From positions 1 through 40,360 of the IMG/VR virus record IMGVR_UViG_3300033571_001337: DNA of 40,360 nucleotides; one strand, 5' to 3'. The notes beneath the pieces were generated by a model. It did not search any database and was not told where the DNA came from. It saw only the letters and a list, made by a program, of their open reading frames with translations. The stretch is from a virus. The translations under genes and the position numbers were made by a program. This document shows, piece by piece, positions 1 through 40,360 of the stretch (positions are counted from its first letter, which is position 1; each line of letters opens with the position of its first letter).

Positions 1-908
1 ATTCTAATAATATTGGCGTAAATGTAACACCTCCTACTTGGTATTCAAACTTTAAGGGAGTTAACTTAGTAAATGGTTCTTTAATTACATATTCTACTAA
101 TGCATCGTTATTCTTAACACAAAATGCATACTTTAATGCTGCTGGTTCTTGGACATATTTAAATACAGGAACAGCAGGACAGTATTCTATTGATGGGACA
201 GGAAACCACGTTTTTTACACGGCTGTAAGTGGTACTGGTGGTAATGCTGCTACGTTAAACGAACGTATGCGAATCACTTCCGCTGGCAACGTAGGTATTG
301 GAACAACTTCGCCAACCAATGTATTGTCAACTTGGACTACATTAGAAGTATCTGGTCAAGGAAGTGGAGGAGGAGGCATTTTGTATTTAACAAATTTTGG
401 TAGTTCAGTTAAATCGCAAATTTATTCTGATAATAACGGGTGTTCAGTTGGGACAACTACTAATCATTATTTAAGATTTGAAACTAACGGCACCGAACGT
501 ATGCGGATTTTCGCATCAGGAAACGTTAGATTTTCTTCGCAAGTATATGGCAATACGGTAGCATCGCCAAGAACTTTATTTATAGCATCAGATGGTGAAC
601 TAGGAGGGATATCTTCTATTAGAGAATCAAAAACAAATATTAAAGCTATTGATTCAAATTGGTTAATGCAATTAAATCCAGTTTCATTTAATTATAGAAA
701 AAAAGATAATGACGGTATTTATACAAACGAATATTTTGATGAATTATTTTATGGATTAATTGCTGAAGAAACTGAATTGATTAATAAAGAAATATGTACT
801 TATACTGATGGTAAACTTGTTGGTATTGAATACTCTAAATTAGTTCCTGTACTTGTCAAAGCCATCCAAGAACTTTCTGCCAAAATAGATATCCTAGAAA
901 ACAAATAA
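1..908 (+). CDS. Tail fibre, 5'-truncated by window edge, C-terminal S74-type chaperone domain
   Basis: The frame is open from base 3 to the stop at 908 (301 visible residues), so the ATG at 267 is internal and the true start lies outside the window. The visible part has fibre repeats of the form ERMRI-x-(3)-GN-[VI]-x-[IF], which also occur in the next two genes. The last ~97 residues fit the intramolecular chaperone of endosialidase/S74 fibres: an SSIRESK segment where the family usually has SDxRLK, then GLIAEE, then a helical end (LVKAIQELSAKI). In this family the domain drives trimerisation and cleaves itself off at that serine. The Asp-to-Ser change in the cleavage motif is unusual. Probable role: receptor binding on the virion surface. 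Confidence 0.85.
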   Translation, partial: SNNIGVNVTPPTWYSNFKGVNLVNGSLITYSTNASLFLTQNAYFNAAGSWTYLNTGTAGQYSIDGTGNHVFYTAVSGTGGNAATLNERMRITSAGNVGIGTTSPTNVLSTWTTLEVSGQGSGGGGILYLTNFGSSVKSQIYSDNNGCSVGTTTNHYLRFETNGTERMRIFASGNVRFSSQVYGNTVASPRTLFIASDGELGGISSIRESKTNIKAIDSNWLMQLNPVSFNYRKKDNDGIYTNEYFDELFYGLIAEETELINKEICTYTDGKLVGIEYSKLVPVLVKAIQELSAKIDILENK

Positions 909-912
909 TACG

Positions 913-2208
913 ATGACAAAAATATCGAATCAATATAGTTTAACCAATGTCCTCTTCGCTGACACTACCAATGGCAGGGTGGGGGTGAATAATACTAGCC
1001 CAGCTTATACTTTAGATGTAAGTGGAGATTCTAGATTATTAGTAGCGGCAAATGGCACAAGAAATTTATTCTTTGGAACATCTGCTACTAATTATGGAAA
1101 AATTACATATAACGATACAAGTGGAGAATTATCATTAGGTACAACTCAAAGTTATTCAACTGTATTTTTAACAAACAATACAGAAAAAATGCGAATTACT
1201 TCAGGGGGCAACATAGGTATTAACGGGACTCCAAGTTCATTTAGTAATTTTGTGTATCTTGATATTATTGGAAATGCTACTACACAAGGTGGAATTATAC
1301 AATCAAGAAATAGCGACAATAGCATAATTGGTTCATTTTTTACCAATGCGAATGGATTAAATATTAGAACTGAAACTGCCCATTCAATACTTTTAAGCAC
1401 CGCTGGAACAGAACGCGTGCGAATACTTTCAAATGGTAATATTGGCATTGGAGGAGCTAGTTCTGAAGGGGCAGCTTCGGATGATAGAGTAATTACTATC
1501 CACAATTCGAACTCTAGTGGTAGTATGCGTTCTATGATTCGCTATACAAATTTTAATACTGGAACTACTTGGGGTAATGGAGTCTTTATGAGCATAGACT
1601 CAAGTTTAAATTTCTATATAGGCAACCAAGAAGCTGGAGCTATTATTTATCAAACTTCTAACCAAGAGCGTATGCGTATTACATCAGGTGGTAACCTAAC
1701 AATGGGAACTACTGATGAATCAGGCTTGGCAAGGTTAATTCACCTTGATAATTTCAGCAATTGCGGAATTAAACTATCTCAATCAGGAACGGTTCGAGGC
1801 TATTTTTATATTTATGATAGTCAGCTAATAGTAGAATCAACAAATAGTACACGAATTAGAGTGTGGGTAAATTCTGCAAATGGAGTTTATATGGATGCAG
1901 GTGCTACATCTTGGACGTCTAATTCAGACGAAAGGATGAAAACTAATTTGGTGCCTATCTCTAATGGAATTGACAAAGTGATGCAATTGCGCTCTGTAAC
2001 TGGTAGATTTAAAACGGATGAGGAAAGCAAAAAACGCTCATTCTTAATTGCGCAAGACGTTCAGTCGGTATTGCCTGAAGCTGTGAATGTGGACAAAGAA
2101 ACGGGTATGCTTGGCGTGCAATATACAGAAGTTATACCATTGCTAGTTGCCGCTATAAAAGAACAGCAAACTCAAATTAACGAACTCAAAGCATTAATAA
2201 ACGCTTAG
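913..2208 (+). CDS. Tail fibre / receptor-binding protein with S74 chaperone domain
   Basis: The 431-residue protein starts 4 bases after the previous stop. Residues ~18-330 hold repeated beta-rich fibre motifs (NNTSPAYTLDVSG, then several ERMRITSGGN blocks). Residues 338-431 form an S74 intramolecular chaperone: SDERMKTN cleavage motif, FLIAQDVQSVLPEAV core, and a C-terminal coiled coil (AAIKEQQTQINELKALI). It is a paralogue of the partial gene upstream, but with the canonical SDER motif. Expected to trimerise and lose its C-terminal domain by autoproteolysis; receptor unknown. Confidence 0.88.
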   Translation: MTKISNQYSLTNVLFADTTNGRVGVNNTSPAYTLDVSGDSRLLVAANGTRNLFFGTSATNYGKITYNDTSGELSLGTTQSYSTVFLTNNTEKMRITSGGNIGINGTPSSFSNFVYLDIIGNATTQGGIIQSRNSDNSIIGSFFTNANGLNIRTETAHSILLSTAGTERVRILSNGNIGIGGASSEGAASDDRVITIHNSNSSGSMRSMIRYTNFNTGTTWGNGVFMSIDSSLNFYIGNQEAGAIIYQTSNQERMRITSGGNLTMGTTDESGLARLIHLDNFSNCGIKLSQSGTVRGYFYIYDSQLIVESTNSTRIRVWVNSANGVYMDAGATSWTSNSDERMKTNLVPISNGIDKVMQLRSVTGRFKTDEESKKRSFLIAQDVQSVLPEAVNVDKETGMLGVQYTEVIPLLVAAIKEQQTQINELKALINA

Positions 2209-2258
2209 TAATATGAGTCGCTAACGCTCCTCAACGCTTAAATTAAAAATTTAAACTT

Positions 2259-3629
2259 ATGTCAAAGAATACAGATTTAGGAAATTTAGTTAATGGGTTA
2301 TTTGTCGATTCATCAAGAAATGTTGGGGTGGGTACGACGTCTCCTAATATAAATAGTTTTGGCAGGGCATTAACATTATCTGCCTCTACTGGATATGCAG
2401 CAGTTGAAATTTACGGAGCTTCTGCGACTGGAGGAGGGCAATTAGATTTCGGTGGTAGCACAACTAGATTCGCATCTATTTCAGGAGAATACGAAAGTTC
2501 TACTAATGGATATTTAAATATCCGTACGCTTAGGGCAGGCAGTATGACTGATGCAGTTAGAATCACCTCCGCAGGCAGAGTAGGTATTGGAACGTCAACG
2601 TCTCCAACTTATTTACTAGAAGTAGCAACTGCAAGCGGTAGCCAAAGAATACGAGTAGGTACTTTGCAGAATAACAATAATAGTTCAACATTTGAGGCTA
2701 TTACTACTGCCGCAAGTACGACGGCTAGTTCAGCTTGGTTTAGAGCAAATGCTGGTGGAACAATGTCAATTGGCACATCTACTTATGCAAAAGCAAATTC
2801 GGATTCAGGCAACTTTGCAAATTTGTCATCTGAGGTTCAAACTGCTGCGATAAATATTACTGCGGGGGGGACTGTTTTAATGAACACAGTAAATACTTTT
2901 TCAAATGAAAAATTAAGAGTCATTGGTAGTAACGCTTTTAACGGGTTAGTTAGGTTTGAAAATAACGTAAACCAAACAGATGTTAATCACGGCGTTTTAA
3001 TGATATGCAATACTGCAAACTATGCAATTGGAAATGATGCTTCAATTGGATTTTCACTTAATCGTGCTGACAATACCGCTCAAGACCCAAGAGCATCTAT
3101 TGGATGCAAAACAAGTTCAAATTTAGGAGGCGACTTAGTTTTTAATACTAGGAACGATTCTAATTATGCCGAACGTATGCGTATTTTAGGAAACGGAAAC
3201 GTAGGAATCGGAAACACCACCCCATCCACAAAACTGCACGTCACAGGAACAATATCGAGTAGCGACTTATTGTTGGCAGGGACTGGAGACTATAGTTATA
3301 CAACATCAGATAGTTGGACAAGCTGGCAAACTATAGTTCCGACAGGAGTCCTTGTTGCGCAGGCTGTTTATATTATTCGATTGTGGTATGGAACGGATAA
3401 TGCGCCTTGGACTGTTGCTACTTCATTTTTATTTAGCCCAGCTAATACTAACGGGCCGAACGCAGATGGACAATTTGCTCCAATGATATCTACTCACCAA
3501 GGAGGGACAGGGGTAATATATGTTAGAGCAAGGGCGACGTGGGGTTCAATTGCAGGGTTGGATGCTTATTTTAGCGGATTCACAAAGAATACAGGAAGTC
3601 TTTCTGTTAAAATAGTAAGATTAATGTAA
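2259..3629 (+). CDS. Tail fibre paralogue with a different C-terminal domain (no S74)
   Basis: The 456-residue protein opens like its neighbours (a Lx-N-VLFADTT/GLFVDSS-type start, then NVGVGTTSP) and carries fibre repeats including ERMRILGNGNVGIG near residue 305. Instead of an S74 domain it ends with ~120 residues rich in aromatic and small residues (SDSWTSWQTIVPTG, then IIRLWYGTDNAPWT, ending VKIVRLM), which look like a compact beta-sandwich receptor-binding head. That fold is inferred. The gene appears to share a shaft module with the two genes before it while exchanging its tip. It could alternatively be an accessory fibre attached to one of them. Confidence 0.78.
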   Translation: MSKNTDLGNLVNGLFVDSSRNVGVGTTSPNINSFGRALTLSASTGYAAVEIYGASATGGGQLDFGGSTTRFASISGEYESSTNGYLNIRTLRAGSMTDAVRITSAGRVGIGTSTSPTYLLEVATASGSQRIRVGTLQNNNNSSTFEAITTAASTTASSAWFRANAGGTMSIGTSTYAKANSDSGNFANLSSEVQTAAINITAGGTVLMNTVNTFSNEKLRVIGSNAFNGLVRFENNVNQTDVNHGVLMICNTANYAIGNDASIGFSLNRADNTAQDPRASIGCKTSSNLGGDLVFNTRNDSNYAERMRILGNGNVGIGNTTPSTKLHVTGTISSSDLLLAGTGDYSYTTSDSWTSWQTIVPTGVLVAQAVYIIRLWYGTDNAPWTVATSFLFSPANTNGPNADGQFAPMISTHQGGTGVIYVRARATWGSIAGLDAYFSGFTKNTGSLSVKIVRLM

Positions 3630-3650
3630 AATAAATAAACACACATAATT

Positions 3651-4031
3651 ATGTCATCAATTACATCACATTGGAATATTGTCGCATTAGACACCATTCC
3701 GTCATTAGACGGATTAACAAACGTTATTAGCGTTATTCATTGCGAGAAACTTGCTGTTTCAGACGACGGCTTTAACGCACGTTGGTATGGAACAGTATCT
3801 GTTGCTGCACCTCATCCTGCGTCATTCACTCCTTACGAGGAAGTTACTGAGCAGATGGTTATCGACTGGGTATCTGAGTCTCCGTCAACTGTTGGCGTAG
3901 ATGATAACTTGGTAGCGCAAATTGACAATCAGCGTAATCCGCCGATTGTAACGTTGCCACTTCCTTGGGTACCAGTTCCTGAAGCACCAGTAGTTCCAGA
4001 AGAACCTGCTGAGCCAGAAGTTCAATTATAG
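3651..4031 (+). CDS. Small conserved phage virion-associated protein (DUF7936-like)
   Basis: This 126-residue protein begins SSITSHWNIVALDTIP and contains VISVIHCEKLAV, YEEVTEQMVIDWVSE and IDNQRNPPIVTLPLPW. That pattern matches a small family often found beside fibre genes in aquatic phages (DUF7936 by my recollection, not checked). The tail after residue 105 is Pro/Glu-rich (repeated PVVPEEPAEPE) and probably unstructured. It lies between two fibre genes in the same orientation, so a role in fibre attachment or assembly is plausible but unproven. Confidence 0.6.
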   Translation: MSSITSHWNIVALDTIPSLDGLTNVISVIHCEKLAVSDDGFNARWYGTVSVAAPHPASFTPYEEVTEQMVIDWVSESPSTVGVDDNLVAQIDNQRNPPIVTLPLPWVPVPEAPVVPEEPAEPEVQL

Positions 4032-4043
4032 GAAAATACTGCG

Positions 4044-4051
4044 TAACTTTA
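4044..4051 (+). promoter_or_regulatory. Promoter -7-like box TAACTTTA
   Basis: TAACTTTA matches the Bacteroidota -7 consensus TAnnTTTG except for the final base. It lies 21 bases before the ATG of the 4073 fibre gene, the same spacing as the other boxes in the late arm. I see no clear -33 TTG at the usual distance. Confidence 0.4.
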
Positions 4052-4072
4052 CTTGCACAATAAAGAATTATA

Positions 4073-6340
4073 ATGGCATTACCATCTAATGTAGTGGGCT
4101 TAATGGGTATTGATAATAGCGGAAACGTTGTTACAATACCCGCTGATGCTTTTACTACTTCGCAAGCTACTGTTACACAAGCTGCTGCTATAACAGCTGC
4201 TCCAGCAGCCCGTCCTGCCACAACGAATATCATTACAAATGCTACGACGGAGACGGTTGCTTTATCAATAGATGCTGACGAGAATTATCTTGTAAAGGTT
4301 AACTCCAATAAAGATAATTTCGACAATTCTGTATTATACGAAAGTGTAAAGAAAATTGGACTCGGCACAAAAGCTCCTAAGTTTGCATTTGATGTTTACG
4401 AGGCAAGCATAAACGTATCTAACGCCTCCTCAAAAAATGGATACAAGATTAATGGCTACAACTTAGCCTACTCTAAGAAAGGCTCCGATATTATTTATAT
4501 GGGAGACTCTACCTTAAAGAAGGTATCCGTTGATACATTATTCTTATCAGGAACAGTAGAAGACCCAGCATTAACTTACAATCAACTATTGCAGGTTGAG
4601 CCCGACGGAAAAGTTAGTGTTGTGACACCATTCCCTGAAGGAGCGATACCTTTTAGCGATGGCGATACGTTAGTATCAGATGTTAATCATTTATTCTGGA
4701 ACGATACAAACAATAGGCTTGGCGTTTTAACAAATGCTCCTGCTTACACATTAGATGTAAACGGAACAGCTAGAATACAAACATCTTTAATTGCGCCAAT
4801 TATTGGCAATACATTAGGTGTTGCAGCTAATAATACTTGGACGTTTGCTTCTAACGTAAACATTCCATTAGTCCCTGTTGATGCGTCTCACGCTGCTTCA
4901 AAGCAATACGTTGACAATACTGCTCTAACAGGTTTAAAACTAGGAGCAGAGGTTAAGACAGTTGCAACTACTAACGTTGGGTTAAGTGGACTTGCAGCTA
5001 TTAATGGATACACTCCTGTAGCAGGCGATAGAATATTAGTTGTTGGGCAGTCTACTCAATCAGCAAACGGTGTTTACGAAGCAGCTTCTGGCGGATGGAC
5101 TCGTGCAACAGATTCAGATACCGACGCAGAATTGCGTGGATACCAGTACCTAATCACCGCAGGAACTTTTATTAACGCGAGATACGGTAACACGAATCAG
5201 ACCACGATTACTGTTGGCGTAACGGCTATCACATATCAAACTATTTCTGCTGGTGAATCAGACCCAATTTTTACAGCATCTCCTTCGTTTGCAATTACAA
5301 ATACAAATATTTCTAATTGGAACACTTCTTATAATCGCTCTATTGTATCTTCTGCTTTTTCGGGAACAGCTACTCAAACGCTAACCTTAACAAAGCAAGA
5401 CGGAGGAACTTTAACTAGCTCATTTACTTTCCCTGTAACGAGCGTTTTTGGGCGTACTGGTGTCATAACATTACTTAGCTCAGATATATCAACAGCGCTA
5501 GGATATACCCCCTACAACGGAGCGTCAAATCCAAATGGATATATAAGCTCGATTAGCTCAGGAACAGTTACGTCTGCTTTAGGATATACTCCTGTTCCGA
5601 CAACTAGAACGTTGACAATTAACGGAACAAGCTACGACTTATCTGCTGATAGAAGCTGGACAATTGCTGCTGGGCTAACATCGTTTAACGGGTTAACTGG
5701 AGCAATTACTTACGGATATAATGAGATTGTAGGTTCTGGTGGATTAAACTTTGTCCCAGCAAACTCTACGACAACACTTACAATTAATGGTACCTCTCGC
5801 CCTTTATCGGCGAATATGGTTTTCACTACAGTATCTACTATAACAACGACTTCTGGAAACGGAATATCGTCAGTAGTAACAAACCCGACTAATACACCTA
5901 ACATAGCAATTGGTGCAATAACAGATAATATTCAGGTTGGTTCACTTAAAGTTGGAACATTTGCTACTGCGCCGCCAAATACAAGCGGTAATATTTATGC
6001 ATCTGGAACAATTACTGCTACAGGGGATATTATTGGTTACAGTACATCTGACGAAAGATTAAAGGATAACATAACTGTTATTGATAATGCTATTGAAAAG
6101 ATATCTAAACTTCGTGGAGTTACATTTAGCTGGACAGAAAATGCCGAAGAGATGTATGGCTTAACAGGAGACGATATGGGATTGATTGCCCAAGACGTAC
6201 AAAGTGTTGCTCCTTTAGCTGTACAAGAAAGAGAATCTGGCTACCTTGCAGTTCGTTATGAAAAGATAATTGGATTGCTAGTTGCTGGCATGAATGAACA
6301 AGAGGCGAGAATTAAGGAGTTAGAAAATAAATTGAAGTAA
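4073..6340 (+). CDS. Large tail fibre with S74 chaperone domain
   Basis: The 755-residue protein has a modular fibre architecture. Residues ~286-378 form a domain common in phage fibres (GLKLGAEVKTVATTNVGLSG, GDRILVVGQSTQSANGVYE, GWTRATDSDTDAE). Two ALGYTP repeat units follow near residues 477 and 503, plus SFNGLTGAI segments. Residues 659-755 are an S74 chaperone with the canonical SDERLKDN cleavage motif, GLIAQDVQSV core and a C-terminal coiled coil. The N-terminal ~60 residues are Ala/Thr-rich and may anchor it to the baseplate. Being the longest fibre here, it is a candidate primary receptor-binding fibre. Confidence 0.88.
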   Translation: MALPSNVVGLMGIDNSGNVVTIPADAFTTSQATVTQAAAITAAPAARPATTNIITNATTETVALSIDADENYLVKVNSNKDNFDNSVLYESVKKIGLGTKAPKFAFDVYEASINVSNASSKNGYKINGYNLAYSKKGSDIIYMGDSTLKKVSVDTLFLSGTVEDPALTYNQLLQVEPDGKVSVVTPFPEGAIPFSDGDTLVSDVNHLFWNDTNNRLGVLTNAPAYTLDVNGTARIQTSLIAPIIGNTLGVAANNTWTFASNVNIPLVPVDASHAASKQYVDNTALTGLKLGAEVKTVATTNVGLSGLAAINGYTPVAGDRILVVGQSTQSANGVYEAASGGWTRATDSDTDAELRGYQYLITAGTFINARYGNTNQTTITVGVTAITYQTISAGESDPIFTASPSFAITNTNISNWNTSYNRSIVSSAFSGTATQTLTLTKQDGGTLTSSFTFPVTSVFGRTGVITLLSSDISTALGYTPYNGASNPNGYISSISSGTVTSALGYTPVPTTRTLTINGTSYDLSADRSWTIAAGLTSFNGLTGAITYGYNEIVGSGGLNFVPANSTTTLTINGTSRPLSANMVFTTVSTITTTSGNGISSVVTNPTNTPNIAIGAITDNIQVGSLKVGTFATAPPNTSGNIYASGTITATGDIIGYSTSDERLKDNITVIDNAIEKISKLRGVTFSWTENAEEMYGLTGDDMGLIAQDVQSVAPLAVQERESGYLAVRYEKIIGLLVAGMNEQEARIKELENKLK

Positions 6341-6341
6341 G

Positions 6342-7229
6342 ATGGCACTTCCTAATAGCGGGACAATATCTATAAATATGATTCGGCAAGAGTTAAATTT
6401 GCCTGTTGAATCAAATTTTTCTTTAAATACTGCTGAGGATGGCTTGTATGTTAAAATTAATCCGTGTAGCACATTTAAGCCTGCAATACCTGACCCCGCT
6501 CAAATAGATGAGTGGTGGGGGTATAATCATACACAACCTTGCATCTCTTCTGAATACAAGTCTGTTAGCTGTGATACCAATGTAGGAATATGTGATGTGC
6601 CATTTAATACTAATCAAGCAAACTCCAATATAGTAATGGTTGCCGCAAACGGGATGAGCCCTAATGGGGATGGGATAAATGATACGTGGATTATATCTAA
6701 TACAGCCAAATTCCCTAATGCTAGGTTTATGGTGATGGAATACATTTCTCAGACACAATCTAATATTGTATATGACTTTACGGGAGTTTATGTGCCTTGG
6801 AATGGAATTGGAAATGTTGGAGTTTATAATGGAGTAAAAGTGCCTTCGTCTCCCTTGTATTTCTTTAAAATATTTTATAATGATGGCAGTGGAAGAGTAA
6901 TTGGAGTTAATACAATAACGAATAATAACGCGCTATCTATATTGTATGCAACTGATGGAGATTTTATAAATGGAAACTTCTCCTATGGCGAAACTTCTGC
7001 TGCGTCAGCTTGCGCATCAACAAGTTTTGAAGCATTTTCTTATCGCTCTCCAATAACTACGGCAGGAGGTTTATTGCCGCCAAATGCAACTTCGGGAAAT
7101 TATATTACAAATAGAGCTGGATATTATAGGCTCCAAGGTTCGACAGGATATTGGTTTAGATTAAATAATTTAGGAGAGGTAATGCTTGACGAATTCGGAA
7201 ATAGAATACAAGGTTATTGCCCGCAATAG
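6342..7229 (+). CDS. Virion adhesin-like protein with gliding-motility C-terminal (CHU_C-like) domain
   Basis: The gene starts 1 base after the previous stop. Its N-terminus (MALPNSGTISINMIRQELNL) is a phage tail-protein start found on many fibre-tip proteins. From about residue 103 it carries SPNGDGINDTWIIS, the signature of the gliding-motility-associated C-terminal / CHU_C domain that Bacteroidota place at the end of surface proteins sent through type IX secretion. Here the domain is central, followed by ~105 residues ending in QGYCPQ. Likely a tail-tip decoration that mimics or binds host surface structures; the function is inferred from the domain. Confidence 0.75.
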   Translation: MALPNSGTISINMIRQELNLPVESNFSLNTAEDGLYVKINPCSTFKPAIPDPAQIDEWWGYNHTQPCISSEYKSVSCDTNVGICDVPFNTNQANSNIVMVAANGMSPNGDGINDTWIISNTAKFPNARFMVMEYISQTQSNIVYDFTGVYVPWNGIGNVGVYNGVKVPSSPLYFFKIFYNDGSGRVIGVNTITNNNALSILYATDGDFINGNFSYGETSAASACASTSFEAFSYRSPITTAGGLLPPNATSGNYITNRAGYYRLQGSTGYWFRLNNLGEVMLDEFGNRIQGYCPQ

Positions 7230-7241
7230 GATATTATTAAT

Positions 7242-8540
7242 ATGGCGTGTACATCAAAATATATTTATTCAAACTGCACAACACTAACTGTTGGGTGTAC
7301 GCTGTATTCTGACAATTCGCTACAAACAAACTTGGGTGCTGGATTCCATAAGATACCAGTTGGCACAGGGCAAAAGACGTTTACGACAAATTCAAGTGGA
7401 GAAATAACTGCGGAGGCAGTTTGTTCTTGGAGCGCTAGTTTTACATACGCGCCATTATTTACTTCTACTAAGAACAACTGCGTAGGCGGTTCTTGTACAG
7501 TAATAGGAAGCACAGTAACACTTAATGACGGCTCTCCTCAAAATGCATATTCAGGTTTTGCTACATATACTTCTTTTATATCGCAATCTGACGCAGATAC
7601 ACAAGCTCAAACAGCGGCTATTGCTATGTTTGAAGCTAATAAGCAAGCTGCCGTAAATAGCAGAGGCTTCTGTACGTTTACATTTTCTGGAGGTACAGGA
7701 ACTTATAGTGCAAACTTCACTAAGAACAACTGCGCATCAAACTGCTATCCAAACGGAACAGTATCTTATTCTATAACAAAAACAGGCTATTCAGCGCAAT
7801 CAACAGTATCTTGTACTGAAGCTCAATCACAAGCAAATGCAGCCGCATATAATGCAGCCGTAGCAGAAGTTAATGCGGGCGGGCAGGCTTATGCTAATGC
7901 TAATGGCTCTTGCTGTTGCTGGGTTCCATCCCCTGCTTGTTTTAACTGTTTTCGGTATGGCGTAAGAGAAGTTGACACCTGTACTGGATTATATAGAAAC
8001 GACTATATAACCGCAGCTGACTCTTGCGAATGCGGACAAGGTTGTGCTGGAACTAACTATGATTATTACGAATGCGTTAACACATTCCAGCAAGATAAAT
8101 TAAAGAGAGAAAGATTTAACTGCCCTCCGTATAATTTCACAGGAAACACAATTTATGAGACTTGCGGTTGCACAAACAATCAGCCAGATATCAGATACCT
8201 AGAGCCGTTAGAGCAAACTTGTATTGATTGCGAATATTGGTTTATACTTAGAGATTTTGCTGTATGCTCTCCTACTGCTGGAAATTACTTTGCTAAAGGA
8301 GTTAATTATGGACTAAATAAGCCTTCGACAGCTCCCTGTGGCGCGCCAGTTTATGGCAATCAAATAGGACCAAGATGCATTGATATTGATGGAGATGGTA
8401 GCGCATCAGGAGTTTGTGTGTACCAAAAAACAAGTGGATGCGGGATGCTATATGAATTGTGGAGTTTTGATTGTGCATTTAATCTTAACATATACACTAA
8501 TGATATAGGATATGCGCCATCGGCTAATTCTTGTGCATAA
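7242..8540 (+). CDS. Cys-rich virion-associated protein with DUF5977-like repeats
   Basis: This 432-residue protein has about 32 cysteines. Two N-terminal repeats begin TKNNC and lead into an Ala-rich helix ending in GQAYANANGSC, closely resembling DUF5977, a domain of Bacteroidota secreted and RHS-type proteins. The second half has many Cys-x-Cys and Cys-x2-Cys pairs (SCCCW, CECGQGC, CGCTNN) and one Asp-rich calcium-loop-like segment (DIDGDGSASG). It follows the gliding-C-like gene directly and is probably the last adhesin of the cluster. So many cysteines suggests disulphide bonding outside the cell, or metal binding. Confidence 0.65.
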   Translation: MACTSKYIYSNCTTLTVGCTLYSDNSLQTNLGAGFHKIPVGTGQKTFTTNSSGEITAEAVCSWSASFTYAPLFTSTKNNCVGGSCTVIGSTVTLNDGSPQNAYSGFATYTSFISQSDADTQAQTAAIAMFEANKQAAVNSRGFCTFTFSGGTGTYSANFTKNNCASNCYPNGTVSYSITKTGYSAQSTVSCTEAQSQANAAAYNAAVAEVNAGGQAYANANGSCCCWVPSPACFNCFRYGVREVDTCTGLYRNDYITAADSCECGQGCAGTNYDYYECVNTFQQDKLKRERFNCPPYNFTGNTIYETCGCTNNQPDIRYLEPLEQTCIDCEYWFILRDFAVCSPTAGNYFAKGVNYGLNKPSTAPCGAPVYGNQIGPRCIDIDGDGSASGVCVYQKTSGCGMLYELWSFDCAFNLNIYTNDIGYAPSANSCA

Positions 8541-8555
8541 ACAAAAAACATTTTA

Positions 8556-8563
8556 TATATTTG
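8556..8563 (+). promoter_or_regulatory. Late promoter -7 box TATATTTG
   Basis: Exact match to TAnnTTTG, 20 bases before the ATG at 8584, followed by GCATAA and an ACCAAAC leader. A TTG at 8531-8533 is 22 bases upstream, slightly far for a -33 element. The box plus GCATAA recurs at 8860. Confidence 0.6.
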
Positions 8564-8583
8564 CATAACCAAACATTTTTACA

Positions 8584-8847
8584 ATGAACAAATTCTTAAC
8601 AATTGCTAAGGCTTGGGGTATCGCAGTTTTTCACACAGAAGAGGAAAAACAACTTGCTGACGAGCGAATGGAAGTTTGTAACACCTGCCCAATGCTTCAA
8701 GAGGTTGACGTCAAGAGTATGACTGGCGGACTAATCAATAACTATTTCCTTTGTGGCGGATGTGGCTGCCCTATGCAGGGTAAAATGTTCACGCCTAAAG
8801 ACGCTCCTAAAGAACAGAAGTGTCCACAAGGTAAATGGAAGAACTAA
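8584..8847 (+). CDS. Small zinc-ribbon-like protein
   Basis: The 87-residue protein has cysteines arranged as C-x2-C (CNTCP, residues 32-35), then C-x2-C-x-C (CGGCGC, ~57-62), and a late CPQGKW at ~79. This looks like a structural zinc site. Similar small proteins with a CP-x-GKW end occur in Bacteroidota phages, but I know of no assigned function. It has its own promoter-like box and leader, so it is probably expressed independently of the adhesin genes. Confidence 0.7.
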   Translation: MNKFLTIAKAWGIAVFHTEEEKQLADERMEVCNTCPMLQEVDVKSMTGGLINNYFLCGGCGCPMQGKMFTPKDAPKEQKCPQGKWKN

Positions 8848-8859
8848 TAATTAATTTAT

Positions 8860-8867
8860 TATATTTG
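8860..8867 (+). promoter_or_regulatory. Late promoter -7 box TATATTTG
   Basis: Second copy of TATATTTG-GCATAA, here 23 bases before the ATG at 8891 and followed by an AAACCAAAC leader. No convincing -33 TTG lies at 19-21 bases. Confidence 0.55.
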
Positions 8868-8890
8868 CATAAGTTTAAACCAAACATCCA

Positions 8891-9331
8891 ATGGAGAAAA
8901 TAACATTAACACTAGGCGAAATTATCACGCTAGAAGCAGAATTAAATGGCTTCACTCACCCAGAAACAGGAGAGAAAATTGTATCAGGTTTATTGAACAG
9001 CAAACTTAACCTTGCTAAGAAGTATTGGCTAACAAAGCTTGCTGACAAATGTCAATCTGAAAAGAAAGTTGTTGACGGACTTCGCGAAGAATTAATCAAG
9101 AAGTTTGGCAAGGAAGAAGACGGTAAAATCTTTATCGAGACTTTCTTAGACGAAGAGCGCACTCAGGTTAACCCTAGCTACATTGAGTTCCAAGGCGAAT
9201 ATATGTCTTTACTTAATGAGAAAAAAGAATTGGAATACAAGCCAATTACGGTATCTGACTTAGAGTCTATCGAGAGCGAAGAGAACTATGCTATCGTATT
9301 TAAGTTAATCAAAGAAGATGACGGAGAATAA
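8891..9331 (+). CDS. Phage protein of unknown function, DUF1617-like
   Basis: This 146-residue soluble, charged, mostly helical protein begins MEKITLTLGEIITLEAELNG. The opening and the pattern of long helices with acidic segments resemble the DUF1617 family of small phage proteins found between tail and lysis genes, but the resemblance is weak. It overlaps the start of the next small gene by 14 bases, which suggests coupled translation with the lysis cassette. Confidence 0.6.
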   Translation: MEKITLTLGEIITLEAELNGFTHPETGEKIVSGLLNSKLNLAKKYWLTKLADKCQSEKKVVDGLREELIKKFGKEEDGKIFIETFLDEERTQVNPSYIEFQGEYMSLLNEKKELEYKPITVSDLESIESEENYAIVFKLIKEDDGE

Positions 9332-9452
9332 TTTAATTCTCTTTGGTATAGCGTTGGGGGCGGTAGAATTAAGTTTTATCGCCCTTTGCATTTATATTCT
9401 TTGGAGAAACAGACAAAGACTGAATATTACCTATAAAAAGCTTTTGCGATAA
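9318..9452 (+). CDS. Small single-pass membrane protein, lysis-cassette candidate
   Basis: A 44-residue frame begins at the ATG at 9318, inside the end of the previous gene. It has a short polar N-terminus, one hydrophobic segment of ~22 residues (about 6-29, LILFGIALGAVELSFIALCIYIL) interrupted only by a Glu at 17, and a basic tail (WRNRQRLNITYKKLLR). This topology fits a small holin accessory or antiholin. It sits just before two other membrane proteins and the endolysin, and ends 39 bases before the next start. Confidence 0.55.
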   Translation: MTENNLILFGIALGAVELSFIALCIYILWRNRQRLNITYKKLLR

Positions 9453-9465
9453 ATTATTTATCCAT

Positions 9466-9473
9466 TATCTTTA
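9466..9473 (+). promoter_or_regulatory. Promoter -7-like box TATCTTTA
   Basis: Near match to TAnnTTTG (final A), 18 bases before the ATG at 9492. The spacing agrees with the other late boxes. Confidence 0.4.
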
Positions 9474-9491
9474 CTATGTAATATTTATACA

Positions 9492-9683
9492 ATGCACGAT
9501 ACAAGTTCAGAAAATGGCGTTTTAGCGGTGATAACAAGCATTTTAATGTGGGCATTATCTCTTACGAGCTTGTTAATTTATGTACAGATTGGTGCAGGTT
9601 GCGTCGCAATGGTTTCAGGTATTTTTGCCATAAGATATTACTACCTAAAAGGTAATGAAGTCTCAAAAAGAAAGAAGTCTTAA
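9492..9683 (+). CDS. Holin-like small membrane protein
   Basis: The 63-residue protein has two predicted membrane segments (about residues 10-29 and 33-50) joined by a tight turn, a polar N-terminus with acidic residues, and a strongly basic tail (EVSKRKKS). This is class II holin topology. It overlaps the next membrane-protein gene by 29 bases and lies two genes before the endolysin. Assignment as holin rests on topology and position only; the next gene is the alternative candidate. Confidence 0.6.
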   Translation: MHDTSSENGVLAVITSILMWALSLTSLLIYVQIGAGCVAMVSGIFAIRYYYLKGNEVSKRKKS

Positions 9684-9978
9684 AGACTTTATATCACACA
9701 AGGGAGAGTATTCAAGCGGCAGGCTTGTTTTTCTAATAGGCTCTCTAGTTATATTATCCGAATTTATTTACAATCCAGAAAGTATAGGTGTTCAGAATCT
9801 TGTTATGGCTATAATGGGATATGCTGCTGCCGCAACAACTATATCTAAATTTTCCAAACAAGAACAATATGGTAACGAGCCAACAAGCATTGAAGAAGTA
9901 TGGGATGCCGAGTGCGAGCAACCCGAATATGGTTCTGTGGGACGTCCCAAGCGAACTAGAAATAGGAGTAATTCCTAA
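9655..9978 (+). CDS. Membrane protein of the lysis cassette (second holin or antiholin candidate)
   Basis: This 107-residue protein has a basic N-terminus (MKSQKERSLKDF), two hydrophobic stretches (about residues 22-38, RLVFLIGSLVILSEFIY; and 46-63, VQNLVMAIMGYAAAATTI) and a long charged tail ending RPKRTRNRSNS. Its 3' third overlaps the endolysin gene by 110 bases in another frame, so the tail composition may be constrained by that overlap. Two adjacent two-helix proteins suggest a holin/antiholin pair. Confidence 0.6.
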   Translation: MKSQKERSLKDFISHKGEYSSGRLVFLIGSLVILSEFIYNPESIGVQNLVMAIMGYAAAATTISKFSKQEQYGNEPTSIEEVWDAECEQPEYGSVGRPKRTRNRSNS

Positions 9979-10288
9979 GCGCATATACTGTAACAAGGAT
10001 ATGGTAGAGCCACTAAGGCTTGCGTTTAAAAAGCTAATTGACACCAAATGTGTTAATGAGTTAAAGACGTGGGATGGGTGCTTTAATATTAGAAAGAAGC
10101 GTGGATTAACTTCTATGAGCCTCCATTCTTGGGGACTAGCAATAGACGTCAACGCATTTGAGAATGGGTTAGGTCAGACTCCTAAGTTGTCTAAATTATT
10201 TGTTTCCTGCTTTACAACATCTGGATTCGATTGGGGCGGGACTTGGACTCGTAAAGACGGTATGCACTTTCAATTAGCTAAAATATGA
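9869..10288 (+). CDS. Endolysin, peptidase M15 (VanY / L-Ala-D-Glu peptidase-like)
   Basis: The chosen ATG gives 139 residues beginning MVTSQQALKKYGMP, the usual start of phage M15 endolysins; an ATG at 9821 in the same frame adds 16 atypical residues. Zinc-site motifs are clear: H86-x6-D93 in SLHSWGLAIDVN and H133 in DGMHF. W88 and the GFDWGGTW segment match the family. It should cut the peptide stem or cross-link of peptidoglycan during lysis. It overlaps the preceding membrane-protein gene by 110 bases and the spanin candidate by 4 bases (ATGA). Confidence 0.88.
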   Translation: MVTSQQALKKYGMPSASNPNMVLWDVPSELEIGVIPKRIYCNKDMVEPLRLAFKKLIDTKCVNELKTWDGCFNIRKKRGLTSMSLHSWGLAIDVNAFENGLGQTPKLSKLFVSCFTTSGFDWGGTWTRKDGMHFQLAKI

Positions 10289-10743
10289 AAAATTTAATCT
10301 ACTTATTTGGTGTTCTGTCGATTACATTAGTGTCCTCTTGTAAGCCCGCTAAGACGATTAATACTAGCAGCATACTAACGGTTCACGATACTATTCGTGA
10401 CATACGCACAGTTGAAAAGTTTAAGTACATACAGGATACACTTGTGATAGACAATCCGTGCGACTCAGCAGGGCTACTAACAAGCTTTTACAGCAAACTA
10501 TCTGCTCCACAGGGTACGGTAATAATTCGCTCTTACAAGGGAAAGATTCAAGCAACCGTTTCCTTAGACTCAATGAAACAAGTGTACGAATCAAAGTATC
10601 GTTCATTAGTCGGAAAAAGTGTGCAAACTAAGGAAAAATTAGTCGTAAAAAATGTAATACCAACTTGGATAATTGCGGTAATATTCTTTGAAACTATGAT
10701 TATTCTTTTATATTTGTATTTCAAATTTATCTTTCCTAAGTAA
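10285..10743 (+). CDS. Unimolecular spanin candidate (lipoprotein with C-terminal membrane anchor)
   Basis: The 152-residue protein starts with a lipoprotein signal: hydrophobic residues 4-16 followed by lipobox LVSSC (Cys19). It ends with a single membrane helix (about 127-147, IPTWIIAVIFFETMIILLYLY) and a short basic tail. An outer-membrane lipid anchor plus an inner-membrane helix in one chain is the arrangement of u-spanins such as T1 gp11, which fuse the two membranes in the last step of lysis. It directly follows the endolysin with an ATGA overlap, as expected. Confidence 0.72.
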   Translation: MKNLIYLFGVLSITLVSSCKPAKTINTSSILTVHDTIRDIRTVEKFKYIQDTLVIDNPCDSAGLLTSFYSKLSAPQGTVIIRSYKGKIQATVSLDSMKQVYESKYRSLVGKSVQTKEKLVVKNVIPTWIIAVIFFETMIILLYLYFKFIFPK

Positions 10744-10880
10744 TGGCAAAAGCAATTGCAACGTCAAGTTTTAAACCACGGACGAAAAAGAATAATAAAG
10801 GGGTAGTAGCTAAAACTAAGACCTCTAATAATAAGACATCAAAGAACTATAAAAAGGCTTATAAAGGTCAAGGTAGGTAA
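10743..10880 (+). CDS. Small Lys-rich basic protein
   Basis: A 45-residue frame starts within the stop of the spanin candidate (TAATG). The product is highly basic (MAKAIATSSFKPRTKKNN at the start, SKNYKKAYKGQGR at the end) with no acidic residue, suggesting nucleic-acid binding. Similar tiny proteins ending in KNYKK-x-Y-x-GQG are, as I recall, frequent in Bacteroidota phages; their role is unknown. The operon terminator follows 30 bases later. Confidence 0.7.
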   Translation: MAKAIATSSFKPRTKKNNKGVVAKTKTSNNKTSKNYKKAYKGQGR

Positions 10881-10909
10881 TTTTCATTTGGTTTATTTTT
10901 TTGGTTTGC

Positions 10910-10942
10910 AGCCCTCAGCAGAATAAGCTGGGGGCTTTGTTT
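10910..10942 (+). terminator. Rho-independent terminator after the lysis cassette
   Basis: Stem AGCCCTCAGC (10910-10919) pairs with GCTGGGGGCT (10927-10936) over 10 bp with one G-U pair, loop AGAATAA, followed by TTTGTTT. It separates the lysis genes from the neck/tail genes. Confidence 0.85.
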
Positions 10943-10965
10943 ATATATATGTAAATTATTTTTTC

Positions 10966-10973
10966 TATCTTTG
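10966..10973 (+). promoter_or_regulatory. Late promoter -7 box TATCTTTG
   Basis: Exact TAnnTTTG match, 22 bases before the ATG at 10996 and directly after the terminator, so a new transcription unit for the neck/tail module very likely starts here. No TTG is seen at 19-21 bases upstream. Confidence 0.6.
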
Positions 10974-10995
10974 ATGCAAATTAAATGTTCCAAGA

Positions 10996-11682
10996 ATGTC
11001 GACAATTCTAATAAAAGATGCACACGACTTTATTCGTATGCAGATTAAGAAAAACAGGATGGGGTTCGTCAGTCCTGAAGATATAGACCGTGCAATTAAT
11101 CGCGGTGTATCTGACTGGATGAGCGCTGTTGTGTTTAAGTATAAGAAGACAGGTAAATACGAATACGACCACCTATTAGTTAAGAGAGCGCCTTTTTCTG
11201 TTACATCTAGTAATAGCGGATTAGTAAATGTGCCTTCTGATTATACGGAGGGGTTAACTATTTATGTGATGAATAATGGTGTACTAACAGAGGGCACTAT
11301 ATATTCTTGGGACGAGTTTTTAGAGATTCAAAATAGCAAGATATTAGCTCCTAGCTTAGATTATCCGACTGCTACTATTTATGTAGACAATACTGGCACA
11401 TCTAAGATTCAATTCTCTCCTGTTCCTACAGATGGTTCAACGTATGCTTATACATTAGTATATATGAGAGAGCCAGCTAAAGCAACATTTGGATACACAA
11501 TTACAAGTAGCGGCAACATCGCTTATAATGCAGGAACTACAACTAACTTAGATTTAGATGATAGATATTTTTCTGACATATTAACTCGTGCATTATTGTA
11601 TTTGGGTATTAGTTTGAATGATTCAGCGACAGCGCAAACCGAAGCAGCTAAGGATGCAAACCAGTTAAATGACGAACGATAA
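10996..11682 (+). CDS. Putative neck/adaptor (ring) structural protein
   Basis: This 228-residue protein starts MSTILIKDAHDFIRMQIKKN and has an early helical part with PEDIDRAINRG, a central beta-rich part, and a C-terminal helical part (RYFSDILTRALLYLGI). Head-tail adaptors of podoviruses and crAss-like phages share this helix-beta-helix layout and an early 'IDxxLNxA'-type helix. It is the first of three co-directional proteins of similar size before the large tail protein. No specific family was recognised; the next start overlaps its stop (TAATG). Confidence 0.5.
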   Translation: MSTILIKDAHDFIRMQIKKNRMGFVSPEDIDRAINRGVSDWMSAVVFKYKKTGKYEYDHLLVKRAPFSVTSSNSGLVNVPSDYTEGLTIYVMNNGVLTEGTIYSWDEFLEIQNSKILAPSLDYPTATIYVDNTGTSKIQFSPVPTDGSTYAYTLVYMREPAKATFGYTITSSGNIAYNAGTTTNLDLDDRYFSDILTRALLYLGISLNDSATAQTEAAKDANQLNDER

Positions 11683-12329
11683 TGACTACTAAACTTCGAA
11701 TGGCTGAGCAGATTCAGCGTCTTTATGCTAGATTTTTAGATAAAGATAATCCATCTGATGTAATAGATATTCGTGAGGTAATTTTGCTTTTACGCCAATC
11801 TATAAATAAAGTTTTAAAACTTCAGGTGTCTGAGTCTTTTAAGGCTGGAGAATATGATGTTCCTAAATGCAATTTATTAGAGTACACTTGTGCTGTAACA
11901 TCTCAGCCTTCTAACAGTAGAGCTTATATTACATTGCCTGCTACACCAATAACCTTGCCAATGGATATGGGAATATGGAGTATTTCTGCGGCAAACTCGG
12001 CTCTTAATCCATATCTTCCTATACCTTCTCAAGATGTGCTAGTATTTGGTACTATTGCAAATGGTACTAATCTAAGCTACTTAGAAGGGCAAGTTGGATA
12101 TTACCTACAAGGTACTAGAGTTTATTTTACTAAAGATATTACTACTGTAGCAAACGGTTCTATAACATCGGTTACAGTAAATCTTCTTGTTATGGACTTT
12201 AACAAAATAACAGATAATGAAATGCTTCCAATATCTCCTGATGTTGAGTCTGTAATTATAGATGATGTATTGCAATCTATTGGAGCAGGAAGAATTTCAC
12301 AAGCAGAATTGGCTGCTAAACAAGACTAA
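11682..12329 (+). CDS. Putative neck/tail structural protein
   Basis: The 215-residue protein starts at an ATG overlapping the previous stop. It has a helical N-terminal region (MAEQIQRLYARFLDK, REVILLLRQSINKVLKL), a beta-rich middle (ITLPATPITLPMDMGIW, YYLQGTRVYFTK) and a C-terminal helical end (VESVIIDDVLQSIG). Size, layout and position between two similar genes suggest a ring or adaptor component of the connector complex. This is inference from context only. Confidence 0.5.
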   Translation: MTTKLRMAEQIQRLYARFLDKDNPSDVIDIREVILLLRQSINKVLKLQVSESFKAGEYDVPKCNLLEYTCAVTSQPSNSRAYITLPATPITLPMDMGIWSISAANSALNPYLPIPSQDVLVFGTIANGTNLSYLEGQVGYYLQGTRVYFTKDITTVANGSITSVTVNLLVMDFNKITDNEMLPISPDVESVIIDDVLQSIGAGRISQAELAAKQD

Positions 12330-12334
12330 AGGAT

Positions 12335-13084
12335 ATGAAAACTAAGTCAATTAATACTATTGTAAGGGAGTCTTTATTAGACAATAATTTGCCTTTACAC
12401 TTCTATACTAGATTCTTGCATCACGCGCTAAGAATTGTTGATGAATTATCTATGGATTTTGACCTAGGTAACATTAAGATTATTGAATTAGACATCACGT
12501 CTTATAATAGAGCTATATTGCCTTCGGATTTTGTGGATTATGTAGATGTTTCCGTTAAGAGCGGGGAACGATTACTTCCTTTAGAGCGAGAAAGAAATCT
12601 TAATAAGAAATACAATTATGATACAGAGGGAAATAAGATTCCGTATATATCAGAGGAAAGATACAATGACTTAGACTTAAACTTATTAATAGGCGGAAAG
12701 ACTGTTAATCAGCACGGAGAATTGTCTGGGCGTATGTACGGAAGAGAAAGACGCGCTACTCTTACATTTGATATAGACAAGACTAACGCAGAGTTGGTAT
12801 TTAGTAACACTACTGAATTATCTAAGATAACATTGACATATATTTCAACAGCTGTATCAAAGTCTTCTGCTAACGCAATTACTCCTTATGCAGTTGATGT
12901 AGTCGTAAAGTATATACAAATGATGGCTGCTAAAGCACAAGGTGCTAAGATTGGCTTATATCAGATGTTTAAGCAAGACTACGAAAACGCACATAGAGTA
13001 TTTAGAGCTAGAATGAACTCAATGGATTATGCGGATATTATTGGAGCATTAAGAAGAGGCATTCACGGCAGCTTAAAGAACTAA
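12335..13084 (+). CDS. Putative tail adaptor / tubular protein (gp4-like)
   Basis: The 249-residue protein has an N-terminal helix pair (INTIVRESLLDNN, LHFYTRFLHHALRIVDEL), a beta-rich core including LPSDFVDYVDVSVKSGERLLPL, and a basic helical C-terminus (YENAHRVFRARMNSMDYADIIGALRRG). The Pro-Ser-Asp-Phe segment after the first beta strand is typical of T7 gp11/P22 gp4-like adaptors. The three consecutive proteins probably form stacked rings between portal and tail. Assignment to a particular ring is not possible from sequence alone. Confidence 0.55.
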   Translation: MKTKSINTIVRESLLDNNLPLHFYTRFLHHALRIVDELSMDFDLGNIKIIELDITSYNRAILPSDFVDYVDVSVKSGERLLPLERERNLNKKYNYDTEGNKIPYISEERYNDLDLNLLIGGKTVNQHGELSGRMYGRERRATLTFDIDKTNAELVFSNTTELSKITLTYISTAVSKSSANAITPYAVDVVVKYIQMMAAKAQGAKIGLYQMFKQDYENAHRVFRARMNSMDYADIIGALRRGIHGSLKN

Positions 13085-13113
13085 TTAACAAGTACCATTT
13101 TAACAATTAACAA

Positions 13114-16100
13114 ATGGCGAAGGTAACTCTCAGAGCAACAGGAGGTTTAAATAAAGACGTTGACCCTAATAATTTACCACAAGGAGATTATGTAGATGCG
13201 TCTAACATTATCTTTGACTCAGGTAAAACTGGTGGCGCTGGCGCTCTTAGATTGATGGAGTCCTTTGCATCAATGGGAATTACGTTAGCAGGTACACCTC
13301 GTGCAACGTTTCAGAATGTAGACAATATTATATATGTACTTTGCAATAATGCTGGCGGAACGGCTACTATACACAAGATTATCCCATCAGGCGACTCGTT
13401 CAACGCGAGTGCAATATTAACATACCCACACAATGCTACTGATGTAGATATGGTTCCCGACTTAAAAGTTATCGGGAATACTATTGTTTGGAATTATGCT
13501 GAGGGAGGAACTGTATTAGCTTATAACCTTACGCTAGATATAAACTTAACGTTTGCTTCTATTGAAGACTTGAAGTTACAAAAGAAGACTCCTAACAATG
13601 TTGTTCAGATTAAGAAGGTTATAGGAACTTCTCCATTAGCCTTATTAGAGAATACCGACTTTCAGTTTGCTGCTAGATATCAATATGCTGCAAAAGAGTA
13701 CTCTGTACTTGGTAACTACTCTCAGATGTACAAGGGAGAGAAAGGTGTTGAGAAATACTTAATCAAATACGACTTTTCAAGCAAGCCTGCCTACGCAACA
13801 GATATTGAATTATATGTTCGTATTGGTAATAATGGCAACTGGAGAAAGGCGGATGTACAAAAGATTGCAAACTATACAACTGGCGCTGAGATTGAGTGGG
13901 CTGGGCAAATGAATGAAAGCTTAGACTTAGTTACAGTCGGCAAGCCATTTGATGCAATACCTGAGAATGTTAATAATATTGAGATTGCTAAAAACAGATT
14001 ATTCTTAGCAAATATTCAAGATGACTATAGCATATCCGAGGCGAACACTAAAATAAATATTTCAGTAGCGAACGAATCGGCTTTACCTAGTGGCACATAT
14101 AAGACTTATTTAAATGCTGGAGCGGCTGACTTACTTGTTGATAGTGTTGAGGACACTTATGATGGCTCAGGATATGTAAAACCATTTGCCAATAACTCAA
14201 CGTATGCAATTGGTGTAGCTTACTATGATGCAGCTTTAAAGACAAGAGGCGTAGAGGCAGCTACTGTAAAGAAGTTTAACACAGGTAAGTTTGACTATCC
14301 TGTAACACCTAATATTACTATTTCTGCTGGAACAGGATACGCTAAGCCATCTTGGGCAAAGTATATACAATTGGTATATTCTAAGAATATATCTAAGTCG
14401 TATATCTACGAAGGCTTTGCTAGTAATATATTCTTTGAGCTAAGTAAGCTAGAAGAGAATCCTGCAACAAAAGTTGTTACTCGTGTTAAGAGCATAAGTC
14501 AGTCAGTTACAAACGACGACTTGAAAGATGTAACTTATTTTGTTGTTGACTTAATGGGAATGTTCTTAGCTGGACAGATATACACCCTACAAGAGGGAGA
14601 CAGAATCTCAATAAATATTGGTACTAGCTCGGCTAGAAATATTGTTGACTTACGAATTGTTCAACAAGATAACAACCTACTTTATTGCGACTACTCAGGT
14701 GGCGCTTTGACTAACCCTGTTATTCCAATTCCTAAAGACTTGTTCTTTGAGATATACTCGCCTAAACAAGCTCAAGAGGACGAATCGTTATTGTTCTACG
14801 AATATGGTAGTTTAATTGATATTTCTGCTGGATTAGGTACTGTGACATTAACTGGCACAGGATTGCTTAATAGTACTAAGTTGATTGGAGATATGGTTTT
14901 CAAGAACTTAGAAATACCTGTTTATCAGACTGCTCCATTTAAGTACAACTCAGTTAAGACATTACCTAACGTTGTTGTCGAGGACGTAGTTACTGTTGTA
15001 AATGCTATTACTAGCGAAACGTTGTTCCGCTCATTAAATAACGAAGGTACAACACAGCAGGTTTTTGAACCAACATTTACTATCCCATCAGGCACTAACG
15101 GAGATACTGCTACGCTAACGAGTACGGCTGATGCATTTGTGGTAAAAGGCTTTTATGACATAGGTAATCAAGACCCAAGCGTAAATAAGATGTCGGTTCA
15201 GTTTAACTTGACATCAACAAGTGTACTGGTTCTAACGACTCCTGTTGACCCGACAAATCCACCTAGCGGAGACTTGAAATGGATATTAAAATGTCAGATA
15301 TATAAAACTCCTTACAATAATGCAGATAACAAATACGGGACAACCGAAAAGTTTGGTTCTGAATTTATTGTAGATGAAAAGCAAATTGGAACTGCAACGG
15401 CGGGTTTAGTTATCCCAATTGCAATGACAAAGGATATCAACCTAAGCACAGGCATTACTAAAGATATTGTTGCAAACGATAAATTTTCAGCAAAGATTAC
15501 ACTAGATTTTTATTTAAATGGAAGTGTAATTTCTGGCTCTGTTTCTATTGCTAAGGCAGGCGGCTCTACTTACGGTATGACAATTACACTTAATGGAGAC
15601 AGAACAACTCCTAAGTTAATTACGTCTTATAGCCCTGATGTAACTTTAGCTACTACAAAAGAAAAATACATTATTCGCTCAATTTCAAACGCGGTTGCTA
15701 ACCAACAATGGAATACATCTGCTGGAAAGCCATCTGTTATAGCGGCTAACGTAGCCTATCCACGTCGCACAAATGCTATTCGTTACTCAGGTAATTACAT
15801 TGCAGGAACTAGCGTCAATAACATTAACTCATTCTTTGCTTTAGATAGCAACGAGGTGCCTATAGAGAACGGAGAAATTGTATCATTACAGCGAGCTTCA
15901 AGACTACAAGGTAATGGAGCTATGCTACTTGCATTATGTCCAAAAGAAACGGCTTACGTATTCCTAGGAGAGCAGGAGCTTACGCAAGGCAATAACTCTG
16001 CTATCAGAGCCCTTACAACTAATATGATTGGCACTATCCGTAATATGGGTGCTGGACTAGGCTTGCAGAACAAATTGTCTGTAATGAACTACAAAGGCAC

Positions 16101-16830
16101 TATTTGGTGGTGGGATAATTTTACAAAGAAGGTTGTTAAATATACAGACAAGGGAATTGAGATTCCTAGTGATGTTTATGTAAAAAGCTACTTCTTAGGC
16201 AAGTCTGGTATTGCTAGATTCTGCTATGACCCGTTCTATAATATGGCATTTATAGGAATGCTAGGCGAGTCAACTTCAATGGGATGGTCTGACAATCTTA
16301 ATAGATGGATTGCGGAATATTCGTTTGTTCCTACCTTTGCAGAAAGTTATGGAGACAAGATGATATTGTTGAGCGGAAGCACGTTCTACAAGTCTTTGCA
16401 GACAGGCTTTAATACATTCTTTGGCTCGGCTAACAACGGTACAATATCTATGATATTAAATAGTCGTTTACCAGTTAATCCGCTGAATGTGGCTATATGG
16501 CACAATATGAACGTAACAGATTACACTAAGGCGGCAGATACTAACGGAGAGAAAAACTACGTTAAGGATAACCTGTTACAGATAAACATTACTAACGAGA
16601 ATGGTCAGGCAACTCAGATTCTAGAAGGCAACTTTTTATTAGAGGATAATAGATTATATGCTCACGTTATGCGTGACACAAATACTCCTAGCGTATCAAT
16701 TCCTTTGATTCAAGGGAACTATATGGTAGGATACTTAAATAAGTTTACAATAACAATGAAAGATAAGTCTCAGAGTATGCGCATCAACTCAATTGACGTT
16801 GAAATAGGTAACGTATCTGGACATAGCTAA
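13114..16830 (+). CDS. Large tail structural protein (tail hub/stabilisation, P22 gp10-like)
   Basis: The 1238-residue beta-rich protein begins with a GGLNKDVDPNNLPQGDYVDA segment (residues 10-29). That form is typical of the large tail nozzle or packaged-DNA stabilisation proteins of podoviruses and crAss-like phages. No transmembrane or enzymatic motif is visible. The C-terminal part includes a repeated propeller-like pattern (residues ~920-1130: LGLQNKLSVMNYKGTIWWWD, FCYDPFYNMAFIGM). It follows the three ring-type genes, as expected for the tail nozzle. Confidence 0.65.
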   Translation: MAKVTLRATGGLNKDVDPNNLPQGDYVDASNIIFDSGKTGGAGALRLMESFASMGITLAGTPRATFQNVDNIIYVLCNNAGGTATIHKIIPSGDSFNASAILTYPHNATDVDMVPDLKVIGNTIVWNYAEGGTVLAYNLTLDINLTFASIEDLKLQKKTPNNVVQIKKVIGTSPLALLENTDFQFAARYQYAAKEYSVLGNYSQMYKGEKGVEKYLIKYDFSSKPAYATDIELYVRIGNNGNWRKADVQKIANYTTGAEIEWAGQMNESLDLVTVGKPFDAIPENVNNIEIAKNRLFLANIQDDYSISEANTKINISVANESALPSGTYKTYLNAGAADLLVDSVEDTYDGSGYVKPFANNSTYAIGVAYYDAALKTRGVEAATVKKFNTGKFDYPVTPNITISAGTGYAKPSWAKYIQLVYSKNISKSYIYEGFASNIFFELSKLEENPATKVVTRVKSISQSVTNDDLKDVTYFVVDLMGMFLAGQIYTLQEGDRISINIGTSSARNIVDLRIVQQDNNLLYCDYSGGALTNPVIPIPKDLFFEIYSPKQAQEDESLLFYEYGSLIDISAGLGTVTLTGTGLLNSTKLIGDMVFKNLEIPVYQTAPFKYNSVKTLPNVVVEDVVTVVNAITSETLFRSLNNEGTTQQVFEPTFTIPSGTNGDTATLTSTADAFVVKGFYDIGNQDPSVNKMSVQFNLTSTSVLVLTTPVDPTNPPSGDLKWILKCQIYKTPYNNADNKYGTTEKFGSEFIVDEKQIGTATAGLVIPIAMTKDINLSTGITKDIVANDKFSAKITLDFYLNGSVISGSVSIAKAGGSTYGMTITLNGDRTTPKLITSYSPDVTLATTKEKYIIRSISNAVANQQWNTSAGKPSVIAANVAYPRRTNAIRYSGNYIAGTSVNNINSFFALDSNEVPIENGEIVSLQRASRLQGNGAMLLALCPKETAYVFLGEQELTQGNNSAIRALTTNMIGTIRNMGAGLGLQNKLSVMNYKGTIWWWDNFTKKVVKYTDKGIEIPSDVYVKSYFLGKSGIARFCYDPFYNMAFIGMLGESTSMGWSDNLNRWIAEYSFVPTFAESYGDKMILLSGSTFYKSLQTGFNTFFGSANNGTISMILNSRLPVNPLNVAIWHNMNVTDYTKAADTNGEKNYVKDNLLQINITNENGQATQILEGNFLLEDNRLYAHVMRDTNTPSVSIPLIQGNYMVGYLNKFTITMKDKSQSMRINSIDVEIGNVSGHS

Positions 16831-16856
16831 AAAAGAAATATATAAACAAAAAACGT

Positions 16857-16864
16857 TAACTTTG
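16857..16864 (+). promoter_or_regulatory. Late promoter -7 box TAACTTTG
   Basis: Exact TAnnTTTG match, 17 bases before the ATG at 16882. The same octamer recurs at 27542. The upstream sequence is A-rich without an evident -33 TTG. Confidence 0.6.
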
Positions 16865-16881
16865 TTTTAAACATTAATAAA

Positions 16882-17727
16882 ATGGGAGCAGAAAGTTTAT
16901 TATTAGGAGCAAATCCAATAACTGCGGGAGTAGGTATGGGCTTACAGGTCCTTGGTGGAATTGCTAACGTAGTAGGTGCTGCTGGTCAAAAGAAAGAGGC
17001 TAAGAAACAATTAGCTGCTCAAAAAGCTTTTGGAACTCAGCAGCGATTAGCCTTAAGTAGCGGTTATGGCGACTTAATGGCACAAGCTAAAGGCTTGCCT
17101 ACTTACCAAGGAGATATCTCATTATTTCAAAAAGCTCAAGGCGAGGCTGAAATGGCTAAGCGTATGGCATCTGGCGGACAGATTGCTGGAGAGGGAATTA
17201 TGAGAGAGCAGGCTCGTCAAACAACTGCAAACACTTTAGCTGCTGCTAGATTAGGTGCTGGTTCTGGCTCAGACTTATTGACTGCCGCTTTATTGGGGCA
17301 GAATCAAGAGGGAGCTCAGATGCAGAATATTAACTTACAGGTTGGTCAGCAGCGTCAAGAAATGCAACAGCGTGCTCAACAAAACTTATTATCTACATTA
17401 GGTCAGACAGCTGCGGCGCAAGCGCAACAAGCTGGGTTAGAATTTGAGTCTCAACAGCAAAAAGCTCAACAAATATTAGGATTAGGAAGGGAGCAGTTGG
17501 GGCAATCAATAGCTTTAGAAGACCAATTATTTGGGGCAGAACAAGCTAAAGCGGCGGCACTCCAACAAGCTCGTTCAGCAATATGGTCTGGAATTGGCGG
17601 TATTGCACAAAGTGTTGGTAGCGGATTAATGGGAATGAGTGCTCAGCAGAATCAAATGAAGGCTTTATCGGATATGTATGGCGCAAGCGCTCCATCTTCT
17701 TCATTGCAACAATTTAAAAGATTCTAA
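16882..17727 (+). CDS. Internal virion / ejection protein, Ala-Gln-rich
   Basis: The 281-residue protein has a Gly/Ala-rich hydrophobic N-terminus (residues 5-35, LLLGANPITAGVGMGLQVLG) followed by long Ala- and Gln-rich helices with heptad-like spacing. A second small hydrophobic segment (SGIGGIAQSVGSGLMGM) lies near the end. This composition and size resemble T7 gp14 and P22 gp7-type proteins stored in the virion and ejected to build a DNA channel. The next two genes look like its partners. Its UAA stop is followed by an open in-frame extension (17728-17850). Confidence 0.65.
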   Translation: MGAESLLLGANPITAGVGMGLQVLGGIANVVGAAGQKKEAKKQLAAQKAFGTQQRLALSSGYGDLMAQAKGLPTYQGDISLFQKAQGEAEMAKRMASGGQIAGEGIMREQARQTTANTLAAARLGAGSGSDLLTAALLGQNQEGAQMQNINLQVGQQRQEMQQRAQQNLLSTLGQTAAAQAQQAGLEFESQQQKAQQILGLGREQLGQSIALEDQLFGAEQAKAAALQQARSAIWSGIGGIAQSVGSGLMGMSAQQNQMKALSDMYGASAPSSSLQQFKRF

Positions 17728-17850
17728 TTAGGTTTAGGAGAAACTCCATCTATTGGATTTACGTCAAACATAAGTACAAGATTTCCTAGTGCCGAAGGTG
17801 CTTCTGGATACTCTAGCTTCTTCTCGAACCCATTTGCAATTAACAAATAA
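17728..17850 (+). other. In-frame 40-codon open extension after the UAA stop of the ejection protein
   Basis: After the TAA at 17725-17727 the same frame stays open for 40 codons up to a TAA at 17848-17850, two bases before the next ATG. The decoded peptide begins LGLGETPSIGFTSNISTRF and ends SNPFAINK, with ordinary protein-like composition. It has no start codon, box or hairpin of its own. It could be a recent nonsense mutation, a stop that is sometimes read through, or a sequencing error. Confidence 0.55.
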
Positions 17851-17852
17851 CT

Positions 17853-19280
17853 ATGGCAGATTACATATATAATCCAGCGGAAAGCATTAAACAAAATCTA
17901 GGTCAGGCGGCATCTGGCATTGGAGAAATATTTACCAGTTTAATTGCACAGCAACAGAGAGACAATTCTATTGCTGAAAAAGCCTTTTTAAACATAGAGG
18001 CTTTAAAGAAGGACGTGAATATATATGGTCAAAAAGTAATTACAGAAAAAGCTAATAACTTACTAAAGGACGCATCTTCTGCTATTTTCAAAAATGGCAA
18101 ATTAGATTATTCTAAATTAGGTGAGATTCGTCAGAAAATATCTGATATTAGCGATGAGAATAAAAAGTATGCCCTTGGCGCAGATATGCGAAAAGAGGTT
18201 ATGCAATTAATGCTTGCTAACAAAGATAATATTACAAACTTTGAAAAGGCATTAAGCGACGTTACTAATGTTATTGTGGACCCTAATATCAAAAATGCGA
18301 CTGATATGCAGTCTGCAATGATGAAAGCCTATGATAATAATTTGGATTTAGATAGAATGGGAACTAAAGCTATTTTAGCTGTAGCACCATTAGAGCCAAA
18401 GAAAGCTCAAATTATCAATAAAGACAAAGACGAAATTACTTACGAATTTACTGGAATTAAAGGCTCTCGTTTTGACCCAAGTACGGGTAAAGTGGCTTTA
18501 CCTTCTGCTGAAGAAATGGCTGCTATAACACAGAGTATAAAGACAAGAATGCCTGATTACTTTGATAGATACAGACAAAGAGTTGGTGTTAACGCAGACT
18601 TCTTGCCAGATGATGTTATTACACAAAGATTAGCATCTCAAGTACAAACTCCTGTTACGGCGTTAAGAACTGGACGTGCTGCGCAATTTGCAGCTGAAGA
18701 GGCTAATGCTGAATCGGCTAAGTTTAAAGCTAAAACACAGCAGCAAGTGTTTGATACTGAGATGAGATTAAAAGAGTCTCAGATTGCCGAAAATATGGCA
18801 CAAAGAATGAAAGCTCTTGGGGATATGAAAAAGGGCGCAACTCCGCCATCTTCATTAAGGATAACTCCTAGGTCTATTCCGTTAAAAGATAGGTCTGGTA
18901 GAGTAGTTCCTGGTAAAACACAGACTGTCTATGATATGACTCTACCTAAGCCATTCTCTATGGACTTCCCTGGAACAAAAGACTATGAAGGAGGAGGTAA
19001 AGAAATTGGGGCATTAAAGGTTGTGTCTGTCACAAAGGGGGCTGACGGCAATTTTGTGTTAAGCGGATATAAGGTTGATAAATCAAAACTAGATGCAAGC
19101 AACCCGTTCTCAGAGATTCCTACATCTTCAGATAAACTAATGAATGTTAAACTCAACAAGGGTCAATATGATTCATTTATTAACAGAGTACAGGGCTTTG
19201 CCAAAGAAGATACCCAAAACGTAATGGGCGGATTAGAGGGTATGAAGAAAAATATAGTCGACCTAGACTCTTTTAGGTAG
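17853..19280 (+). CDS. Internal virion / ejection protein
   Basis: This 475-residue, mostly helical protein begins ADYIYNPAESIKQNLGQAASGIGEIF. It has Lys/Gln-rich helices in the first 170 residues, an Ala/Glu-rich coiled-coil around 275-325 and a beta-rich C-terminus (from ~335). No enzymatic motif is seen. Placed between the gp14-like protein and the giant 2684-residue protein, it fits the middle partner of a three-part ejection apparatus such as T7 gp14-gp15-gp16. The call rests mainly on context. Confidence 0.55.
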   Translation: MADYIYNPAESIKQNLGQAASGIGEIFTSLIAQQQRDNSIAEKAFLNIEALKKDVNIYGQKVITEKANNLLKDASSAIFKNGKLDYSKLGEIRQKISDISDENKKYALGADMRKEVMQLMLANKDNITNFEKALSDVTNVIVDPNIKNATDMQSAMMKAYDNNLDLDRMGTKAILAVAPLEPKKAQIINKDKDEITYEFTGIKGSRFDPSTGKVALPSAEEMAAITQSIKTRMPDYFDRYRQRVGVNADFLPDDVITQRLASQVQTPVTALRTGRAAQFAAEEANAESAKFKAKTQQQVFDTEMRLKESQIAENMAQRMKALGDMKKGATPPSSLRITPRSIPLKDRSGRVVPGKTQTVYDMTLPKPFSMDFPGTKDYEGGGKEIGALKVVSVTKGADGNFVLSGYKVDKSKLDASNPFSEIPTSSDKLMNVKLNKGQYDSFINRVQGFAKEDTQNVMGGLEGMKKNIVDLDSFR

Positions 19281-19300
19281 GCATAGTAAATATTTTGCGG

Positions 19301-19308
19301 TATATTTA
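19301..19308 (+). promoter_or_regulatory. Promoter -7-like box TATATTTA
   Basis: Near match to TAnnTTTG, 28 bases before the ATG at 19337, followed by an AT-rich leader. The final A makes it weaker than the G-ending boxes. Confidence 0.35.
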
Positions 19309-19336
19309 CAGAATATATAACATCCTGTAATTAGTT

Positions 19337-22300
19337 ATGGCTAAGAAAAGACTCATAAAAAACAGTCGAGGACAGTACGGTATCCTAGATGAGAACACCA
19401 ACCAAGTATTTGTACTAGACCAAAGCACAAAGCTAAATAGCAACAAAGGTAAGTATTACGCCGAAAAAGACGGAAATATTTTTAATGTTGATGTTGTTGA
19501 TGACAATATCGACGACGAAGATATCAATATCTTAAAAAAAAAAGACGTTACGGACTCATCTGGGGAGACAGATTCTACGGATTCTGGTTTTAACAAATTT
19601 GATACAAAGCCTACAGAAGAACCTAAGAAAAACGCAGAAGCTGCTAGAAGATTTCTTATTCAACCTATGCTACCTGGCGGTGGTATAGATTATTCTGGAT
19701 TAGCTAAGTTCGGGGCAGTTGGAGAGTTTGTGGCTGATGCTATAGACATTCCAGCTAATCTTATTAATGCTGGAGTAAGAACACTCTTTAGCAGTACAGC
19801 AAATGATGCTGTAAAAAATTTAGCCGACTTTAAGGGAACTAGGAAAAAAGCCACTTTATCAGATTATCAAGATATTGCAGATAATAATCTTGCTGCAAAC
19901 TCCATTGGTAAATCTTCTTATTATAAGAAGATAGAAAACAAGACGGCAGACTGGTTTGACACAACTGCCGCACTACCAGAGATTTTAATAGAGTCTGCAT
20001 TGGGCGTTACTGGCGCTTGGAAAAGTGCATTAACTGGAGCTTCTCTTGGAGCAACTGCTGGTGTAGCAGGGGGTCCAGCGGGAGTTGTTGCTTCGGCTAT
20101 TGGTGGAGCCCAAGCTGGGGCTACGTATGCAAACGAAGTAGGTGGCGCTATCTTTCAAAAGATGCAAGAGAGAGGCGTGGATATTACGGACGCTAAGCAA
20201 CTACAGGCTGCTGTAAATGATGAGGAATTTATTACAGAGGCTGCTGAGTATGGAAGAAAGCGTGGTGTGCCTATTGCTGCAATAGATTTAATTACAGCTG
20301 GTATGGCCAATCTTGGCTCAAAGGGCGCTATCAAATTAGCAAGCAGCTTTGCAAAAAAGGCTATAAAAGAAGTTGCTGAAGAGGGAGTAGAACTAGCTCC
20401 AAGAGTCCTTACAGAATTAGGAGAGAAGAGAGCTTCTGCGATAGGCGCAATGGCTACTGAGGTTGTTGGTGGTTCGTTTGGAGAGGCTGTCGGGCAGTTA
20501 GCTGCAGATGGTAAAATTACAGACGCTGACGCTATCTTGCTTGAAGGTATTGCTGAATTAGGAGCTGGTGCTCCAACAGGTCTGTACTCTTATGTTAAAG
20601 CAAACCAGATTAATCGCCAACTTAATAAACGCTCTGATGAGACAGTAATATCTTTACAGGAAGCTCTTGCTACAATGGACGAAACTGACCCTGGCAGACC
20701 AGCGTTAGAAGAAAGAATCAAAGCGTTACAGCAAGAAAAAGAACAACGTAACAATCTTACTGCAAGCCAATTAGAAGCAGCTCCTGTTACAGCAGGTAAG
20801 CGTATCCTAGAACTTACTGAGCGTATTGATGGATTAACAGCGTCATTAGACGCAATGAAGGCTACTCCAGACCCTAATCTTAGCGAAGACCAACAGCGCG
20901 AGAAAAGACGTGTATTTGTTGAGCAGTTAGATGAGCTTACTGCTGAAAGAGAAGAGTTGTTAGCCGAGGCTGAAAAAGCAAAGTCTGCTTTCGCAGAGAC
21001 ATTGGGTGCACCTACGGCTCCAATGGAAATAACAAAGACTGGTGACATATTTAGCTTATTTGACGATGAAAACGAAATTGAGCCTAATGAATCTTTCCAG
21101 GTTGACCCACAAAAGCCAGTTACATTAACTCGTTCTGAGACTAAAGGTGTTGCTGTTGAGGAGACTGCTGAGGGAGGAACTAAGAAGCGTACTCCTGTTG
21201 GTGTATTGAATATAGAGCAAGAAGGTAAGAAATTAGCTACTGCATTAGAAATAACTAGCGAATCAGGAGAAACGAGATTCTTTGTTCCTGAATTACAAAC
21301 ATCATTTAATACTGCTGAAGAAGCATCTGCTGCGGTAAAAGAAAAACTGTCTGGCAAGGTTATGACAGAGGCGGAACGTAGCGGAATCAATCGTATTCTT
21401 GTTCGTAAAGGTCTATTAAAAACTCCTATTGTGTTTACGCAGGATGGGGTTCAAATGGAGATTAGTAATGATGTTAAAGTAAAAATATTAAAGGCTCAAC
21501 AAGCACTTCGTTCGGTTAGTGGCGCAAACATCTATTTGTATTCAAATGATGACGATTACGTTGCTGGAATAAGAAGTGAATCTAGCCAAGACGGCTTTGA
21601 TGAGAAAGGCGCTCGTAATAGTAATGCCTCTTATGTAAGAGATGGTAATATCCATATTAATATGACTAAGATGAATCAAGCATCTTTGTCTCACGAAATA
21701 TTCCACGCCACATTAGTTAGTATTGCTAAGAAAAATCCAGATGCATTCATAGAGATGCGCAAAAAGATTGTTGGCAGAATTAAGCCAGATTCTACCATTA
21801 GAGTAGTAAATAGAAATACAGGCGTAGAAAGCACTATGAGTGGCGCTGAATACTTAGAAGCGTATGCTAGTAGATATACTGATGAAAAAGGCTTCTCTGA
21901 GGACGTTCGTGCTGAAGAGTATTTATCTGAATTAGCAGGTCTTATTGCTAACAATGAGAATTTGTTATCAGATAAGAGCTTTATGGAAAATATTCGTTTA
22001 GCTATTAGAGGCTTGTTAAAGAAGCTCAATATTGACACAGCTGCATTTGATGAATTAGCAGATGCTACTGAGCTTGTTGACTTTATGAAGAGCTTTAATG
22101 AGTCATTAAAAACTGGTAATAGAATTAACCTTGAAAAAATAAAAGGAAAGTATGAAACTAGAACAAAAAAGTCCCCTACCCAACAAGGAGGGGAAGCAGT
22201 CGCTACAACAGCTGGTGAAGCAGGAGTTCAGGAGACGCAAGAAGCGGAACCTACTGGAGAGCCTATTCAAGAAGCTGTTAAAAGAAAACGAGGAAATAAA

Positions 22301-25300
22301 ACTCCCACAGGTAAGCGGGCAATAAAAGACCCTGTATTAAAAAAGGCGCTAGAGGTAAAATCTAGTAGCTTATTGGATATTGCTAAGCAGTATTTCATTA
22401 AAGGAGGGACTATTGTTAGAGGTCGTACTAAAGACATATCTAAAAGAACAGTTACTCCCGAAGCAGGTTCTTTGGTTACATTGTTTACGACTAAAGGAGC
22501 TTTTGGTTACAAGGACGACACAGATGCAATGCGTGCTCGTTTTAAGCTAACTGACTCAAGAGAGAACGGTGCATTGACAATTCCTGAGATTGCAGAATCT
22601 ATTGTTAATTCAGAGGTTGGTAAATCTAACAAGCTAATACTAGCTGATGTAGAAGAAGCATTGCGTTCTGTATTAAAAGACTTCTCTGACAAGAAGCAAA
22701 TGGCTAAGTCTGTACTTGACGACAACGGCATATCATTAGAAGAGGAGCCTGCTACATTTACTGAAGAACAAGAAGCTCAGACAGAGCAAGAGTTCCAAGA
22801 GTTTGTTGCAGGGGAAACTGGTATGACAGTAGAAGAGTTCCAAGGAGCTGTTGGCGAAGACCCAGCTGCTACAGAAGCTCAAGCTGCCGCAGAAGAAGCT
22901 ATTGACATAGTTGAGAATCCAGAAGAGAATCCAGGCATAGCTGAGCAGATGGAATTAACTGCTGAAGAAGAAGCTATTGTTGAAGGAATGACAGAGCAAG
23001 AATCTGAGGAATATCTTGGAGGAACAGAAGTTGAGCCAGCTCCTGTAAAGGCTAAGAAGAAAAGCAAAACAGCTGCTATTGGAAGAGGGGCTAAAGCTAC
23101 TACTGCTCCCGTCCAAAGAGGCAAGCCTGTGCCTTATGATGTAGATGAAGAGAGTATTAGATTCGGGAGTCAAACTGTAGGGCAATTGCTGCCTCAGATA
23201 GACTTAGTTCAATTAGTCAACGATAAAAAGATTACTTTAAAGCAAGCCGCTTTAATAAAGTTTGTTATGCAAAAAGCTCCTAGCTCTATTGCTGTTCGAA
23301 CTTCCTTTAATGACCTTCTGAAGATAAGAAGTATAATTAAAGGAGTATTATTTGAAGGCGGAGATGCTGCAGATGTTGATAAAGTAGTTGAATCTAATTT
23401 CAAGTATTATATCGAAGACTTTAAATTATACGAAAAGGCTATTAATAAGATTGGTGCTAGCGATGGCTTAAATATAAAAAGCAAGTATGGTATATATAAA
23501 TCCAAGAATGGTTCTATTTATATAACAGGAGCAAATGGGAATATAGACTGGAACATAAGAGAAAATGGCACATACAATACAGAAGACGAGGCAATAGATA
23601 AGCTAATAGAGCTTATGACATTTAAGAAGCCGTCTAAGGGCAAATCTGGGCTAGTTGCATTTAAGAGACCTGGTTCTAATTATTACAGATTAGGTAAACT
23701 TATAAATGGTAGATTTTTTGACCTAAATAAAGGTCCAAATTTTATTGTAGCTAGATTATTTAAATCTAAGATTGAAGCAGAATTATACTTGTCAAATAAT
23801 GAGGATGAGGTAATAAAAGAATTTAACGAAGACGCTACTACTCAAGCCTTAATCAAGAAACATCTTGATTCAATAAAGTCAAACAGGGTTGGTGTAGATT
23901 GGAGAAATGGTAAAGACATTTCTTCTGAGGAACTGTATGATACATTTGAATTGAAGGGCGTTAGTTTCATAGCTGGTATGTCGAAAGAAGATAAGCAACG
24001 AATGCTTAATGAAGCATACGATGCAATGAATGATATGGCGGCCATACTTAACATTCCATTAAAAGCCGTTGGATTAGGAAAGAAAATTTCTGTCAAATTT
24101 GGTATAGGAAGGATAGAGACTGATAAAGGTGGTTCATTCCGTAGAATGGATTATGATATACAATTGAGCCGAGCTAATATTGGCTCTTTAGCTCACGAAT
24201 GGTGGCACGCATTAGATAACCATTTCGGTTCACTTGGATTTAGTGAAGATGCAATGGTTACTGAAAAAGATAGATATTCCACTAGAAAAGATAATTTAAG
24301 ACTTGAAATGTTTAGTGCATTTAAAGATGTAGCTGAGCAAATTGAAGGTTCTAATTATGAAAAAAGGTCAAAGAAACTTGACTTAACGCAGGGTCCAAAC
24401 TACAAATACAAGCAGAATATAGTTGAGCTTACTGCTCGAGCATTTGAATCTTATATAATTTCTAAATCAGAATCTAGTGGGAATAGAAATGATTTTTTAG
24501 TTAAACAATGGGATGCTACTAAGCCTGGAACTGATACTTATGAATATCTTGAGCCAGAAGAAATGGTAGCTATGGAGCCGTTGTTGGATAATTTATTTAA
24601 AACAATAAAGGCTAGGCAAGAATCTGACAGAACAGTATTGTATCAAATGTCTGGGCTAGAGGTTAATCCAGAAGCAAATGGTCCTATTATTAATTACCAA
24701 GTTGAAGGTTCTGATGTTGCATTAGTTAATGATGCCGAGCGTTACAAAATGGTAGAGCTTTATGGCGACCCACAACAAATGCTTGCTCACTTTGAAAGCA
24801 AATTCAAGGCAGAAGAAGCTGCACTAGAAAAGGGCTTTGCTCAAAAATTAAGCACAGCATCAAGAACTCTTGAGGGAGCTATTACTGATAACATAATGAC
24901 TCGCTCTATAGCAAGAGTGTTTGGCGCTACTATGGATGCTGTCGAGTGGGTGGGAGATGCTGGATTTATAAACTTAACTAGAGTTGATGAGAACGGAAAT
25001 ACTGTAAATGAAAAAGTATCTTTCAACTCAGTTTGGCAGAAAGCGTTTGGATTAACAGAAAATAAAGCAAGAGAGCTTACATTAAAAGGTCTTGAATCTA
25101 ACAACAGATTTGCCAATATAGCATCTAATGTTGCGACTGGACTTATTAAGAATCTATCTGTAACAGAATCTCTTCAGAAGCAGTCTCGTGAATACAAAGG
25201 ATATAAAGCTAACGCACATAACCTTATATTTAGACTATCTAAGTCATTAAATGGTATGATTGGTTTTGATGCGCAAGCATTAAGACGCGTTCACTCTTTA

Positions 25301-27391
25301 TTAGACCCAGAAGCTTTCTTAGGAATAGAGGACGAATCTTTGCCATCAAATCCGCTTGAGCTATCTGTTTCTGAATTGAGATTGTATAATGCACTTAGAA
25401 CAATGAATGATTACATTCACGAATGGCATTATAAGAATGGATTCTTAGACAAGGAAACTTATGAGAAGAATAAAGGTAAATATTTTGCTCGTGCTTATGC
25501 AGATATCGAGAAAAAACAATTTAAAGATGTAAACGAGGCGATTGATAGCTTTGGTGCTGGAGCAGATTTATCTATGTTTAAGCAGAGAAAAGACTTTGAT
25601 ACTGTCGAATTAGATTTACTTGAAGACCCTATCTATATTACTGCTAAGCGTTTGGCACAAATGACTCATAATCAGGCTACATTAGACTTTGCTAATGAGA
25701 TTGCAGAATCTAATGAGTATGCTATTTATGACAAACTAGAAAATATTCCTGAAAATATTCGCAAGTATTATAAGAAGCTAGAAGGCTTCGGCAATAGTAT
25801 TCGCTTTGGAAATCTTACAAATAAGTATGTTCCAATGGCTATTCACGAAGAGATTTATGGAACTCAGTTTGCTGACCAGTTTATGTCCATTATGTTTAAC
25901 GCATTCAAGAAGTACGACAAACTCGCGCTTCGTCAGATGCTTAAGAAAAGTAAGACTGTTTATAACCCTCTTGCTAGACTTGGTAACATTGTGTCTTCAT
26001 TTGCATTTGCATTTCAAGGCGGAGTTGACCCATTCTCATTATTAGCAAAAAGAATTGCCGCTAAAAAGGAAATTGATAATTACGGAGAATATGTTCAAGA
26101 CTTGACTAAAGCTGGAGTTATTGGTACTAGCGGTGTTAGTCAAATGCTTCTTGGTATGGACGAAAACTCTTTATCTTACAGAGCTCTTGTGGCACTAAAG
26201 GTGCCTCAGAATTTACTTGCTAAGGCAAACGACTTTGACAATATGGTTAAAGATACCTATGGGAAAGCCGATGACGTTGCAAAGGTAGCTATGTATATGT
26301 CGCTGGTTCAAGATAGAGGCAAGACTAAGGAGGAGGCAATTAAGATTGTTGCTGAAAGTATGCAGAACTATAACACAGTAGGCAAATACTTTGTGTTAGC
26401 ATCTCTTACTCCTTTCTTTGGTAACGCGTTTATTCGATTCAAGGCTGATGCTACAAGAATCTTGTACAACGGAATTTCTAAGAGACCATTATTTACAATG
26501 TCTTATATTGCAATGTTATGGGGAGTTAAGGAGCTTTTGTCTGACTTATCTGGAGAGGATGATGAGGAGAAAGAAGCACGCGAAGAAAGACCATTTACAA
26601 CCAAGTGGGGTGTAGGGCCATTTGCTTTGCCTATGAACTGGAAGATTGGAGATAAAGAATATAACGTAGCAAGATACTTGTCTCCTTATTATATCTATGA
26701 CCAAGGTTATTATGGGGACAATTTAGTTGATATATCGCAATATCTGCCTTACCAGCTTCAAAAGCTACAGCCAGGAAAAGGAACTGGATTATTTCGTTCA
26801 GGATATGCTTTGGGGATACCAGACCCATTCTTTGGAGTTGGATTGCAGTTAGCGCTTGACTATGATTACAAGGGCAACTCTATTGCAGACCCAAGAGCTA
26901 CTAGATTTATGCCTCAGACAATAAGCGGAGACCAGATGTTTGTTAACCAATTATCTTACGCTGGAAGAGCTTTAGGTAGCCCTTACTACGGATGGATAGC
27001 TGACCAGAAGGCAGCCTGGGAGGGCAAACTTGATGTTCACGATAGAAAGCGCGACCCATTAGATGCGGCAATTAGTTTGGTTATTAAGAACGAAGAGATT
27101 GATAGCAAGATTCTAACTGAGAAGTATGGCAATCATCTTAACAGAATGTTCAAACAGCATCAGGCGGCTTTAGATTTAATCAAGTCAACTAGAACTCGTA
27201 TGCAAGACGATATATTGAGAATACAGGCTAATACTGAGCTTTCGGAATCTCAGAAGAAGGGACAGATTCAAGATATATATGATGAAGCAGAATCTCTTCG
27301 TAAGGAAAAGCACAATGAGATGCTAAGAATTGCAGAAGAAGCTAAAGAGCCTTATAAAACATATTTAAAACTTAGACAACCTAAAAAGTAA
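19337..27391 (+). CDS. Giant polyvalent internal virion protein with two HExxH metallopeptidase motifs
   Basis: The 2684-residue protein is the largest in the window. Residues ~210-275 form a Gly/Ala-rich hydrophobic stretch that may insert in membranes. At 786-790 lies HEIFH in SLSHEIFHA, and at 1620-1624 HEWWH in GSLAHEWWHALDNHFG; the second, with its later ELTARAFE segment, resembles the LPD1/metallopeptidase domain of polyvalent proteins. Residues ~1135-1255 are acidic low complexity. A membrane-like segment lies near 2384-2402 (FTMSYIAMLWGVKELL). Such proteins are carried in virions and ejected, like T7 gp16. A 10-A run at 19534-19543 near the start could allow slippage. Confidence 0.75.
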   Translation: MAKKRLIKNSRGQYGILDENTNQVFVLDQSTKLNSNKGKYYAEKDGNIFNVDVVDDNIDDEDINILKKKDVTDSSGETDSTDSGFNKFDTKPTEEPKKNAEAARRFLIQPMLPGGGIDYSGLAKFGAVGEFVADAIDIPANLINAGVRTLFSSTANDAVKNLADFKGTRKKATLSDYQDIADNNLAANSIGKSSYYKKIENKTADWFDTTAALPEILIESALGVTGAWKSALTGASLGATAGVAGGPAGVVASAIGGAQAGATYANEVGGAIFQKMQERGVDITDAKQLQAAVNDEEFITEAAEYGRKRGVPIAAIDLITAGMANLGSKGAIKLASSFAKKAIKEVAEEGVELAPRVLTELGEKRASAIGAMATEVVGGSFGEAVGQLAADGKITDADAILLEGIAELGAGAPTGLYSYVKANQINRQLNKRSDETVISLQEALATMDETDPGRPALEERIKALQQEKEQRNNLTASQLEAAPVTAGKRILELTERIDGLTASLDAMKATPDPNLSEDQQREKRRVFVEQLDELTAEREELLAEAEKAKSAFAETLGAPTAPMEITKTGDIFSLFDDENEIEPNESFQVDPQKPVTLTRSETKGVAVEETAEGGTKKRTPVGVLNIEQEGKKLATALEITSESGETRFFVPELQTSFNTAEEASAAVKEKLSGKVMTEAERSGINRILVRKGLLKTPIVFTQDGVQMEISNDVKVKILKAQQALRSVSGANIYLYSNDDDYVAGIRSESSQDGFDEKGARNSNASYVRDGNIHINMTKMNQASLSHEIFHATLVSIAKKNPDAFIEMRKKIVGRIKPDSTIRVVNRNTGVESTMSGAEYLEAYASRYTDEKGFSEDVRAEEYLSELAGLIANNENLLSDKSFMENIRLAIRGLLKKLNIDTAAFDELADATELVDFMKSFNESLKTGNRINLEKIKGKYETRTKKSPTQQGGEAVATTAGEAGVQETQEAEPTGEPIQEAVKRKRGNKTPTGKRAIKDPVLKKALEVKSSSLLDIAKQYFIKGGTIVRGRTKDISKRTVTPEAGSLVTLFTTKGAFGYKDDTDAMRARFKLTDSRENGALTIPEIAESIVNSEVGKSNKLILADVEEALRSVLKDFSDKKQMAKSVLDDNGISLEEEPATFTEEQEAQTEQEFQEFVAGETGMTVEEFQGAVGEDPAATEAQAAAEEAIDIVENPEENPGIAEQMELTAEEEAIVEGMTEQESEEYLGGTEVEPAPVKAKKKSKTAAIGRGAKATTAPVQRGKPVPYDVDEESIRFGSQTVGQLLPQIDLVQLVNDKKITLKQAALIKFVMQKAPSSIAVRTSFNDLLKIRSIIKGVLFEGGDAADVDKVVESNFKYYIEDFKLYEKAINKIGASDGLNIKSKYGIYKSKNGSIYITGANGNIDWNIRENGTYNTEDEAIDKLIELMTFKKPSKGKSGLVAFKRPGSNYYRLGKLINGRFFDLNKGPNFIVARLFKSKIEAELYLSNNEDEVIKEFNEDATTQALIKKHLDSIKSNRVGVDWRNGKDISSEELYDTFELKGVSFIAGMSKEDKQRMLNEAYDAMNDMAAILNIPLKAVGLGKKISVKFGIGRIETDKGGSFRRMDYDIQLSRANIGSLAHEWWHALDNHFGSLGFSEDAMVTEKDRYSTRKDNLRLEMFSAFKDVAEQIEGSNYEKRSKKLDLTQGPNYKYKQNIVELTARAFESYIISKSESSGNRNDFLVKQWDATKPGTDTYEYLEPEEMVAMEPLLDNLFKTIKARQESDRTVLYQMSGLEVNPEANGPIINYQVEGSDVALVNDAERYKMVELYGDPQQMLAHFESKFKAEEAALEKGFAQKLSTASRTLEGAITDNIMTRSIARVFGATMDAVEWVGDAGFINLTRVDENGNTVNEKVSFNSVWQKAFGLTENKARELTLKGLESNNRFANIASNVATGLIKNLSVTESLQKQSREYKGYKANAHNLIFRLSKSLNGMIGFDAQALRRVHSLLDPEAFLGIEDESLPSNPLELSVSELRLYNALRTMNDYIHEWHYKNGFLDKETYEKNKGKYFARAYADIEKKQFKDVNEAIDSFGAGADLSMFKQRKDFDTVELDLLEDPIYITAKRLAQMTHNQATLDFANEIAESNEYAIYDKLENIPENIRKYYKKLEGFGNSIRFGNLTNKYVPMAIHEEIYGTQFADQFMSIMFNAFKKYDKLALRQMLKKSKTVYNPLARLGNIVSSFAFAFQGGVDPFSLLAKRIAAKKEIDNYGEYVQDLTKAGVIGTSGVSQMLLGMDENSLSYRALVALKVPQNLLAKANDFDNMVKDTYGKADDVAKVAMYMSLVQDRGKTKEEAIKIVAESMQNYNTVGKYFVLASLTPFFGNAFIRFKADATRILYNGISKRPLFTMSYIAMLWGVKELLSDLSGEDDEEKEAREERPFTTKWGVGPFALPMNWKIGDKEYNVARYLSPYYIYDQGYYGDNLVDISQYLPYQLQKLQPGKGTGLFRSGYALGIPDPFFGVGLQLALDYDYKGNSIADPRATRFMPQTISGDQMFVNQLSYAGRALGSPYYGWIADQKAAWEGKLDVHDRKRDPLDAAISLVIKNEEIDSKILTEKYGNHLNRMFKQHQAALDLIKSTRTRMQDDILRIQANTELSESQKKGQIQDIYDEAESLRKEKHNEMLRIAEEAKEPYKTYLKLRQPKK

Positions 27392-27537
27392 TGATTAAGA
27401 AAACAGCAAAAGGATACAAAGTAGTATCTAAGACAACAGGGAGAAACCTAGGAGTTTCTCCTACTAAAGCAGGCGCTGAAAAGCGTGAGAAACAGGTGCA
27501 ATATTTTAAATACTTGGCATCTAAAAAGAAGAAATAA
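27391..27537 (+). CDS. Small basic conserved phage protein
   Basis: A 48-residue frame starts within the stop of the giant gene (TAATG). The product has MIKKTAKGYKVVSKTTGRNLG, a GVSPTKAGAEKREKQVQYFK segment and a poly-Lys end. Short proteins with a 'GKNLS-x-LTKAQAEKRLKQVE-x-FK' pattern are, to my knowledge, widespread in Bacteroidota phages and some giant viruses, without known function. The coupled start suggests it is translated with the giant virion protein. Confidence 0.7.
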   Translation: MIKKTAKGYKVVSKTTGRNLGVSPTKAGAEKREKQVQYFKYLASKKKK

Positions 27538-27541
27538 TTTG

Positions 27542-27549
27542 TAACTTTG
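27542..27549 (+). promoter_or_regulatory. Late promoter -7 box TAACTTTG
   Basis: Exact TAnnTTTG match, identical to the octamer at 16857, and 16 bases before the ATG at 27566. A TTG at 27514-27516 is 25 bases upstream, too far for a usual -33 element. Confidence 0.6.
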
Positions 27550-27565
27550 AAAAAATAAAAGTATT

Positions 27566-28033
27566 ATGGCTAATCTATATGAAATGCAAAAAGGCGCTAT
27601 GGTTAAACAAGCCTTTGGTAAGTTAATGGGAGAATACTCTCAGCCTAATGGAGAGGAAGAGTCTAGCGAGTCTCCTCAAGAAGAGTTGTTATGTGAGATG
27701 CTAGAAGCATCAGCGCAAGCTAAAGTATTTCATTGGCAGACAAGCTCTTTTGCAGAGCACGAAGCTATGGGAGAATTCTATGAAGGCTTTAATGATTTGA
27801 TGGACAAATTTATCGAAGCATACCAAGGTTGCTATGGACGTATTATGGCAGGATGTGAAATGGAGGTTAAGCCATATACTATGGAAGCTCCTGTAGCTTT
27901 CTTAACTGAACTCAAAGATTATATTTCAGGCGATGCTAAAATGTTAGTGCTAGGAAACTCTGCCCTGTCTAATATATTAGATGAGATTAATGGATTAGTA
28001 GGACAAACTTTATACAGATTAACTTTCAAGTAA
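27566..28033 (+). CDS. Dps / ferritin-like protein (DUF5856-like)
   Basis: The 155-residue helical protein contains AKVFHWQTSSFAEHEAMGEFYEG (residues 52-74). This closely follows the Dps helix with HW, then H about nine residues on, then acidic residues (D77, D80) that bind iron in Dps. An acidic Glu/Ser-rich linker (28-42) precedes the core. Similar proteins occur in phages of Bacteroidota next to structural genes (DUF5856 by recollection). Possible roles are iron handling, protection of DNA or a virion component; none is shown here. It has its own promoter box. Confidence 0.7.
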   Translation: MANLYEMQKGAMVKQAFGKLMGEYSQPNGEEESSESPQEELLCEMLEASAQAKVFHWQTSSFAEHEAMGEFYEGFNDLMDKFIEAYQGCYGRIMAGCEMEVKPYTMEAPVAFLTELKDYISGDAKMLVLGNSALSNILDEINGLVGQTLYRLTFK

Positions 28034-28034
28034 T

Positions 28035-28181
28035 ATGAAAAATGGCTTATACAGCAACATTCATAATAAAAGAAAACGAATTGAAGCTGGTTCTGGTGAA
28101 ACAATGAGGAAGGTAGGGGCTAAAGGAGCTCCTACTGCAAAGCAATTTAAGCAAGCAGCTAAAACTGCTAAGAAGAAATAA
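28035..28181 (+). CDS. Small conserved basic phage protein
   Basis: A 48-residue frame begins 1 base after the Dps-like stop. The protein starts MKNGLYSNIHNKRKRIEAGSG and contains GAPTAKQFKQAAKTAKKK at the end. This is a recognisable small protein of Bacteroidota phages ('MKNGLYANIHAKRKRI-AGSGE-MRKPG-KGAPTA'). Its function is unknown; the strong basic charge suggests nucleic-acid contact. It ends in a TAATG overlap with the next gene. Confidence 0.8.
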   Translation: MKNGLYSNIHNKRKRIEAGSGETMRKVGAKGAPTAKQFKQAAKTAKKK

Positions 28182-28495
28182 TGTCACTCAACGACTCTAT
28201 TAAAGCAAAGCTAGAAAAGTACAACTTGCAAGGCGTTAATAAGCCTAAGAGAGAGGTGCGCAATGGCAAGTCTCACATTGTATTAGCTAAAGAAGGAGAT
28301 AAGTTAAAACTTATTCGCTTTGGTCAAGCAGGTGTCAAAACGAATCAAACTGTTGGACAGCGTGAGGCATTCAAGTCTCGCCACGCAAAGAACATTGCGA
28401 AGGGCAAGATGTCAGCAGCTTGGTGGTCTAATAAAATTAAATGGAGCCCATCTAAAACTGCGTCATCGTCAAAAAAATGGGTAAAGGGTAGTTGA
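28181..28495 (+). CDS. Conserved phage protein of unknown function
   Basis: The 104-residue basic protein contains LKLIRFGQAGVKTNQTVGQR followed by AFKSRHAKNIAKGKMSAAWW, then a Ser-rich end SSSKKWVKGS. This 'RFGQ-G-TNQT-GQR-AFKARHAKNI' pattern is conserved in many phages and some giant-virus proteins (possibly DUF6321). Its last eight residues reappear at the end of the next gene, an HNH endonuclease, which marks this gene as the likely insertion target. Confidence 0.75.
   Translation: MSLNDSIKAKLEKYNLQGVNKPKREVRNGKSHIVLAKEGDKLKLIRFGQAGVKTNQTVGQREAFKSRHAKNIAKGKMSAAWWSNKIKWSPSKTASSSKKWVKGS
28469..28495 (+). repeat. C-terminal coding repeat, copy 1 (end of conserved gene)
   Basis: These 27 bases encode SKKWVKGS plus TGA. 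They match 28966-28992 at 22 of 27 positions; all five differences are synonymous. Confidence 0.8.
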
Positions 28496-28497
28496 TT

Positions 28498-28992
28498 ATG
28501 GAAGGCATCCAAAAGATTAATGGTAGATACCATAAGGCTTGTCCAAAGTGTGGCGATATGCAAAGCTATTTAAGAATATCCTATGCTAAGGAATCTCTAA
28601 GATTAGCTAAACTTTGCAAGAAATGTTCTAACAGAGAAACAGATAATTGTCATAGAGGATACTATAATGATATGCCAGTTACTTGGTTTAATAAAGCAAG
28701 AACTAGTGCTGAAGTTAGAAATATAGAGTTCTCTATTTCAATGGATGATGTATATAATTTAATTGTTGAAAATAATTTTAAATGTGCGTTGTCTGGTATG
28801 GATATATCATTTAATTCATTTGGTCTTAAACATCCAGCTTCGATAGACAGGATAGATAGTTCAAAAGGTTATATTAATGGGAATATACAGGTTATTCATA
28901 AAGACCTTAATTTTATGAAACAAAGATATAGTCAAGAATACTTCATAAAAGTATGTGATATGGTATCTAAAAAATGGGTTAAAGGTTCTTGA
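28498..28992 (+). CDS. HNH homing-type endonuclease
   Basis: The ATG at 28498 gives 164 residues, 2 bases after the previous stop; an upstream TTG is less likely. It has an N-terminal zinc ribbon (CPKCG near 14, CKKC near 41), WFNKARTSAE, and an HNH-type core: CALSGMDI, SIDRIDSSKGYINGNIQVIHKDLNFMK with D-R-x-D, N and H residues placed as in HNH enzymes. Its end SKKWVKGS copies the C-terminus of the previous gene. Free-standing HNH genes like this spread by cutting uninvaded relatives. The next gene is its paralogue. Confidence 0.82.
   Translation: MEGIQKINGRYHKACPKCGDMQSYLRISYAKESLRLAKLCKKCSNRETDNCHRGYYNDMPVTWFNKARTSAEVRNIEFSISMDDVYNLIVENNFKCALSGMDISFNSFGLKHPASIDRIDSSKGYINGNIQVIHKDLNFMKQRYSQEYFIKVCDMVSKKWVKGS
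28966..28992 (+). repeat. C-terminal coding repeat, copy 2 (end of HNH gene)
   Basis: Second copy of the SKKWVKGS-stop coding segment, in frame with the HNH gene. It may be the displaced original 3' end of the invaded gene. Confidence 0.8.
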
Positions 28993-29456
28993 TGAACGAA
29001 AAGTTTAACAAATATTGCCAATCGTGTGGAGGCATACAATCTTACACAAGCAAAAGTGAACGCAACAGAGCGGCAAGGAATAATACTCTTTGTCGCTCTT
29101 GTCATAATAAGCTAGGTAAAGGCAATAAAGGTAAATACAGGGAGATTCCTATTAGTTGGTTTGAGGAGAAGAAAAGGCGTTCAATTCAACGCGATAAGGA
29201 ATGGGATATTACTATAGAATACGTTTGGAAAATATACCTTAGACAAGGTAAGATATGTGCGCTATCTGGCTTACCATTAGACTTTGACAAAGATTCAGAG
29301 CAAGGAATGGTGTCAATTGACAGAATTAATAACGATAAAGGTTACGTTAAACGCAATGTACAGCTTTTGCATAAAGATGTTAACTTTGCCAAATGGACTT
29401 TTAACCAAAAGTATTTCGTAAATTTATGCAAATTAATTGCTGAGAAAAACAAGTAA
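28992..29456 (+). CDS. Second HNH homing-type endonuclease, paralogue of the previous gene
   Basis: The ATG at 28992 overlaps the previous TGA (TGATG); a TTG start one codon earlier would add only one residue. The 154-residue protein repeats the same plan: zinc ribbon (CQSCG, CRSC), WFEEKKRRS, CALSGLPL, then SIDRINNDKGYVKRNVQLLHKDVNFAK. The two proteins are clearly homologous along their length but diverged. The second lacks the SKKWVKGS end. Tandem paralogues suggest duplication or successive invasion at the same site. Confidence 0.8.
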   Translation: MNEKFNKYCQSCGGIQSYTSKSERNRAARNNTLCRSCHNKLGKGNKGKYREIPISWFEEKKRRSIQRDKEWDITIEYVWKIYLRQGKICALSGLPLDFDKDSEQGMVSIDRINNDKGYVKRNVQLLHKDVNFAKWTFNQKYFVNLCKLIAEKNK

Positions 29457-29468
29457 ACACTATCAACA

Positions 29469-29744
29469 ATGGCAAAATCTACTTCCGCTAAATATTACGC
29501 ATCTAATCCAGAGGCTCGCGCAAAGAAGGCGGCATACGACACTAAATTTAATCAAAAGCCAGAACAGCGCGCTAAGCGTTCTGAATTAGTCAAAGTTAAC
29601 CGTGAGCGCGGAACTTATGGCAACGGAGATGGTAAAGATGCATCGCATACAAAGAAAGGTATTGTAATGAAAAAAGCCTCCGTAAACAGAGGCTCTAAGT
29701 CAGATTCTGCTGGAGACCGTCGCGCTAGAGGGGGGAAGAAATAG
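29469..29744 (+). CDS. Small conserved basic phage protein
   Basis: The 91-residue protein is Lys/Arg-rich with KYYASNPEARAKKAAYDTKF, KPEQRAKRSELVKVNRERG, a TYGNGDGKDASHTKKGIV segment and a NRGSK-x5-DRRARGGKK end. This 'NPEARKKK-AYD-KYN-KP...ELNR-RR...DGKDVSH' pattern is a hallmark small protein of Bacteroidota phages and some large DNA viruses; function unknown. It is the last gene of the rightward arm, overlapping the end of the opposing gene by 20 bases. A leftward terminator is embedded in its coding sequence. Confidence 0.8.
   Translation: MAKSTSAKYYASNPEARAKKAAYDTKFNQKPEQRAKRSELVKVNRERGTYGNGDGKDASHTKKGIVMKKASVNRGSKSDSAGDRRARGGKK
29670..29694 (-). terminator. Rho-independent terminator of the leftward arm, inside the opposing gene
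   Basis: Read on the minus strand: AGCCTC (29694-29689), loop of 8, GAGGCT (29680-29675), then TTTTTT. It lies 31 bases beyond the last leftward stop, in the coding sequence of the rightward gene 29469-29744. Confidence 0.75.
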
Positions 29745-30060
29745 GCTGTTCCCAGTTTAACAGATGTGTCAATTTTCCCTTATAAGTATTAAAAGTATAG
29801 GTTGACATTTCTATGTTTTTAACAGCAGGAGCCCAATCTATAAGACAAATATCTTCTCCTTCTTTTAATCTTTTAATACTGTCTATATAATCAACCTTTC
29901 CTTTGATTATACATTCTAGTACAATCCATTTCTTATTGGATATTATAACTGAAAAAACGCAGTCATTAGCTTCTAGTAAAGAGCCAACCTTTGGCTTATC
30001 GTAACCATCTTCTGCTCTTACTGTTATATTTATCCTGTATCTTACGTTCCTGTCTATCAT
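29725..30060 (-). CDS. Protein of unknown function, last gene of the leftward arm
   Basis: The 111-residue protein begins MIDRNVRYRINITVRAEDGY and is predicted to be beta-rich, with KWIVLECIIKGKVDYIDS in the middle and an ending ISSPL. I recognise no family. Its ATG overlaps the upstream stop (ATGA), so it is coupled to the PD-(D/E)XK-like gene. Its 3' end overlaps the convergent rightward gene by 20 bases. Confidence 0.6.
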   Translation of the reverse strand: MIDRNVRYRINITVRAEDGYDKPKVGSLLEANDCVFSVIISNKKWIVLECIIKGKVDYIDSIKRLKEGEDICLIDWAPAVKNIEMSTYTFNTYKGKLTHLLNWEQPISSPL

Positions 30061-30584
30061 CCTATTAAGTCTATTTCGTAGAGTGCTTTAGCTTTTATCT
30101 TATCAGACATCGGCTCTTTGTACTTATCAACAACATCTTTTGCTGGAATAAAGTATGCTTCAAAATTCTTCTCTTTATCGTATATTACTAAAGCAAGAAT
30201 GTCGTCATCAGTCGGATTGTCTACAACTTTATCTGTTAAAGAGAATAACCAAGTAGGGTCTAATTGAGCATACTTAATGAATGACTTGATGTGTATGTTT
30301 TTACCATCTGCTACTATATCTGCATCGTGAGACTTCATCCAAATTTCGTGCATCAATAGCTCTGGTTGTGATATCTTCTTGTATCTTTTGGAAGCTACTA
30401 ATGTGTTATATACCGCTACCTCAGCCATCTTGCCGCCCCAAGCCCATATAGATAGTTTGCTTGCGTTTCCTTCGCTCTTATCTCGATAGAATTTACTTTC
30501 CTTCTCTCCCATTTCTGAGGCAAACAGGTCGCACATCTTAGATTGGTAGTTAGTCGGTGGAATCAGTTTTATCTTTTTTAGCAT
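30057..30584 (-). CDS. PD-(D/E)XK-like nuclease candidate
   Basis: This 175-residue protein has an Arg/Lys-rich N-terminus, then GGKMAEVAVYNTLVASKRY (Glu in a helix), followed by SHDADIVADGKNIHIKSF. This resembles the restriction-endonuclease fold, helix Glu then D-x(n)-[DEH]-x-K, with His-Ile-Lys where the family usually has Glu-x-Lys. DPTWLFSLTDK follows. Phages often place such nucleases beside a RusA resolvase, as here. If the His substitution is real, catalysis may be changed or absent. It overlaps the RusA gene by 35 bases. Confidence 0.5.
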   Translation of the reverse strand: MLKKIKLIPPTNYQSKMCDLFASEMGEKESKFYRDKSEGNASKLSIWAWGGKMAEVAVYNTLVASKRYKKISQPELLMHEIWMKSHDADIVADGKNIHIKSFIKYAQLDPTWLFSLTDKVVDNPTDDDILALVIYDKEKNFEAYFIPAKDVVDKYKEPMSDKIKAKALYEIDLIG

Positions 30585-30951
30585 AAGAGAGTATGTGTAT
30601 GGTTAACTTGTAGTGTTTCTTTCCCATTGATTCATCTGGGTATATGCTTATCCCTTTGCAGTACTTTTTAGAGTCATCTATAATATAATGAGCTTTCTTC
30701 ATCGTGTCCTCTAAAATCTTAATCATTGGAATTGTATTGCTAGCATCCAGCCTTGAGTTGAATAGCAATGTAATGGTGTACTTATCTATTTTCTTTGTCC
30801 TCTTAGGGAGCAATCTCATAAAAGTTCCAGCCCAAAACTCTTTCTCTTTATTTCGAAAAGTCCAATGCCTGTTTGCGTACCATTTATTTAGAGACAAATC
30901 TATGCCTTCCCACTCAATTTCTATTCGCGCAATTTCTTCGCTAGTTATCAT
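30550..30951 (-). CDS. rusA: RusA-like Holliday junction resolvase
   Basis: The 133-residue protein shows the RusA pattern: N-terminal LSLNKWYANRHW, strand YTITLLF, then RLDASNTIPMIKILEDTMKKA and the DDS motif in HYIIDDSKKYCKGI (D92, D93). Asp69, Asp82 and the D92-D93 pair sit where RusA has its catalytic acids. It should resolve four-way junctions made in phage recombination and replication, clearing branches before packaging. The RLDASN segment replaces the usual RDLDN, a minor variation. Confidence 0.82.
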   Translation of the reverse strand: MITSEEIARIEIEWEGIDLSLNKWYANRHWTFRNKEKEFWAGTFMRLLPKRTKKIDKYTITLLFNSRLDASNTIPMIKILEDTMKKAHYIIDDSKKYCKGISIYPDESMGKKHYKLTIHILSYAKKDKTDSTD

Positions 30952-31141
30952 ATTTTGCCCTTAATTTGAACTCTTGTTCAACGTCCTTCCAATAACATTC
31001 GTCATCGAAGTTTTTGTGTCTTGTGTGGTTAGCTAATTCGTTTAACAGGTAGGCAATAGTTGATATAGAGCCAAACTTTTCAGCACATTCAATTAATTCA
31101 TCCACTCTAGCTTTTGGCGTAAGATTGTCTGGGTTAATCAT
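30941..31141 (-). CDS. Small protein of unknown function
   Basis: The ATG at 31141 gives 66 residues (MINPDNLTPKARVDELIECA) and overlaps the upstream stop by only 8 bases; a start at 31165 would add 8 residues and a 32-base overlap. The protein is mostly helical and polar with a WKDVEQEFK segment near the end. It overlaps the RusA start by 11 bases, so the genes are translationally coupled. No family recognised. Confidence 0.6.
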   Translation of the reverse strand: MINPDNLTPKARVDELIECAEKFGSISTIAYLLNELANHTRHKNFDDECYWKDVEQEFKLRAKYDN

Positions 31142-31358
31142 TTCTTGAATATAAGTTGCTGTCAATCATAATGCTTGGGTCATCTTCTATTCTCTTTAGA
31201 AACGCCAGAATCATTTGCTTGGTGTAGCGAAGTGGCTTCGTCCTCATACACCTTAAATAATTTTTATTCCTAGCGCCCCTAAGTTGTCTCTTAGTGAAAC
31301 CAGTCATCTCGACAAGGTCTTTGTCAAAATAGAATAATTTTTCTATAGGTAGGCTCAT
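31134..31358 (-). CDS. Small helix-turn-helix protein (excisionase/MerR-like)
   Basis: The 74-residue protein has FDKDLVEMTGFTKRQLRGARNKNYL, which fits the first helix-turn-helix of small excisionase or MerR-type DNA-binding proteins, followed by a basic wing (RTKPLRYTKQMILAFLKRIE). No dimerisation or ligand domain follows. It lies next to an XRE-type regulator with a 1-base overlap (TAATG). A role in regulation of the early arm is plausible but unproven. Confidence 0.55.
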   Translation of the reverse strand: MSLPIEKLFYFDKDLVEMTGFTKRQLRGARNKNYLRCMRTKPLRYTKQMILAFLKRIEDDPSIMIDSNLYSRND

Positions 31359-31585
31359 TATTTGAATTTTTTATTATTTACAGTAACCACTACATCTAGT
31401 GATACCAAGAATCCGTTAGCACATAGATTTGCTACAATCTTATTTAGTAGCCCTAATCCAACTTTGCGTCTGCCAGATTCTAACCCAGAAACTTGCTGGA
31501 ACGAATTTATCCCAGCAAGTCTTGCAAACTCAGCTTGTGTTACGCCAAGCTCTAATCTCATCGCTTTAATTAAGTCTTTTCTCAT
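31358..31585 (-). CDS. XRE-family helix-turn-helix regulator
   Basis: The ATG at 31585 is chosen: it lies 1 base after the stop of the small gene 31587-31697, whereas a start at 31624 would overlap that gene. The 75-residue protein is a single HTH domain: LGVTQAEFARLAGINSFQQVSGLESGRRKVGLGLL, with TQAEFARLAG and SFQQVSGLESG as the two HTH helices. It is likely a DNA-binding repressor-type regulator. The divergent-free leftward operon has an inverted repeat at 35233-35260 that could be a target. Confidence 0.75.
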   Translation of the reverse strand: MRKDLIKAMRLELGVTQAEFARLAGINSFQQVSGLESGRRKVGLGLLNKIVANLCANGFLVSLDVVVTVNNKKFK

Positions 31586-31586
31586 A

Positions 31587-31697
31587 TTATTTTTGTTCTG
31601 AAAATTTGCGTTTAGCAATTTCAATCTCTTTCTTTTTTTCTACTGAAAGCTGATTAAGCAAGTGCATAATCCATTCGTTGTATGTTAGTTCTTTCAT
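31587..31697 (-). CDS. Very small protein of unknown function
   Basis: A 36-residue frame begins MKELTYNEWIMHLLNQLS and ends with a charged helix EKKKEIEIAKRKFSEQK. It shares an ATGA overlap with the upstream gene and stops 1 base before the XRE regulator start. The tight packing on both sides supports it as real even though it is very short. No family recognised. Confidence 0.6.
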   Translation of the reverse strand: MKELTYNEWIMHLLNQLSVEKKKEIEIAKRKFSEQK

Positions 31698-31885
31698 ATT
31701 CCTAAATGTTGTTCCCAAGGTATGTCATCTAAATTTGAAACCAATAGGACAATATACTTTTTATGCAGATATGTCTCTAAAGTTTCAGAGCTTCTGTTAA
31801 AGTCGGCTGGGTAATTGCCAACATTAACAGACTCAATAATATCAACAATTTCGCATATATTATTAAATGAATGCGCGTCTGTCAT
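31694..31885 (-). CDS. Small protein of unknown function
   Basis: The 63-residue acidic protein begins MTDAHSFNNICEIVDIIESV and contains ETLETYLHKKYIVLLVSNLD. Its start overlaps the upstream stop by 1 base (TAATG) and its stop overlaps the next start (ATGA). These overlaps tie it into the recombination operon. No domain recognised. Confidence 0.6.
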   Translation of the reverse strand: MTDAHSFNNICEIVDIIESVNVGNYPADFNRSSETLETYLHKKYIVLLVSNLDDIPWEQHLGI

Positions 31886-32355
31886 TATTTTATACTAGCT
31901 CTTATTGTCCTATTGCTCATTCTTACAGGCGGGAAATATTCAATTACTTCGCCAGTTTCTTCGTCAACAACAGATGTCTTTGATTGTAGCGTCTTTGAAA
32001 ATGATTCAATAGACTTTAGCTTTTTAGCTTCTTCGTCAACCTTAGACTTTTGCTGTGCCCACTTTTCATTATTAGAGAAGTCGTATTTAGTTGTATCTAC
32101 CGCTTGCATTGTTACGCCAAACTTAGATACCACGCCTTTTTCGTATTTGTTAGCTTCTGTTTCAACGAATGGTTTTAATCCATTCTTCATCTCAGTAAGC
32201 ATATAAATATACTTCTCGCATAACGCGTAATCTCCTTCCACATCTCCTCCTTCAAAAGAGATTCGCTCAAGGTAGCTGCTGACAATATTGTCCAAGCCTT
32301 CTTTAGCTGTCTCTTTTAAAAGATTATTCTGCTCTAATTTAACTATTTCATTCAT
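31885..32355 (-). CDS. Conserved protein of the SSB/recombination operon, function unknown
   Basis: The ATG at 32355 (156 residues, MNEIVKLEQNNLL) is chosen because it lies 4 bases after the SSB stop; the frame's ATG at 32409 would overlap the SSB gene by 50 bases. The protein is helical with a long charged coiled-coil-like part (NEKWAQQKSKVDEEAKKLKSIE) and a Pro-rich end (TGEVIEYFPPVRMSNRTI). Similar proteins sit beside SSB genes in Bacteroidota phages. It may work with SSB, by location. Confidence 0.6.
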   Translation of the reverse strand: MNEIVKLEQNNLLKETAKEGLDNIVSSYLERISFEGGDVEGDYALCEKYIYMLTEMKNGLKPFVETEANKYEKGVVSKFGVTMQAVDTTKYDFSNNEKWAQQKSKVDEEAKKLKSIESFSKTLQSKTSVVDEETGEVIEYFPPVRMSNRTIRASIK

Positions 32356-32359
32356 AACC

Positions 32360-33061
32360 CTAAAAAGGAAGTCCGTCAAATTCATCTTGTGATGGAGCCT
32401 CAGATGCAACTAGGGCTGGAATTTCTTCTGCCACTAAATCTGATTGTTGAGATTGTGCGTTAGCTTTTCTGTCCTTAAAGTAGGCTACTAATGCATCGTA
32501 AGATTCATCTGCTTTTGCGCTTACGTCAGCAGGAATAGCTTTACCAATAGTAAATACTGGAACGCTATACTTAACAGAGCCTTTCTTTGCATCAAGGGAA
32601 CTATTAATCTCGATAAAGTTTCCTAGGAAGTTCTTTCTGTTTTCCTTTGTAAACTCAGACCAAGCCTGTACTACCGCACCTTTCATCGCAATATTAATAA
32701 TCTTGCCATTAGATAGAGCGTATAAAGATGTGTGGTATGAGCCACCAATCTCGTTTACCTTAGCCTTGATGTCAGCGTAAAGTCCTTTAGCTAACTCACC
32801 TCCTTTATAAGAGCGTACAGTAAGTTCCTCAAACTTAGTAGACTTAACTTCGTTTGAGAAGATAGAACTGTTAGATTTGTCGTGGAAGCCCTTTATTGTT
32901 GCGAACTCATCGAAGTGGATAAGTGTAACTGGCAAAGCAACCTTTGACATTTGACTTGTTTCTTTGTTCCAATAAGTGAAACATTTGTCGTTAGAAGACC
33001 AGTTTAAGTAAGCTGTTACTGGGCTTTCTACCGCGGTTTTGTATGCATCTGAACGTGCCAT
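32360..33061 (-). CDS. Phage single-stranded DNA-binding protein
   Basis: The 233-residue protein has an N-terminal beta-rich body (YWNKETSQMSKVALPVTLIHF, SKFEELTVRSYKGG-like segment, SLYALSNGKIINIAMKGAV) and an acidic, disordered tail ending SQDEFDGLPF. This matches the aromatic acidic tip used by SSB and T7 gp2.5 proteins to recruit partners. It should coat single-stranded DNA in replication and recombination. It lies second in an operon started by a strong promoter at 33411-33441 and is followed by a RusA resolvase downstream. Confidence 0.75.
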   Translation of the reverse strand: MARSDAYKTAVESPVTAYLNWSSNDKCFTYWNKETSQMSKVALPVTLIHFDEFATIKGFHDKSNSSIFSNEVKSTKFEELTVRSYKGGELAKGLYADIKAKVNEIGGSYHTSLYALSNGKIINIAMKGAVVQAWSEFTKENRKNFLGNFIEINSSLDAKKGSVKYSVPVFTIGKAIPADVSAKADESYDALVAYFKDRKANAQSQQSDLVAEEIPALVASEAPSQDEFDGLPF

Positions 33062-33079
33062 ATTTGTTTGGTTTTGGTT

Positions 33080-33385
33080 TTAAATTAATTGTCTTGAAAT
33101 AACTTCTCCTGATACTACGTCAATAACTTCCGATATGCGCGCTTTAGGGGCGAATGCCATAGCTTCTGCTAAAGAATATGAGCCATCTGGATTGCGTTGT
33201 TGTGTGGTAACTTGAACTAAGCACCCTTCGTTTAATTGGATAGCCTTTGTTGACTTCATCCAACCTTCGTCTTCAGAGCTTGCCTTAGAGATTAATTTCC
33301 AAGTGTCTCCGTCTCCCCAAAACGCAATATCTTTTACGTTTTTCTTGGCGCCTGACGCCTCTGAGTTTTTTAATGTTTTTGCCAT
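33080..33385 (-). CDS. Conserved protein of unknown function upstream of SSB
   Basis: The ATG at 33385 (101 residues, MAKTLKNSEASGAKKNVKDI) follows a clear promoter and an A-rich leader; the frame's earlier ATG at 33424 lies within the promoter. The protein has AFWGDGDTWKLISKASSEDEGWMKS and CLVQVTTQQRNPDGSYSLAEA, a pattern I associate with proteins preceding SSB in Bacteroidota phages. Beta-rich and soluble; role unknown, perhaps an SSB partner. Confidence 0.65.
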   Translation of the reverse strand: MAKTLKNSEASGAKKNVKDIAFWGDGDTWKLISKASSEDEGWMKSTKAIQLNEGCLVQVTTQQRNPDGSYSLAEAMAFAPKARISEVIDVVSGEVISRQLI

Positions 33386-33410
33386 TTTTTTGTTGTTTGG
33401 TTTATGGGTG

Positions 33411-33441
33411 TAAATATAATACAATAAATTTATAAATCAAA
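33411..33441 (-). promoter_or_regulatory. Leftward promoter of the SSB/recombination operon
   Basis: On the minus strand, TTTG (33441-33438) is 19 bases before TATATTTA (33418-33411), matching the Bacteroidota -33/-7 pattern except for the last base. It lies 26 bases before the ATG at 33385 and directly downstream of a terminator. Confidence 0.7.
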
Positions 33442-33461
33442 ATGTTTATTAAAAGTTTTAC

Positions 33462-33493
33462 AAAAAAGGCAGTTCGTATAACAAACTACCTTT
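33462..33493 (-). terminator. Rho-independent terminator between two leftward operons
   Basis: On the minus strand, AAAGGTAGTTTG (33493-33482) pairs with CGAACTGCCTTT (33476-33465) over 12 bp with two G-U pairs, loop TTATA, followed by T residues. It ends the operon reading through 33530-35200. Confidence 0.88.
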
Positions 33494-33529
33494 CTATCAA
33501 TTCACAATCAAATAAGACATTCAGAAAAT

Positions 33530-33979
33530 CTATCTGTGCCAATTGTATTTCTTTCTAACAATCGGCTCTTCGTCTGTATAAACTTCGTTTGGTTTCGGTG
33601 AAATAGTATATACAAATTTTGTGCCACGTCTTAGCGAAGAAGCAAGTTCGTCTTCTGTGTATCCTTTTTCCTTTTCTTTTTCATCTTCTTTGTTAGCCCA
33701 TCTAAGAGCATTCAATTCTTCTTCTAGGGAGGATATGTCTCTTTTTAATCGAGTAAGATAGACTAATCCATCCATTAATTCTTCTCGTAAATGCTGAGCC
33801 CAATCAGTAACAGACAGGTCTGTTCTATCCATATCAGTTCCATACTTTTCGTAGCCTTTTTGAGCACGTTCTCCGAACTCTTTGATAATCTCAAATACTA
33901 CGCTGTCCGTGAATGTTGTTGTTTCGTTATTCAATGCCGTAAGATTTAAATATTTCTGATACTTTTGTTGCGCACTCAA
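33530..33979 (-). CDS. MazG-like / NTP-pyrophosphohydrolase-like phage protein
   Basis: The 149-residue protein contains FGERAQKGYEKYGTDMDRTDLS then WAQHLREELMDGLVYLTRLKRD. This matches phage MazG-like proteins where EELMD carries the metal-binding acids. The C-terminal half is charged and coiled (SLEEELNALRWANKEDEKEKEK). It may remove modified or alarmone nucleotides to support phage replication. Its start overlaps the upstream gene by 53 bases; no later ATG fits better. Confidence 0.65.
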   Translation of the reverse strand: MSAQQKYQKYLNLTALNNETTTFTDSVVFEIIKEFGERAQKGYEKYGTDMDRTDLSVTDWAQHLREELMDGLVYLTRLKRDISSLEEELNALRWANKEDEKEKEKGYTEDELASSLRRGTKFVYTISPKPNEVYTDEEPIVRKKYNWHR

Positions 33980-34280
33980 TTTTTTTATTTCTATCCAATG
34001 TTTCCATCTTCAAGGCAATATCAAATAGATTATCTGCCATCAATGATGCGTTAATAAACTGCTCCAAAACAGTTCCTTCGCTATTATTGTCTTCTGCCTT
34101 CATTAGAACATCTACCTGTTTCTCTAATTCATTAACAAGCATATTGGTGTATTGCTTAACCTTTTGATAATGGAAATTAGAAGGAACAACTTTCTCGTCA
34201 ATAAAGTCACGAAGTGATTGACAATGAGCATAATAACGAATCATATCTCGCAACTCAGCATCTGTTAATAATCTTTTCAT
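33927..34280 (-). CDS. Helical protein of unknown function
   Basis: The 117-residue protein is mostly helical with AELRDMIRYYAHCQSLRDFI and a KYNxxNEL-like segment (QYTNMLVNELEKQVDVLMK), ending in TKVSEIFKSYGIE. The leader before its ATG is A-rich (AAGCAAACA). It lies 7 bases downstream of the previous gene. No family recognised. Confidence 0.6.
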   Translation of the reverse strand: MKRLLTDAELRDMIRYYAHCQSLRDFIDEKVVPSNFHYQKVKQYTNMLVNELEKQVDVLMKAEDNNSEGTVLEQFINASLMADNLFDIALKMETLDRNKKIECATKVSEIFKSYGIE

Positions 34281-34287
34281 TGTTTGC

Positions 34288-34551
34288 TTATTTAATTGTG
34301 TAAAAATCCGTATAAATTAATATAGGAGCATTCGTTGCGTATGGTATATTGGGGGCTAATTCGAATTCAAAGAAGTCTATTGCTGCATCTTCTCCCATTC
34401 CTGTTTCTGCCAATATCTCAACCATCTTAGATATGTCGTAAACTAATCTAATACAGTCTGAGTCGACACCTATAACTGCTTCATCAAAGCCATCTATTAA
34501 ATAAAAATTCTCCCCTGGAAAGCTATCTAAAATATCATTTATTATGCTCAT
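34288..34551 (-). CDS. Conserved small acidic phage protein
   Basis: The 87-residue protein contains FYLIDGFDEAVIGVDSD and MVEILAETGMGEDAAIDFFE, then IPYATNAPILIYTD. A 'DGFDEAIIGV...DAIEFFEFNV' pattern recurs in unrelated tailed phages as a protein of unknown function, by recollection. It abuts the next gene without spacing. It could be an anti-host or anti-defence factor; that is speculation from size and position. Confidence 0.65.
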   Translation of the reverse strand: MSIINDILDSFPGENFYLIDGFDEAVIGVDSDCIRLVYDISKMVEILAETGMGEDAAIDFFEFELAPNIPYATNAPILIYTDFYTIK

Positions 34552-34776
34552 CTATTTTTCGTTATAGTTTGATATTAGTAGCTTAAAAATCTTTTCACTT
34601 ATAGTGTCTACCTCGTCTATCTTTGCTCGCAGTTTTGATATGGCAGATTCTGAGTTGTAAGTTTTATTCTCAGCCGAATCTATGTCATTAATTTTAGAGC
34701 GAAGCGCATTTTTTCTGTCTCTTAGGATATTCTGCACATCCATTGACAACTTAAGATATTTTGATTCAGTCGACAT
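34552..34776 (-). CDS. Small coiled-coil protein of unknown function
   Basis: The 74-residue protein is almost entirely helical and charged (LKLSMDVQNILRDRKNALRSKI, AISKLRAKIDEVDTISEKIF), giving a likely coiled coil. It ends directly before the next gene's start. No family recognised. Confidence 0.6.
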   Translation of the reverse strand: MSTESKYLKLSMDVQNILRDRKNALRSKINDIDSAENKTYNSESAISKLRAKIDEVDTISEKIFKLLISNYNEK

Positions 34777-34777
34777 T

Positions 34778-34990
34778 TTAGTCTATAAGTAATGATAAGA
34801 AGCTTCTGTCTACAACATCTTCTTGATTAGATGCTGCTCTCTCAAAAGCCATCTGTAATTCGTGTTCTGTGAACAATAAGGAGTTATATTGGTCTCCGTT
34901 TCTGAGGACTACGCCGTAATAATTTTCGTTTGCGGCACTTCTTTTATCCTTGTTTTCTACTATTACTAATTCGCCTACTCTTGCTTTCAT
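34778..34990 (-). CDS. Small protein of unknown function
   Basis: The 70-residue protein begins MKARVGELVIVENKDKRSAA and contains YYGVVLRNGDQYNSLLFTE, suggesting a small beta-barrel followed by a helix (HELQMAFERAASNQ). Its ATG follows an AACAAACA leader. No family recognised. Confidence 0.6.
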   Translation of the reverse strand: MKARVGELVIVENKDKRSAANENYYGVVLRNGDQYNSLLFTEHELQMAFERAASNQEDVVDRSFLSLLID

Positions 34991-35002
34991 TGTTTGTTAT
35001 AT

Positions 35003-35200
35003 TTAAGATAAAGAATCAATAGTTGCATTAAAATCTATTATAGGAATTATTGCTCCATTAATCGTTTGCAGAGTCCCTTCATTATTGCCTGCTTCTTCAT
35101 TAGTTCTTTGGGCTAATTCTACAATTGAATCAATGTCAATCCATTCTCTTGCATAACTTCCATCTGAATTTCTTGTTGTAATCTTTACGAATTTTTTCAT
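35003..35200 (-). CDS. Small protein of unknown function, first gene after the tRNA-like element
   Basis: The 65-residue protein has KKFVKITTRNSDGSYAREWID then a helix and NGAIIPIIDFNATID, giving a beta-rich fold. Its ATG follows an AAACAAACAAGC leader. An inverted repeat lies 33-60 bases upstream and could regulate it. No family recognised. Confidence 0.6.
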   Translation of the reverse strand: MKKFVKITTRNSDGSYAREWIDIDSIVELAQRTNEEAGNNEGTLQTINGAIIPIIDFNATIDSLS

Positions 35201-35232
35201 TGCTTGTTTGTTTAAATGTTAGTTGTTAAATG

Positions 35233-35260
35233 TGTCACATATTTATATAAAATTGTGACA
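35233..35260. repeat. Inverted repeat TGTCACA-N14-TGTGACA, candidate operator
   Basis: Perfect 7-base arms (35233-35239 and 35254-35260) with a 14-base AT-rich centre, giving arm centres 21 bases apart (two helical turns), as in many dimer-repressor operators. It lies in the 234-base gap between genes 35003-35200 and 35435-35689. Confidence 0.55.
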
Positions 35261-35300
35261 TAAAGTGAGGGTAATTTCCAACATTAATTGTTATAAAATG

Positions 35301-35334
35301 AGGGATGCACAGTTCTGATGGTATGTACACCCCT
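35301..35334 (-). other. RNA hairpin downstream of the tRNA-like element
   Basis: On the minus strand AGGGGTGTACA pairs with TGTGCATCCCT over 11 bp with two G-U pairs, loop of 12, followed by CATTTTAT. Both wobbles are pairs only in minus-strand RNA, consistent with leftward transcription. Perhaps a weak terminator or a tRNA 3' processing signal. Confidence 0.55.
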
Positions 35335-35341
35335 ACTGTTA

Positions 35342-35413
35342 AATTAAGTGCCCGAGTCGAACGAGCATTACCCCTAACCTAGGAGGGCGTGTTGCCAATT
35401 ACACCAACTTGAT
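35342..35413 (-). tRNA. tRNA-like gene, anticodon uncertain (AGG, Pro, tentative)
   Basis: Minus-strand layout: acceptor ATCAAGT/ACTTAAT (one C-A mismatch), T8, D-arm GTGT-AATTGGCA-ACAC with the GG pair, anticodon arm CCCTC-CTAGGTT-AGGGG (one G-U pair and one C-A mismatch), 4-base variable loop and T-arm GCTCG-TTCGACT-CGGGC. U33 is present and positions 34-36 read AGG. No CCA is encoded and the discriminator is U. The clean T- and D-arms argue for a real tRNA or one in decay. Confidence 0.62.
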
Positions 35414-35420
35414 TACTTTG

Positions 35421-35451
35421 TAAAGCTAACTAAACTAAATGATTTTATCAA
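35421..35451 (-). promoter_or_regulatory. Candidate promoter before the tRNA-like element
   Basis: On the minus strand, TTG (35451-35449) is 20 bases before TAGCTTTA (35428-35421), close to the TTG-N19-TAnnTTTG pattern. It overlaps the end of the upstream gene and would start the RNA a few bases before the tRNA 5' end. Confidence 0.4.
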
Positions 35452-35689
35452 CAATTGGTTTACATTTATTTATAAAATCTTTGAAGTTTTTTATCCTGAG
35501 ATACGCCGCATATTTCTCTCTTCCTCCAGCGTGCCGAACTCTTGTAAGATTTACGTCTATAAATATTAAGTCATTTGTAATGTACTCCCCTTGCTTGATA
35601 GATAATTGTTTTGGCTCAGTATTATCTTTTAAATATTGCTCAGCCCAATCTTCTGCTAGCTTATAGTACTTGTCCATCACTTCGCTCAT
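35435..35689 (-). CDS. Small protein of unknown function
   Basis: The 84-residue protein begins MSEVMDKYYKLAEDWAEQYL and contains LIFIDVNLTRVRHAGGREKYAAYL with a basic centre. It ends with a helix FINKCKPIVDKII. Its start overlaps the upstream stop (ATGA). No family recognised. Confidence 0.6.
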   Translation of the reverse strand: MSEVMDKYYKLAEDWAEQYLKDNTEPKQLSIKQGEYITNDLIFIDVNLTRVRHAGGREKYAAYLRIKNFKDFINKCKPIVDKII

Positions 35690-35976
35690 ATTCCGTATCT
35701 CCTAATAGTTTGCTTGTGTTGCTTACATTGCTCCAGATATTTATCTATCGCACTTATGCCATCTTTGGTAGTCCGTGGGCAGACAACATAGAATGTGAAG
35801 GGCTTCCGTTTGGCATACCAATCAAGGCTGTCACAGATAACATCTACTGCACAGTAATGATAGTCTCCATTAGAATCCATTATAATTATTCTGTTCTCAA
35901 TGACCTGGTACGAAACACCACTATCACGCAAATGCTTCGCTATTTTATTTCTAAGTATTGTTTTATTCCGAATCAT
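35686..35976 (-). CDS. Small basic protein of unknown function
   Basis: The 96-residue protein begins MIRNKTILRNKIAKHLRDSG and has a beta-rich core (YQVIENRIIIMDSNGDYHYC) followed by KPFTFYVVCPRTTKDGISAI and a basic tail (KQHKQTIRRYGI). It overlaps the upstream gene by 14 bases. No family recognised. Confidence 0.6.
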   Translation of the reverse strand: MIRNKTILRNKIAKHLRDSGVSYQVIENRIIIMDSNGDYHYCAVDVICDSLDWYAKRKPFTFYVVCPRTTKDGISAIDKYLEQCKQHKQTIRRYGI

Positions 35977-36226
35977 AATCGTATGTTATAAGAAAGTTTT
36001 TTACAATAATATCTTGTGAGTAAATGTTGTCTCCGTCAGCAAAGTGTACTCCGCTATCAGTATATACCATTCGGTATTTTTTGATAAAGGAAATGAATCC
36101 GCTCAATAATTCTCTTGACTCAGGAATCTTGCTTCCTAAGCTTTCTCCTTGGTTGAATCCGCGCCGATAAGCGTCTCTTAAGCAAATCTCGGATTCGGAT
36201 ATTAGGTCTTCTAGTTGGTCTGTCAT
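35963..36226 (-). CDS. Small protein of unknown function
   Basis: The 87-residue protein starts MTDQLEDLISESEICLRDAY and has a RGFNQGESLGSK segment, then GFISFIKKYRMVYTDSGVHF and a strand-rich end (IIVKNFLITYDYDSE). Its ATG overlaps the upstream stop (ATGA). No family recognised. Confidence 0.6.
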   Translation of the reverse strand: MTDQLEDLISESEICLRDAYRRGFNQGESLGSKIPESRELLSGFISFIKKYRMVYTDSGVHFADGDNIYSQDIIVKNFLITYDYDSE

Positions 36227-36402
36227 AACTTTTCTATTTCTTGTTTAACTTGGTTAAGGTACTTGGATGAATCATCAAGGCTATTAAGTTTAATCTCATC
36301 CACTACAATTTTTGCCACTTCTTTTACCTCGTCTAAGTGAGTAAGTGATGTGCTGAACATAATTTTGTCAACAAGTTTTTGGGTATATTCTTTAGGTGTC
36401 AT
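36223..36402 (-). CDS. Small acidic helical protein of unknown function
   Basis: A 59-residue frame begins MTPKEYTQKLVDKIMFSTSL and continues as a charged helix (EVKEVAKIVVDEIKLNSLDD, YLNQVKQEIEKL). It fills the gap between its neighbours exactly, 3 bases after the upstream gene and with an ATGA overlap to the next one. That fit supports it as a real gene. Confidence 0.65.
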   Translation of the reverse strand: MTPKEYTQKLVDKIMFSTSLTHLDEVKEVAKIVVDEIKLNSLDDSSKYLNQVKQEIEKL

Positions 36403-36405
36403 TTT

Positions 36406-37032
36406 TTACTTCTTCTTAAATTCTGTAAAATAATTATAATCTGTCTCGTAGTTAGTCTTATTCTCTATGGAATAAACCGTCATATCAATCTTGTAGTTAG
36501 GGTTCTTGTCTATGCGATTGTATGTCCAAGCGTTATCCATCCAAATGATTCTGTTGTTAGGATAGATAAAGAAGTTGCCGTTGTCCATCTTAAAGACGTG
36601 TCCGCACTTATGCTCTGGAGTTTCAGAGAAGTTGGTGTCCAACATACCTCTGTTCTCAAATGCCCAATCTAATGTAAACATATAGGTACCCTGCCTCTTA
36701 ACTCCTGTGATGGATATTAAGTCAGCGCGAAGTCCCGACATCCGAGCTCGCACCTGAACGTCTATATAAGAACTAAAGCAGTCCCAATATATGTACTCAG
36801 TAAGTGGTAGCTCTTCAGCATCTTTCTTCCAACAGAATGCGTGGATAGGGCGACGTGTCCAATTGACTCCGTTCTCAAGGAACGCTTCAAACAAAGGAAC
36901 TCGCTTCTCAATAGATGCTACCGAGTGTACATCACATAGCGTGAATTCTCCGTGTCCTTTGGTGTTGTTAAACAAAAACTCATTCTTAATTAGGCAAGTG
37001 ATTGTTGGTATGTTGTGGTTTAAATATGGCAT
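36406..37032 (-). CDS. Conserved phage protein of unknown function
   Basis: The 208-residue protein begins MPYLNHNIPTITCLIKNEFL, with KGHGEFTLCDVHSVASIEKRVPLF and RPIHAFCWKK, then LPLTEYIYWDCFSSYIDVQV. This series (CLxxxEFLYDxxxxHGEF, PIHAFCW, WDCFS) appears, by recollection, in proteins of many marine and freshwater phages, always without function. It starts 9 bases after the exonuclease stop with an ACCAAACAAT leader. The many aromatic and Cys residues suggest a globular enzyme or binder. Confidence 0.7.
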   Translation of the reverse strand: MPYLNHNIPTITCLIKNEFLFNNTKGHGEFTLCDVHSVASIEKRVPLFEAFLENGVNWTRRPIHAFCWKKDAEELPLTEYIYWDCFSSYIDVQVRARMSGLRADLISITGVKRQGTYMFTLDWAFENRGMLDTNFSETPEHKCGHVFKMDNGNFFIYPNNRIIWMDNAWTYNRIDKNPNYKIDMTVYSIENKTNYETDYNYFTEFKKK

Positions 37033-37041
37033 ATTGTTTGG

Positions 37042-37803
37042 TTATTTTTTATCAATCATCAACTTCACAATGTCAGTACAATCGTTGCATTCGATAATAT
37101 TGTACTTCTCTTGTTCTTCGTGAATATGAACTAGGTAGCATCTACCTATCTTCAAATTCGTATTCTTCTCAATAATATACTTGTATAAGCTAAGCTGTAT
37201 TGAATATGTGTTGTATTCGCACTCGTGAAGAAAGTTAATAGGAAACAACATTCTCTTCCTGTACTTGGAAAAAGTATTAATCTCCTTGTTAGTCTTGTAG
37301 TCCCATATCTGCAACTCGCTCATCTTCAGGTTCCAAAACAACTTGTCAACCATTCCTCCTATACCAATCTCTTCGTCACCAATAACAAGCTCGGCGGCAA
37401 TTGGTATTAAGGCATCTTTTGCATCCTCGTAAAACTCTAAAAACATACGTTTACATTCTTCGTATCTTTCTTTCATTAATCCATCGCCGAATCGCTCGTT
37501 GTAAGGAGTATAGTCTACGGGAAACACTTTGTTAAACCAATAATTCTCAGCAAAATTATGCAACAAAGTACCCTTTGTTCGAGAAAAATCTCCCTTAAAG
37601 TCCCATTCAGAAAGAACTTCTTCTACAGAAACATCTTTCTTCTTTGCAGTCTTCTTTGCCATACCAACAGAATCAAACTTCTCTTTAAAAAGTCCGATAA
37701 ATGTTGTCCCACTTACTAGCTCCTGCTCCCCAATGTAGTATTTATGAGGCTCGTCGTGATACTTTATGTGATTGAACTTGGCTAACTCTTTGTATATGTT
37801 CAT
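37042..37803 (-). CDS. PD-(D/E)XK exonuclease, RecB/Cas4-like
   Basis: The 253-residue protein carries the full RecB-family motif set: KGTLLHNFAE (His82), Glu138 in AELVI, GGMVDKLF (Asp153), WDYKTN (Asp168-x-Lys170) and EYNTYSIQLSLYKY (Gln203, Tyr207). No Cas4-type Cys cluster is evident. It likely resects DNA ends for phage recombination or degrades host DNA, working with SSB, and probably replication with the helicase encoded directly before it. Confidence 0.82.
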   Translation of the reverse strand: MNIYKELAKFNHIKYHDEPHKYYIGEQELVSGTTFIGLFKEKFDSVGMAKKTAKKKDVSVEEVLSEWDFKGDFSRTKGTLLHNFAENYWFNKVFPVDYTPYNERFGDGLMKERYEECKRMFLEFYEDAKDALIPIAAELVIGDEEIGIGGMVDKLFWNLKMSELQIWDYKTNKEINTFSKYRKRMLFPINFLHECEYNTYSIQLSLYKYIIEKNTNLKIGRCYLVHIHEEQEKYNIIECNDCTDIVKLMIDKK

Positions 37804-37804
37804 A

Positions 37805-39229
37805 TTAAAATGGTGTTACTGTTACATCAAAATCACTCTTCATTGTTTTGATTACAGAATCTTGGTATAAGATTGCTGGTTCGGCAAATCTTGTCAACTC
37901 AGACTCTTCGTCTGCAATTCTATTCGTTTTAACATCAACATATCTAATCACATCTCCTACGTTACCATCTCTGTTTTTAAGGATAATGTATTTAAGTATA
38001 TTGTCCATCGGAGTTACTGCTTGACCGTTAGACTTTGCATCAACGTATTTATAATAGTCATCTCTATATAAGCCAATAACTACATCGGCATCCTGCTCAA
38101 TGTTACCCGAAGAGCGCAAGTCTGATAACTGAGGAGACCTGTTGGTTCTTTTTTCTACCTCACGTGACAACTGCGAAAGAAGAATAACTGGTATCCCAAG
38201 TTTTCTAGTGATTCTTCTAATCTTTGTCATTACAGCAGACACCTGAGTAAAGTCATCTTGGCTCTTAGCTTGGCTGTCTTTCATCAACTGCAGATAGTCA
38301 ATCACTACAATATCAATCTTATTCTTACGGCACTCGGCACTCATAAGCATTGATAGGTAATTAATATCTGTGTTATCAGAGTCATAAAAGAAGATAGGCA
38401 ACTTTCTAAGCATCATTGCGTTTGACCGTTTAATCTTCTGTACATCTTCTGGTGATATACGATTCGCTTTTATGTCTGAATAATTATACTCAAACGCCTC
38501 ACTAGATATGTAGCGATAAAGTAAAGAATCTTTAGGCATCTCTAATGATAAGAACAATACATTTTTGCCAGACATTGCGGCTTGCTTAGCTATGTCTAAG
38601 CCTACAACTGTTTTGCCCATTGATGGTCTAGCGGCAATAATTGTAATACCTTTCTGCCATCCACCTAAATGATAATTAAGTTTTCTTGAACCCGTCTCAA
38701 TGCCACTAAACTTTGTCGTTCCAGCAGTAGATTCCATTTTAGCAATTACTGTGTCGTAAACATCTTTTATGTTAACAACTTCATCTGTAGCTGAGGCGTC
38801 TGTTAAATAAGAAACACCGTTATCAATTAGGCTTACAATCTCACTAATCTCGCAATCGTCAGCCAATCTTTCTTGCATCTTTGCTGTTAAGGAAGCAATG
38901 TATCTTTTAGATTCAAGCTCTTTTAATTCAGCGCACACACTTAGTAAATCTATTGAACGCTTTGGTATCATAGAGATAATAAGTGAAGAGTCTACCTTAC
39001 TTGACAGTTCTTTGGATTTTAGGCTACGAAATACATCAAAACGATTGAATGTACCTTTCTCGTTATAAAGTTCAACACACGTCAAATATGCCTGCTTATT
39101 TAGCTCGCTAGAGAAAGATTCTGGTCTTAAAATTTTTGTTGCTTCTAATGTTGAATAAGAATGCTCTAGTAGATGCGATAAAACATCTTCCTCTAGCATC
39201 TTGTCTTCAAATTTATTCTTCTTTACCAT
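37805..39229 (-). CDS. dnaB: Replicative DNA helicase, DnaB family
   Basis: The 474-residue protein has a DnaB-N-like helical domain (1-140), then the RecA-like motor: Walker A ARPSMGKT (200-207), FLSLEMP (226-232), Walker B IDIVVIDYLQLM (305-316), LLSQLSREVEKR (350-361) and the RSSGNIEQDADVVIGLYR motif (372-389) with the arginine finger. This is the full DnaB set. It should unwind the phage replication fork. Its start overlaps the replication initiator gene by 7 bases, a common pairing. Confidence 0.95.
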   Translation of the reverse strand: MVKKNKFEDKMLEEDVLSHLLEHSYSTLEATKILRPESFSSELNKQAYLTCVELYNEKGTFNRFDVFRSLKSKELSSKVDSSLIISMIPKRSIDLLSVCAELKELESKRYIASLTAKMQERLADDCEISEIVSLIDNGVSYLTDASATDEVVNIKDVYDTVIAKMESTAGTTKFSGIETGSRKLNYHLGGWQKGITIIAARPSMGKTVVGLDIAKQAAMSGKNVLFLSLEMPKDSLLYRYISSEAFEYNYSDIKANRISPEDVQKIKRSNAMMLRKLPIFFYDSDNTDINYLSMLMSAECRKNKIDIVVIDYLQLMKDSQAKSQDDFTQVSAVMTKIRRITRKLGIPVILLSQLSREVEKRTNRSPQLSDLRSSGNIEQDADVVIGLYRDDYYKYVDAKSNGQAVTPMDNILKYIILKNRDGNVGDVIRYVDVKTNRIADEESELTRFAEPAILYQDSVIKTMKSDFDVTVTPF

Positions 39230-39915
39230 TGGTCTGGGATAGTTAGTTCAAATTGTTTGGTACTTGTTGTTTCTGTTGATTGGTTAGGAGCTTTTATAGA
39301 TTGTACTGCTTCATCTTCCCAAATTCTATTTCCGATATATCTTTCAGGGTCTTTCCGATATGTAGGGTCTGGTCTAAAGATTAGGTATTTAGGAATTGAT
39401 TGAATAGCATCTTCTTTTTCTTTATCTGTTAGTTTTATCCATTTAGCTATTGCATTCTTCTTTCCTGTCTTCTTACCGTAAGCTTCCCAAAACTCTTCAA
39501 ATCTTTCTTCTTTATTACTACTATCTTTTTTACTTTCTTCTTTCTTACTATATGTCGTCAGATTTTCCAACGTAGGAATTTCCAATGTTGGATTTTCCAA
39601 TGTTGGATTTCCTGATGTAGGACTTACCTCTATAGGGGTGTCAAATAGTTGGTATTCGTAGTTTAAATAGCCTTTTGGGCTACGTTGTTTCTGTCTACTT
39701 AAATACCCAACTTCCTCTAATTCTCTAAGCGCCATTCGAACTGCCGTTAAGCCCTCTTTTGTTTGAGCGGATATACGTTCTGCACTAAACTCCCATCCAT
39801 CGGGCTTAGATTGAATGTACGCATACACCCCTTTAGCCCTGAATGTTAATTCAGTATTGTTCAATAGCGCATTAGGCACTACACCATACCTATTTTTAAT
39901 AATTATCTTCGCCAT
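39223..39915 (-). CDS. Replication initiation protein (winged-helix / DnaD-like)
   Basis: The 230-residue protein has an N-terminal winged-helix module (LTFRAKGVYAYIQSKPDGWEFSA, ISAQTKEGLTAVRMALRELEEVGYL). A repeated Asn-Pro-Thr-Leu-Glu segment (NPTLENPTLEIPTLENLT, residues ~103-120) follows, then a Lys/Ser-rich linker and a DnaD-like C-terminus (FEEFWEAYGKKTGKKNAIAKW). Phage and plasmid initiators with this layout bind iterons, often inside their own gene, and load the helicase coded directly downstream. It overlaps the next gene by 7 bases. Confidence 0.75.
   Translation of the reverse strand: MAKIIIKNRYGVVPNALLNNTELTFRAKGVYAYIQSKPDGWEFSAERISAQTKEGLTAVRMALRELEEVGYLSRQKQRSPKGYLNYEYQLFDTPIEVSPTSGNPTLENPTLEIPTLENLTTYSKKEESKKDSSNKEERFEEFWEAYGKKTGKKNAIAKWIKLTDKEKEDAIQSIPKYLIFRPDPTYRKDPERYIGNRIWEDEAVQSIKAPNQSTETTSTKQFELTIPDQW
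39561..39620. repeat. Four tandem 15-base iteron-like repeats, candidate replication origin
   Basis: Four units (GATTTTCCAACGTAG, GAATTTCCAATGTTG, GATTTTCCAATGTTG, GATTTCCTGATGTAG) lie inside the initiator gene and code for the repeated NPTLE-type residues. The inner ones carry a CCAA-TG-TTGG dyad. Placement in the initiator gene resembles the lambda O origin. Confidence 0.6.
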
Positions 39916-40145
39916 TCTGCCATTTTTTTAATCTCTTTATTGCAATTACTTATCCTAAGTAAAATACCTTCTACAATCTCCATCAGTTTATCGAAGGCGG
40001 GCATATCTGGTTCTGCAAACTTGAGCACCCTTTCATAGTCTGATAACTCAATCTCTGCGTGTATTTTCTTTAGCTTAATTATGGCTAAGTGGCTATCTGC
40101 GTGCAACTTAGTCATTGAAGTTATAATTTCTTTGTCGGTCTCCAT
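39903..40145 (-). CDS. Small helical protein of unknown function, first gene of the replication operon
   Basis: The ATG at 40145 (80 residues, METDKEIITSMTKLHADSHL) is chosen over an ATG at 40265 in the same frame. The longer version would run through the structured RNA and its terminator and would begin upstream of the -7 box. The protein is helical and charged (LAIIKLKKIHAEIELSDYERV, LMEIVEGILLRI) and overlaps the initiator start by 13 bases. No family recognised. The upstream terminator suggests attenuated expression. Confidence 0.65.
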   Translation of the reverse strand: METDKEIITSMTKLHADSHLAIIKLKKIHAEIELSDYERVLKFAEPDMPAFDKLMEIVEGILLRISNCNKEIKKMAEWRR

Positions 40146-40152
40146 AACAGAT

Positions 40153-40188
40153 AAAAAAGCCCACACTCTGTTGCGGAGAAGCGTGGGC
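40153..40188 (-). terminator. Rho-independent terminator ending the structured leader RNA
   Basis: Minus strand GCCCACGCT (40188-40180) pairs with AGTGTGGGC (40167-40159) with one G-U pair, 12-base loop, then TTTTTT. It ends 7 bases before the ATG at 40145. Confidence 0.85.
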
Positions 40189-40246
40189 GATTCAAGTTTC
40201 CTTGAATACTTAGTGTTCAGACCGCAACTTCTAAACACCAAGTGTA
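40153..40246 (-). ncRNA. Structured leader RNA or small RNA with three hairpins and a loop-loop interaction
   Basis: Reading leftward: a 14-bp hairpin (40243-40230 with 40221-40208, two G-U pairs, 8-base loop), immediately followed by a 7-bp hairpin capped by GAAA (40207-40190), then a 9-bp hairpin (40188-40180 with 40167-40159) ending in six U residues. Loop 1 contains GTTGCGG (40228-40222) and loop 3 contains CCGCAAC (40176-40170), exactly complementary over 7 bases. All wobbles pair only in minus-strand RNA. A strong promoter lies directly upstream. It either leads the replication operon as an attenuator or is a free small RNA; I know no named family with this layout. Confidence 0.75.
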
Positions 40247-40251
40247 CATCA

Positions 40252-40281
40252 CAAATGTACAACAAAAAGTTTATTTAACAA
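40252..40281 (-). promoter_or_regulatory. Strong leftward promoter TTG-N19-TACATTTG
   Basis: On the minus strand TTG (40281-40279) is exactly 19 bases before TACATTTG (40259-40252), a full match to the Bacteroidota -33/-7 pattern. Transcription should start near 40246, at the foot of the structured RNA. Confidence 0.75.
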
Positions 40282-40360
40282 GTGGCTCAATCGAATAAAT
40301 ATTATACGATGGAATGCCCAATGTTATTGCCCCGTTGTTATAAGGCGAACTCACTATCAA
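40271..40360 (-). CDS. C-terminal end of a leftward gene cut by the window edge
   Basis: A minus-strand frame runs open from the right edge to a TAA at 40273-40271, giving 29 residues that end GIPSYNIYSIEPLVK. The composition looks protein-like, and the gene would end just inside the promoter of the next unit. The visible part is too short to assign function; the frame could be accidental. Confidence 0.45.
   Translation of the reverse strand: MIVSSPYNNGAITLGIPSYNIYSIEPLVK

Follow-up and report, generated by a model that had tools for sequence, protein, structure and literature searches.

An RNA encoded just before the replication operon in phages of Bacteroidota has two hairpin loops with conserved, co-varying complementarity to each other, which is the criterion we apply for a kissing-loop RNA. 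We show that it has a conserved promoter, conserved hairpins, a conserved terminator, a Watson-Crick and co-varying loop complement, fixed spacing, a defined RNA strand, and a position ahead of the replication genes. Our favored reading is that it constitutes a cis-acting transcription attenuator that gates the replication operon (probability ~0.55). Termination and read-through in the cell, the contact in cis, the direction of the effect, and the signal are inferred, without expression data. The element was analyzed in a virus record of 40,360 bases, the whole of which is called the window, and its RNA lies on the minus strand (40243-40151).

Anatomy of the leader RNA

The window element consists of the following parts, all on the minus strand and assigned by sequence or by folding.

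40252-40284, minus strand: promoter of the Bacteroidota type, TTG-N19-TACATTTG, with its -7 box at 40259-40252 (sequence)
40208-40243, minus strand: hairpin H1, 14 bp, with an 8-nt loop of A plus GTTGCGG; predicted 5' end of the transcript (folding; stem co-varies among relatives)
40222-40228, minus strand: H1 loop heptamer GTTGCGG, one partner of the loop-loop pairing (folding, sequence)
40190-40207, minus strand: hairpin H2, 7 bp, GAAA loop (folding)
40159-40188, minus strand: intrinsic terminator hairpin (folding; compensatory changes among relatives)
40170-40176, minus strand: heptamer CCGCAAC of the terminator loop, the complement of the H1 heptamer, from which it is offset by 52 nt
40151-40158, minus strand: U-tract, TTTTTT at 40158-40153 (sequence)

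The H1 loop GTTGCGG and the terminator loop CCGCAAC are complementary across seven bases. The linkers joining H1, H2, and the terminator in the window are just 1-2 unpaired nucleotides, and 7 bases separate the U-tract from the ATG at 40145. An earlier note, made from sequence alone, had described three hairpins nearly end to end (14 bp, 7 bp with GAAA, and a terminator), this 7-base G/C-rich loop complement, a promoter with a -7 box and 19-base spacing at the foot of the transcript, and a U-tract ending 7 bases before a start codon. These claims held, and each coordinate that was checked proved correct. Almost all relatives likewise have the element ahead of the replication operon, the location that the note gave. 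The GAAA tetraloop requires correction, as it is present in the window but not conserved in relatives. The two closest relatives by initiator (L002 and L003, 82% and 80% identical) have the same element with the same loops, altered stems, and an identical promoter box and spacing, and they retain the stem of H2 but not its tetraloop (CTAG.. in L002 and TCTG.. in L003).

The window RNA has a minimum free energy of -40.8 kcal/mol, as compared to -23.1 +/- 3.3 kcal/mol for shuffled sequences (z = -5.4), and none of 200 shuffles was as good. A blind scan of 883 kb for hairpin loops with a 7-nt complement in the loop of the following terminator yielded 55 matches, ~40 of them at replication leaders, while shuffled DNA yielded 15; the loop-loop heptamer is therefore not due to chance. 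No family in Rfam 15 exceeded its gathering threshold in the entire window or in 12 related loci, and the best sub-threshold match on the element was to a microRNA family (E=0.44), far under the cut-off. The Rfam comparison that had been proposed as a check thus assigns the RNA to no named class.

Farther relatives, in which the N-terminus of the initiator is ~50% identical, have the element directly before the initiator start codon with other, mutually matching loops (GTAGGAG/CTCCTAC, CTCCTTAC/GTAAGGAG, GATCTCAC/GTGAGATC, and others). Two major structural types were distinguished. Type A has an 8-nt H1 loop, 7 nt of which are paired, followed by a small AT-rich hairpin of 4 bp at the position of H2. 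Type B has an H1 loop of ~14 nt, 8 nt of which are paired, no hairpin at the H2 position, and a longer terminator whose loop is the purine-rich strand; type B phages have a single copy each at a convincing score. The window, L002, and L003 form a third, type-A-like subtype, and one-member subtypes are formed by L007, by a locus in the Cruoricaptor ignavus genome (L071), and by Polaribacter phage Freya_1. The exact loops of the window, searched for with a flexible linker between them, matched only two already-known loci, and a search for the window-type H2 elsewhere found, L002 and L003 excepted, only unrelated sequence. The conserved core is H1, the terminator, and the complement between their loops.

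The complementary letters of types A (alignment A5) and B (alignment A2) are similar, but the two hairpins trade roles. GTGAGAG is the H1 loop in type A, and GTGAGA.. is the terminator loop in type B.

Covariation, strand, and spacing

Type A loci were collected with a pattern in which the frame was fixed and the three central loop letters and the entire terminator were free; complementarity was not required. At least 120 viral contigs matched. An exact 7-nt loop-loop complement occurs in all 80 type A loci examined, which have six loop sequences, or codes: GTAGGAG (43 loci), GTGAGAG (20), GTCGGAG (9), GTGGTAG (6), GTTAGAG (1), and GTCGTAG (1). The same frame with a letter other than A at loop position 6, used as a control, gave 10 unrelated matches, with no complements and no leaders.

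Across 43 distinct type A sequences, 301 of 301 loop-loop cells are paired, strictly by Watson-Crick pairs and with no G-U in the contact. Both-side changes occur in three of the seven pairs of this helix, and one-sided changes are absent. The whole type A structure is 96.2% paired (85.2% in shuffles) and has a covariation score of 0.348 (0.133 when shuffled); slid controls pair 35-52%. In type B (22 sequences), the 8-nt loop-loop helix is 98.2% paired, with both-side changes in five of eight pairs. The two loops of one element pair at 7/7 positions, and loops of differing codes at no more than 6/7. About ten changes of loop code are found on the initiator tree of 25 KYYLHDS loci, and complementarity was never lost among the 80 loci. 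The sequences within types A and B are related, and so these counts are not independent events; GTAGGAG makes up about half of the type A set. Compensatory change in the loops and stems of related phages, another check proposed in the earlier note, is strongly positive.

The offset between the two loops is 50-56 nt across all subtypes, despite unrelated sequences and differing linkers, and this constancy favors a contact within one molecule. Type A stems contain 108 G-U pairs versus 6 A-C pairs, the latter being the G-U pairs of the opposite strand. The element therefore acts as RNA of the transcribed strand, in support of the observation, made for the window, that G-U pairs exist only in leftward RNA. 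In 51 of the 80 type A loci, the motif TAnnTTTG occurs 24-27 nt before the start of the H1 loop match, against a background of ~0.05 per 50 nt; this places the transcription start at the foot of H1.

Whichever gene follows, its chosen ATG lies 12-20 nt from the first TTTT in 79 of the 80 loci of type A, and in 77 of the 80 this distance is 14-19 nt. As no promoter fits into 14-19 nt between terminator and start codon, the first downstream gene needs read-through. In terms of sequence anatomy only, the components of an attenuator are present: a promoter, a structured leader, an intrinsic terminator, and a promoterless gene.

Genes and genomes associated with the element

The element in the window is followed by these genes.

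39903-40145, minus strand: P0001, an 80-amino acid orphan and first gene after the element (no PHROG or Pfam match)
39223-39915, minus strand: replication initiator, phrog_270, with a borderline HTH_36 match (profile match)
37805-39229, minus strand: DnaB-like replicative helicase, phrog_19, E=1e-79 (profile match)

An exonuclease gene comes after the initiator and the helicase. The element precedes at least five unrelated initiator families: HTH Rep (window), Lin1244_N-like, KYYLHDS, AAFRK, and the L007/Danklef_1 type. A gene other than an initiator (HNH, N6/N4 methylase, or a small orphan) comes first after the element in ~17 of 80 type A loci. The gap between terminator and initiator (L121-L200) appears to be an insertion hotspot for HNH endonucleases, N6/N4 methylases, and small orphans, and the inserts all begin at nearly equal distance from the U-tract. 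In most loci, a gene in the same direction lies immediately upstream of the element.

No relatives of P0001 were found in viral contigs. In a single comparison, P0001 resembled a 63-amino acid protein of other phages (26% identity over 57 amino acids, E=1e-9), which is encoded upstream of the element in L123, L146, L148, and others. As this small protein is encoded upstream there and downstream in the window, it appears to move around the element, and P0001 is probably an inserted cargo ORF. In most type A loci (e.g., L023 2606-2881), the gene directly upstream of the element codes for phrog_13625, a conserved protein of ~89 amino acids whose function is unknown and which might be a regulator of the element. 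Elsewhere in the window, positions 19337-27391 of the plus strand form a single open reading frame of 2,684 amino acids.

A type III toxin-antitoxin system was considered and ruled out, as the element is single copy, without tandem RNA repeats, and is followed by differing genes (initiators, HNH, methylase, and orphans). A tyrosine integrase (Phage_integrase) was sought in 19 records and not found.

A probable cultured example is found in the Polaribacter phages Freya_1 (MT732463) and Danklef_1. The candidate in Freya_1 lies between an NTP-PPase gene and a replisome-organizer-like gene and has a TATATTTG promoter, GGTGGAA in the H1 loop, TTCCACC in the loop of a strong terminator, and an ATG 10 nt on. 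Danklef_1 retains the Freya_1-type element, but a gene resembling GIY-YIG homing endonucleases is inserted and the N-terminus of the initiator differs, resembling that of L007 as judged by eye. The folding z of the Freya_1 element is only -1.9, and its scan match alone is not significant (10 matches in five genomes, about chance level). We rate it as probable on the strength of its position, promoter, strong terminator, and spacing, and because it is retained in Danklef_1 despite the replaced initiator and the insertion. A similar leader (CCACCATT with AATGGTGG) occurs before a related initiator in Cruoricaptor ignavus DSM 25479 (L071 2899-2956); this leader most likely resides in a prophage and would be a second cultured source.

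No cellular genome matched among those searched, which were 296 from a single order for the type B model and 395 from the phylum, centered on the Cruoricaptor genome, for the type A pattern. Given this absence from the cellular genomes sampled with the two queries used, the element looks phage-borne. Type A and B elements had no match to named phages in a nucleotide search, and the Freya element was not found in plasmids.

Proposed mode of action and related systems

In the proposed cis attenuator, transcription would begin at the foot of H1, which would fold first and expose its 7-8 nt loop. The terminator loop would emerge ~50 nt later and pair with the H1 loop as polymerase reaches the U-tract, such that the contact could form at the moment of decision. 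Most transcripts would stop, releasing an RNA of ~95 nt folded by the contact, and those that read through would express the replication initiator, the helicase, and the early operon. The loop-loop contact may thereby tune or switch the terminator, opening the replication genes at the right time or dose.

Of the three functions offered in the earlier note for this layout, the attenuator is the best match, because the gap from terminator to start codon leaves no space for a promoter. A ligand-sensing leader has no support beyond the layout, and a terminator-ended small RNA remains compatible, the terminated ~95-nt RNA being an expected by-product of attenuation. Some evidence stands against the cis attenuator. 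The 1-2 nt linkers in the window may strain a 7-bp intramolecular contact, and with same-direction genes upstream, the replication genes are possibly transcribed from farther upstream. Antiterminator pairing was sought with RNAalifold on the 43 type A sequences, and only H1 and the terminator were found, with no competing helix that would account for a switched-off terminator.

The strongest alternative, although a tentative one, is a dose sensor acting in trans. The ~95-nt RNA would accumulate with copy number, pair with nascent leaders of the same phage, and alter their termination, much like plasmid antisense RNAs and the CI RNA of satellite phage P4; specificity would then be coded by the loop sequence. 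Complementary loops on one RNA are able to pair between molecules, and the window version is almost without free linker. Nineteen of 60 pairs with flanks at least 85% identical differ in loop code, L147 and L155 have identical initiators and yet differ in code, and pairing across codes never reaches 7/7. Against this, the rate of change in loop-loop pairs does not exceed that in stems, and elements sharing a code show higher conservation (98.2%) than the sequence flanking them (92.5%), so that diversifying selection is not shown. The fixed loop-to-loop offset is also unnecessary for action in trans. Lysogenic immunity is unlikely for most of these phages, as integrase is absent from the 19 records, although an integrase is encoded by Freya and Danklef (PMC8776804). 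Further copies of the loop code, which might serve as trans targets, were not enriched elsewhere in the phage. The related idea that the loops are fast-evolving incompatibility determinants was rejected, as parsimony on the initiator tree and flank comparisons showed change no faster than in stems. A bolder form of the trans reading, also only a possibility, is that the coded leader RNA senses the dose of its own genome or blocks a related phage of the same code through nascent leaders. If true, this would be coded, RNA-only replication control in phages mostly without a detected integrase.

The pairs L147/L155 and L148/L190 are ~94% identical around the site and have identical or near-identical initiators with different element alleles. 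They suggest, without establishing it, that alleles of the element are exchanged between phages.

It is unlikely that the element is merely a constitutive barrier between two early operons that also yields a stable small RNA, with the contact only protecting from nucleases and the downstream genes served by leaky read-through. This reading agrees with the same-direction gene just upstream in most loci, the hairpins at both ends of the RNA, and the one copy per phage. However, the strict Watson-Crick contact of type A and the constant spacing to the start codon exceed what a passive barrier needs, and the phages showed no enrichment of other targets for the loop sequence.

Still less likely is the binding of a phage or host protein, or of a small molecule, to the fold of H1, kiss, and terminator, which would set termination as an antiterminator site or riboswitch. 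Conserved unpaired letters lie near the loops (e.g., the loop tail and CTTAAAA linker of type B), and most type A loci encode the small phrog_13625 protein just upstream. However, CTTAAAA is partly accounted for by pairing with the U-tract, and phrog_13625-like proteins occur in many phages in which no element was sought, with the Freya_1 copy ~2.5 kb away; there is also neither a ligand nor an operon theme of the kind usual for riboswitches. Hairpins arisen by chance, or an element working at the DNA level (an origin or an insertion site, for example), would suit the adjoining initiator genes and the cargo inserted right behind, but are all but excluded by the covariation, the G-U sense bias, and the promoter and U-tract in register.

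Several known systems resemble the element in part. P4 CI RNA likewise belongs to a phage leader before replication genes and involves an untranslated RNA, RNA-RNA complementarity in the leader region, and premature termination (PMC4825925). However, CI arises by processing of a primary transcript and has two target sites for pairing, whereas the window element has a strong intrinsic terminator that itself supplies the partner loop, and the phages are mostly without a detected integrase. In attenuators of the pT181 type, a kissing hairpin decides transcription attenuation (PMC3753616), as proposed here; the pT181 attenuator controls a rep gene. There, the partner is supplied by a distinct antisense RNA, whereas both loops of the element are on one RNA, and no antisense promoter was identified, though not searched for systematically. 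Gifsy-1 IsrK is also a short phage RNA that doubles as the start of a longer mRNA (PMC4825925), but belongs to a prophage system with translated downstream ORFs, and it is not known to form a loop-loop contact with a terminator. HK022 put RNA, a pair of hairpins with which an early phage transcript begins, makes polymerase ignore distant terminators, whereas the second hairpin of the element is itself a terminator. The purine riboswitch shares a loop-loop contact and a downstream terminator, but its kiss is inside a three-way junction and its terminator is separate, and the element has no Rfam match.

The open-access literature, with subscription literature outside the scope of the search, yielded no RNA whose 5' hairpin kisses its own terminator loop before phage replication genes. 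To our knowledge, no natural class has been described in which the first hairpin of a leader clasps the loop of the terminator. The element is thus probably an attenuator-like leader with a new architecture, similar in action to P4 CI and pT181, whose partner is a separate RNA. So far as we are aware, early gene control in Bacteroidota phages has received little study. The natural matched and mismatched loop pairs provide material for examining how a tertiary contact tunes intrinsic termination, and the probable cultured sources, Polaribacter phages Freya_1 and Danklef_1, would make the question directly testable.
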